IMG/VR virus record: IMGVR_UViG_3300013126_000076
Coordinates: 1 to 42,150 of that record
DNA: 42,150 nt
Origin: a virus
Direction: 5' to 3' (one strand)
The notes below the pieces were generated by a model. That model searched no databases. It had not been told where the DNA came from and was given only the letters and a program-made list of their open reading frames with translations. A program made the position numbers and the translations under genes. This document shows positions 1 through 42,150 of the stretch, in pieces (position 1 is the first letter of the stretch; every line of letters begins with the position of its first letter).

Positions 1-1
1 A

Positions 2-400
2 TTTGGAGTTTCTGCTGTTGTGACGGGAATTTCCTTCGGAGATGTAAAGAGCGGTGCTCCTATTTTTACAGCAGGTGCTGCCGGTCAAATTTTCATTGCT
101 GAAAATGACCAAACATTTCCCCGGCAGATAACATTTGGGGGAGGTGCATCAACTTCCCCTATCACAGTGAGTCTTTCCGCAATCGGACAGCCTTGCGCAT
201 TGGGTGCTCAACGCCTTCTTTATATCGTCAGTCTAAGCTCTGAAGCCCTTTCCGGAAACGGAACAGGTTACGGTGTTCGCGTTGATGTGACCAACACAAC
301 TGACACAACACAAAGCACCACGGTGACTGCCACTAATGAAGCATTTGGCAACCGTCTCTGCTTTGCCGAACATCGTCGGCTGGTTACACTCGAAGCTTAA
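2..400 (+). CDS. Structural protein fragment, 5' end outside window
   Basis: The reading frame is open from the first bases, so the gene begins upstream of the window; the GTG at 20 is probably internal. About 132 residues are visible. They are Gly/Thr/Ser/Ala-rich and strand-forming, without recognisable catalytic motifs, like the C-terminal part of a virion surface or fibre protein. It ends TAA, overlapping by four bases the stop of the convergent P-loop gene. I do not recognise the family; the structural assignment rests on composition and on the neighbouring baseplate genes. Confidence 0.6.
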   Translation, partial: FGVSAVVTGISFGDVKSGAPIFTAGAAGQIFIAENDQTFPRQITFGGGASTSPITVSLSAIGQPCALGAQRLLYIVSLSSEALSGNGTGYGVRVDVTNTTDTTQSTTVTATNEAFGNRLCFAEHRRLVTLEA

Positions 401-957
401 TTCAGTTCGCTTAAAACTTTCGAAGTTCTATCCTTCAAAGATCCTGACAATCTCACAACTTTTTTAAATTTTACTATTGGTTCTTTCAGATAGTTTTCAA
501 AGATAGCCTGTATCACTGTCCGGTATTCTTCGTCGGTATTCCGGTAATTGTCATTCTCAACCGGCACACCTTCTGTGTCACAATAAAAAAGAATGTCTAT
601 TTCAGTGTATAACATTTTCAGCATGAGTTGACCGTAATCATATACCCACGGAGGATTTTTACCGATACTCACGCTCCAATCACAGTAAACAACACCATCT
701 AACAACCACCGATCATAAATGTAATGCTTGGAAACAGTTTCTTTTGGTTTTACCACAAGATCATCAATATATGAATTGAAAAGCAAAACTTGCGAAAGAT
801 CCGTACCCTTTTCATTAATTTCAAATCCATGATCTTTTAATTTTCGGGCACCTCCTTTAATAAAGGTATATTCTTCTTTGTTAAGAAAATTGACCAGCAA
901 ATGCCGTATCAATGTGCTTTTGCCAGATGCTTGAGGGCCAGAAAACGCTATTTTCAA
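397..957 (-). CDS. P-loop kinase-like ATPase (AAA_28/NadR-like)
   Basis: A 186-residue protein with a Walker A motif at the very N-terminus (GPQASGKST, residues 7-15), then a DRW motif near residue 103 and a short C-terminal helical part. This layout fits the small P-loop nucleoside/nicotinamide-riboside kinase or AAA_28 ATPases found in many large phages. A phosphotransferase role in nucleotide or NAD metabolism is an inference; the substrate cannot be read. The start is a TTG, chosen because the P-loop lies only six residues downstream and no ATG precedes it in frame. It is a lone minus-strand gene between plus-strand structural genes. Confidence 0.75.
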   Translation of the reverse strand: MKIAFSGPQASGKSTLIRHLLVNFLNKEEYTFIKGGARKLKDHGFEINEKGTDLSQVLLFNSYIDDLVVKPKETVSKHYIYDRWLLDGVVYCDWSVSIGKNPPWVYDYGQLMLKMLYTEIDILFYCDTEGVPVENDNYRNTDEEYRTVIQAIFENYLKEPIVKFKKVVRLSGSLKDRTSKVLSELN

Positions 958-1013
958 CTGTTTTATGTTACTAAACCATAAGGGTTTTTCAATATTGCAA
1001 ACGGGTTTTGTTT

Positions 1014-1021
1014 CATAAATA
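1014..1021 (+). promoter_or_regulatory. Late-promoter-like box (CATAAATA)
   Basis: CATAAATA differs by one base from the T4 late consensus TATAAATA and ends 11 bases before the ATG at 1033. With T4 geometry transcription would start about six bases before the start codon. The same 11-base spacing occurs at 10583 and 39561. Confidence 0.55.
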
Positions 1022-1032
1022 TTTCTAGTATT

Positions 1033-2793
1033 ATGGCTGAAATTCCCGCTGCATTATTGACAAAATTGGCTCCGGAAATGAATCTTTCCCAGCTTAATAA
1101 AATTTTGTCTATTCCTGAGTTGGACGATCTGTCTCAACAACTTTCACAGCTTAATCCGGATCAAATATTCAGTTCAATGGATTTTTCCGGAAACATAAAT
1201 GATTTGTTTAGCCAAGTCACAAATTTTCAAAACAATCTGGGATTGTATCTTCCCATATCTGATTTTTTACCACAATTACCTTCTCCTCAAATTTTGGACC
1301 AAACCATAGCAAATGTAACTCAAGGGTTAAACATAACCAATCAGCTGCAAGGTTTGGTTCAATCCTCACTTGGAAACAATCTGCAAATTCCGAATTTTGC
1401 CGGAGGAGAGGTTGATATCGGAAGTATTTTTTCAAATACATTTTCATCTTTTTCCAATACAAATGCAAATGCATTTGATTTCGCCAAACAACAAGTCACA
1501 AACAATCTGCAAGGAATACAAAATGTAAGCAATGTAAGTTCTCTTTTAAATTCCATACGAACAAGCGTTCCATCCAATTTGTCACCAAAAACTGTCCGGG
1601 ACCTTGCCACAAATCCTCAAACATTTAATAATTTCATACAAAATGGAGCAAGCACCGCCGGATCCAGTTTAAACAGTCAGGTAAAACAAAATGCACAAAG
1701 CTATCAAAAAAGTTTCACTGGTGGAGACAATACACAAGTCAAAGCAGGTCCGGTCACACCAAATTCAGTATCTCCAAATGATTTTAGAATTAATGCCGTG
1801 GTGACAACTTATAGTGCGGAAGAAAGAATAGGAAAAGGCGGGGACAAGTGGTCCCGTGCAAAAGTAAGTTCCACATCCAAAGATTATCAACCCAATCTTA
1901 TTGAAGGTGTTAGTTGTGCAGTAGATCCAAGCCAGATTCCTTATGGAAGCAAAATAGTTTTTGATCGACCCGAAATAGGCACTCGTGTTGCCATGGACAC
2001 CGGCGAAGCTGTTTATCTTCAGACTGCCGCCATACAACGCGGAATCAATCCGGATAAACCACAGGCAGGAGCACAATCACCATATCCCCCCGGAACGGCT
2101 TTTGCCAAAACGGACCAACAGGCAAGATCAGGAGGAAGAGGAAGCAAAACAACTGGAACTTTAAATCTTACAAATTCACAAGGACAAGTAGTAGGCACAT
2201 ACCAATTTGTAAACGGAGGTGCAGGACGGGGAAACATTCCTTTTGGATCATATACGGTTTCAAATTATCAAACAGCCCAAACACGTGCCCGGTTGGGGAG
2301 AAGTCAGAGAGGCATTTTGGCTGGAGCCGACACATTTGATTTGAATAATGTTTATGATCCGGCAATAGGTGACACTCGAAGTGGTCTTTTGATACATAGG
2401 GCCAGAAATGCTACAGAAGGATGTATTGGTATTCAGGGTGGAGATGCAGCTTGGTCTGATTTTCGTGACAAAATGAAAAGATTATTGGATGAAAATGGAG
2501 GCAAATATACCCTAACATTGGGTCCAGATCCGAATGAAAAACAACAGGATGAAAAAACCCTTACGGTGGATATATATTTTGATACGGAGCAATCAAGATT
2601 GAATTTTGAAAAAAATGTACTTTCAGGGGGAGGAACACAAGGTGCCACTGTACAACCACCCAAAAGCGGGGTTTATTCCCAACAGGTGGAATTTCCGTCC
2701 GGAAGAAAAATTCAGGCTTATTATCCAAGCGGATACAAGCAACTAAAAACACGTTCTGCAGACGATCTTTTAGCAGCGGCAGGAAACGCATAA
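1033..2793 (+). CDS. Baseplate-associated murein protein: 3D domain split by an L,D-transpeptidase-like domain
   Basis: 586 residues. Residues 1-250 are Gln/Asn/Ser-rich and low in complexity. Residues 253-328 match the first part of a 3D (double-psi barrel) domain, with VDPSQIPYG (Asp298) and AMDTGEAV (Asp322). The third hallmark aspartate appears only at TVDIYF (Asp513), after about 190 residues. The stretch between (about 370-495) looks like an L,D-transpeptidase/DUF2778-type domain, with GLLIHRARNATEGCIGI giving His455 and Cys464. The 3D protein at 7840-8319 has the same three aspartates without the insertion. The gene abuts the gp5-like spike gene (one base between), so a tail-tip peptidoglycan-processing role during DNA entry is likely. 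Activity is inferred. Confidence 0.8.
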   Translation: MAEIPAALLTKLAPEMNLSQLNKILSIPELDDLSQQLSQLNPDQIFSSMDFSGNINDLFSQVTNFQNNLGLYLPISDFLPQLPSPQILDQTIANVTQGLNITNQLQGLVQSSLGNNLQIPNFAGGEVDIGSIFSNTFSSFSNTNANAFDFAKQQVTNNLQGIQNVSNVSSLLNSIRTSVPSNLSPKTVRDLATNPQTFNNFIQNGASTAGSSLNSQVKQNAQSYQKSFTGGDNTQVKAGPVTPNSVSPNDFRINAVVTTYSAEERIGKGGDKWSRAKVSSTSKDYQPNLIEGVSCAVDPSQIPYGSKIVFDRPEIGTRVAMDTGEAVYLQTAAIQRGINPDKPQAGAQSPYPPGTAFAKTDQQARSGGRGSKTTGTLNLTNSQGQVVGTYQFVNGGAGRGNIPFGSYTVSNYQTAQTRARLGRSQRGILAGADTFDLNNVYDPAIGDTRSGLLIHRARNATEGCIGIQGGDAAWSDFRDKMKRLLDENGGKYTLTLGPDPNEKQQDEKTLTVDIYFDTEQSRLNFEKNVLSGGGTQGATVQPPKSGVYSQQVEFPSGRKIQAYYPSGYKQLKTRSADDLLAAAGNA

Positions 2794-2794
2794 C

Positions 2795-5119
2795 ATGAAA
2801 AGATATGATGGACATTATTTGGGAATAGTAGTTCAAAACAACGATCCAGAACAACGTGGTCGTGTCAAAGTGTTTGTACCCCACGTCACACCCACAGTTT
2901 ACAACAAGTGGAATGAAGTTCAGGTTGATAAAGAATTTAACTTTATAGGTCAAAATCTTAACAGCAGCATCAATGACATATTAGAGGATCTTAAAAAAAT
3001 ATTGCCTTGGGCGGACTGTGCCATGCCTCTTTTCGGCGGGGCTGCCAGCGGAAGATATAATGCCACAGAAAAATTTGGATCCATTAGTGACAGTTCATTG
3101 ATCGACACCTGCAAACCACAAGAAAATTATGAAACCACCGCCTTCAGTCAAAATACTGATGGTATCGGTGAAAAACCGGGAAATGTTTACGAGCGGGGTG
3201 CCGTTCCGTTAAGTGACGCATTCAATTCAGCTCCTGCCAACAATGTGGCTCATGTCAATCCAAATGCTTACGGATATGTTCCGGGAGGTTATAGTAATCG
3301 CGCCAAGGGTGTCTTTTGTGTTCCTAATGTGGGAGCACATCTTTGGGTTTTCTTTTATGATGGAAATCCCATGCGTCCTGTTTATTGGGCAACCAGTTTT
3401 GGTCAAACTGCTTGGAATGGAATTTTTCTGGATGATTATGGTGTGGCTGAAGATTATCCGGGTGCTTATGAAAATTTTGATAAAAATGACACCAATCTTA
3501 ATGTTCAACAAGTGGATGCTGAAACATACAGGAACAAAACTGTATTATCTCAAAAAGGTGGGGTAATTGAATTTGTAAACACAGATCTTAAAGAGGTTCT
3601 TAAACTCACACATTATTCCGGTTCATTTTTGGAATTTAACAACGCCACCACGAGCCGGTTGTCCGTAAAGAATGATCAACAACTTGTTTTGGCGGACAAA
3701 TTTACAACAGTAAAAGGTAATAATAGCCTGTATGTTGGAGGTGATTTGGATATAGTGGTAAAAGGAAATTATTATTTTAAGGTGGGTGAACAGGATCCTC
3801 AATATCAGCAGCAATGGAAAACATTGATGGATCCTATTGCGGATCTTAAACAATTGTTTGAAATAGACCGGACCAAGAAAAAAGATGGTGATCCAAACCG
3901 AGTCAGCAGTACCAATCAAAAACAAAAAGGAAAGCCCGGACCTTGCCCTGTTTGTTCCAAAGACCGGAAATACTATGCAGTAAACAACAAATTCAATCAG
4001 GTCATAATTCCGGTTGTGACATTCAATAACAACGGCGTGGACGGATATCAAACGGTTGACCCACAAGGAAAACAATCGGCCGCGCAATTAATAGCATTTC
4101 CTCCCCCGGCACAATGTCCGGTCTGTAAAGGTCAACAAATTAGCCCCAGCAGCATGGACGGTAAATGGGAAGAAAATCCAGAAAAGAAAAAGTTAGAGCA
4201 ATTATACAAGGAAAAAATTGTTGAACTGGCAAAAATAGAGGAAAATATGGGTGTGGGCGGAAGTCTTGTCACGGAAATACCCAAACACAAATTCGACATG
4301 ATTGGTCAAGTCATGAATGATTTTGGAAGTATTCGTATTGATACTGAAGGTAAGATTTACAATTATAAGGTCCAGATAGGAGAAAAGGGTGTTTATGAAA
4401 ATCAAAAACCCAGTCCTCTTATTGAACCTGTGCACGTGGATGATCTTCCCGGGGGAAACTACACGGTAAATGCCTGTAATCGGTATACCCTTCAGGTTGG
4501 GGCGGGTGGAATTAATATAAAAACATTGGGTCCTATTGAAATGAGTGGAACCATAACCAGCATGGCAGGTCAGCAGGTTAACATAGGCGCACAATATGAA
4601 TTGAATATTGATGGCGGTAGTCGCACCGTCATCACCAGTGATATTCTTGTTTTGCGTCAACGCAACTATGAACAGGTCATGGTGGATTCAAGTTTAGGGG
4701 TAAGCCGAAATCTTGTGGTTGGCGGTGGAGCGCACATTGAAGGAGAACTAACGGTAAATCACATTACTGCCCCGGTTGAGATACAAGAAACCGAGAAAAG
4801 CTTTGTTTACGGTCAAACCAATACAATTGATGCAAAAATTATTGGTTATGTTCAGCCCGGGGCCACTATTTGTGGAAATTGGGGCATAGTATGGAGCAAA
4901 ACACCTTGTAATGACATATCCCAACCGGATTGTTTATTCACATATAGCCATAGTCATTTGTTCAAAAACCTTCCCCTTAATCTTCTTCCGGAAAACAAAG
5001 ATGTTCGAAATGTTGGTCAGGCTTGCAACAATACGGATCGAGTGGTTGCAGAACCTCAAAACATGGCTTATAACATCAGAGGTAGCAATCCTCCCAACGA
5101 TCCTATCGTAGGGGATTAA
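2795..5119 (+). CDS. 5: gp5-like baseplate hub / tail spike protein
   Basis: 774 residues. The N-terminus (YLGIVVQNNDPEQRGRVKV) is the OB-fold start typical of T4 gp5/VgrG-type hub proteins; residues about 160-210 carry the aromatic-rich second part (GAHLWVFFYDGNPMRPVYW). Residues about 540-660 are repetitive short strands suggesting the triple beta-helix needle. The C-terminal tip has YSHSHLFKNLPL with His719 and His721, like metal-binding spike tips. No lysozyme domain is visible between OB fold and helix, unlike T4 gp5. Instead there is an insert with two CPVC motifs (Cys384/387 and Cys441/444), likely one zinc ribbon. The neighbouring upstream gene may supply the wall-cutting function. 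It acts at the tail tip in the virion. Confidence 0.88.
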   Translation: MKRYDGHYLGIVVQNNDPEQRGRVKVFVPHVTPTVYNKWNEVQVDKEFNFIGQNLNSSINDILEDLKKILPWADCAMPLFGGAASGRYNATEKFGSISDSSLIDTCKPQENYETTAFSQNTDGIGEKPGNVYERGAVPLSDAFNSAPANNVAHVNPNAYGYVPGGYSNRAKGVFCVPNVGAHLWVFFYDGNPMRPVYWATSFGQTAWNGIFLDDYGVAEDYPGAYENFDKNDTNLNVQQVDAETYRNKTVLSQKGGVIEFVNTDLKEVLKLTHYSGSFLEFNNATTSRLSVKNDQQLVLADKFTTVKGNNSLYVGGDLDIVVKGNYYFKVGEQDPQYQQQWKTLMDPIADLKQLFEIDRTKKKDGDPNRVSSTNQKQKGKPGPCPVCSKDRKYYAVNNKFNQVIIPVVTFNNNGVDGYQTVDPQGKQSAAQLIAFPPPAQCPVCKGQQISPSSMDGKWEENPEKKKLEQLYKEKIVELAKIEENMGVGGSLVTEIPKHKFDMIGQVMNDFGSIRIDTEGKIYNYKVQIGEKGVYENQKPSPLIEPVHVDDLPGGNYTVNACNRYTLQVGAGGINIKTLGPIEMSGTITSMAGQQVNIGAQYELNIDGGSRTVITSDILVLRQRNYEQVMVDSSLGVSRNLVVGGGAHIEGELTVNHITAPVEIQETEKSFVYGQTNTIDAKIIGYVQPGATICGNWGIVWSKTPCNDISQPDCLFTYSHSHLFKNLPLNLLPENKDVRNVGQACNNTDRVVAEPQNMAYNIRGSNPPNDPIVGD

Positions 5120-5643
5120 TAATTTGTAAGTAAAAACAAATGGAATGGTGCGATTGTGTGATGCAATGGCAGTTCCGGATTTCGGTCAAGAATTTCAGAA
5201 TAGGTTAAAATGTTTTTAAAATTTGATTTTGTAAAAAATCTGTGCGCATAAAAGGAATTTACAGGGTACAGATTTTTACTCAAAAATAAATAACAATCAC
5301 TGCATTCCACATCCAAAGGTTTTAGCACAGCTTCATATTGCTCATGATTCATCTGAGGATTGTTTCTTAATGGATAAATGCAAGGCAACACATCATTGGA
5401 TACCGGTTCGGTAATTCCATAAAGAAACATGATTTCTTCCGGTTTGGTTCCGTATTTGTGAACAATATATTGTGGATTGAATTCGTTTTTAATTTTTAAA
5501 CGTTTCTGGTCATACAGGCTTCTTATGGCAAAACCAAAAAAGAAAGTTGGATAGGTGATTGTCTGGAACTTTTCTAGATCTGCAGGTTTTTCAGTATCGT
5601 TAAATGTAAGTGTCATCATGTGTGTATCGTAAGGTACACACAA
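5116..5643 (-). CDS. Hypothetical protein
   Basis: 175 residues, unrecognised. It is rich in aromatic residues and has a central Cys pair (ECSDC). Two methionines at residues 9-10 are possible alternative starts and would give a 166-167-residue product. Its stop overlaps that of the gp5-like gene by four bases, and its start lies six bases after the stop of the 77-residue gene at 5650-5883, so the two are probably co-transcribed from the late box at 5890-5897. Confidence 0.7.
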   Translation of the reverse strand: MCVPYDTHMMTLTFNDTEKPADLEKFQTITYPTFFFGFAIRSLYDQKRLKIKNEFNPQYIVHKYGTKPEEIMFLYGITEPVSNDVLPCIYPLRNNPQMNHEQYEAVLKPLDVECSDCYLFLSKNLYPVNSFYAHRFFTKSNFKNILTYSEILDRNPELPLHHTIAPFHLFLLTNY

Positions 5644-5649
5644 AGTTTT

Positions 5650-5883
5650 TCAAGCCACTGGAAATGAAAAAACTTGAGAAAGACCGGGCAGCTTAAAAAT
5701 AATACCTTTGCGATGACCCGAGCTATTTTGCACAATAACCGTGACCCTGTCACCTACCACTACCGGGCTGGAATTAATGGTTTCCTGTAGTTTAAGGGAA
5801 CGGACTGTGGTGCCGTTATTGGCGTCAAAAACCCTCAAACTATTAATGCCATCCACGACCACAGAATAAGCCTTTTTAACCAT
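5650..5883 (-). CDS. Small beta-strand protein resembling one PQQ-type propeller blade
   Basis: 77 residues that read as a single PQQ/WD-like blade: a VFDANNGTTV turn followed by SSPVVVGDRVTVIV strands. A single blade cannot form a propeller alone, so it may oligomerise or be a small all-beta virion protein. It starts six bases after a GATAAATA late-type box. No family can be named firmly. Confidence 0.7.
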   Translation of the reverse strand: MVKKAYSVVVDGINSLRVFDANNGTTVRSLKLQETINSSPVVVGDRVTVIVQNSSGHRKGIIFKLPGLSQVFSFPVA

Positions 5884-5889
5884 ATAAGT

Positions 5890-5897
5890 TATTTATC
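5890..5897 (-). promoter_or_regulatory. Late-promoter-like box (GATAAATA)
   Basis: On the minus strand GATAAATA ends six bases before the ATG at 5883. With T4 late geometry the transcript would start at, or one base before, the start codon. Confidence 0.55.
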
Positions 5898-5935
5898 ATA
5901 ATATTTTTAAAATAATTGTAGAAACCAATATATTA

Positions 5936-5943
5936 AATAAATA
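5936..5943 (+). promoter_or_regulatory. Late-promoter-like box (AATAAATA)
   Basis: AATAAATA ends six bases before the ATG at 5950 and lies within a very AT-rich intergenic segment that also carries the divergent box for the minus-strand gene. Confidence 0.5.
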
Positions 5944-5949
5944 ATAATA

Positions 5950-7104
5950 ATGGCTGCTGAAATCAAAAAGATCATATTCCGTCAGGGTACGGAAGCCGAA
6001 CGTAAAAATATTACACTGGAACCGGGTGAACCGGGATATTGTACGGACAGCAACCGTTTATATGTGGGAACGGGTGGATTGGCAGGCATTCCAGTAGGAA
6101 CCAAGAATCTTGGATTTGCCACATTTGCAGGAAATGACACCAATTTGAATACCAGTTTGGCTGCTGCAAGTGGTGATTTTGTTTTTGATACAGCCAGTAA
6201 TCTGACCTATATGCTGACAGGAACAGATTTTGCAAAGGTAAGCGCTTTTGCTCCATTTGGTAGCCAATTCACAATTGATAATAATACACTGATTCAAGTT
6301 TCCAATGTTGTTCGTGTGGCAGATAACAGTTTGTTTGCCACTAAACTTGCCAGTGCTGCAGTAGGAGCCGGACTGGAACGGATAGGAACCAATACGATCT
6401 TAAAAACAAAGTTGGGCAGCAGCCTGACTTATGATGGCAGTCAAGGCATGATTGTTGCAAACAATAGCGTGACAAATGCCATGCTTGCCAACGCACCTGC
6501 CAACACGATAAAAGGTCGCTTAAACACTTCCGGACAAATACAAGATCTTACTCCTTCAGATCTTCAGGTTCTTCTTGCTGGTTTGGTGACCACAAATCCG
6601 ATTGGAACGGTGATTGATTGGGCCGGATCTGGCACACCTCCTGCAACTTATCTGGAATGCGACGGTTCACCTGTTTCCCGTACAACCTATGCAGAACTTT
6701 TCACAGTTTTGGGAACCACATGGGGTGCTGGGGACGGAAGCACGACATTCAATCTTCCGGATCTTCGCAGACGGGTGACCATGGGTGCAGGCGGAACAGG
6801 AACCGCCACCATAGCAAATGCAGTGGGAAGCACGGGCGGTGAAGAAAATCACGTGCTGACAGAATCAGAAGGTAAGTGTGAATTTGATGTTACGGCAGAA
6901 TTTCGTCAACCCGGTTCGCTTAATCCAAATGGAATTGGTTATGTGGGAGGATTGACCATTCAAAATTCAAACGGAAATTATTCATACACCTATAGTCAAG
7001 GCACAGTGGATGCAACTGGTACCGTAGGATCTGGTGCGGCTGACGGTCACAATACAATTCAGCCCAGCGCAGTTGTTCGCAAGCTTATCAAAGCATCATC
7101 ATGA
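5950..7104 (+). CDS. Tail fibre with C-terminal phage collar domain
   Basis: 384 residues. The N-terminal 50 residues (FRQGTEAERKNITLEPGEPG, then NRLYVGTG) form the short head-binding motif seen at the start of many phage fibre and tropism proteins. The middle is Ala/Asn/Thr-rich shaft. Residues about 216-280 carry a phage tail-collar domain (PIGTVIDWAG, YLECDGSPVSRTTYAELF, FNLPDLRRRV), as in T4 gp12-type short fibres. The extreme C-terminus (GHNTIQPSAVVRKLIK) is the usual collar-fibre ending. It is likely a receptor-binding protein on the baseplate. It overlaps the next gene by ATGA. Confidence 0.88.
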   Translation: MAAEIKKIIFRQGTEAERKNITLEPGEPGYCTDSNRLYVGTGGLAGIPVGTKNLGFATFAGNDTNLNTSLAAASGDFVFDTASNLTYMLTGTDFAKVSAFAPFGSQFTIDNNTLIQVSNVVRVADNSLFATKLASAAVGAGLERIGTNTILKTKLGSSLTYDGSQGMIVANNSVTNAMLANAPANTIKGRLNTSGQIQDLTPSDLQVLLAGLVTTNPIGTVIDWAGSGTPPATYLECDGSPVSRTTYAELFTVLGTTWGAGDGSTTFNLPDLRRRVTMGAGGTGTATIANAVGSTGGEENHVLTESEGKCEFDVTAEFRQPGSLNPNGIGYVGGLTIQNSNGNYSYTYSQGTVDATGTVGSGAADGHNTIQPSAVVRKLIKASS

Positions 7105-7355
7105 CGACAGGTTTTGACAAGATTGTTAAAAAACTCACTGAAGATTTTAACATCAGTCCTCAAGCCAAGGTTCCCAAAACTTTTCAGGGAACAAGCATTG
7201 ATTGGGGCAAAACAGCAACACATCCAAGCGGATTCAAAGGGGACACAAGCAATCCGGGCAGCATGCAGATTTTGTTTGCAATTCCTGCAAAAAAGAAAAA
7301 GAAATCAGCGAATGTTCTTAAAAAACGTGTGGCTGCCAATCGTGTTCGTCGCTAG
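7101..7355 (+). CDS. Small protein with lysine-rich tail
   Basis: 84 residues, unrecognised. The N-terminus (MTTGFDKIVKKLTEDF) is an amphipathic helix like those of several late proteins in this window. The C-terminus is strongly basic, with AKKKKKS followed by Arg/Lys to the end. The start overlaps the fibre gene stop (ATGA), so translation is coupled. The last 51 bases overlap the SleB-type gene on the other strand. The architecture resembles the 78-residue protein at 35618-35854. A minor nucleic-acid-binding virion component is a guess. Confidence 0.7.
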   Translation: MTTGFDKIVKKLTEDFNISPQAKVPKTFQGTSIDWGKTATHPSGFKGDTSNPGSMQILFAIPAKKKKKSANVLKKRVAANRVRR

Positions 7356-7838
7356 GGCTTGTTTATTTTTACCACCAAATTGTGGGCTGCTCCAATAAGG
7401 TTTCACTTTGCTGGGACCTTTGGTTACATGATAGTGAGTGGCTCCTCCAGTAAGATCCTCTAGCTTTCCTTGCATGCCCACAAGAGCCAGTTCTTTGGCC
7501 ATGGCCCATCGGGGATGCTGCATGGCTTTGGTTATAATGTCCCCCATTTTCACTGAACCGGCGTTATAACCATCAAAAAAGCTGAATTGTTTGGGTTTTA
7601 GTACCACGTCCACCGCACCCCGGAAAGGATCGCCCCCCTTTACCCTGTTCATGATCACATTCATCACGGCTTGCATGCCTTCATATCCCTCACCTCCGGC
7701 TTCACCAATAAGCGCAGCCGCCACAATATCGCTGTATTTGATAGCGGCTTCGGCTTTTTGAACCATGGCAGGAGGTGGCGGAGGCAGATCTGGTGTTACC
7801 TCCAACAACAGTTGTTTTATTCTATCTTCAAACCTCAC
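7305..7838 (-). CDS. SleB-type cell-wall hydrolase
   Basis: 177 residues from the GTG at 7838. A short N-terminal helix (MRFEDRIKQLLLE) and a proline run (PPPPP) lead into a Hydrolase_2/SleB domain. It has ALIGEAGGEGYEGMQAVMNV with the probable catalytic Glu46, then NRV, QFSFF, and a DLTGGATHYH C-terminal motif. SleB proteins are lytic transglycosylase-like peptidoglycan hydrolases. The chosen GTG lies five bases after a perfect TATAAATA box and one base after the stop of the upstream 3D gene; another in-frame GTG at 7856 would add six residues. The function could be lysis or, given the N-terminal helix, a virion role. Confidence 0.85.
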   Translation of the reverse strand: MRFEDRIKQLLLEVTPDLPPPPPAMVQKAEAAIKYSDIVAAALIGEAGGEGYEGMQAVMNVIMNRVKGGDPFRGAVDVVLKPKQFSFFDGYNAGSVKMGDIITKAMQHPRWAMAKELALVGMQGKLEDLTGGATHYHVTKGPSKVKPYWSSPQFGGKNKQALATNTIGSHTFFKNIR

Positions 7839-7839
7839 C

Positions 7840-8319
7840 TTAATATTTATAAACACTGACTGTGACTATTTTTGGGTTATTATATGCAAAATTCAAAGCA
7901 TCCTGCTTTTTTTCAAAAAATATGTCTATAACAGGCAGTTTACCTCCACTTGCCTTCTTTTGTTTAACAGCTGTGCCGGTGTCATGAGCCACCCTGATGC
8001 CCAAATTTGGTATGTATAAACGCTTATAAAAGGGGATTAGGCGCGGATCGACCGCCACGCTTATCCCTTCACGAAGACGTGTTCCTGATGAGCTTTTTTT
8101 GCGGGCCGTGTCATTGTCTGTACCACTTCCTTTGGCCCAATATACAGTTAATCTTGCCTTTATTTTCTTTTCAATTACTCCTTGTTTAACAACTTTTCCG
8201 CTTAAATTATCCAATTTTTTGGCAACAATAGGTCCCACAGGGTTAACAGGTTCAACGCCTACGGAAGTTATATTATATAAAAAAATTGAAGCTATTAATA
8301 TGAAAATAAACCGGTTCAT
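7840..8319 (-). CDS. Exported 3D-domain (MltA/RlpA-like) protein
   Basis: 159 residues. Residues 1-20 are a hydrophobic signal or anchor segment (FIFILIASIFLYNI). From residue 53 on there is a compact 3D domain with its three aspartates: SVAVDPRLIPF (Asp91), AHDTGTAV (Asp113) and PVIDIFF (Asp132). 3D domains occur in murein lytic transglycosylase-type and resuscitation-factor-type proteins, so a role in peptidoglycan cleavage during lysis is likely. The start overlaps the stop of the CHAP-like gene (ATGA) with GGGAGGATGG upstream as ribosome binding site. It is the uninterrupted counterpart of the split domain at 1033-2793. Confidence 0.85.
   Translation of the reverse strand: MNRFIFILIASIFLYNITSVGVEPVNPVGPIVAKKLDNLSGKVVKQGVIEKKIKARLTVYWAKGSGTDNDTARKKSSSGTRLREGISVAVDPRLIPFYKRLYIPNLGIRVAHDTGTAVKQKKASGGKLPVIDIFFEKKQDALNFAYNNPKIVTVSVYKY
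7844..7851 (-). promoter_or_regulatory. Late-promoter-like box (TATAAATA)
   Basis: A perfect T4 late consensus on the minus strand, lying within the last codons of the 3D-domain gene. It ends five bases before the GTG chosen for the SleB-type hydrolase, the same spacing as at other late genes here. It could arise by chance from the Val-Tyr-Lys-Tyr codons. Confidence 0.45.
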
Positions 8320-8915
8320 ATTTGGCCATCCTCCCGAATAGGATAGTAAAAGTCTACCTGACGATAGGTATTTTTGTGATGAAAAAGAGGACGTCCCAGT
8401 TTGTCGGATGCTGCATAAAGTCGTTTGTTTTTCTTGAATAACACCTCTATATGTCCGGGCTTGCGACTGTGTTTTGGCTGATAAACTGCAATAACAATAG
8501 TGTTTTCAGGCAGGGACATCACATCTTTTGTTCCTATTTTTACAAATTCCTGATTGTTTTCAAACACATTTTTATAATTTTTTGCATACAGGATGCCGTT
8601 GTTTGAGGTGGTGACCGGATAGGTTTGCCTTCCTTGCCGTCCCCGGACCAATCTACCCTCCCGAAGATCCAATTGAGGGAAAGCCCGTTCATTTCGTTCG
8701 TGCAGATTGTCTAATAGGGCCGTGGTGAACTTGGCACAAAGACCACTGCTGTAATTGCGGGTCAGTTTACTCACATCTCCCATGAAAGTTTTGAATTCAG
8801 CCGGGGTAAGATTGGGTTTAACGATGGGTTGAGGCAAAATGCATCGGCCAGCTTCAAGACTGAAGCTGTTTGCTACCCCCAAGACCAAAGCTGCGGCTAA
8901 TAGTGTTTTTTTCAT
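8316..8915 (-). CDS. Exported CHAP/NlpC-like cysteine peptidase or amidase (probable)
   Basis: 199 residues. MKKTLLAAALVLGVANSFS is a textbook signal peptide. In the mature part SSGLCAKFTTALLDN gives a candidate nucleophile Cys60 at the start of a helix. KPGHIEVLF gives His155 on a strand, with the Cys-then-His order and ~95-residue spacing of CHAP/NlpC-P60 amidases. The overall similarity is weak, so the fold is an inference. It is the first gene of a minus-strand set with the 3D and SleB-type genes, preceded by both a host-type promoter and a late-type box. Together they look like a lysis module acting in the periplasm. Confidence 0.6.
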   Translation of the reverse strand: MKKTLLAAALVLGVANSFSLEAGRCILPQPIVKPNLTPAEFKTFMGDVSKLTRNYSSGLCAKFTTALLDNLHERNERAFPQLDLREGRLVRGRQGRQTYPVTTSNNGILYAKNYKNVFENNQEFVKIGTKDVMSLPENTIVIAVYQPKHSRKPGHIEVLFKKNKRLYAASDKLGRPLFHHKNTYRQVDFYYPIREDGQI

Positions 8916-8929
8916 TAGAGTAGGACCCG

Positions 8930-8956
8930 ATTATATCAGGGTCAAAAAATTGTAAA
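8930..8956 (-). promoter_or_regulatory. Host-type promoter with extended -10
   Basis: The minus strand has TTTACA (8956-8951), 15 bases, then TATAAT (8935-8930) preceded by TGA, a perfect extended -10. It points at the signal-peptide gene starting at 8915. The -35 lies inside a perfect 20-base inverted repeat, which suggests regulation. Confidence 0.5.
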
Positions 8957-8970
8957 GAAGATTCTTTACA
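8942..8970 (-). terminator. Hairpin with T-run after the endolysin gene, or operator
   Basis: TGTAAAGAAGATTCTTTACA (8951-8970) is a perfect inverted repeat. On the minus strand it is followed at once by ATTTTTT, the layout of a weak intrinsic terminator for the endolysin transcript. The stem is AT-rich, so it may instead be an operator over the -35 of the downstream promoter. Both readings are compatible with the sequence. Confidence 0.45.
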
Positions 8971-8994
8971 AAACGTTGTTCTTTTTGTTAATAA

Positions 8995-9002
8995 TATTTA
9001 TC
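8995..9002 (-). promoter_or_regulatory. Late-type box (GATAAATA) with long leader
   Basis: GATAAATA on the minus strand, 79 bases upstream of the next start codon (8915). This is unlike the tight spacing of the other boxes. If active, its transcript would carry the 8951-8970 hairpin in its leader, which could attenuate the lysis genes. Confidence 0.3.
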
Positions 9003-9017
9003 TTTTTGCAAAGATAT

Positions 9018-9536
9018 TCAAGCCTTGGCCAACAAATCTTTTATATATTTTCTTAAATTGCGGTTCCTGTTGCTCCACCCAAGTAAGAAAACCTTTAATT
9101 TGGGCCGGTTTTTAGATAAATTTTCATAAAAAGTCTGCCGTTGATCAATAATATCAAAAGCCAGATCCTTCGGATCTTTCTTGGCCATGAGACTGCGAGT
9201 ATATGGCCCAACAATACCATCTGCTGTAGCCCCTACACATCTTTGTAGAAATTTATTGGCTTGAGTACGACCTGTGTTTACACAACTGTCAAAATAACTG
9301 ATATAGGCAGGGAACGGAACTTGCGGAGCCGCACTTTTAAGCCAGTAATCTTGCCAAAAAATTTCATCTGCCTGCTCTCGGGTAAGATTTTTAATATCTA
9401 GCAAAGGATAATCACGTTGAGTAATCCCCATATTTGTGATTTTTCCAGGATCGTTTGGATGATTATATAATCCCCCTTCAGCTTCCCTGACAAACTTCAT
9501 CGCAATTTCAAATTCTTTTGATTTCTCACTAGGCAT
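9018..9536 (-). CDS. GH108-type endolysin (N-acetylmuramidase)
   Basis: 172 residues. FVREAEGGLYNHPNDPGK followed by TNMGIT is the GH108 signature with catalytic Glu20. Residues from about 85 on (FDSCVNTGRTQANKFLQ, ATADGIVGPYT) fit the paired C-terminal peptidoglycan-binding half (PG_binding_3). It cuts the glycan backbone; no signal peptide is visible, so it needs a holin or similar to leave the cytoplasm. The ATG at 9536 is chosen because AAAGGAG sits seven bases upstream; a longer frame from 9599 lacks this. The start overlaps the end of the HNH gene by eight bases. Confidence 0.9.
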   Translation of the reverse strand: MPSEKSKEFEIAMKFVREAEGGLYNHPNDPGKITNMGITQRDYPLLDIKNLTREQADEIFWQDYWLKSAAPQVPFPAYISYFDSCVNTGRTQANKFLQRCVGATADGIVGPYTRSLMAKKDPKDLAFDIIDQRQTFYENLSKNRPKLKVFLLGWSNRNRNLRKYIKDLLAKA

Positions 9537-10122
9537 TTGATTGCTCCTTTTGTTCTTTTTGATATTTAACCACCTCTTCACAAACTTCAATAAATTCATT
9601 ATCGCTCATGCGTTGTTTCATGAAATTTATACGACGATCCACCCACTGAACATTTCCTTCTATGTAACCTTTACTGGAATCTATGCGATCTAATGAAGCA
9701 GTATTTGTTAAATTTACTCTATAAATAGATGGTATTTCAATAAAAATACCACTTATCTTGCATTTAAAACTTTGTTTTTCTAAAAGATTCCAAAGATATT
9801 CAATATTCAAATTAAATTCTAATTTTCTTCTACTAGCATTACTTTTTAATTCCGTATAAAACTGTCTGGGTATTCCTTTATATCCTCGATAAACATGAGA
9901 TTCTTCACCTTTTATACCTTTGTTCCAAGTACCAAAATCTTTTCTCAAACATCCACAACTTTTTGTTGTTCCATTTCTTAGTGCACCACCTAAAATATCT
10001 TTAATTTTTCCACATGAGCATTTACATACCCAGTATTTGTCATGGGCTTTTGATATTTTTTCAGATTTTGCTAAAACAACAAACCTGCCGTAGTGGTTGC
10101 CTGTTAAATCAATAAATTTCAC
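9529..10122 (-). CDS. HNH-family homing endonuclease
   Basis: 197 residues. The N-terminus YGRFVVL followed by WVCKCSCGK and KSCGCL (Cys33/35/37 and Cys56/58) is the Cys-cluster module common in phage HNH homing endonucleases. The C-terminal half holds the nuclease signature ASLDRIDSSKGYIEGNVQWV, with a following RINFMK helix. Free-standing enzymes of this class spread by cutting related phage genomes. It begins with GTG overlapping the previous stop and ends overlapping the endolysin start, so it is cleanly fitted into the operon. Confidence 0.87.
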   Translation of the reverse strand: MKFIDLTGNHYGRFVVLAKSEKISKAHDKYWVCKCSCGKIKDILGGALRNGTTKSCGCLRKDFGTWNKGIKGEESHVYRGYKGIPRQFYTELKSNASRRKLEFNLNIEYLWNLLEKQSFKCKISGIFIEIPSIYRVNLTNTASLDRIDSSKGYIEGNVQWVDRRINFMKQRMSDNEFIEVCEEVVKYQKEQKEQSNA

Positions 10123-10367
10123 AAATCAAGCCCGTTTAAAATCTCTTTGATCTTTTTCAATGCTTCCCGTAGCTTGGTTTCTTTCTCGCCTTCCTCGTTT
10201 TCACCAATCCTGTAGTCGTTTGGTGTGTAAATGTTCTGGCTGGCCCCACTGTCCCGGTTGATTCCCGGATTTATCCGGCTTGCATCAGGTGCACTCATCT
10301 GGCCGGTGTTGCGAATGGTGCTTTCATAAACCTTCTCCAAATCAATTTGTTTCAGATAATCTTTCAT
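10119..10367 (-). CDS. Hypothetical protein
   Basis: 82 residues, unrecognised. Charged and probably partly disordered in the middle, with a C-terminal helix (REALKKIKEILNGL). Its stop overlaps the GTG of the HNH gene and its start overlaps the stop of the next upstream gene, so it is translated as part of a chain of coupled genes. Confidence 0.65.
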   Translation of the reverse strand: MKDYLKQIDLEKVYESTIRNTGQMSAPDASRINPGINRDSGASQNIYTPNDYRIGENEEGEKETKLREALKKIKEILNGLDL

Positions 10368-10564
10368 CAGCTGTAATATTTATCAAAATCTTTGGGCATG
10401 ATCAAATAATGATTTAGATTTTTAGCCAAAAGTTTTACTTTTTGCAAAATCTCCTCCTTTTTTTCTTTGTTTTTTTCCCGTTTATATTTTTCATACATGT
10501 CCAAAACAAGATCTGCTGTGATCTTTTGGTTCACAATTCCTTCTACCTTTTCACCTTTGGACAT
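10367..10564 (-). CDS. Small charged helical hypothetical protein
   Basis: 65 residues, unrecognised. The middle is Lys/Glu-rich helix (KYKREKNKEKKEEILQ). The ATG at 10564 is chosen over an upstream frame extension to 10627 because it sits five bases after an ATTAAATA box and avoids overlapping the divergent gene. It starts 18 bases from the divergent start at 10583. Confidence 0.6.
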   Translation of the reverse strand: MSKGEKVEGIVNQKITADLVLDMYEKYKREKNKEKKEEILQKVKLLAKNLNHYLIMPKDFDKYYS

Positions 10565-10577
10565 ATAAATATTTAAT
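10564..10577. promoter_or_regulatory. Overlapping divergent late boxes
   Basis: TATAAATATTTAAT reads as TATAAATA on the plus strand (10564-10571, 11 bases before the GTG at 10583). On the minus strand it reads as ATTAAATA (10577-10570, five bases before the ATG at 10564). The core TAAATATTTA is a perfect palindrome. The same geometry recurs at 39542-39555. Confidence 0.55.
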
Positions 10578-10582
10578 GTATC

Positions 10583-10795
10583 GTGAATAGTAAACGAAAA
10601 CGCATGCTTTTGGATGTGAAGCGCCATCCTTTTTATTATAAATTATGCGAAGCTTGTGACAATATCAATGCCAGAGACAGTGCATTTTGTATTTTTTGTG
10701 GAAATTATCGGTTTGATGAAAGCATTGTGCAGGTCAGTAAAAAAGCAGATGAAATGTTGACACAGGAAGAGGATCCTTTAAATTTTCTGGAATGA
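10583..10795 (+). CDS. Small zinc-ribbon protein
   Basis: 70 residues with one zinc-ribbon pattern, CEAC at 22-25 and CIFC at 36-39, followed by an acidic C-terminus (EEDPLNFLE). The GTG at 10583 fits the 11-base spacing from a perfect TATAAATA; an internal ATG at 10604 is the alternative. The partner is unknown; such ribbons often bind nucleic acid or protein. It overlaps the following small gene by ATGA. Confidence 0.65.
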   Translation: MNSKRKRMLLDVKRHPFYYKLCEACDNINARDSAFCIFCGNYRFDESIVQVSKKADEMLTQEEDPLNFLE

Positions 10796-10923
10796 GCAAA
10801 GGTAAAACCGCCAAATTAAACACGGTTCAGAACGGAAAAGGCGACCGTCCCCGAAGCATAAGCAAAAAGTTTTGGCAAAATTACGATACGATTCGTTGGG
10901 ACCTAAAGAAAAAGAAAAAATAA
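10792..10923 (+). CDS. Small basic phage protein with GKGDRPR motif
   Basis: 43 residues. The motif NGKGDRPRSISKKFWQNYD resembles a short protein type widespread in tailed phages (NGKGDxxR followed by an aromatic-rich stretch), function unknown. The ATG overlaps the stop of the zinc-ribbon gene, and the C-terminus is a run of lysines. It ends 12 bases before the end of the convergent propeller gene. Confidence 0.65.
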   Translation: MSKGKTAKLNTVQNGKGDRPRSISKKFWQNYDTIRWDLKKKKK

Positions 10924-10934
10924 ATTAAAATAAT

Positions 10935-12308
10935 TTACCCGGTGGGACCGCCCATTTGAACCAAAGGATTTGTGCAAACATTGAGATTCCAATTATTTTT
11001 ATTAAGAGGTGTTGCTGCCAAAAATTGAGTGGCATTAACATTTCCATAATAAACTTTTCCGTTTGGATGTACAACACATCCAAAAGCACTTAAAAATCCT
11101 GCGTATCCTGCAACCGTTATACCTGTAGTTATGGTGTTATTATCAGGATCCAAAACACTAAAATAAGTGGCTGTTGATGCGTGATTACCACCATGCATAT
11201 AAAGTTTTCCATTAGGAAACAATCTCATATCAAAACCTAAGAAATTGACTGTTGTTAAAGCTGTTACAGTATTGGAATCTGGATCAATCAAAAAAACAAT
11301 ACTTCTGTATCCCGGTCCTGTATATATTTTTCCATTAATTGCCACTGCTCCTTTGTAACAATAATTGCCACCAGCAGCATAAACAGGAAAAGTTGCTATG
11401 GATGTTATGCTGTTATTGCTCGGATCAATAACCCAAAAATAAGAAGATGAATCAGGAATACCATATATTCTTCCGTTTGGAGCCAAAACAGCACCATTAA
11501 AAAATGCAGGTTGATTGGCATTAATCGATGATGTGGAATTTAACGGAAATGTTCCAAAACTTGCTATGGTTGAAGCGTTGGGATCAATTACCTGAACGAC
11601 TGTGCTATTGTATGGGACTGTATATATTCTTCCATTTGGAGCCAAAACTGCACCAATAATTTTAAGGTTATTAACTGTTCCAACAATGGTTCCAATACTG
11701 CTAATGCTATTGTTGCTTGGATCAATTACACGAACTATGCTGTCGGTGTAAGGAATAGCATATATTTTTCCATTAGGGGCCAACACACCCTGTGCTATCC
11801 CTGAACTGGTTGTATCAAACGGCATTCCAAAACTTGAAACAGTATTTGTATTTGGATCAATAACAACAACCCATGTATTAGCCCCTCCTGCGTCGCCACC
11901 AAAAGCATATATTTTTCCGTTTGGGGCAATTGTAAGACTATATGACTTAAATCCACTGGGGACAGATCCAAATCTTTCACCATAAATTGCACTGGCCGGA
12001 CTGGTGTTCGTTTCGGCCACAGCACTCAGATAATATTGCAATGTGCTCCAATCGCTGATATGTTCTCCATTTATCCAACTGGGAACAGGAATTTCGCTGA
12101 TATCAGGAAGAGCACTAACACTAACATTTCCTGTGCTTTTATCGATACCCAATCGACTAAGAACCTGATTTACAACCCGGATTTCCCGAACACCCACGCT
12201 GCTTGCACTGAATGCGGGGGCAGTGGTTTCACCAGTGCTGGTCAATACATTTCCGGCATTGCCGAAGCTGCTTAGTCCCAGAAGTGCTAGATTTGTTGCG
12301 TTGCTCAT
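10935..12308 (-). CDS. Seven-bladed beta-propeller tail fibre, paralogue C
   Basis: 457 residues. The N-terminal ~115 residues are shared with the two paralogues upstream (DKSTGNVSVSALP, HISDWSTLQYYLSAVA) and probably anchor the protein to the tail. The rest is seven repeats of about 45 residues with an APNGKIY strand, a short loop and a VIDPxNNT strand, consistent with a seven-bladed propeller. All three paralogues end in NNWxxNxCTNP just before the stop. Propeller fibres usually bind glycans or surface proteins. It is the last gene of the fibre set in transcription order. Confidence 0.8.
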   Translation of the reverse strand: MSNATNLALLGLSSFGNAGNVLTSTGETTAPAFSASSVGVREIRVVNQVLSRLGIDKSTGNVSVSALPDISEIPVPSWINGEHISDWSTLQYYLSAVAETNTSPASAIYGERFGSVPSGFKSYSLTIAPNGKIYAFGGDAGGANTWVVVIDPNTNTVSSFGMPFDTTSSGIAQGVLAPNGKIYAIPYTDSIVRVIDPSNNSISSIGTIVGTVNNLKIIGAVLAPNGRIYTVPYNSTVVQVIDPNASTIASFGTFPLNSTSSINANQPAFFNGAVLAPNGRIYGIPDSSSYFWVIDPSNNSITSIATFPVYAAGGNYCYKGAVAINGKIYTGPGYRSIVFLIDPDSNTVTALTTVNFLGFDMRLFPNGKLYMHGGNHASTATYFSVLDPDNNTITTGITVAGYAGFLSAFGCVVHPNGKVYYGNVNATQFLAATPLNKNNWNLNVCTNPLVQMGGPTG

Positions 12309-12314
12309 AAATTT

Positions 12315-12419
12315 TTAGTTTTTGTTGAAAAACGGATTGGTAGGTGTGGCTCCCACATTACCGGTTCCGGTTTGCAGGTTGTCCCGGGCCATCTGTGCTG
12401 CATCTGTGGGTAAGCTCAT
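12315..12419 (-). CDS. 34-residue ORF between propeller genes
   Basis: It encodes 34 residues beginning MSLPTDAAQMARDNLQTG and ending TNPFFNKN, an ending like that of the flanking fibres (CTNPMFNK, CTNPIFNR). It begins five bases after the stop of the upstream propeller gene, whose last codons supply an AACAGG ribosome-binding-like sequence. It is either a real small gene or a remnant of a fourth fibre that kept its C-terminal coding tail. Confidence 0.45.
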   Translation of the reverse strand: MSLPTDAAQMARDNLQTGTGNVGATPTNPFFNKN

Positions 12420-12424
12420 GGTTT

Positions 12425-13735
12425 TTACCTGTTAAAAATTGGATTGGTACATATATTTGCGGACCAATTATTATTATTTAAGAAATTAAGCACCACTGCA
12501 CTTGTTCCTGTGTAAGGAGGGAAAATGACTTTACCAGAAGGATGGACTATGGCAGTTCCTATATATCCAGCTGCTCCAGCCAATGTCATATTTTTTGTGG
12601 CAGTATTATTACTTGGATCGATCACATGATATAAACTACCACCATCAAACGCATATATTTTTCCGTTAGGTGCCAAGAATGGAGTATTTGCATTAGTAAA
12701 ATTACCGCTCCCCGCAGTTGCAACAATGCTTGAGCAGGTGTTTGTGTTAGGATCTATGACCAAACAATATGTTTCTCCGTTTGGAGGACAATAAATCTTT
12801 CCATCCGGACCCAAAGCAGATCCATAAAATGATTGAGAAACATTTTTACCAAATGCAAATGTGGCAATTGCATCATTGTTTGAAGGATCCACTACCATTA
12901 CTGAAGAAGCACTATAGGGAATAAAATAAATTTTTCCATTGGGTGCGGTTATGGCTCCGACATATCTCGTGGATCCTGCGATCAAAGTGTTGGTTGAAAG
13001 TGTAGTTACCGAATCGTTATTTGTTGGATCAATGACCAAAACTTGTGTAACGCTAGTACATGGGGCACAATAAATCTTACCGTTGGGGCCCAATGTAGCT
13101 CCAAAAGTTCTTGCGTTTGATCCTGCAGGATAAGTGCTGCTGAAACTTGTGCTTGTGTTATTGGCTGGATTTATTTTTTGAATAAATGGACTATTTGTTG
13201 GAGCAGTGTATATGAATCCGTTAGTGGCCAGCACTGAAATATAATTGTTCCCCCCAGTTGTTATGTTTCCTATGTTTGAAACTGTGTTTGATACAGGATC
13301 GAAAACATATGTTGGACTTGATGCAGCAAAATATATTTTACCATTTGGAGCAAGACACCCCCCTACATTATTAGGTGTGGATCCTACTGAAACAAATTCC
13401 GCATAAACTGCGCTGGCCGGAATAGTTCTGTTTGTTAAAGCAATTCCGCTCAAATATGTTTGCAGTGTGCTCCACTGAGTTATGTGTTGTCCTTTATCCC
13501 ATCCCGGCACATTCAGTTCACCCAAATGAGGTTCCGCCGATATTGTTACAACCCCTGTTGATTTGTTGGTTCCAACCTGACTGGGAAGTTGTTTTATTCC
13601 ATTTAAAGTTAATACACCGGCACTGAGGGGACCCAAGGAAGGTGCAACATTGTTGCCTTCACTGATAAAAGCATCACCTAAATTTCCTAAATTATTTCTT
13701 GATGCTAAAAGACTTAGATTTAATGCCTTACTCAT
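12425..13735 (-). CDS. Seven-bladed beta-propeller tail fibre, paralogue B
   Basis: 436 residues with the same plan as its neighbours: a shared N-terminal anchor (TNKSTGVVTISAEP, HITQWSTLQTYLSGIA), seven LAPNGKIY...VIDPxNNT repeats, and the ending NNNWSANICTNP. Loop sequences between the strands differ strongly from the paralogues, as expected of receptor-contacting surfaces. An AT-rich palindrome lies just upstream of the ATG. Confidence 0.8.
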   Translation of the reverse strand: MSKALNLSLLASRNNLGNLGDAFISEGNNVAPSLGPLSAGVLTLNGIKQLPSQVGTNKSTGVVTISAEPHLGELNVPGWDKGQHITQWSTLQTYLSGIALTNRTIPASAVYAEFVSVGSTPNNVGGCLAPNGKIYFAASSPTYVFDPVSNTVSNIGNITTGGNNYISVLATNGFIYTAPTNSPFIQKINPANNTSTSFSSTYPAGSNARTFGATLGPNGKIYCAPCTSVTQVLVIDPTNNDSVTTLSTNTLIAGSTRYVGAITAPNGKIYFIPYSASSVMVVDPSNNDAIATFAFGKNVSQSFYGSALGPDGKIYCPPNGETYCLVIDPNTNTCSSIVATAGSGNFTNANTPFLAPNGKIYAFDGGSLYHVIDPSNNTATKNMTLAGAAGYIGTAIVHPSGKVIFPPYTGTSAVVLNFLNNNNWSANICTNPIFNR

Positions 13736-13737
13736 AT

Positions 13738-13765
13738 CGTTAAAATAATATAATATTATTTAACG
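13738..13765. repeat. AT-rich imperfect palindrome
   Basis: A 28-base inverted repeat with arms CGTTAAAATAATAT and AATATTATTTAACG, one base bulged. It sits two bases upstream of the ATG of paralogue B. It could be a hairpin in the mRNA leader, a weak terminator or a protein-binding site. Confidence 0.5.
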
Positions 13766-13790
13766 AAAAACGCCTAAATTATTAAAGGAT

Positions 13791-14165
13791 TCAGGAAGGT
13801 TTGACAGGCCAAACAATCAACCGAGGATCGCTTGCATAAGTCTGGGGAATGTCCCGAAGATTCTGACGATAGGTCACCCATTGTGCATTATTAGCCAGAT
13901 CCACATCCCGGAATTGTGTCCAATCACTTTCAGATAATAGACCATTACGCTTGGTTTTAACATCTGCCCAATAAGCAGCCAGACGGGTCGGATCTTGGGT
14001 AAGTTGCACAACTTGGGCAGTTCCAGCTGCAACCTGTTGATTCACATATTGTTCCCAAGTAATTTGGCCCCCACCAAAAGGATTAAAAGGTTGATCTTTG
14101 CGCATGCGGCAAATCACCACATCACCTGTTTCATAATATGTTCCACAATCAATGTAAATTGTCAT
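13791..14165 (-). CDS. Tail fibre assembly-like protein
   Basis: 124 residues. The C-terminal half (LLSESDWTQFRDVDL, WVTYRQNLRDIPQTY) matches the conserved sDWtq...WxxYRqxLRDip motif of tail fibre assembly chaperones and related fibre-tail proteins. Its place between two propeller fibre genes supports a role in folding or attaching them. It starts six bases after an AATAAATA box on the minus strand. Confidence 0.75.
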   Translation of the reverse strand: MTIYIDCGTYYETGDVVICRMRKDQPFNPFGGGQITWEQYVNQQVAAGTAQVVQLTQDPTRLAAYWADVKTKRNGLLSESDWTQFRDVDLANNAQWVTYRQNLRDIPQTYASDPRLIVWPVKPS

Positions 14166-14171
14166 ATATTA

Positions 14172-14179
14172 TATTTATT
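14172..14179 (-). promoter_or_regulatory. Late-promoter-like box (AATAAATA)
   Basis: On the minus strand AATAAATA ends six bases before the ATG at 14165 and overlaps the stop codon of propeller paralogue A. It would allow the assembly gene and the downstream fibres to be transcribed separately. Confidence 0.5.
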
Positions 14180-15536
14180 AACTTTGTTTATTAAACATTG
14201 GATTGGTGCAAACATTTATGTTCCAATTATTGTTTAACCGCATATCCATAACACCTATACCTGTGGTATCGTAGGGAACAAAAAATGCCTTGCCGTTTGG
14301 ATGTATCACACCTCCTTGGGCTTGAAGGGTGGGAAATCCTATGCTGGGTATGAGTTTGGTGGTTGTGTTGGTTTCTGGATCGATCACAACAACAAAAGAG
14401 TCCTGATTAGGAACAGTATATATTTTTCCGTTTGGAGCGAGAAATGCAGTTTGAGCGTTTACAGAACTACCTGCGGCACTTGTCCATGCTGGAATTGTGG
14501 TGGTACTATTATCTTGCGGATTTATAATCCCTATTCTGGAAGCAGGAACTGCACTACCCGTATTATGAGGAATACAAAATATTCTGCCATCTATGGAAAG
14601 TACTCCTCCTTCAAAATCCATAACAGATCCAAATGTGCCGAACGTATATCCCCCCACGAAACCATAAGTTGAAGAAGTTCCAGCATCTGGATCAATGACT
14701 GTAAAAATAGTTCCATAATAAGGAATGGTATAAATTTTTCCATTTGGTCCTAGTTGCAATCCGTTAAAATTTGTATCAACAACACTTGAAAAACTTCCTG
14801 TTGTTTCTGTTACAGGATCAAAAAATATTACTCCTGTAATTGTTGAATTTTTTTTAGGTTCATAAAATTTACCATTTCGAGCTAACATTGTAAATCCAAA
14901 TGTCCAAGGAGAGGTATTAATTGTTTGATTTACAGTATTCGTGGTTGGATCCAAAACAATTAATCGGGTTGTTGCACCCTGCATATACATTTTTCCGTTG
15001 GGTGCAAGCATAGTTTTTATAGATCCTGTAGAAGAACCTGCTCCATGGAAAAAAGTAGTTATAATTCTTTCACTATTCGGATCAATCACATACCCCTGTG
15101 TGGTTTGTGTGGTGTCCCACGGAAACATATATATCTTTCCGTTTGGGTGCACAAGCAATGAATTGCTATAACCTCTTGTGGTTCCAAATACCCGGAAATT
15201 GACTGCACTGGCTGAGATGTTGCGATTGCTATAAGCCACCGCACTTAGATAGGATTGCAATGTACCCCAGTTTGATATGTTACTTCCATTAGTCCAATCA
15301 GCTGCCTGAAGATCGGTGAGACTTGGTACAGCTGAAAGTGTGACCACTCCGGTACTGGCATTTGAAGCTATTCTTGTTAAAGGACCGCTTCTGTCGAAAT
15401 TTAAATTGGAAACACCTGCTGTAACCGGACCTGCACTGAATGTTGGCTGGGCTGTGCTTCCTCGGCTTACAAATACAGTTCCCGGTGCGTTAAACCCGGA
15501 CAAACCAAGTATTCCCAGTATGCTTGCACGACTCAC
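14178..15536 (-). CDS. Seven-bladed beta-propeller tail fibre, paralogue A
   Basis: 452 residues. It has the shared N-terminal anchor (SNASTGVVTLSAVPSL, NISNWGTLQSYLSAVA), seven propeller repeats (HPNGKIYMFP to HPNGKAFFVP) and the C-terminal NNNWNINVCTNPMFNK. The fifth repeat is the longest and most diverged. The start is GTG, nine bases after the stop of the 61-residue gene, in one transcription unit with it. Confidence 0.8.
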   Translation of the reverse strand: MSRASILGILGLSGFNAPGTVFVSRGSTAQPTFSAGPVTAGVSNLNFDRSGPLTRIASNASTGVVTLSAVPSLTDLQAADWTNGSNISNWGTLQSYLSAVAYSNRNISASAVNFRVFGTTRGYSNSLLVHPNGKIYMFPWDTTQTTQGYVIDPNSERIITTFFHGAGSSTGSIKTMLAPNGKMYMQGATTRLIVLDPTTNTVNQTINTSPWTFGFTMLARNGKFYEPKKNSTITGVIFFDPVTETTGSFSSVVDTNFNGLQLGPNGKIYTIPYYGTIFTVIDPDAGTSSTYGFVGGYTFGTFGSVMDFEGGVLSIDGRIFCIPHNTGSAVPASRIGIINPQDNSTTTIPAWTSAAGSSVNAQTAFLAPNGKIYTVPNQDSFVVVIDPETNTTTKLIPSIGFPTLQAQGGVIHPNGKAFFVPYDTTGIGVMDMRLNNNWNINVCTNPMFNKQS

Positions 15537-15545
15537 GGCAAAAAG

Positions 15546-15731
15546 TTATTTTTTCTCTTCCACACTGACAATACCGCGCAGAAAGAGTGTTCCAGAAGCA
15601 GGATCGATCCATTGTGCTTCTTTCATGATATTCTTGCCCACCTGACGTTCCACAATAACAGGTTTGGTCATTTGACCAGAAATGGGACTTACTTGGGGTT
15701 TGGGTTGCACAAATGGTACGTTTTTGATCAT
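15546..15731 (-). CDS. Small hypothetical protein heading the fibre operon
   Basis: 61 residues, unrecognised. Proline-rich N-terminus followed by a strand-like stretch (AQWIDPASGTLFLRGIVSV). It starts five bases after a perfect TATAAATA and directly precedes the fibre cluster, so a small virion or fibre-adaptor role is plausible but unproven. Confidence 0.65.
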   Translation of the reverse strand: MIKNVPFVQPKPQVSPISGQMTKPVIVERQVGKNIMKEAQWIDPASGTLFLRGIVSVEEKK

Positions 15732-15736
15732 ATTAT

Positions 15737-15744
15737 TATTTATA
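15737..15744 (-). promoter_or_regulatory. Late-promoter-like box (TATAAATA)
   Basis: A perfect T4 late consensus on the minus strand, five bases before the ATG at 15731. It would drive the 61-residue gene and the propeller fibre cluster. Confidence 0.65.
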
Positions 15745-15745
15745 A

Positions 15746-16021
15746 TTATTTTGCTTTTTTATACTGCATTTCACAAACTTTAAACACCTTTGAGGGAAGA
15801 TTTTGTATAAAATCCATTATTTTACAATTAATTCCCATATCAATCTTTTCAAAAGGAGCGTTTCGTTTAATCATATTCGGTAAAGAAAGGAAATCATAAT
15901 CCTTTTCATTTTTGTTTATAAGTACCCAAAATTCCCCTCCATATTTGCCTTTGGTTATGGCAAAAAAGTCGCCCCGCCTGTATGTTTTAAGCTTGATCAG
16001 CTTGAATATTTTTGACAGCAT
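15746..16021 (-). CDS. Hypothetical basic protein
   Basis: 91 residues from the ATG at 16021, unrecognised. A basic N-terminus (LIKLKTYRRGDFFAITKGKY) is followed by strand-like segments. It overlaps the end of the epimerase gene by 35 bases, so the start could lie further downstream. Confidence 0.55.
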   Translation of the reverse strand: MLSKIFKLIKLKTYRRGDFFAITKGKYGGEFWVLINKNEKDYDFLSLPNMIKRNAPFEKIDMGINCKIMDFIQNLPSKVFKVCEMQYKKAK

Positions 16022-16877
16022 TGGCAAACCCCCGGATGTTTTCATTAAGATCATCCATCACATATTTTGGTTTGTATCCCAGACTTTCAATTTTCATGGG
16101 AGAAAGCATACAGTTACTTCGGTTTACCCGAAAATTCATTTCATCATATTCCAATATTTTCCAGTTTTTGTTTTCCAGACCATGTTCCTTTAGAAGCTGA
16201 ATCACATCCTGTCCGCGAATCACACCATTGTTGACCACATTGTAAACGCCATAATCAGGCTTTTTATCCAGATTGATGAAAAAATCCGTGAATTCATTCA
16301 GAAGATTCAGGCTGGTGATGCTGTTTTTAAGACTGATCAGATTGTCATATTTTAAAAGTTTATAAAGATAATTTTTGGTTGTGTAACTTTCATCGTAAGG
16401 AATGCGAATACGAAATGTATAACAGGGATAATCCTCTAGCTTTTCCTCACAAAGATGTTTGCACTTGCTGTAAAAGCTGCTGCGATTGCTGAATATTCCG
16501 AAATTAGGCATGTCATATTCGCTGTAAATTTTGTCCTGATGGTCATAAATGCAACCACTACCCACGTTGATAAAAGGTACTTCCAGTTCTTTACAAACTT
16601 TAGCAATACGGACCGGAACCAAAACGTTCCAAAAATAACAATCTTGCCAATTGCTTTCGCAAGCTTCCACGTTTGGAACGCCAGTGTAACCTGCCGCATT
16701 GATCAAATAATCTGGTTTTCCTTTTTCCAGATATTCTCGCAGTTTTTCCGGTTGAGTATAATCAAGAAATTCTCGCCGGACCATGTCCACAGTTTTCACA
16801 TGTCCCAAACTTTTAAGTTTGGCCGTCATGCTTTTTCCCACAAACCCTCCTCCGAGTATCAGCGCATTATTAATCAT
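15987..16877 (-). CDS. RmlD-like NAD(P)-dependent sugar-nucleotide reductase/epimerase
   Basis: 296 residues from the ATG at 16877. The N-terminal Rossmann motif GGGFVGKSM, then NAAGYTGVPNVEACE, the SGCIYD strand, and YSKCK (the catalytic Tyr-x3-Lys) identify an extended short-chain dehydrogenase of the RmlD/epimerase type. Such enzymes make activated deoxysugars. With the two glycosyltransferases elsewhere in the window it may feed modification of phage DNA, virion proteins or host surface glycans. The longer frame to 16937 is rejected because the dinucleotide-binding motif starts right after the chosen Met. Confidence 0.85.
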   Translation of the reverse strand: MINNALILGGGFVGKSMTAKLKSLGHVKTVDMVRREFLDYTQPEKLREYLEKGKPDYLINAAGYTGVPNVEACESNWQDCYFWNVLVPVRIAKVCKELEVPFINVGSGCIYDHQDKIYSEYDMPNFGIFSNRSSFYSKCKHLCEEKLEDYPCYTFRIRIPYDESYTTKNYLYKLLKYDNLISLKNSITSLNLLNEFTDFFINLDKKPDYGVYNVVNNGVIRGQDVIQLLKEHGLENKNWKILEYDEMNFRVNRSNCMLSPMKIESLGYKPKYVMDDLNENIRGFANAVKNIQADQA

Positions 16878-17232
16878 CGTTGCTTTTTGGTTTAATGTTG
16901 TTTTGCGATTGATAAAAAAATCGATTGATGGCGGCACTCAAAGCATCAGCATCTTTTTGATCTTTGGCATGAATGAAATTGATTTGACTATTGAGCATGT
17001 CATAACCAATGATAATAAAGCAATCCAGATATTCACTGATGATACTGTCCAGATGTGAAATGTCAGTGGCCCGTTCATTTTTCAGTTCCAGCTTTTGTTG
17101 CAGATAATTGTGCAATGTGCTCTTGATTAAACTTTCCATGTTTTCCGGGCGAACCGGGATTTCGGGCTTTTTAGCGGAAAGAGAATTAGATGCTGTTGAC
17201 TGTTTGTTGCTCTTCTTGCGCGGACTTTTCAC
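16870..17232 (-). CDS. Hypothetical protein
   Basis: 120 residues, unrecognised. A Lys/Ser-rich N-terminal 30 residues, then helical segments (LIKSTLHNYLQQKLELKNE) and a strand-rich part (YLDCFIIIGYDMLNSQINFIHA). The start is GTG, six bases after a GGTAAATA box. Its stop overlaps the epimerase start by eight bases. Confidence 0.6.
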   Translation of the reverse strand: MKSPRKKSNKQSTASNSLSAKKPEIPVRPENMESLIKSTLHNYLQQKLELKNERATDISHLDSIISEYLDCFIIIGYDMLNSQINFIHAKDQKDADALSAAINRFFYQSQNNIKPKSNDD

Positions 17233-17599
17233 TGATAGTATTTACCGGTTTTTTGAAAAATCTACTATTCTTTGCATTATTACCAATTCCTTTTTCAAGA
17301 AGAAGCAATATCACACTTTCAATACTATCAGTTCGAAGGCTGAAGTTTTTCACAAACCGAATTCCTCCGTCATTGATTTCAAACATGATGTCTCCGTTGA
17401 AATCCTTGTTCTGATAACAGGTGATGAATGTGCTGCTATTGCAAGGATCAACAATGATGGTCCACAAACGTGTGTCCATTTTTGCATACTGTTGAAATAC
17501 CTTCCATACGATGAAACCATTATCGCGAAGGCGCTTGATGAAATAACTGGGTGTGCGTACTTTGTTTTTGCTGATGCGTTTTTTGATTTGATTATTCAT
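17186..17599 (-). CDS. Hypothetical protein
   Basis: 137 residues, unrecognised. A basic N-terminus (MNNQIKKRISKNKVRTPSYF) and an alpha/beta central part with a predicted strand (LWTIIVDPCNSSTFITCY). Its start overlaps the stop of the probable clamp gene by four bases, so it is the tail of the gp32-clamp transcription unit. Confidence 0.6.
   Translation of the reverse strand: MNNQIKKRISKNKVRTPSYFIKRLRDNGFIVWKVFQQYAKMDTRLWTIIVDPCNSSTFITCYQNKDFNGDIMFEINDGGIRFVKNFSLRTDSIESVILLLLEKGIGNNAKNSRFFKKPVNTISEKSAQEEQQTVNSI
17239..17246 (-). promoter_or_regulatory. Late-promoter-like box (GGTAAATA)
   Basis: On the minus strand GGTAAATA ends six bases before the GTG at 17232 and lies inside the end of the upstream gene. 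It would start late transcription of the unknown gene plus the epimerase. Confidence 0.4.
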
Positions 17600-18330
17600 T
17601 TGATTAGACAGGGTACAACATAAGACATTTTGATTCCGTCGGTTTCATATATTAGATTTACTAGGCTGCTGGCTTTATGGAAGCGAAATTTTATTTTTTC
17701 TATCTTATTTGACAAAATAACCCTTATCGGATCCAACGGAAGAATGAAATCCAAATCTCCGCTAGGAGATGGCATGTTTTCAATGGTGCGGGTAAAACCA
17801 TCCGATTGGTTTTTTTGTTTGTCTGAAAGCTGAATTGTCAAATTATTATTTGCAAAATTAAAATATAATTTATTAAGATCTGGATAAATGGCACTTGCCT
17901 TTATTATTTCAAAAAACACATCCGTGTTCAGATCAATTTCCAGATCAAAAGGTAAAGCATTTATTTTTTCAAAGCTCAATCGGGGTTTGCTTACAACCTT
18001 GGTATCATACAACTGCATCATGAACTGGTTAGTGGTGTCTTTGTATGAAAGGTAATTGTGCTCCAATTTAAAGCTGATAACATCTTTTTGTACAAAATCA
18101 AGAGTCTTTATGAAACGGGACAAATCCACAAATGCCAATTCTTTTTCATCTGTGATGTCAGTATCAATGTTTCCAGTGGCTTCCAAAAACAAACTACCAT
18201 CCGGATAGCTGCTTTTGGCTTGTACCTGATCCGGTTGAATTTTGAGAATACATTTTGGATTCAGCTTTAGAAGCGGCTCCAAGAAGTATCTGCAAAATTT
18301 GTTCTTATTTTCAATCGTGAATCGGTTCAT
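17596..18330 (-). CDS. 45: Probable sliding clamp (gp45/PCNA-like)
   Basis: 244 residues, close to the length of T4 gp45 (228). Two similar strand-rich halves, with FVQKDVISFKLEHNYLSYKD and KIEKIKFRFHKASSLVNLIY in like positions, and a final YVVPCL strand, fit the repeated clamp fold. It would encircle DNA, tether the polymerase and, as in T4, activate late transcription with gp55. Identification rests on pattern, size and position beside gp32, not on a diagnostic motif. The polymerase at 25638-28223 ends in a clamp-binding-like LELLFSDD. Confidence 0.6.
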   Translation of the reverse strand: MNRFTIENKNKFCRYFLEPLLKLNPKCILKIQPDQVQAKSSYPDGSLFLEATGNIDTDITDEKELAFVDLSRFIKTLDFVQKDVISFKLEHNYLSYKDTTNQFMMQLYDTKVVSKPRLSFEKINALPFDLEIDLNTDVFFEIIKASAIYPDLNKLYFNFANNNLTIQLSDKQKNQSDGFTRTIENMPSPSGDLDFILPLDPIRVILSNKIEKIKFRFHKASSLVNLIYETDGIKMSYVVPCLIK

Positions 18331-18745
18331 CCAAAAGGTTCTTGATGTTACTTAACGCTGAAATAATATTATCAATTTCTTTTTTCACATCCCCGCTATT
18401 TTTTATTTGCAATTCCACTCTTGGTTGTGGGGGTGTAACCGGAAGAGTTGCAACTGGAATGGTGTGGGGAATGTTCAGTCCAGCATTCACAACCGTTGCT
18501 TGTGGAATGGAATGCATTTCAGGCTGTTGAACCTGTGGAGGTTCGGGCAGAACCTGCATGTTTGCAGGCATTAAGTTCATGCTGGCATCATGACTCATGC
18601 TGAAAACATTTTTAGGATCAGTTTTTACAGCCTTAAGACTGCTGCTTCCCAAATTGTTTTTGTCTATTTCATTCAGTTGGGCAAGAGTATTACCCAAGAA
18701 ATTATAGACCACGTTGGCTATGCGTGGATCGATCTGTTGGCTCAT
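18311..18745 (-). CDS. Pro/Gln-rich hypothetical protein between gp32 and clamp
   Basis: 144 residues. A short helical N-terminus (IDPRIANVVYNFLGNTL), a proline-rich middle (about residues 66-110, likely disordered) and a C-terminal helix (KKEIDNIISALSNIKNLL). The start overlaps the gp32 stop by four bases and the end overlaps the clamp start by 20 bases. A linker or adaptor for replication proteins is conceivable; I do not recognise it. Confidence 0.65.
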   Translation of the reverse strand: MSQQIDPRIANVVYNFLGNTLAQLNEIDKNNLGSSSLKAVKTDPKNVFSMSHDASMNLMPANMQVLPEPPQVQQPEMHSIPQATVVNAGLNIPHTIPVATLPVTPPQPRVELQIKNSGDVKKEIDNIISALSNIKNLLDEPIHD

Positions 18746-19623
18746 TCAGATGATTCCAGACCGTCCAGAAGATTCTTAATCAAATCCTCTTCGTTGCTTT
18801 CCTTCTTGGAGGAAATGGTGGTCTTGACCTGAACCTTTTCTTCAACAAGATCGCTATTATTGACAGCAGCATCCTTCTTTTTCACCGGAGCCGGTGAAGT
18901 GCTGATGTTGCAGAAGAAATGTTCGTCAAGAAGCTTCTGCAGTTCATCCTGTGACTTTTTCTGATAAACAGCTTCCAGATCAAAAACCGATTCATAGATT
19001 TTCTCCTGTTCCTTGTTATCAAGACCCTCGATTGCTTTTGGAGATGTGAATCGGCTGCTGCTATAGTTGGGATATTCGCCCTGTGCCTCCACCTTGATCT
19101 TCAGGTTGCAGCCCCTTTCAGAAAGATCAAAAATGCGGTCACCAAGATCTTCACTCTCTTCTCCGCTGATTGCATCCATGATAATTTTGTGAAGCTGTTT
19201 TCCAAAACGTAGAATCATTACTTTGCCATTGTTACCCTTGTTGATTGGGTCTTCAACCACAAGAATATTGGCCAGCCACTTTTCGCTTCGCTTGATTTCA
19301 GCTGCCTTTACTTTGTCTGCATCATTATTGCTCTTGTAAAGCATCTTGTATCGGGTTTGGCCAATAGGATCCACTTCGCCCCAAGTTGTGGGTGACAATG
19401 CGCTCACAAACTGACCGGTGGCAAAACTGGTCCAACCATGTTGAACATGATGGAAAAATGTCTTTTTGGCATCCTTTAGGTTAGGAAGAAGGCGAACAAC
19501 ATAAGTGTTCCCCTTTTCCAGCTTCAAAATGTGCTTATAAAGACCACTATTTGAGGTTCCCTCCGTTTTCTTGGTAAGGGATTCCTTAAGCGTTTCAAAC
19601 ATAGATGATGTGAATTTACTCAT
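18742..19623 (-). CDS. 32: gp32-like single-stranded DNA-binding protein
   Basis: 293 residues. The core contains YVVRLLPN, FFHHVQHGWTSF and a TRYKMLYKSN...KAAEIKRSEKWLANILVVEDP stretch typical of T4 gp32 relatives. The C-terminal ~60 residues are a Lys/Ser/Glu linker ending in an acidic tail (NEEDLIKNLLDGLESSE), the region that recruits partners. In T4 a zinc ion is held by a His and three Cys; here the equivalent stretch (VSALSPTTWGEVDPI) has no cysteines, so the zinc site seems lost. It coats ssDNA in replication and recombination. A host-type promoter lies directly upstream. Confidence 0.87.
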   Translation of the reverse strand: MSKFTSSMFETLKESLTKKTEGTSNSGLYKHILKLEKGNTYVVRLLPNLKDAKKTFFHHVQHGWTSFATGQFVSALSPTTWGEVDPIGQTRYKMLYKSNNDADKVKAAEIKRSEKWLANILVVEDPINKGNNGKVMILRFGKQLHKIIMDAISGEESEDLGDRIFDLSERGCNLKIKVEAQGEYPNYSSSRFTSPKAIEGLDNKEQEKIYESVFDLEAVYQKKSQDELQKLLDEHFFCNISTSPAPVKKKDAAVNNSDLVEEKVQVKTTISSKKESNEEDLIKNLLDGLESSE

Positions 19624-19629
19624 GAATTT

Positions 19630-19656
19630 ATCTTAACATACAAGTTTAGATGTCAA
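19630..19656 (-). promoter_or_regulatory. Host-type promoter for gp32
   Basis: The minus strand reads TTGACA (19656-19651), 15 bases, TAAGAT (19635-19630), with the ATG six bases further on. The -35 is perfect; the -10 matches 4 of 6 and the spacing is short. The implied start site is at or next to the ATG. Confidence 0.4.
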
Positions 19657-20282
19657 CCAAGAATCTTTTTATTTAAAATACTTTTTACCAGTATCCGGCC
19701 ATGTTTGCTGTTGGCAAACTTTACATTATATAATTCATAATTTTCATAAATGTCTGGCACAATGAATCTTAAAAGGTTGGAATCAAAGCTGAAAAATGCC
19801 TTATGAAACCCATCCAAACCCAAAAGAAAATAAACAGAAACTTTTTTATTTTTTAAATGAGTTATGAAAGAAGGGACTTTATCTTTCTTATATTCCAAAT
19901 ATTGGTATAAATTTATGCTGTTTTCTTTTAGAAATTTCTTTATGAAACTGGCTGAATTTTTTATTTTGATAAGATTGCGGGAATTGTCTGGACCCAACAT
20001 GAGTAATTGTTTTTCAAAATCGCTGTAGCTTTTTACCGCTTTTCTTGAAAGATAGTAATCGAACGGGAAATATTTTGTGTCGGGATACAGAAAATAAGGA
20101 GCTTCAAAAAAATCATTGATATCAATGTCATAAGAATCAAAAAACAATTTTATGCGTTCAACCTTGTTTTTAACTTCTTGTGGTAACGTGTCGTAGGTTT
20201 TTCGTGCCCGGTAAGGAGCAGAATTAGCAGTGCGATATGCTCGAATGAACGAGTTGTAAATGTCCAGCAAATCGTGATTCAC
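19653..20282 (-). CDS. Hypothetical protein of the replication operon
   Basis: 209 residues, unrecognised, rich in Phe, Tyr, Lys and Asp. Segments such as APYFLYPDTKYFPFDYYLSR suggest a folded helical protein. It overlaps the neighbour upstream by four bases and ends just before gp32. A helicase-loader role like T4 gp59 (217 residues) is possible from size and context only. Confidence 0.65.
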   Translation of the reverse strand: MNHDLLDIYNSFIRAYRTANSAPYRARKTYDTLPQEVKNKVERIKLFFDSYDIDINDFFEAPYFLYPDTKYFPFDYYLSRKAVKSYSDFEKQLLMLGPDNSRNLIKIKNSASFIKKFLKENSINLYQYLEYKKDKVPSFITHLKNKKVSVYFLLGLDGFHKAFFSFDSNLLRFIVPDIYENYELYNVKFANSKHGRILVKSILNKKILG

Positions 20283-20551
20283 GATAGCTTCAGCTTTTTA
20301 TTCTTGTTTAAAAATTTGGTTATGTATTTTGATTTGTGCAGATTCGGGTCGAAATTAATAAAGATTTTCACACATTCATGGTCGGTTTCCACATGCAACA
20401 ATTGTTTGAACAGGTTTCGGTAGTTTTTGTTTTTTAGAAAAGCAATAAAAACGTTGGGAAGATTCAGCTTCTTTTCTGCCAAAATACACATGAGACTACA
20501 GAAACAAAGAAAGTAATATTCTGTTTCCTTGTCTATGATGGTCTTTTCCAT
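20279..20551 (-). CDS. Hypothetical protein of the replication operon
   Basis: 90 residues from the ATG at 20551, which follows the DHH gene stop directly (TGATATG). A longer open frame to 20701 lies inside the DHH gene and is rejected. Helical, Cys/Leu/Lys-rich, no motif recognised. Confidence 0.6.
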   Translation of the reverse strand: MEKTIIDKETEYYFLCFCSLMCILAEKKLNLPNVFIAFLKNKNYRNLFKQLLHVETDHECVKIFINFDPNLHKSKYITKFLNKNKKLKLS

Positions 20552-20552
20552 A

Positions 20553-21404
20553 TCAGATCTTATTGAACTTGCTGGATAATTCAACAAACTTTTCAGTAAT
20601 CTTGCCGGATGCAAAGTTTTTGTATCCATGCCCATCCAAAAATATTTTGGCAAAAACACCGCAATCAAAGTCCGAATCTTTCTTTCTATTGATTCGAACA
20701 CAGGCAGAAAGGTTGTTTTTGTTTATGCTTACGGCTGCATGGGTATCATATTTTTTGCAAAATTCTGCACATATTTCATTTATTGCAAAATCAGCATAAA
20801 AAATTATTATATTAAAATTTTTTGTTTTAAGCAGATGAGGTTCTGAATTTTTTACAACATTTAGCATTTTATCCAGATAAAGACGTACCATGTTCTTTTC
20901 TTCAGATGTAAATTCCCGGTCGCCCCCTTCAAAAGCAGATATAAACTTTTCCAATTTGTTTCCGGTGTAAGACCAAAACACCATATTTAAAAATAATGAT
21001 TTTTTATGAACAAGATTATAACTGTCGTAATCGTTGATATATTCAATCATCTTTTTTTGATTATCATTCAATAGGGATTTCAGACTATCAGCAAAAAGTT
21101 TGGTGCAAGATGTTTCCTGTTTGGCTATAATTTTACAGTTTTTGGACGTAACGGGATGGGGCAATTTGTGGTGATGTATGAATAAAACATTTGGGCGATC
21201 TGCCAGATCAACATGTTTTTGATCAAACGTCATATCACAAACAACAAGAGGAATTCTAGGGTCGCTGTTTTTTATGTCTTCGGCAAGATTATCTTCATTT
21301 GTGGGAACAATATCATATTCCTGATTTGGAGACGACCATTTGGCCACCAAACAGCATCCAGCTCCATCCAAATCAAAATCACAAAGTATGCGGGTCTTTT
21401 TCAT
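20553..21404 (-). CDS. DHH-family phosphoesterase
   Basis: 283 residues. The motifs follow the RecJ/NrnA order: LCDFDLDGAG (Asp9/11/13), VVCDMTF (Asp57), FIHHHK (His77-79), and DYDSYN near residue 125. A C-terminal DHHA1-like FLDGHGYKNFASGKI follows. DHH enzymes use two Mn ions to degrade short oligonucleotides, ssDNA or cyclic nucleotides. In this operon, next to the helicase and recombination genes, end processing or nano-RNA removal is likely. It could instead cut signalling nucleotides; the substrate cannot be read. The start overlaps the helicase stop (ATGA). Confidence 0.83.
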   Translation of the reverse strand: MKKTRILCDFDLDGAGCCLVAKWSSPNQEYDIVPTNEDNLAEDIKNSDPRIPLVVCDMTFDQKHVDLADRPNVLFIHHHKLPHPVTSKNCKIIAKQETSCTKLFADSLKSLLNDNQKKMIEYINDYDSYNLVHKKSLFLNMVFWSYTGNKLEKFISAFEGGDREFTSEEKNMVRLYLDKMLNVVKNSEPHLLKTKNFNIIIFYADFAINEICAEFCKKYDTHAAVSINKNNLSACVRINRKKDSDFDCGVFAKIFLDGHGYKNFASGKITEKFVELSSKFNKI

Positions 21405-22732
21405 TCCATTAAATCGTTAAGACTGTTTTCTGTGCTGGAGATGGCATCTGCAGATTCTGTTTTTACTTCTTCGCGAATTTGCATGGTGGAATAATCAATC
21501 GCAAAAGAAGCGGTTCCAAAAACCGGACCTTGACGATTCTTTTGAATTCCAATATTGATTCTTCCCAGTTCTTCATCTTCTTTTTCCCGCCAAATGCTAA
21601 ACATGCAATCTGCTGTCATGGCCAATCCCATACTTTCACTGGTGGTTTCCAATCCGGGATTGCTTTGATTAAAGGCATTTCGGTTCAATTGAGTGGCGGT
21701 AATGACCGGAACATTGAACACGTAACTGACAGAACGCAGCTGTTCTGTTATATGTTTGATTCTTTCATAGGAATTGTTGCCAAATGATGTTGTGAAAAGA
21801 TTCACATAATCAACAACAATCACGTCCGGTTTGATTCCGGTCTGTACCAGCTTTTTCACATATCCAATAAGATTGCCGATGGTGATCGTGCTAGGGGGAA
21901 ATTCCTTGATGATCAGTTTAGCCTTGGGATTTTCCCGCACATATTTGGATATGGCATCTCTCAAATCATCCAGTTTGTGTTTAAGGGAGAAAATTGGAAT
22001 ATTCGAAAAATTACCACAAAGACGTTTGGCATACATGATTTCACTCATTTCCAAACTGACCAACAGAACAGTTTTTCCTTGAGAACATATGTTGCTGGCC
22101 AAATTGCCAAGAACAATACTTTTACCCACGTTGGTTTGGCCACTGAAAACATACAGCGCCTTTCCTTCCTGAAGAAACCCACCGCCAAGCTTTTCGTCTA
22201 TCCATTTGTATCCGCTGGAAATATAGTTTTCCACCTTGTTTAGTTCGGTGGCGACCTTTTCAATGTGATTGAAATATTCCAACCCCAGATCGTTGGTGAG
22301 ACTAATACTGCATGCTTCCTGTGTTTTTTCCAACAATTCGGACGCATCAATATTATTCTTTTCGCTCATTTCAAGCGCTTGCATCATCACATTGAAAATT
22401 GCTTTTTCTCTTAAAAAGATTTCGGTGTTTTGAAAAAGCTCCTTTTCATTCAGGTTTTTGTCCAGTTTTGAAATTTCTTCCACGACATTTTTGAAAGAAA
22501 CCTTAAGTTTGTCGTTTACCAAATAATTTTTTATCTCTGTTATGGTCGGAGGTGAATTGTGCTTTTCGTGAAAATCCGTGATAATTTGCACAATATTCCG
22601 AATGTTTTCATTTTTAAAATATTCCGGTTTCAAATATTGGGAAACATTTCCCAAATATGAAGCATCCGCCAGACACTTATAAATGATAAGTGGCTCGAAT
22701 GTATCCGCGTCGATTTTGTTTACTTTGACCAT
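21401..22732 (-). CDS. 41: Replicative DNA helicase (gp41/DnaB-like)
   Basis: 443 residues from the ATG at 22732. The N-terminal helical domain (about 1-140) precedes a RecA-type motor with Walker A GQTNVGKS at 198-205, SLEMSE in the H1a region and Walker B KPDVIVVDYVNLF. This is a RecA-fold (DnaB/SF4) hexameric 5'-3' helicase that opens the fork. A TTG 33 bases upstream with GAGGA before it is an alternative start. The gene overlaps the end of the glycosyltransferase by 13 bases. No primase gene is in the window. Confidence 0.9.
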   Translation of the reverse strand: MVKVNKIDADTFEPLIIYKCLADASYLGNVSQYLKPEYFKNENIRNIVQIITDFHEKHNSPPTITEIKNYLVNDKLKVSFKNVVEEISKLDKNLNEKELFQNTEIFLREKAIFNVMMQALEMSEKNNIDASELLEKTQEACSISLTNDLGLEYFNHIEKVATELNKVENYISSGYKWIDEKLGGGFLQEGKALYVFSGQTNVGKSIVLGNLASNICSQGKTVLLVSLEMSEIMYAKRLCGNFSNIPIFSLKHKLDDLRDAISKYVRENPKAKLIIKEFPPSTITIGNLIGYVKKLVQTGIKPDVIVVDYVNLFTTSFGNNSYERIKHITEQLRSVSYVFNVPVITATQLNRNAFNQSNPGLETTSESMGLAMTADCMFSIWREKEDEELGRINIGIQKNRQGPVFGTASFAIDYSTMQIREEVKTESADAISSTENSLNDLME

Positions 22733-23427
22733 TTTTGAAGAAACCACTGTTGACCTTTTTGCCAAATCGAATCCTCATAACTGCGAAGACCCGGACTTGC
22801 ATGCAAAACCCATATGGGCCACACACCTATTTTATAATTATATTTTTTTGCTTCAAGACAGGTATCAATATCAGTGAAGTGGGTGTGACAAGGATTGTTT
22901 TCATCAAACCGGAAATTGCTGTTTATCTTGAAAAGCTTGGTGCGAAACGCCATGAAAAGATTGTCGATAAGGTCAACTTCACAGGGTGTCACCCCAAAAC
23001 TTGTCATGAAAATACTGTTATTGTCATGAGGATGTGCAACGGCTCCTCTTAAATTGATTCGATCACACATCAGATGCCATAATGCCGGGGCACGGATAAC
23101 CGGATTTATTCCTCCGGCCAAACCAATAACATCATATCCTGCCTCATTACTGGCTTTGAGAAGTTTATGAACGATCCGAAGATCATCTATATAAACATCA
23201 TCATGAATGAAACATATAATATCATGGCTATCCATGTATTTGTGAATGGCCCGATTGTAAACAACACACAGCTTTTCTGTGTTGTTTTCTATGATTTCGT
23301 ATTCTGCCCCGGGAACTTTGGTGATGCTTTTTAGAAACGATGTGCCGTCTTTGCTTCCACGAGTGGCACTAATGAAAATGACCTTTTCATTCTTCTGTTG
23401 CTGTGGCTGCGTATTTGTAAGCGACAT
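22720..23427 (-). CDS. GT-A type glycosyltransferase
   Basis: 235 residues. VIFISATRG starts the nucleotide-sugar fold; FIHDDVYI (Asp76-77) is the metal-binding DxD-type motif; the C-terminal FTDIDTCLEAKKYNYKIGVW with WVLHASPG is the usual acceptor-side ending of family-2-like enzymes. It transfers a sugar from a nucleotide donor; the acceptor is unknown. It sits between uvsX and gp41. AGGAG lies seven bases before the ATG, and the first 41 bases overlap the end of uvsX. Confidence 0.83.
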   Translation of the reverse strand: MSLTNTQPQQQKNEKVIFISATRGSKDGTSFLKSITKVPGAEYEIIENNTEKLCVVYNRAIHKYMDSHDIICFIHDDVYIDDLRIVHKLLKASNEAGYDVIGLAGGINPVIRAPALWHLMCDRINLRGAVAHPHDNNSIFMTSFGVTPCEVDLIDNLFMAFRTKLFKINSNFRFDENNPCHTHFTDIDTCLEAKKYNYKIGVWPIWVLHASPGLRSYEDSIWQKGQQWFLQKWSK

Positions 23428-24454
23428 TTAATTTCTCCTGAAGAGTAGGTATAACATACTCTTCCCAAAAAGAAACATCATTTTTAAAATTTTTTCCATA
23501 ACCAAGTTTTGTGCCGTCTGGCTTTGTATAAGTAGGTCCATTTTGAATAATAACTCCATGGTTTACCGCCATTTCAAGAAGACCACTATATTTGTCCAGA
23601 CCGTTTTTATAATTTAAATAAATTGGAACCTCCAGAAACGGAGGAACAAAACGATTTTTAGTGGTCATGGCCCGAAGAGTCACCCCGGAATACTGTTTGG
23701 CTTCCGGAATAATCTTATCGTCCTCGTTCTTTTCGTCTTGTTTTTCGTTTCGGCGGGCCAACTGCACAATCACACTGCTCATGTACAACGGACCACTACC
23801 TCCACTTTGGTTTTTAACCAAGCTGGGATACATGCTGGCAGGATCAGCATAGGTGTGGTTACTGCAAAGAATGGTAACTCCTGCTTTTGCAGCCTTGTAA
23901 GTCAGAATACGCAGCATGCTCTTCAAGCTTTTGGCACGAAGACCCATGTCTGCCGCACTCTTGTCTTTTTCAACGTCAGCAACTTCCTTGGTACCGGCAA
24001 GATTACCCAGACTATCAATACTAATAATGAATTTGCCTTGGGCTTTCTTTTCAATCACGTTATCAAGGAACTTGCTGATTTGATTTTTACATTCGTCAAC
24101 CGTATAGATCGGACAATACTTTGTCTTTTCTGGATCCAATCCCACACTTTTGCCGCTATCGGCATCAACACTCATCTCGCTGTCAAAAATGACAGGATAC
24201 AATCCTTGCTTTTGTGCAATACCAAGGATTTTGTTGATAAGAAGTGTTTTTCCGGTTTGTGATTCTCCGGTAAAAACAATGATTCTGCCTTTGGGTACAC
24301 CGCCATCTCGCAGTTTCCCGCTGATGATGGAATTCAGGGCATAACAACCAGTGTCATACCATGTATCAACATTGCTAAGAGTGTTGTCTGACAAATAAGC
24401 AGCTTCTGGATTAATATCATCCAGACAGTTTAGAATTTTATCCAGATCGCTCAT
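23387..24454 (-). CDS. uvsX: UvsX/RecA-like recombinase
   Basis: 355 residues. Walker A GESQTGKT at 63-70, VIFDSEMSVD, the IDSLGNLAG Walker B region and the SGGSGPLYMSSVIVQLARR segment identify a RecA-fold strand-exchange protein of the phage UvsX type. The acidic C-terminus (AATATEE) is usual. With UvsY, gp32 and gp46/47 it starts recombination-dependent replication and repair. The ATG overlaps the stop of the Sm-like unknown (TAATG). Confidence 0.92.
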   Translation of the reverse strand: MSDLDKILNCLDDINPEAAYLSDNTLSNVDTWYDTGCYALNSIISGKLRDGGVPKGRIIVFTGESQTGKTLLINKILGIAQKQGLYPVIFDSEMSVDADSGKSVGLDPEKTKYCPIYTVDECKNQISKFLDNVIEKKAQGKFIISIDSLGNLAGTKEVADVEKDKSAADMGLRAKSLKSMLRILTYKAAKAGVTILCSNHTYADPASMYPSLVKNQSGGSGPLYMSSVIVQLARRNEKQDEKNEDDKIIPEAKQYSGVTLRAMTTKNRFVPPFLEVPIYLNYKNGLDKYSGLLEMAVNHGVIIQNGPTYTKPDGTKLGYGKNFKNDVSFWEEYVIPTLQEKLNVAYKYAATATEE

Positions 24455-24801
24455 TAGTCTTCGAACAAACGAACAACTTCGGGGTTAGAGGCAGGTGCCG
24501 GAGCAGTTGTGAAAATACGGCTATACTGCTCAATGATCCTTTCCTCAAGCTTAATGTCCGTGGTCAGAACCAGCTTATCCTTGGGGAAAAGCCAAGTTCC
24601 GACTGTTTCACGAACCGAAGGGCTGATAAATTCCTTGAAGAACAAAGGAACTGTCTGGATGCTTAGTTGTCCAGTAGCCTGATTCGGTTGAACCAGAAGA
24701 ATGGCGGGATTCTTCACCTTTAGGTTTCCGTTCTCCTCGCCAAGAACTTCACCAATGATTGTACGTCCGACATGATCTACGAATGGTTGAATTGAATTCA
24801 T
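24454..24801 (-). CDS. Hypothetical protein, possibly Sm-like
   Basis: 115 residues. The first 60 (VGRTIIGEVLGEENGNLKV, then NPAILLV) are short strands with the look of an Sm-fold barrel; the C-terminus is helical and acidic (NPEVVRLFED). It is the first gene of the uvsX-gp41-gp32 transcription unit. No function can be assigned; RNA binding would follow if the Sm reading is right. Confidence 0.7.
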   Translation of the reverse strand: MNSIQPFVDHVGRTIIGEVLGEENGNLKVKNPAILLVQPNQATGQLSIQTVPLFFKEFISPSVRETVGTWLFPKDKLVLTTDIKLEERIIEQYSRIFTTAPAPASNPEVVRLFED

Positions 24802-24838
24802 AAGAGCATTTAACCATATGATTTAAAAAAGCAACAAT

Positions 24839-24846
24839 AATAAATA
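24839..24846 (+). promoter_or_regulatory. Late-promoter-like box (AATAAATA)
   Basis: AATAAATA ends five bases before the ATG at 24852. This is a single plus-strand late gene isolated between two minus-strand replication operons, so it needs its own promoter. Confidence 0.55.
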
Positions 24847-24851
24847 ATATT

Positions 24852-25658
24852 ATGCATCAAGAGTCCCATAAAATATTCGAAGCATATGTTCTTGCAAAAC
24901 GCCTTGAAGATAAACAACTTAACGAAGGTATCATGGATTTCTTGGGTGGTTTAAAAGTAAGACGCGAAGATAAAATGCGTTACAACACATATAAAGATAT
25001 GTGGACAAGATTCTGGTATCCTCGTTTTGCAAAGAAAGGGGACATCAAAACAAACAAAGCAAAAGCCATAGATACGTTTGACAAGTTTTTGAATAGCCGT
25101 CGTTGGGCCGATGAAAACATGGAAGCCAACAAGGACGAAGCTTTGGAATATTTTAGCAAGAATCACGGAAGCATGGATTTTGACAATCTTCAAAAAGGTG
25201 CGATTGAAACACTTCTTTACGGTCAAACTTCAATCAGTACACCCGGTAAAACACCTGAAACAGTAAAAGAACCTGAAACAGTAAAAGAACCTGAAACAAA
25301 ATCTGATGAACCATCCGCTGATACTGGAAAGGTTGTGGATTCATCCGCTTCGGCATCTAAAACAATGGATCCTAAAGATTATGCGAAACTTTCTCCGGAA
25401 GAAAAAGAAAAACTTCATAGTAGTGACGTATATGCTAGAAAAGGTTCAGAAACAGTTGCCCCTACACCTGCTCCTATTGCCACTACTGCAGAAACTCCTG
25501 CCGAACCAGAAGAAGATCCTTATAAGTTAAAAGCAGAAGTAACTCGTCTTAAAAAACTAAATCAAGCTTGGATCGGAGCCATTAAGAAAAAGTTTGGCCG
25601 GAATGTAAGAAAACCCAGTGATCTTGCTGGTAAAAAATCAGTCGTCGGAAAAAAGTAA
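24852..25658 (+). CDS. Putative capsid-internal or structural protein
   Basis: 268 residues, unrecognised. The N-terminus (FEAYVLAKRLEDKQLNEGIM) is a helix ending in QLNE-G, a site type cut by T4 prohead protease. A folded helical part (residues 40-125, rich in Trp/Arg/Lys) is followed by a Pro/Glu/Thr/Ser disordered linker containing a six-residue tandem repeat (PETVKE). A basic helical tail ends KKSVVGKK. The last 21 bases overlap the polymerase gene end to end. Its lone position with a late box suggests a virion protein. Confidence 0.75.
   Translation: MHQESHKIFEAYVLAKRLEDKQLNEGIMDFLGGLKVRREDKMRYNTYKDMWTRFWYPRFAKKGDIKTNKAKAIDTFDKFLNSRRWADENMEANKDEALEYFSKNHGSMDFDNLQKGAIETLLYGQTSISTPGKTPETVKEPETVKEPETKSDEPSADTGKVVDSSASASKTMDPKDYAKLSPEEKEKLHSSDVYARKGSETVAPTPAPIATTAETPAEPEEDPYKLKAEVTRLKKLNQAWIGAIKKKFGRNVRKPSDLAGKKSVVGKK
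25254..25298 (+). repeat. 18-base tandem repeat, 2.5 copies
   Basis: CCTGAAACAGTAAAAGAA occurs twice in a row, followed by half a copy, encoding PETVKE repeats in the disordered linker. The copies are identical, so the expansion is recent. Confidence 0.9.
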
Positions 25659-28223
25659 TTCCAGATTAGCGTAATTCATTTGGCTCGGCTCACGAATCTG
25701 CCATCCCACTGGCTCAAACAATTTGCGCATGGTTTCAGACACGAGCTTTTCAAACTGTTTTTCCTTGTCCATTGGGAATTCTTCTTTAAATTCCTCGGGC
25801 ATTCTGTTCTTGAATGCCATCACTGTTAAAGCATACTTGTTTGGTTGCTGTACATAATAATATTGAATCTTGTCTCCGCTGGTTATTTTTTCATATTTTT
25901 TGTCCAGCTTTAATCTTTTGATAAAATAATTGTAATAATAAGCAGCTTTTACATGAACAGGCATTCCTTTTACGGTTGTCAGTTCGTTGCATGAATCCGC
26001 ATATTTCTCGTAATTCTTAATTCCTACCACAAATGAAAGTTCTTTTTCTGGTTTAGTTTGGAATTCTTCGTAAATTTTATCCATGATAATATTTGTTTGA
26101 GAAGGATCACGGGTGTTCAGCATGGTTTCAATGATCTTTTTATTAAAAACCTTAACTTCTTTTGTCATGGTACTGCGAACAACCTCAATTCCGGTATACT
26201 TGGTTTTGTCGCAGGGAACGCCTTCTTCATCTATGACATGAAGCACATTCCTTTTCTTTTGAATAAAAATACCCACATCACAAATGCTTTCCCGTTTAAA
26301 TTCCAATGTGGGATTGCTGCTGTTCAGTTCCTTCTTGGCCCAATCACATATCTTTTCATTTATATATTTTTCCAGCTTTTCGATCAATTTTTCCGCTTCA
26401 TGAGAAAGTGTATTGTCTTTTTTTAATAATTTTATATTATTTTTTTCAATTAATCGTTGAATCGATATATAAACAGAATCTGTATCGTTATAAATTGTGG
26501 GGGAATGTGCTTTTAAGGTTTCCCGGTCAATTCCGGATTCTACAAAGAAGTTCTCAATAATCTCATTTGCATGTTTAATAACAGTTTGACCAGTGAGAGT
26601 AATGCTTCTGGCAATATCCCGGTCACTAAGAAAGAAGAAATTGTTGGCAAACGCCCCGTAGATACTGTTCATGAGAATTTTAAGGGCATACTGTTTGTTA
26701 TTCAGTACAGATTCCCGGTTCTTTTTTTCTCTATAATCGGACGAATCCTTGGATAGGGTAAGAAGTTCGCGTTTGATTTTCTTAAGTTCCCTTTTGATGT
26801 CTACACGTTTCTTATAGTTTTCTGCAATAATTTGAGGAACCAATCCTTCTTCTTTTTGATAAAACAAGGTTCCTATCTTGGTCCGGGCCAAATTCTCTTT
26901 TTCAAGAAAGGTATTCAGCTTTTCTTCAGTCAATATATACTTTTTTCCACTGGCATGGGTCAAGGTATAGGTGCCATCATCGTTTCGACCATCTATGGTT
27001 CCTATTTTTGTTTCCGGAGACATGTTACAGGTTCGAATTAGATTTGGGTATAGTGAGTTTGCATCAAAACTTATGACGGCATCATGAAATCCCCGTTGTG
27101 GTTCACTGACAAAAGCTCCTTCAATTGTCACCCCGTCATCTTCTTTGTGTGGAAACGTGGGTATGATCTTGTTGTTTTTCTTGGCTTGTATAGCCACGGC
27201 ACCTGCCACGATGCTAATTGTGCTCATGGCAGTCTCCAAATTGGTCAAACCCACATGTGAAAGGGACCGCAAGATGTTCAGATAGCTGAGTTTTTCCTCC
27301 AGCTTAACAAGCAGATTAACGTCCTGAATGTTATATTGCACAAACTGCTTCCAGTTTTTGTCTGCTAGAGAGGATAAATTGCTCTCCTCGTATTCAACTT
27401 TCGTTTCTCCCAGTTCCAAAGCACCGATAGATCCGAGTGAATAGCTTTCTCTCTGGATCGGACAGAACTTTTTGTACACATTCATGTAATCCAGATTGGC
27501 GATTCCTTCGATATAAAACTTTTCCGCCTTTCTTCCGAATTTAGTGAATATCTCTTTGGCAATAATATTCTTATAAGGACTTAATCTTTTGGATTCGTCC
27601 TCACCCAATACCCTGTTAATCCGGTGAACCAGATAAGGAATGTCAAAAATTTCCCCGTTCCATGTGGCAACAATATCCGGATAGTCTTTTTCAAAGAATT
27701 CCAAAAAGGTTCGAAGCAAAATTATCTCATCTTTGCAATGATGATATACCACATTGTCATGGGATTCATAAGGGTGCAGACCAAAACTATGAAAAGTCTC
27801 GCTCAAGTTGTCATAAATGGTGATCATATTGACCGGAGCTTTGGCCAAATGAGGTTCGGGAAACTCATCCGGACTGTATGTTTCAATATCCAGATAAAAT
27901 ATCTTTAAAGGATGCTTAACAAAGTCTGGGTTGTCTATTTCTGTTGAAAATTCATCAATCAGGAACTGTTGAGAACAAGTAAAGTTATGAAATATTCGTT
28001 TGTTCTCATCCTTTTCTGCAAACAATCGTCGTTCTTTGGACGAATTGAAAACCTTTTTCTTTAATTTTGTATTATATAAAGATATTTCATCATTCTGACC
28101 ATTAGTTTCAACGTATAGATACGGATAATATGTCCGACTTACGGTAACTCTTTCCCCCGTTTCAGACCATGTGGCTAAACGTATGGCGTGATTTAACGGG
28201 TCATATGTGGCATGTCTGTACAC
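25638..28223 (-). CDS. 43: Family B DNA polymerase (gp43-like)
   Basis: 861 residues. Proofreading motifs: FYLDIETYS (Asp112, Glu114), NGEIFDIPYL (Asp194) and the YNIQD region at 297-301. Polymerase motifs: A SFDANSLYPN (Asp387), B KILMNSIYGAFAN (515-527), C YNDTDSVYIS (Asp580, Asp582). All catalytic residues are present. The C-terminus NLELLFSDD resembles the clamp-binding tail of T4 gp43. The start is GTG, five bases after the glycosyltransferase gene stop. It copies the phage genome with the clamp, gp32 and gp41. Confidence 0.95.
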   Translation of the reverse strand: MYRHATYDPLNHAIRLATWSETGERVTVSRTYYPYLYVETNGQNDEISLYNTKLKKKVFNSSKERRLFAEKDENKRIFHNFTCSQQFLIDEFSTEIDNPDFVKHPLKIFYLDIETYSPDEFPEPHLAKAPVNMITIYDNLSETFHSFGLHPYESHDNVVYHHCKDEIILLRTFLEFFEKDYPDIVATWNGEIFDIPYLVHRINRVLGEDESKRLSPYKNIIAKEIFTKFGRKAEKFYIEGIANLDYMNVYKKFCPIQRESYSLGSIGALELGETKVEYEESNLSSLADKNWKQFVQYNIQDVNLLVKLEEKLSYLNILRSLSHVGLTNLETAMSTISIVAGAVAIQAKKNNKIIPTFPHKEDDGVTIEGAFVSEPQRGFHDAVISFDANSLYPNLIRTCNMSPETKIGTIDGRNDDGTYTLTHASGKKYILTEEKLNTFLEKENLARTKIGTLFYQKEEGLVPQIIAENYKKRVDIKRELKKIKRELLTLSKDSSDYREKKNRESVLNNKQYALKILMNSIYGAFANNFFFLSDRDIARSITLTGQTVIKHANEIIENFFVESGIDRETLKAHSPTIYNDTDSVYISIQRLIEKNNIKLLKKDNTLSHEAEKLIEKLEKYINEKICDWAKKELNSSNPTLEFKRESICDVGIFIQKKRNVLHVIDEEGVPCDKTKYTGIEVVRSTMTKEVKVFNKKIIETMLNTRDPSQTNIIMDKIYEEFQTKPEKELSFVVGIKNYEKYADSCNELTTVKGMPVHVKAAYYYNYFIKRLKLDKKYEKITSGDKIQYYYVQQPNKYALTVMAFKNRMPEEFKEEFPMDKEKQFEKLVSETMRKLFEPVGWQIREPSQMNYANLELLFSDD

Positions 28224-28228
28224 GCCGT

Positions 28229-29449
28229 CTAGGTTAAACCATTGTACTTGTTTAGCAACACCCTTCTTTCATCGCCATAGGGATATTTGTACAATTCCAC
28301 ATATTTGTTGATATTATCCTCATTTTCCAGCCATCTGCTTTCAGCATAAGACCGGGCCCGTTCACAATGTGTCATGTATTTTGATTTTTTGCTTAAAACT
28401 TGCTCAATTGTTTTAATCATTTCATCGCCAGTATCAAATTTAAAAGGTGCATCTTCATAAGTGCAAAGATTTTGACAGGCAATTGGCAGTCCATAGCAAC
28501 AAGCTTCTATATATTTCAAATCACTTTTGCTTTTATTGAAATTATTGTTTTGCAAAGGGGCAATCATCATGTTGATCTTCATGTCGTTTATCTTGCCGGG
28601 GTAATTGTATAATTCCGCCCACGGATGATATTCAAAAATACCCCGTTCAACTAATGGACGAAACATCATGGGAAACGCTCCGAAGAAAACCCACTGATAT
28701 TTGTCTTTTGTGTCGGCAATTGCCTGCAGAACGTGCGCAAAATCGTCATTCTGACCTACCCGGTTCTCCACATCAAAATGCGCACCACTCCCTGCATAAA
28801 GAATACGGGGTTTCTTTTGGAATGCATCATAGTTTTCACTGATACGCTTTAAATTATAATAATTACCCATCCAAAACTTGGGAGGATAGTTGGGAATGAT
28901 GGTAATCTTCTTATGTCCTGTCTTTTCCGCATAGTAATCCCTCATGAATTTGCATGTAACAGTAATTTCATCGCACTCATTCATGATGGCTTGGGCTTGT
29001 TTGCGAATATTCGGATCAATAAAAGCTGTTTTGAACTTGTTATAGTCTGGGATATCCTCATGAAACACAAGATCATCTATTTCATACATGAGACGAAAAC
29101 CTTGTTCCTTTCCAATCTGCTTCAAAAACTGAACAAACTTAAGCTGATGTTCGGTTGCTTGTCGTTGTACACGAACTGCCTTGGTATGAATATAATAACG
29201 AGGATCCAGACACATCACAGTCGTGCTGTGCATGGTCATTTTGTTGTGAGCATTAAGGATCATTTCGGGCCAAATCAAACGCCAATGACCACAGCCACTA
29301 TAATCTGCCAGATAGTTGATTCCCCGGTCCGGAATATTGTCAGGTTGTGCAGGAGTAGGAGTAAGCTGACGGGGAACTGCTTTGTTTGTGTATTGGCTTG
29401 CTGCTTGAAGCAAAGGATTGGATACGTAAGGATTGCCCGGTGTAAACAT
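28229..29449 (-). CDS. GT4-type (GT-B fold) glycosyltransferase
   Basis: 406 residues. The C-terminal half has RILYAGSGAHF, WVFFGAFP and NKSKSDLKYIEACCYGLPI, the donor-sugar-binding pattern of family 4 enzymes. The N-terminal half has LMYEIDDLVFHED and ITIIPNYPP. It transfers a sugar from a nucleotide donor to an unknown acceptor. It lies between gp46 and the polymerase, 21 bases from the former. Together with the GT-A enzyme and the RmlD-like enzyme it suggests a phage glycosylation pathway. Confidence 0.85.
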   Translation of the reverse strand: MFTPGNPYVSNPLLQAASQYTNKAVPRQLTPTPAQPDNIPDRGINYLADYSGCGHWRLIWPEMILNAHNKMTMHSTTVMCLDPRYYIHTKAVRVQRQATEHQLKFVQFLKQIGKEQGFRLMYEIDDLVFHEDIPDYNKFKTAFIDPNIRKQAQAIMNECDEITVTCKFMRDYYAEKTGHKKITIIPNYPPKFWMGNYYNLKRISENYDAFQKKPRILYAGSGAHFDVENRVGQNDDFAHVLQAIADTKDKYQWVFFGAFPMMFRPLVERGIFEYHPWAELYNYPGKINDMKINMMIAPLQNNNFNKSKSDLKYIEACCYGLPIACQNLCTYEDAPFKFDTGDEMIKTIEQVLSKKSKYMTHCERARSYAESRWLENEDNINKYVELYKYPYGDERRVLLNKYNGLT

Positions 29450-29470
29450 AAATTTAATTAATATATATTT

Positions 29471-31249
29471 TTAATTTTCAAGCAGGTTTGTTATGCCATT
29501 TTTCTTTTGCAAGCTTATGGTTTTGTAGTTATTTGAATAAATTGCGTCTTTCCGGTGACTAATAATGAAAACACACTTGTTTTGGGCAATTTCTTCACAT
29601 ATATCCGTGATAAGTTGTACGCTTTTCTTGTCAAAACTACTGTCAAATATCTCATCAAAAAGCACAAAATTAAACATGGGAAAGTTTTGAAGTTCTCGCA
29701 TTTCCATAAAAGAGAACATGCAAGCCAAGTCCACCGCCTTCTTTTCTGCTCCTGACAGGTTTGCATAACTTGCAACCTTGCCCACGGCATCTGTAAGACT
29801 GTCCTCAAAGTAATGATCAAATGTTATTCGGGAATTGGCATCCAATTTGTTTAGATAATGGTTTATTTTATTATTCAGAAGGGTTATTATTTTAGAAATA
29901 AATACGCTTTTAAGACCTTCATCGCTTAAAATGAATTTACTATTATTTAAAATATAAATTCTTTGATCTGCCTCGGTTATCTTTTTTTGCAAATCACCCA
30001 GTTTGGTTTTGTTATCCTCTATGGTTTTGTCAAAATTCTCTGTTCGATTCTTTTCTTTTTCAATCTGGTTCTCAACATCCTTGATGGAGGATTCTATTTG
30101 CTCGATCAGCTTTTTGTTTTGTTCTTGTTTGGAATTGTCTTTTTCAAATTGCTTTTCCCTCTTTTGAAGAGTGTCTATTATTTTCTCTGCCTCGGTTCTT
30201 TTTGACAGTATTTTTTTACGCTTTTCGGTTTCTTCGAGAATAAGAGATTCATTTTTTTCTATTTGTTGTTGCATCTCTTTTTTTCGGTTTTCCACATGAT
30301 CCTTGCAACTTTCATCAATTTCCCTCAAGCATGAAGGACAAACATCAATATTTTCTTTGATTTCATTGAGATTTTTTTGAATGCTTTTGATTTCAGATTG
30401 TTTGGCCGTGATATTTTTATCTGATTCATTTGCTTTTTGTTCAATAACTTTTAATGCATTTTTGGCTTGTTCTATCTTTTCAGAATAATCAATCCGTTCT
30501 GTTTTTTGCAAATTCTCAATTTCTTTGTTTAATACACTTATATTTGTTTGAAGAGACTTTATTTTTGTTTCCAATTCAGTAACGTTTTTCTTTTTTTTAT
30601 TTTCAAATTCATCTTTTTGTTTTTTATAATCATCCAGAATAGATTCATAGGTTTCTTTTTTGGCATTTAGTCCTTCTCGAATTTTTCTTTCCTCTGAAAG
30701 TTCACCTTTACACAATTCTGTCATTTCTGAAAATATATCCAAATCCAAGATAGATTCGATATATTCCCTCTTTTCAGACTTCTTCATGTTCATGAAACAA
30801 TTGCTACTGTTGATACCCAGTGAAATACAATTGTTGAATATTTTGCTTGTACAGTGAATCAGAGCTTGAATTGTTTCATTTGTGTTTGCAATGGTATCTT
30901 TGGTTTCATCCACCGAATTTTTTATCAGTTTAACGGTGGTAGGATTGATTGTGCGAATTATTTCGTAACCGTCGTTAGATATGTCAAACGTGATGTTAAC
31001 AATTGTTTTTCCATTTGTGTAATAATTAGGTATCAGATCTTTTTTGATTTCTCGGATGGTTTCTCCAAACAAAGCAAAATGAATGGCATCTGCTATGGTA
31101 CTTTTGCCCACACCATTAGATCTTTCCGGTTTGTCCAGATTTTGACCAGTAATCAAGCAAAGACCCTTTTCAAACTGTACTGTGATGGGCTTTTCCCCCA
31201 CAGAAAGGAAATTTTTTATATAAACTGTTTTAAAATTTATAGATTGCAT
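29471..31249 (-). CDS. 46: Recombination endonuclease subunit gp46 (SbcC/Rad50-like)
   Basis: 592 residues from the ATG at 31249. Walker A NGVGKST at 45-51 opens a split ABC-ATPase head. Two long coiled coils flank a zinc-hook CPSC near residue 300. The C-terminal head has the signature LSGAEKKAVDLA and Walker B FNFVLFDE. With gp47 it resects double-strand ends for UvsX-driven recombination. The start shares its A with the gp47 stop (TGATG); the frame upstream of it is rejected. Confidence 0.93.
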   Translation of the reverse strand: MQSINFKTVYIKNFLSVGEKPITVQFEKGLCLITGQNLDKPERSNGVGKSTIADAIHFALFGETIREIKKDLIPNYYTNGKTIVNITFDISNDGYEIIRTINPTTVKLIKNSVDETKDTIANTNETIQALIHCTSKIFNNCISLGINSSNCFMNMKKSEKREYIESILDLDIFSEMTELCKGELSEERKIREGLNAKKETYESILDDYKKQKDEFENKKKKNVTELETKIKSLQTNISVLNKEIENLQKTERIDYSEKIEQAKNALKVIEQKANESDKNITAKQSEIKSIQKNLNEIKENIDVCPSCLREIDESCKDHVENRKKEMQQQIEKNESLILEETEKRKKILSKRTEAEKIIDTLQKREKQFEKDNSKQEQNKKLIEQIESSIKDVENQIEKEKNRTENFDKTIEDNKTKLGDLQKKITEADQRIYILNNSKFILSDEGLKSVFISKIITLLNNKINHYLNKLDANSRITFDHYFEDSLTDAVGKVASYANLSGAEKKAVDLACMFSFMEMRELQNFPMFNFVLFDEIFDSSFDKKSVQLITDICEEIAQNKCVFIISHRKDAIYSNNYKTISLQKKNGITNLLEN

Positions 31250-32259
31250 CAGGCACACCTTTTGTAAAGATTGCTGCAATAATCCAAGGTTTCTTTTTTA
31301 TGTTCCACTTCCATCCCGTTAATAAATTCTTCCAGCATCTGTTCAAACCCTATATTGGTTTCGTTTGATTCAGATTCACTTTTTAATTCAAAATCAGTCT
31401 GAGTAAGAAGGGTAAATGGTGTGAATTCTTCCTGTATTTGACTGGAAAAGCTCGTATATTTTTCTGTGGTATCAGACACATCAAAGATAACTCGCACAAT
31501 AGAATTTTTTCTTTTGGGTGTTTCTTTTTTGGAATATCGAACTATTTCATGCCGAGGTGAAAACTCATTCTCAAACTTTTTTAAATCCATGTTTTCCAAA
31601 TCAAGAATATATGCGTATTTGTTGTTATTAATATCTGCAAAAGTATGCTGGAATGGATTTCCCAAATATCCGGCTGTTAGTTTATTCATTTTACGGACAT
31701 CACTGATATGAAAATGACCGGCCAGAATAAACCGTTCCTTTTCACTAAATTTTTCTAAATCAGAACCTTCTTCGCAAAATTTGCTGTTGTTCATCTTGAA
31801 ATGTTTGAATTCTGCATGAGTTAGTACAACATCCGCTTCATAATTCTTTTCATCTGATGAGTCTGTCCAAGGAACCATGTTGATTTGTTTGTCCCCATAT
31901 TTGAATGATGTTGTATTGTTCACAACACTCACATACGGATATCCCTGAAACACATGTAGAGAAGTTACATCATTCTTTTCTTTGAAATAAATGTCATGAT
32001 TACCCGTGATCAAATAAACTTTGAAATCGGAAAATACATCCAAGACTTTTCTTGCAATATCCAGAGTAGAAACATCAATTTGGTCCCGATCATGGAAATA
32101 ATCCCCAAGACAAATGATTGATTCCGATCCTTCTTGAACGGCAATTTTCTTAGCCCATTCAGCCCAATCCAAAACAAGCTGATGCCATTTAGGACTATTC
32201 TGATGAACGCCTAGATGAAGATCGGCAAAAAGAAGTGATTTTTTGGTCAGTGTTTTCAA
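31249..32259 (-). CDS. 47: Recombination nuclease subunit gp47 (SbcD/Mre11-like)
   Basis: 336 residues. Calcineurin-type nuclease motifs in order: LLFADLHLG, ICLGDYFHDRD, LITGNHDIY, VVLTHAEF and ILAGHFHISD. These bind the two metal ions. The C-terminal part would contact gp46. The start is TTG whose last two bases begin the TGA stop of the sigma gene, the same TTGA coupling as between uvsY and uvsW. Confidence 0.92.
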   Translation of the reverse strand: MKTLTKKSLLFADLHLGVHQNSPKWHQLVLDWAEWAKKIAVQEGSESIICLGDYFHDRDQIDVSTLDIARKVLDVFSDFKVYLITGNHDIYFKEKNDVTSLHVFQGYPYVSVVNNTTSFKYGDKQINMVPWTDSSDEKNYEADVVLTHAEFKHFKMNNSKFCEEGSDLEKFSEKERFILAGHFHISDVRKMNKLTAGYLGNPFQHTFADINNNKYAYILDLENMDLKKFENEFSPRHEIVRYSKKETPKRKNSIVRVIFDVSDTTEKYTSFSSQIQEEFTPFTLLTQTDFELKSESESNETNIGFEQMLEEFINGMEVEHKKETLDYCSNLYKRCA

Positions 32260-33797
32260 TTGTCATCATTGTTGTCATTATCAATATAAACGTGACCACC
32301 CGTGTTTTCCGTTCCTTCTATCATTTTGTCCATGTACATTTTTTCCTTGTATTGTTCCAAGGTTTCATGATGCTTTTTTTCTTTCTTGATCCTGTTGATA
32401 AAAGCATGAAACGCAATCGTGGTGAAATAACTGAAGGGGCTGTATCCAGAATCCAGATTGAATTTTTTATGCTTGAGGGCCGTCATCATTTTGACAATGG
32501 CATCTCCCACCATTTCGTCCCGATAACTATTTCCCGTAACATAAATTTTCCCATTTCTTCTGCAAACAAAAGTTCCATACTCGGTGGTGGGGCACCAAAC
32601 AGTTCCATTGTAGGGATGGGTTGGTAGATTTGGTTTGCCCGCCTTTCCTATTGTTTTTGTTTTACCAACAGAGGTTACACCTGCTCCGGGTCTTCCTCCG
32701 TGCATATCTATGTTTTCCACTCGACATGTTAATTTTGGTTTGTCGTAAATATTTGAAACAAAATATTCACTGTAACCAAATCTGGAACGATGTTTTCTTA
32801 GAATTTTGGAGGCGGTGATTCCTGCCAATGTGCAAACAATCAAAAACATGTCCATGTGCTTTTCACACTTTTGAACATAAGTTCTTAAATTTTGATTGTC
32901 ATCTTTATGTCTTGTGCTGCCATCACCATCCACCATGGTTTGAATCAACAACAGTCTTTGTTTTTGGGTCAAATTTAATATAAATTCCATGCTCATGATT
33001 CGTTTTGGTGCCAAACGAATTATCTCATTTGCATATTTTTTATTAAAATAAAATCCCAAAATCTCGGGATTGGACCAATTATAAACTTTATATTTTATTC
33101 CCAATTTATCCATACAGTTTTTTATTCTATCCGCTTTTGGTCCAATCTTTTGAAAGATAGTTATGCTGTGGGTTTTTTTACCCAGTGCAAAATGTCCTTC
33201 AGTTATGGCCCATCCCATCAATTCGACAAAAGCATTGCTATAAATTGCTTTGTTTGGTTTAACATGTTTGCCCATTAAAACCAAATGGTTATTGGTTTTC
33301 AACAATTCAACAGGCTGTAGCCCATTTTCAATTGTAACAAATTTATGATTTGGCGTGACCAAAGCATCAAGTGCTTTCAAAGTCAATCGATGCATTTTTC
33401 CTTTATATTTTCCAACATACAAATCCAGTATTTTGGACCATACAAATCTTTTTTCATCGATATTGTATGACAAAATAATGTCCTTTTTTGTAAGTTCAGA
33501 ATATTTTAGCCATCCCCGTTGAGTTAATGCCTCTGTTTGTGTGTCCACACAATAATTTATGAAGTTGGGGGCATAACTAAGACCATTTGCAATCTTGCTG
33601 ACACTCTCGCCCAGATAAGCGGTAAGTGTTCCGGATGCATAAAAACCCCGAATGCCATCCTCGAATTCTTTTGAATTTACATAATGAGTTTTTTCTTTTT
33701 TAACTTTTGCGGCTATTTTTTTAATATCAACATTGTCATCAGAACAATCTGATAATTGTTGTTGATTCTTGGGTTTGCGTCCTCTTTTTTTCTTCAT
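32256..33797 (-). CDS. 55: gp55-like late sigma factor precursor with intein
   Basis: 513 residues as encoded; 172 after removal of a 341-residue intein (T4 gp55 is 185). The N-extein (1-82) starts with a basic stretch. The C-extein (424-513) begins SYRDEMVGDAI and continues with SPFSYFTTIAFHAFINRIKK, the conserved core of T4-type late sigma factors. The two exteins join as NFINY-SYRDEM, exactly the expected uninterrupted sequence. The mature protein would direct host RNA polymerase to the NNTAAATA boxes, with the clamp as activator. The start overlaps the uvsW stop (ATGA). Confidence 0.9.
   Translation of the reverse strand: MKKKRGRKPKNQQQLSDCSDDNVDIKKIAAKVKKEKTHYVNSKEFEDGIRGFYASGTLTAYLGESVSKIANGLSYAPNFINYCVDTQTEALTQRGWLKYSELTKKDIILSYNIDEKRFVWSKILDLYVGKYKGKMHRLTLKALDALVTPNHKFVTIENGLQPVELLKTNNHLVLMGKHVKPNKAIYSNAFVELMGWAITEGHFALGKKTHSITIFQKIGPKADRIKNCMDKLGIKYKVYNWSNPEILGFYFNKKYANEIIRLAPKRIMSMEFILNLTQKQRLLLIQTMVDGDGSTRHKDDNQNLRTYVQKCEKHMDMFLIVCTLAGITASKILRKHRSRFGYSEYFVSNIYDKPKLTCRVENIDMHGGRPGAGVTSVGKTKTIGKAGKPNLPTHPYNGTVWCPTTEYGTFVCRRNGKIYVTGNSYRDEMVGDAIVKMMTALKHKKFNLDSGYSPFSYFTTIAFHAFINRIKKEKKHHETLEQYKEKMYMDKMIEGTENTGGHVYIDNDNNDDN
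32529..33551 (-). other. Intein with LAGLIDADG-type endonuclease domain
   Basis: Residues 83-423 of the sigma factor precursor. It starts with Cys83 (CVDTQTEALTQRGWLKYSEL), has the block B TPNH at 148-151, and ends VCRRNGKIYVTGN followed by Ser424 as the +1 nucleophile. The penultimate residue is Gly422, not the usual His. The central part has two endonuclease-like motifs, LMGWAITEGHF and MVDGDGSTRH. All parts needed for splicing and homing seem intact apart from the missing penultimate His, which some active inteins also lack. Confidence 0.9.
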
Positions 33798-35209
33798 ATG
33801 ATTTTATATTTTGTTTTCTTGGTTTCGATTTGTTCTTTTTGGTATATTTCACACCTTTTTTCAAAGTGTCTTTTTCCGTAGTAAAGTTGGTCGGCTAGAT
33901 CAATAAGCATAAGTTTTTCCTTGGAGGGATGTAATCTTAACCCACGCCCTATGCTTTGCAATAGACGTATTTTAGCTTTTCCTGCGTTTGCTAAAATAAT
34001 ATTGTGAAGATTCTTGATATCGATTCCTGTTGCAAAAATACTGCTTATGGCGATGCAAACAACGTTGGCGGCCTGCTCCATGATGCGCCGAATTTCATTT
34101 CGAGATTCAACTTCAACCTCGCCCCGTATAAAAAACACCTTTTTGTTTTCACAAATTTTTTCCAAAACCTTTTGCAAATCCAATCCATGCTGAATTCGAT
34201 CTATCAAAACAAGCGTATTATTTTGCAAATTACAACTAAGTTTGCTGATAATTTTATTTCGAGAGTCATTGTTTATTATAAATTCATATTCTTGCCGATA
34301 CCTTTTCATGTCATCTGGCGAACACCATTCGGGCTGATTTTCATAATCCAGTTCAATCACGTTACAGATTGCTTGGGAAAGATACTCTTTAAGATCCACA
34401 CTGGTTTTTTTGTAAATTACCGGTCCTATTTTCCCCTCTATGCAAAGCACATCTTCTTTCTCATCCGGTAAAGTTCCTGTAAATCCAAACCGTATATTGG
34501 CATCTATCTTGTCCAAAACCTTGTTGATCTTGTTTCCTCGTTTGTATTTGTGTGCTTCATCAATGATTATCACATCACAATCTGTTAATTTTTCCTCCCC
34601 TCGAGCATTCAATACACCTATATTGGCAATCACCACTTGGCAATTTCCGTCAAAATCGTTTTCCCCTGTATATTTCTTTACATCACTTCTTAGTCCGCAC
34701 TTTTCAAATTCTTCATAAACCTGTTCCACAAGACCCAAATCCGGTTCCAGTACAAGAATTTTTTTGGCCAGATTGTTTTTTAAAAGATTGTGACACAATA
34801 AAGCCATCACATAAGTTTTTCCTCCTCCGGTGGCAACTTCAAATATTCCTCTTCCAAACTTAAAAGCTTTCTCACACATTTCTTTTTGATAATCCCGTGG
34901 TTCATATTGCAAATATTCCACATCAATTTTTGATCTTATGGGATTGGCTTTAAGCAAAACCTCAGAATCAATCGCTACTTGCTCCAACCCCAGCGTTTCT
35001 GTCATGTATCTAACGATGGAAAAGAACAAACCCAAATCAAACCTTCCTGATGGCGTTATGGCATACAACCGATCCGCAACATAATAACCTTTTCGGCGCA
35101 TATGCTTTGCCGTTTTGTTTTCACACGAAAAATGATTTCGAATCATCCGAATATGCGGAGATTCTATCATCCCAAACCTTTTGGATTTGTCCAGATAGAT
35201 ACGGTTCAA
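33794..35209 (-). CDS. uvsW: UvsW-like SF2 helicase
   Basis: 471 residues. Helicase motifs: ATGGGKT (126-132), IIIDEAHKYK, FGFTGTLPD, and the C-terminal IGRGLRLH. The N-terminal ~100 residues are the DNA-recognition part. UvsW in T4 unwinds R-loops and branches, switching replication from origin to recombination mode and aiding fork repair. It starts with TTG coupled to the UvsY stop (TTGA) and overlaps the sigma gene by ATGA. Confidence 0.9.
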   Translation of the reverse strand: MNRIYLDKSKRFGMIESPHIRMIRNHFSCENKTAKHMRRKGYYVADRLYAITPSGRFDLGLFFSIVRYMTETLGLEQVAIDSEVLLKANPIRSKIDVEYLQYEPRDYQKEMCEKAFKFGRGIFEVATGGGKTYVMALLCHNLLKNNLAKKILVLEPDLGLVEQVYEEFEKCGLRSDVKKYTGENDFDGNCQVVIANIGVLNARGEEKLTDCDVIIIDEAHKYKRGNKINKVLDKIDANIRFGFTGTLPDEKEDVLCIEGKIGPVIYKKTSVDLKEYLSQAICNVIELDYENQPEWCSPDDMKRYRQEYEFIINNDSRNKIISKLSCNLQNNTLVLIDRIQHGLDLQKVLEKICENKKVFFIRGEVEVESRNEIRRIMEQAANVVCIAISSIFATGIDIKNLHNIILANAGKAKIRLLQSIGRGLRLHPSKEKLMLIDLADQLYYGKRHFEKRCEIYQKEQIETKKTKYKII

Positions 35210-35598
35210 TTTGTTTCGAGTTTGATTAGTTCAACCAGATTCTTGATGTCAAAGCTTGCCGAGCTTAGAATCTTTTCACTTTTTTCACATATTTCCAATA
35301 TCAGTTCGTTGTTTTTTATCTTTTTGTCTATCTCTGAAACGATTTCATGATCTGAAGCCAGTTTTTCAGCAGAAATTAAACTGAGTTTTACCGGGGATTC
35401 CCGGTTTATTTCATCCACCACAGTTCGCAACATGCGTTTGCGTTCTGTATGCAAATCACCCAGTTCCCGTTTTGTTTGAATGTAAATGGTTGCATATCTG
35501 TGTTTGATGCTGGGTAGCATCAATTGTTTTTCTTTTAAATTAAGTTCATCAAACTGAAGAAACTGTTTTAGTTCTTCTAGCAGTTTTTCTGGTTCCAT
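35206..35598 (-). CDS. uvsY: UvsY-like recombination mediator
   Basis: 130 residues (T4 UvsY: 137) from the ATG at 35598; an upstream extension to 35706 overlaps the divergent gene and is rejected. A helical protein with LLEELKQFLQF at the start and a C-terminal LILEICEKSEKILSSASFDI followed by KNLVELIK, as in UvsY. It loads UvsX onto gp32-coated DNA. Size, fold and adjacency to uvsW support the call; sequence identity looks low. It heads the minus-strand operon that runs to the polymerase. Confidence 0.78.
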   Translation of the reverse strand: MEPEKLLEELKQFLQFDELNLKEKQLMLPSIKHRYATIYIQTKRELGDLHTERKRMLRTVVDEINRESPVKLSLISAEKLASDHEIVSEIDKKIKNNELILEICEKSEKILSSASFDIKNLVELIKLETN

Positions 35599-35603
35599 TA
35601 ATA

Positions 35604-35611
35604 TATAAATA
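35604..35611 (+). promoter_or_regulatory. Late-promoter-like box (TATAAATA)
   Basis: A perfect T4 late consensus ending six bases before the ATG at 35618, in the 19-base gap between the divergent uvsY and the small late gene. Confidence 0.65.
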
Positions 35612-35617
35612 CTTGAT

Positions 35618-35854
35618 ATGGGTCTTTTTTCAAACATTTTTACCAAAATACTAAACGAAGACAACGTTGCAGGCGTTGGGGGTGTGTTTGGAGGAGGGCC
35701 AAGCATAGGTGGTATTTTTAACCCTCCATCTCAAATCAGCAGTGGTGACAACTATGCGCCCGGGGATGCCCGTATTCCTTTTGCTTTTGGTGCAGTTAAA
35801 AAGGGCAAGAAAAAGAAAAAAAAGAAGATTCTCATACAGCGTCGGAGCATGTAA
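35618..35854 (+). CDS. Small late protein with polylysine tail
   Basis: 78 residues, unrecognised. N-terminal helix MGLFSNIFTKILNE-D with an ILNE site like the T4 prohead-protease target, a Gly/Pro-rich middle (GGVFGGGPSIGGIFNPP), then VKKGKKKKKKK and a basic end. It shares its layout with the 84-residue protein at 7101-7355. It may be a packaged DNA-associated protein. Confidence 0.7.
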   Translation: MGLFSNIFTKILNEDNVAGVGGVFGGGPSIGGIFNPPSQISSGDNYAPGDARIPFAFGAVKKGKKKKKKKILIQRRSM

Positions 35855-35857
35855 TCC

Positions 35858-36277
35858 ATGAGTGATAATGGTCACTGGATTTGTGAAAATTTCGAACCAG
35901 AAAGCTTTGGTTTCATTTATTTGATAACAAATCTTAAAAATAACCGCAAATATATTGGAAAAAAACAACTACAGTTTCGCAAAAAAACAAAATTGAAAAG
36001 CCGAAAGAACAGTAAAATTTCATATTCAGAAAGTGATTGGAAAACTTATACCGGTTCTTGCCGAGAATTAAATGAAGATATCATAAAATATGGAAAAGAA
36101 AATTTCCGGTTTGAAATACTTCGGTTTTGCCGCAGCAAATGGGAATTGGGTTATGAAGAGATTAAGTTGCAAATTCAGAACGAAGTGATAAAAAACCCGG
36201 AGTATTATAATGGAATTATTAATTGTAGGCTCGGAAAGCCAAAGGAATACTGGTTTAAAGATGGAGAAAAAAGATAA
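35858..36277 (+). CDS. GIY-YIG-type endonuclease-like protein
   Basis: 139 residues. GFIYLITNLKNNRKYIGKKQ carries the paired strands of the GIY-YIG nuclease core (Tyr21, Tyr32-Ile33-Gly34). It continues with a Trp-Lys-Thr-Tyr segment, ENFRFEILRFC and a final EYYNG. This resembles a compact phage subgroup of the superfamily; whether it is a homing enzyme or a structure-specific nuclease cannot be told. It starts three bases after the preceding stop. Confidence 0.78.
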   Translation: MSDNGHWICENFEPESFGFIYLITNLKNNRKYIGKKQLQFRKKTKLKSRKNSKISYSESDWKTYTGSCRELNEDIIKYGKENFRFEILRFCRSKWELGYEEIKLQIQNEVIKNPEYYNGIINCRLGKPKEYWFKDGEKR

Positions 36278-36800
36278 TATTGTATTTGTGGATTTTTGGG
36301 ATGCCTTTTCAAACAAACTGGAAACCAAGATTTTGGATTCTTGTCACAAGTTTAAGCTTCTTGAAAAACCATTAAAGAAAAACAAGGACGCCAAAAACAT
36401 ACTGGTGTATCAATTGGCAAATCTTTTGCTGTCTAATTTTGTGATCAAACGTCAACCCGAGGACATTGTGTTTGTTGTTTCTGAACAGAGCTTGAAAGAT
36501 TTGGAAATTTGCGAGCACTTTGATTCAGAAGAAGTTTTTAGTGTTTGCATCAAGATCCTTAAAAAATTTGAAAAATATCTCAGCTTTACCGTTATCGAAT
36601 ATGAAGGATCTTTCGTTCAATTCAGTAAATTGATATCTACCGATAAGGTTTTTTACAAAACAATAGCCAGTAAAATCATAAATTCCATTTTGCTCCAAAG
36701 TAGTAAAAATTTCAGCATGAAGGACATACAAAAGGTATTAAAAGAATACAACCTGTCCAATTCTGTGTTAAAAAAGAATTATTCAATGAAATTAGAGTAA
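36261..36800 (+). CDS. Hypothetical protein
   Basis: 179 residues from the ATG at 36261, overlapping the end of the GIY-YIG gene by 17 bases. An alpha/beta protein with NIVFVDFWDAF at the start and EDIVFVVSEQSL in the middle, Phe- and Lys-rich, no recognised motif. An upstream ATG at 36210 would overlap more deeply and is disfavoured. Confidence 0.65.
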   Translation: MEKKDNIVFVDFWDAFSNKLETKILDSCHKFKLLEKPLKKNKDAKNILVYQLANLLLSNFVIKRQPEDIVFVVSEQSLKDLEICEHFDSEEVFSVCIKILKKFEKYLSFTVIEYEGSFVQFSKLISTDKVFYKTIASKIINSILLQSSKNFSMKDIQKVLKEYNLSNSVLKKNYSMKLE

Positions 36801-36803
36801 ATA
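36796..36803 (+). promoter_or_regulatory. Late-promoter-like box (AGTAAATA)
   Basis: AGTAAATA contains the stop codon of the preceding gene and ends five bases before the ATG at 36809. Confidence 0.45.
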
Positions 36804-36808
36804 CTTAC

Positions 36809-37231
36809 ATGTCAAGATTTCATAAGTTGTTGGAACAAGAATATTTTAAATTGGATGTTAAACCCGCAGAACTTTCCGAAGTTCAACAAAATGTAGTGGA
36901 TAAAATGGTTTCTTCTGGTAAAGCCAAATATGAAGGTCTTAAAAAGCTAAATGCAGTTGTCAGCTATGATGTGGATGGTAAAAAGGGTAAATTCAAAATT
37001 GATCCAAAAGGAAATGTTCACCCTTGTTCTGAATCCGAAGAAGAGGAAGATCAAGAGTCCGCAACAGCAGGTCTTGATCCTAAAGCCATGAGTCAATCTG
37101 ATATCGGAGTGCTAAGAACATTAATGAGTACTCAACAAAAAAGAACTTTGGACACGGTAACTGCCGGTGTGGTAAATGCATTTTCAAAATATGCAAAAAA
37201 CCTGACAAGCAAACTGGGAACAATTAAATGA
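36809..37231 (+). CDS. Hypothetical late protein
   Basis: 140 residues. The N-terminus MSRFHKLLEQE resembles the short amphipathic start of other late proteins here. Then comes a small strand-rich part (YDVDGKKGKFKIDPKGNV), an acidic patch (SESEEEEDQESA) and a helical C-terminus with basic residues. Likely virion-associated from context; unrecognised. It overlaps the next gene by ATGA. Confidence 0.7.
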   Translation: MSRFHKLLEQEYFKLDVKPAELSEVQQNVVDKMVSSGKAKYEGLKKLNAVVSYDVDGKKGKFKIDPKGNVHPCSESEEEEDQESATAGLDPKAMSQSDIGVLRTLMSTQQKRTLDTVTAGVVNAFSKYAKNLTSKLGTIK

Positions 37232-37548
37232 AATTCGATGATATTTTAAAAAACAAATACGGTTTGTTGAACGAACAACCACCCGCAACTTTGGATGCAG
37301 CTGAAGATGTGACCGAACCAGAAGCTGCGGCCACAGAAGAACCAACTGAAGATGCTCTTAAACTTGATACACAAGGTGTTCAATATCTTGTTGATTTGAT
37401 TCGCAAAGCTCTTCTTATCGATAAGCTGGATGACCGAGAAAAAGCAGATCTTATTAATTTAAAAATTGATGCCAACAATGCTTTTAATAATTTGGAAAAT
37501 AAAATCCTACCAATTCTTAATAAATATATTCCAGAGACTACCTCTTGA
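37228..37548 (+). CDS. Hypothetical late protein with LLNE-type N-terminus
   Basis: 106 residues. MKFDDILKNKYGLLNE-Q is a helix ending in a prohead-protease-like site, followed by a Glu/Ala/Thr-rich disordered stretch (about 20-45) and a helical C-terminal domain. Unrecognised. It is translationally coupled to the preceding gene. Confidence 0.7.
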   Translation: MKFDDILKNKYGLLNEQPPATLDAAEDVTEPEAAATEEPTEDALKLDTQGVQYLVDLIRKALLIDKLDDREKADLINLKIDANNAFNNLENKILPILNKYIPETTS

Positions 37549-37577
37549 AATTACGCTTTCATCCGTAAAATAAAAAT

Positions 37578-38327
37578 ATGGCCAAACCAATAAAGTTCGT
37601 TGCTGCCGGGGACGTTCACGGTGACGAATCCGATCCACAAGCATTAAATTGTTTGTTTAATTTCATGCGGGATTACAAACCGGATCTGACAGTTTGCGTC
37701 GGAGATGTATGGGATTTTCGTGCTATCCGTAAAAATTGTGATGTAGATACCGAGCAAAGTCAAAGCATGATTGAAGATTGGGAAGCTGGAAAAGATTTCT
37801 TCAAAAAGTTTTTTTCGTTTGGAAGTGAACGTGTTTTTCTGCGAGGAAATCACGATGAAAGAATTTATGATTTACGTTTAAATGCCAGCAGCGGATTGAA
37901 ACGGGATTACGCCCGTCAAGGAATTGAATCCATCGAAGAAATGTGTAAAAAGCAACGGGTGCGCATGCTTCCTTATGATTCCAAAGAAGGTGTTTACAAG
38001 TGCGGTTCCCTTTCATTTGTTCATGGATATGGACACAACATGCATGGTGCCAAACAACATTCTGATGTATACGGAAACGTTTTGTTTGGACATACCCATG
38101 CAATCGACTATTTCCGTTCTGTCAGCACAGATGTTCGAGAAGGTTGGAATATTGGTTGTCTGAGCAATCTTTCCCCATCCTACAATCGCAATCAAATGCG
38201 CCGTCTTCGTTGGCAACATGGTTGGGCTTTTGGTTTGATTCATATGGACAATACCCACGAAGTGTATCAAGCTAAAGAACGTAATCGAAAATATATTGTT
38301 CCAACAAACATCAAAGTATACAGTTGA
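37578..38327 (+). CDS. Calcineurin-like metallophosphoesterase
   Basis: 249 residues. The full motif set is present: AAGDVHGDE, VCVGDVWDF, FLRGNHDE, SFVHGYGH and LFGHTHAID. It is a two-metal phosphoesterase distinct from gp47: it lacks the gp47 C-terminal part and is not paired with an ATPase. The substrate (nucleic acid, nucleotide or protein phosphate) is unknown. Its stop codon lies inside the -35 of the next promoter. Confidence 0.85.
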   Translation: MAKPIKFVAAGDVHGDESDPQALNCLFNFMRDYKPDLTVCVGDVWDFRAIRKNCDVDTEQSQSMIEDWEAGKDFFKKFFSFGSERVFLRGNHDERIYDLRLNASSGLKRDYARQGIESIEEMCKKQRVRMLPYDSKEGVYKCGSLSFVHGYGHNMHGAKQHSDVYGNVLFGHTHAIDYFRSVSTDVREGWNIGCLSNLSPSYNRNQMRRLRWQHGWAFGLIHMDNTHEVYQAKERNRKYIVPTNIKVYS

Positions 38328-38354
38328 CATTATTTACAGTTCCGATAATATCGG
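38324..38354 (+). promoter_or_regulatory. Host-type promoter with palindromic operator
   Basis: TTGACA (38324-38329), 16 bases, TAATAT (38346-38351), start codon six bases further on. The -10 is the centre of a perfect palindrome CCGATAATATCGG (38342-38354), the place a repressor would bind. The genes behind it encode winged-helix-like proteins, so autoregulation is plausible. Confidence 0.55.
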
Positions 38355-38357
38355 TCC

Positions 38358-38879
38358 ATGAGTAAAAAGTTTACCATCAAAAACGTTCAAACTGATGATT
38401 GGGCCCGTTTCCTTTTCAAGGAAATGCGCAAAGATGAAAAGCGTCCAATTGGTGATGGCTGGATGGAATTGAATCAAATATGTGAACTGGCAAAAACTAA
38501 AGCAAAATATCACACGCTCAGAAACATTTTGTCGGAAATAATCAATCGTAAAGAATGTGAAATTTATGTGGGAACCACCCGTTCACCCAAAGGATTTGTT
38601 AAAAAAGCGGTGTGGTATCGTCATAAAAAATACTCATGGAAAGAATATTTTTCAAAAAACATATATAAATTGGAACGTCAAAGAATGCCCAAAGGTAATG
38701 ATTGGTTTACAGCAGAGGATCTTTCCAAAAAAACAGGTTTGGCTCGATCAAAAATTCTCAGACTTATAAAGGAACACAAATTAAATAAAAGCGTGAAAAC
38801 TTTTGACGGTTATAGATTTAATCCCAGTAAAAATTATTTGGAAAGAAAAATCTGGTATAAATTATGTCTAAATGGGTAA
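38358..38879 (+). CDS. Two-repeat winged-helix-like protein
   Basis: 173 residues made of two similar units of about 75 residues (14-88 and 93-168). Each has a Trp-led helix, a basic RPxGxGW-type turn (KRPIGDGW, RMPKGNDW), a helix-turn-helix-like pair (LARSKILRLIKEHKL in the second) and an ending strand with Trp-Tyr. DNA binding is inferred from this pattern and the high Lys/Arg content. The downstream gene has two more units. Confidence 0.75.
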   Translation: MSKKFTIKNVQTDDWARFLFKEMRKDEKRPIGDGWMELNQICELAKTKAKYHTLRNILSEIINRKECEIYVGTTRSPKGFVKKAVWYRHKKYSWKEYFSKNIYKLERQRMPKGNDWFTAEDLSKKTGLARSKILRLIKEHKLNKSVKTFDGYRFNPSKNYLERKIWYKLCLNG

Positions 38880-39328
38880 CAGAACTTCAATCTGTAATTA
38901 GAAAAGAAGAAACCAGACCGCAAGGTAACTGGAAGACCAAATTTGAAATTGTAGAAATTATCAAAAGTAGCGCGGAAAATTGCCATAAATTTCTTCAATG
39001 GGGATTGAAGACAAATCGAATCAAAATGAAAGCAGGAACCAGTCTTACCACAACTCGGGTTTTAACAAACAAAACATTTTACAATCCAATCAAAAAAGAT
39101 TGGAAGCGTCTTTATTTTCAATACGCAAAAAGCAGGGAAAAACGTCCCAAAGGAAATGGATGGAAAACTTTCACACAACTTTGCCGGGAATTGAGACTGA
39201 GTGAAACACTGGGACGCAAAGCAGTGTCCCTTTTGATTAAGAGAGACAAATTGGAGATTTTTAAAGGTGGAATTGTGGATGACAGCAGTCGTGTAACTGC
39301 CATCAAGTTTTATCGTATCAAAGGATAG
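38864..39328 (+). CDS. Two-repeat winged-helix-like protein, paralogue
   Basis: 154 residues with two units (4-73 and 80-151) of the same type as the preceding gene: TRPQGNW and KRPKGNGW turns, then helix pairs such as RLSETLGRKAVSLLIKRDKL. The two genes overlap by 16 bases and probably arose by duplication; their products may work as a pair. A transcription regulator or DNA-binding accessory is likely. Confidence 0.72.
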   Translation: MSKWVTELQSVIRKEETRPQGNWKTKFEIVEIIKSSAENCHKFLQWGLKTNRIKMKAGTSLTTTRVLTNKTFYNPIKKDWKRLYFQYAKSREKRPKGNGWKTFTQLCRELRLSETLGRKAVSLLIKRDKLEIFKGGIVDDSSRVTAIKFYRIKG

Positions 39329-39542
39329 TTTCTAGTACCCGCAAAACAACCTTCTTGCGGATTTCTGGACCTTGAATACCTTTTAGAAAAGTAAGAAATT
39401 CGTTTAAAACCTTCTCAGGATCCTGACGAACAACGGTGGGTATTTCTGCGGCAGGATTCAAAGCGCTGTTGGCTTGAGGACCAAGACCTAAATTTTCACA
39501 ATAAAGGTTGCCCATTTTGCGCATATCGTCACTTAATCCCAT
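39318..39542 (-). CDS. Small hypothetical late protein
   Basis: 74 residues, unrecognised; an N-terminal Met/Gly/Asn-rich half and a C-terminal helical half (EKVLNEFLTFLKGI, then KVVLRVLETIL). It begins five bases after an AATAAATA box and overlaps the end of the convergent winged-helix gene by 11 bases. A small virion or assembly protein is possible. Confidence 0.65.
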   Translation of the reverse strand: MGLSDDMRKMGNLYCENLGLGPQANSALNPAAEIPTVVRQDPEKVLNEFLTFLKGIQGPEIRKKVVLRVLETIL

Positions 39543-39555
39543 GTAAATATTTATT
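39542..39555. promoter_or_regulatory. Overlapping divergent late boxes
   Basis: TGTAAATATTTATT reads TGTAAATA on the plus strand (39542-39549, 11 bases before the ATG at 39561). It reads AATAAATA on the minus strand (39555-39548, five bases before the ATG at 39542). The TAAATATTTA core and both spacings equal those at 10564-10577. Confidence 0.55.
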
Positions 39556-39560
39556 AATTT

Positions 39561-40730
39561 ATGATCAATTTTAAAAATATAAAAACTATTTTAAATGAAA
39601 AGTTGGTTTTGAAAAAAAGACCCGCTCCTGAAGGTAAAACCATTTTTATTGCCAGCAGTGACCTATCTGATCCAAAACAGGCTGGTAATGAGACATTTAC
39701 AAATAAAGATTTCATTAAAACCCTTGGATTCAAATGGAATGCGCTGGAACGCCGATGGGAAACAGGCGCTTTGAACGAAGCCGAAGCATCAGATTTTGTA
39801 AAGAATACAATCAAAAAACTGAATGAATTCAACAAAGAAGAACTTACCGACACAACTGTTTCTGAATTTGGTGGAGAAAATCTGGAAGATCGTTTCAAGA
39901 AATTTTTAGAGCTTTTAAAAAGCGGTGTGGTGAATGTCAAAAACAGCAAGGAATATCAAGAGTATGTCCAGTTCCAAAAACGTTTTCGTAACTATTCACT
40001 TTATAATCAGATTTTAATATTTTTACAAAGAAAGAATGCTTCCAAGGTGGCAGGAAAAAACACATGGTTTCGTCAGTTGGGCAGAAAAATAAAACCCGGG
40101 GAACGGGCCATCATGATTTATGCCCCTATTATGGTCAAACAAAAAGACGGAGACATAAGTGTGGGGGAAGATCCTACTGCTGGTATTAAAGAAAAAGTAA
40201 TGCGATTTCGTCTTGTGCCTGTTTTTGATATTAGCCAAACCGAACCTATTCCCGGTCGGGAAAAAGAAATTCCCGAGGAAATGCAATGGTTTGATGACAC
40301 GCCTTTGGATGAACGTATGCGCACCATTTTTGATGCCGTGAAACAATATGCAGAAGAAAACAACATTAAAGTGGACATCAAGGCAGAAGATGAACTGGGT
40401 GGTGCCCGAGGTGTCAGTAAGGGTGGGACCATCGAGCTTGTTAGCGAAAATTTGAGCACACTAATCCATGAAGTTGCTCATGAGATGTTGCATTGGAAAG
40501 ATCGGGAAAACGTTCCAGAACGAAAAATACGGGAACTTCAGGCAGAAGGTGTGGCAAATTTTGTTCTGAGTGAGTATGATATTCCGGCACCTCATACCGA
40601 GAAGTATCTGGCTCTTTGGCAGATTGACCCAGAACATGTTACCAGCAACTTTAATATCATAAAAGACACCTCAAAAACCCTTATAGAATATATAAATAAT
40701 CATGTGGAACAAAAAGGTGCAAATCTATGA
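39561..40730 (+). CDS. ArdC-like antirestriction metalloprotease, possibly capsid-packaged
   Basis: 389 residues in four parts. Residues 1-13 (MINFKNIKTILNE) look like a T4-type capsid-targeting peptide. Residues 27-88 resemble a DUF5710-like module (TLGFKWNALERRWETG). Residues about 108-225 match the ArdC N-terminal ssDNA-binding domain (NYSLYNQILIFLQ, GKNTWFRQLGRKIKPGERAI). The C-terminal zincin has LIHEVAHEMLH (His303, Glu304, His307) and a likely third ligand in ELQAEGVANFV (Glu325 or Glu329). Plasmid ArdC protects incoming DNA from restriction. Here a late box and a packaging-type N-terminus suggest injection with the DNA. Confidence 0.82.
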   Translation: MINFKNIKTILNEKLVLKKRPAPEGKTIFIASSDLSDPKQAGNETFTNKDFIKTLGFKWNALERRWETGALNEAEASDFVKNTIKKLNEFNKEELTDTTVSEFGGENLEDRFKKFLELLKSGVVNVKNSKEYQEYVQFQKRFRNYSLYNQILIFLQRKNASKVAGKNTWFRQLGRKIKPGERAIMIYAPIMVKQKDGDISVGEDPTAGIKEKVMRFRLVPVFDISQTEPIPGREKEIPEEMQWFDDTPLDERMRTIFDAVKQYAEENNIKVDIKAEDELGGARGVSKGGTIELVSENLSTLIHEVAHEMLHWKDRENVPERKIRELQAEGVANFVLSEYDIPAPHTEKYLALWQIDPEHVTSNFNIIKDTSKTLIEYINNHVEQKGANL

Positions 40731-41881
40731 AAAACATTAATGTAGAATATGATATGGATGAAAATGATCTGGATATCATTCTTCGGGATATTGTAAAAGA
40801 ACATAAAACAAAACCCAATCTAGCTTATATTTTTGAAAATTACAGCAACCTGCTTTCTGTGTTCAAACCCCATGTAATCAAAAAAGTTCTGGACGGTATT
40901 GAAGAAGATTACAAACATGCACCCAATGAAGGTGAGGAATCCGGAACAACTTTATCCGTGAGTCCAAAAGCTGCTCTGGCTAAAGCAAAAGAAGCAATAA
41001 AAAATTTAGAAAAAGATAATCAGCAGTTGGCAAAAATAATAGATGCCCAACCTGATTTGATTAAAGTGATGATTCGAACTAGAGATTTGTTTCCTTACAA
41101 ATTTCGGGGAGACAGTGAAGTGATACAATTTATTAAAAAAGCTATTGGTCCGGAAGCTTTTAAACTGGCATATCACGCCGAAAACCAAGCCAATCAATTT
41201 GAAGATGAACCGCACGATATTGAAAGTGATCCGGAAAGCATGAAAGAAGAAAGCAATTTTGCCCGGGCTTATGACAAGCTCATGGGTAATCTGAATGAAT
41301 CTCATGTTCCAGAAGGTGATGATGAAGGTCGCATGCTTGAATATCAGCTTCGTACCATCCGGGATGAAATTGATGAATTGCTTCCTCTTATCCAACCCAA
41401 CGATCAATTTGAAGGTTGGGTGCAAAGCAAGGTTACTTTGGCAAAAGATTATGTTTCGGCTGTTAAAGACTATCTGACACAACATCACGCTGAATATCAT
41501 AGCGATGATGATGGTGATCGGGGAAGTCATGATTTGAGTGATGATGCAGAGGCTTTGGCCAGTGCAGGTTACGGGACCGATGAAGATTATGGTTATTATG
41601 GTGGGGATGAAGATGGCGAAGAAGTAAAAGAAGGTGTAGTTATGGAAAAGAAAGGTGCGCGTTGCACCAAGGTAACCGGTCAAATGCAATCAACGCGTAG
41701 TGATAAAAAATACATGCGTTGTACACGGGTAGGAGGGAAGCTAAAGCGAGTGCATTATGGTGATCCTAAAAGAAGAATTAAAAAGTCTAATCCTAAAAAA
41801 CGTCGTTCATTTCGGGCACGTCATAAATGTTCCACTGCAAAACCCGGTACAGCCAAATACTTCAGTTGTAAAAATTGGTAA
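40727..41881 (+). CDS. Acidic-basic bipartite virion/DNA-associated protein
   Basis: 384 residues. Residues 1-260 are helical and acidic; residues about 255-305 are extremely acidic (YHSDDDGDRGSHD, DEDYGYYGGDEDGEE). After KEG near 306 the last 75 residues are strongly basic with Cys pairs, KKRRSFRARHKCSTAKPGTA and YFSCKNW. I recall similar Cys-containing basic tails in other large phages, from memory only. A DNA-condensing internal protein whose acidic part shields the tail before proteolysis is an inference. The start overlaps the ArdC-like stop (ATGA). Confidence 0.7.
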   Translation: MKNINVEYDMDENDLDIILRDIVKEHKTKPNLAYIFENYSNLLSVFKPHVIKKVLDGIEEDYKHAPNEGEESGTTLSVSPKAALAKAKEAIKNLEKDNQQLAKIIDAQPDLIKVMIRTRDLFPYKFRGDSEVIQFIKKAIGPEAFKLAYHAENQANQFEDEPHDIESDPESMKEESNFARAYDKLMGNLNESHVPEGDDEGRMLEYQLRTIRDEIDELLPLIQPNDQFEGWVQSKVTLAKDYVSAVKDYLTQHHAEYHSDDDGDRGSHDLSDDAEALASAGYGTDEDYGYYGGDEDGEEVKEGVVMEKKGARCTKVTGQMQSTRSDKKYMRCTRVGGKLKRVHYGDPKRRIKKSNPKKRRSFRARHKCSTAKPGTAKYFSCKNW

Positions 41882-41886
41882 CACAA

Positions 41887-42075
41887 ATGAACTTTAATGA
41901 TCTAGTAACTCAGCTTCTTGAAGAAGCCACCAAGAAAAAAGCCAAACACGATGCTTGTTATCACAAAGTAAAACGCCGATATAAAGTTTTTCCAAGTGCC
42001 TATGCTTCTGGGGCTATATCGGCATGCAGAAAACGCGGTGCTAAAAACTGGGGCAATAAAAGCAAAAAGAAATGA
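41887..42075 (+). CDS. Small basic protein of a widespread marine-phage type
   Basis: 62 residues from the ATG at 41887. The N-terminus MNFNDLVTQLLEE-A is the packaging-like peptide. The body CYHKVKRRYKVFPSAYASGA followed by CRKRGAKNWGNKSKKK belongs to a small basic protein type I recall from large phages and algal viruses. It may bind DNA inside the capsid. The stop overlaps the next start (ATGA). Confidence 0.72.
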   Translation: MNFNDLVTQLLEEATKKKAKHDACYHKVKRRYKVFPSAYASGAISACRKRGAKNWGNKSKKK

Positions 42076-42150
42076 CCCAAAACTTTGATAACTTGGTTGA
42101 TTCCCTGATCAACGAAGCCAAGTTTTCTCTTGAAAAGAAATACGGTCTTC
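42072..42150 (+). CDS. Late protein with packaging-like N-terminus, 3' end outside window
   Basis: Only 26 residues are visible: MTQNFDNLVDSLINE-A followed by KFSLEKKYG. The LINE-A site is an excellent match to the T4 prohead-protease consensus. It is coupled to the previous gene by ATGA. Confidence 0.65.
   Translation, partial: MTQNFDNLVDSLINEAKFSLEKKYGL

Follow-up and report, generated by a model that had tools for sequence, protein, structure and literature searches.

Phage T4 brings its own protection against restriction into the cell, as its internal proteins IPI-III are injected and inhibit type IV restriction (PMC12373910). In IPIII, ten residues are enough to target the head, mutation having assigned positions 4 and 7 of the leader to targeting and positions 8 and 10 to processing, and the prohead protease gp21 cuts after L/I-x-E (PMC9026906). 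The ArdC protein of plasmid R388 acts and is needed in the recipient cell; its supply in the donor did not help, and its protease active site is dispensable for antirestriction (PMC7213743). ArdC-N and a zincin are a common pair in polyvalent proteins, ArdC-N has been described as rare in those of the phage type, and delivery of ArdC-type proteins with DNA has already been discussed for plasmids (PMC5512222). A literature search of incomplete coverage found no report of a packaged ArdC or of capsid-targeting sequences in cyanophages. The gene described here appears to join these two systems in one reading frame, and a putative removable leader of T4 type on an ArdC suggests that the phage probably injects the protein along with its DNA, against host defences.

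The window, by which we mean the whole 42-kb stretch of DNA analysed and the entire database record, is a fragment of a T4-like phage with recognizable genes for gp43, gp41, UvsX, UvsY, UvsW, gp46, gp47, gp32, and a gp55-type late sigma factor (Table 1). Its polymerase and the capsid proteins of its lineage are only about 32% identical to those of cultured phages, so the lineage is an uncultured one. A 78.7-kb contig, G001, is collinear with the window (90% DNA identity over 89% of the window) and runs on leftwards into gp21, gp22, and gp23, from which it follows that the window merely ends before the head genes; gp21 is assigned to the lineage through this contig. The protease (S77) was found at an E value of 1.6e-29 in G001 and 8.5e-24 in a second contig, G009, with catalytic His85 and Ser140 conserved, and both contigs carry gp21 and gp23 together with a leader-bearing ArdC. 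Plausible cleavage sites (LTE, LNE, and INE) are present in gp22 and gp23 of G001, and an alignment of gp23 cleavage regions placed no LxE at the corresponding position of G009 gp23.

Table 1. Features of the ArdC locus, other leader-bearing genes of the window, and related cassettes (window positions unless a contig is named)
Feature	Coordinates	Strand	Remarks
ArdC-family protein, 389 aa	39561..40730	+	Leader, N-terminal module, ArdC-N ssDNA-binding domain, metalloprotease
Leader MINFKNIKTILNE, residues 1-13	39561..39599	+	Predicted capsid-targeting sequence; predicted gp21-type prohead protease cut after E13
N-terminal module, residues 14-100	39600..39860	+	In T4-type ArdCs only
ArdC-N (ssDNA-binding) domain, residues 113-222	39897..40226	+	Pfam
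HEVAH zinc-binding/catalytic motif, residues 303-307	40467..40481	+	
E329, predicted third metal ligand	40545..40547	+	Equals R388 ArdC E229 (PMC7213743)
Late-type promoter box TGTAAATA	39542..39549	+	11 nt before ardC ATG
Divergent late-type box AATAAATA	39548..39555	-	Overlaps ardC box; for 74-aa gene 39318-39542(-)
Next gene	40727..41881	+	Start overlaps ardC stop by 4 nt
62-aa basic protein	41887..42075	+	Leader MNFNDLVTQLLEE followed by A; candidate internal protein
Protein start	42072..42150	+	Leader MTQNFDNLVDSLINE followed by A; runs off window, complete in G001 75874-76146
106-aa protein	37228..37548	+	Leader MKFDDILKNKYGLLNE followed by Q
84-aa protein	7101..7355	+	Leader MTTGFDKIVKKLTE followed by D
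gp55-type late sigma factor (C-terminal part)	32256..33797	-	Consistent with T4-type late transcription
G002 cassette	L024:11021-13969, 13993-14802, 14807-16087		
G009 cassette	L097:3559-6504, 2766-3527, 2349-2759, 1088-2356	-	

A preliminary description, made from the letters of the window, had proposed an ArdC-type single-stranded DNA-binding domain joined to a HEVAH metalloprotease, and the coordinates and start codon of the open reading frame as well as both domains were borne out. The Pfam profile ArdcN matched at 24.7 bits against a cutoff of 22.6 (E value 3e-5), and PHROG 7245, annotated as an anti-restriction protein, matched at 6e-12. A profile search of the PDB matched R388 ArdC (6sna) at 1.5e-11 when the profile was built from 26 relatives; a shallower profile gave no match. 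An AlphaFold model from the deeper alignment had a mean pLDDT of 84 and a pTM of 0.74 (a run with seven sequences reached a pLDDT of 48 and was discarded), and Foldseek returned R388 ArdC as its sole significant structures (6i89, E value 9.5e-7; 6sna, 3.8e-6), with a weak match that reflects a distant likeness of fold to the Spartan protease. No match at an E value of ≤0.001 was obtained when viral models were searched with the same fold. By profile and fold match to R388 ArdC, the product belongs to the ArdC family. Relatives keep zinc ligands H303, H307, and E329, as well as catalytic E304 and Y349, with almost no change, so that the HExxH...E...Y metalloprotease looks intact from the sequence, and the catalytic residues are retained in every T4-type member that spans the domain.

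The likeness to R388/pSa ArdC (6i89, 6sna) thus extends over ArdC-N, the HExxH...E gluzincin domain, the tyrosine, and the overall fold, whereas the phage protein differs in being phage encoded and in having a late-type promoter, an extra module at residues 14 to 100, and a leader of 13 residues. The extra module had been called DUF5710-like, an assignment that we do not retain, as six family members gave no Pfam match to DUF5710 over these residues at E values up to 10. In the sense used for polyvalent proteins, the window's protein combines two known domains with one further module, and its clade D relatives reach about 430 to 990 aa. ArdC-like genes of Gordonia, Enterococcus, Listeria, and gut phages share ArdC-N and the metalloprotease at 26 to 29% identity; the short ArdCs of comparable IMG/VR phages lack a leader and lie on contigs without detected gp21, a comparison of N termini that covers the IMG/VR proteins.

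The leader itself keeps its position in close relatives, and F4, I7, L11, and E13 are invariant in a seven-sequence alignment reaching down to 44% identity; at residue 12, N, S, T, and G all occur. These four residues have the same character as the positions shown to matter in T4 IPIII, with three more residues between I7 and the predicted cut (LNE followed by K, after residue 13) than in IPIII; the spacer of IPI is also longer. Among the relatives, L041 has FGE as the aligned triplet but ILDE a few residues upstream, and L043 has LLNE. The earlier proposal of a start like the T4 capsid-targeting sequence stands for the spacing class, which the same regular expression captures in IPI-III, and for the invariant key residues, but not for close sequence similarity to MKTYQEFIAE. 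Beyond the leader, the likeness to IPI-III consists of aromatic and hydrophobic residues three apart, an [LI]xE end, and gp21 in the lineage, and the difference lies in the cargo, small injected inhibitors in T4 compared to a 376-residue DNA-binding metalloprotease whose packaging is only predicted. In the AlphaFold model, residues 1 to 10 fall below a pLDDT of 50 and lack secondary structure, the leader has a pLDDT of 38, and the first strand begins at residue 15, so that the fold is predicted to start right after the putative cut, with the leader separate from the folded domain. The low leader values may reflect how few aligned sequences cover it.

This model bears on a reading in which the N terminus would form an integral helix within a DUF5710-like module, the condition under which the preliminary description would have given up its proposal. 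The discarded shallow run did place a helix at residues 7 to 11, at very low confidence, but in the deeper model secondary structure starts only at residue 15, and DUF5710 was not matched; since the leader is predicted to be unstructured, we regard an integral helix as highly improbable.

Leaders of this kind are found on other proteins of the lineage. A motif based on the T4 leaders, [FY]xx(hydrophobic)...[LI]xE at the N terminus, recovers all three T4 internal proteins (IPI, IPII, and IPIII) and occurs at the N termini of 18 of 302 proteins of G001, G009, and G002, compared to 3.9 expected (p 1e-7), a value that is partly post hoc because the short motif was written down after these leaders had been seen. 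Enrichment was weaker in a later, fresh set of gp21-positive contigs (13/545 against 5.3 expected, p 0.003) and absent from control ArdC loci of phages without detected gp21 (8/1001 against 6.5) and from a second control (3/323 against 1.8). Motif-bearing proteins were also more often preceded by a late box (odds ratio 5.6, p 0.001).

The strict motif fails in the divergent clades C and D, where [LI]xE is still present in most members. More distant T4-type clades have a leader type of their own, common to unrelated proteins of the same clade. The ArdC leader of clade C, MRDVDTIILENLY, resembles MRDNDTIILENFY, MRDNDTILLESLY, and MRDNDTLILETLY of other proteins, with similarity scores of 55, 50, and 38 compared to 27 or less elsewhere. 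For MKKIKITKEQYNRIAGLLTE of clade D the counterpart is MKKLKITKEQYDRLVLTE, and for MSKFDDVLSRILDE of clade B there are several, MKFDDLYKSIINE among them. In clade A, to which the window belongs, the ArdC leader has weak sequence similarity to the other leaders of its genome. Judged from these sequences, leader type appears to follow phage lineage and not cargo, as a targeting tag should. In phages without detected gp21, short ArdCs have nothing ahead of the ArdC domain, the exception being L054, which has a long unrelated N terminus. A search for gp21 in clade C and D contigs, which are possibly incomplete, was negative, and one clade D contig gave a partial gp23 match. Conservation of a phi-x-E-x-L-x-L stretch extends to the interior of long clade D proteins, so structure may account for part of it. 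In L229-L233, ArdC lies at the C terminus of fusion proteins of about 430 to 990 aa. The point of fusion ahead of the ArdC-linked module reads L-N-E or L-S-E, where a prohead protease might cut internally.

The late-type box noted upstream of ardC was confirmed, with TATAAATA in 11 of 16 close relatives. Across the window, NATAAATA precedes 10 of 51 genes (0.6 expected) and TAAATA precedes 14 (1.2 expected); a late-type box also precedes gp21 in G001, and none was found within 40 nt of nine replication and recombination genes. This pattern fits late synthesis of ArdC. The products of most late phage genes are not packaged, so late timing, which had been offered as support for packaging, is a weak argument when taken alone, and late expression by itself does not show packaging.

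Taken together, the data favor an explanation to which we assign a probability of about 0.55. An ArdC-family protein would be made late in infection by a T4-like phage, and its first 13 residues would act as a capsid-targeting sequence that takes it into the prohead core. There gp21 would cut after Leu-Asn-Glu, and mature ArdC, beginning at Lys14, would stay in the head with the DNA. At the next infection it would enter the cell with the genome, bind exposed, probably single-stranded, phage DNA, and, ahead of all phage gene expression, block type I restriction or nucleases of that kind. A further activity may come from the metalloprotease. We infer packaging, cleavage, injection, and target. 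Packaging, gp21 processing, and injection seem probable from the gp21 of the lineage, the predicted disorder of the leader, the motif enrichment, and the sharing of leaders, so that the earlier suggestion of a packaged ArdC withstood several tests it might have failed. By analogy with T4 IPI-III and R388 ArdC, the function would most likely be DNA protection on entry, and an antirestriction role at that moment is plausible, a proposal we make tentatively.

One alternative is that late ArdC works in the producing cell, binding single-stranded DNA in late replication or packaging or degrading host proteins, with residues 1 to 13 a flexible N terminus whose L-x-E is incidental or caps the first strand. 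Late expression does not imply packaging, and phi-x-E-x-L-x-L is conserved even where internal in clade D and is kept with F or V at its first position in L041 and L228. Such a role, however, leaves aside the covariation of leader types with phage lineage across unrelated proteins, the missing leaders of short ArdCs in phages without gp21, and the enrichment of the motif at N termini but not in controls, and we consider it unlikely. Somewhat less unlikely is an ArdC that is packaged and injected mainly for proteolysis, of a host defence or a DNA-bound protein, or for initial handling of the genome. The catalytic residues retained throughout the T4-type members, the leader-bearing SprT-like metalloproteases of sister phages, the distant likeness of the fold to Spartan, and the finding that R388 antirestriction did not need the protease site all suit such a role. 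Against it stands ArdC-N, since within the family this DNA-binding domain has the best support as an antirestriction element.

Such a leader is proof of prohead entry only, and neighbouring genes encode other leader proteins, so ArdC might instead be a prohead component for head maturation, either a second protease or a core protein. We consider this improbable, given that T4-like phages with gp21 but without detected ArdC exist (as fragments) and that the ArdC family is accessory elsewhere. The parts of the favored explanation are already known, and their combination is new, a variation on the T4 internal-protein strategy. If correct, it links the DNA-protecting ArdC of conjugation with the head-loading route of T4, places ArdC on hand when naked DNA enters without the need for later synthesis, allows the proteins that uncultured T4-like phages inject to be predicted from their leaders, and offers a direct test of ArdC action as a delivered protein rather than a gene. 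P1 DarA/DarB and polyvalent proteins are likewise predicted DNA-protecting proteins delivered with the genome, and sister phages of the window also encode an SNF2-type ATPase near ArdC; the proposed route here differs in its cleavable T4-type leader.

More speculatively, and at less than even odds, cleavable leaders, each specific to its lineage, may serve several uncultured T4-like lineages as a modular tag for packing a whole arsenal, ArdC, SprT-like proteases, an SNF2-type ATPase, a zeta-type kinase, and small basic proteins into the head. Were this so, such a multicomponent injected kit could be recognized in sequence data alone. Among the ArdC-bearing sister phages, SprT-like metalloproteases whose starts resemble leaders occur at L024:8934-9749 (MNLNALIHTVLAEN), L024:9739-10212 (MKFDDLYNKVSKN), and L096:13978-14739(-) (MTFTEFRILKEA). 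In the gp21-positive contig G026, a zeta-toxin-type kinase (L186:8668-9540(-); Pfam, 3e-7) starts with MQTFRQYITEKR, which is very like the T4 internal-protein leader MKTYQEFIAEA. G002 and G009 keep a cassette (Table 1) of a 981- to 982-aa SNF2-type ATPase, one or more small leader proteins, ArdC, and then a dUTPase-like gene (named by eye), an arrangement that recalls P1 DarB plus ArdC in a T4-like phage.

Some observations concern the late boxes and the surroundings of ardC. In the window, G001, G009, and G002 (L020-L023, L091-L097, and L024-L026), TAAATA boxes lie 5 to 12 nt from the start codon, most often 5 to 6 nt, whereas T4 late boxes cluster 20 to 29 nt upstream. A Shine-Dalgarno-like sequence is very rare in genes with such boxes (0/9, 1/20, 3/52, and 2/21), which, together with the spacing, points to late mRNAs with little or no leader. 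No more than 18 bp lie between the divergent 74-aa gene and ardC, their overlapping late-type boxes facing both ways (39542-39561). Downstream, the product of the next gene has an acidic body and a basic Cys-containing C terminus common to many marine phages. Two small basic Cys-containing modules recur in marine phages: that of the 62-aa protein is internal to P-RSM4 PRSM4_120, between gp16 and gp17 in a cyanophage, and the other, at about 41688-41881, is present in Roseobacter, Pelagibacter, and Flavobacterium phages.
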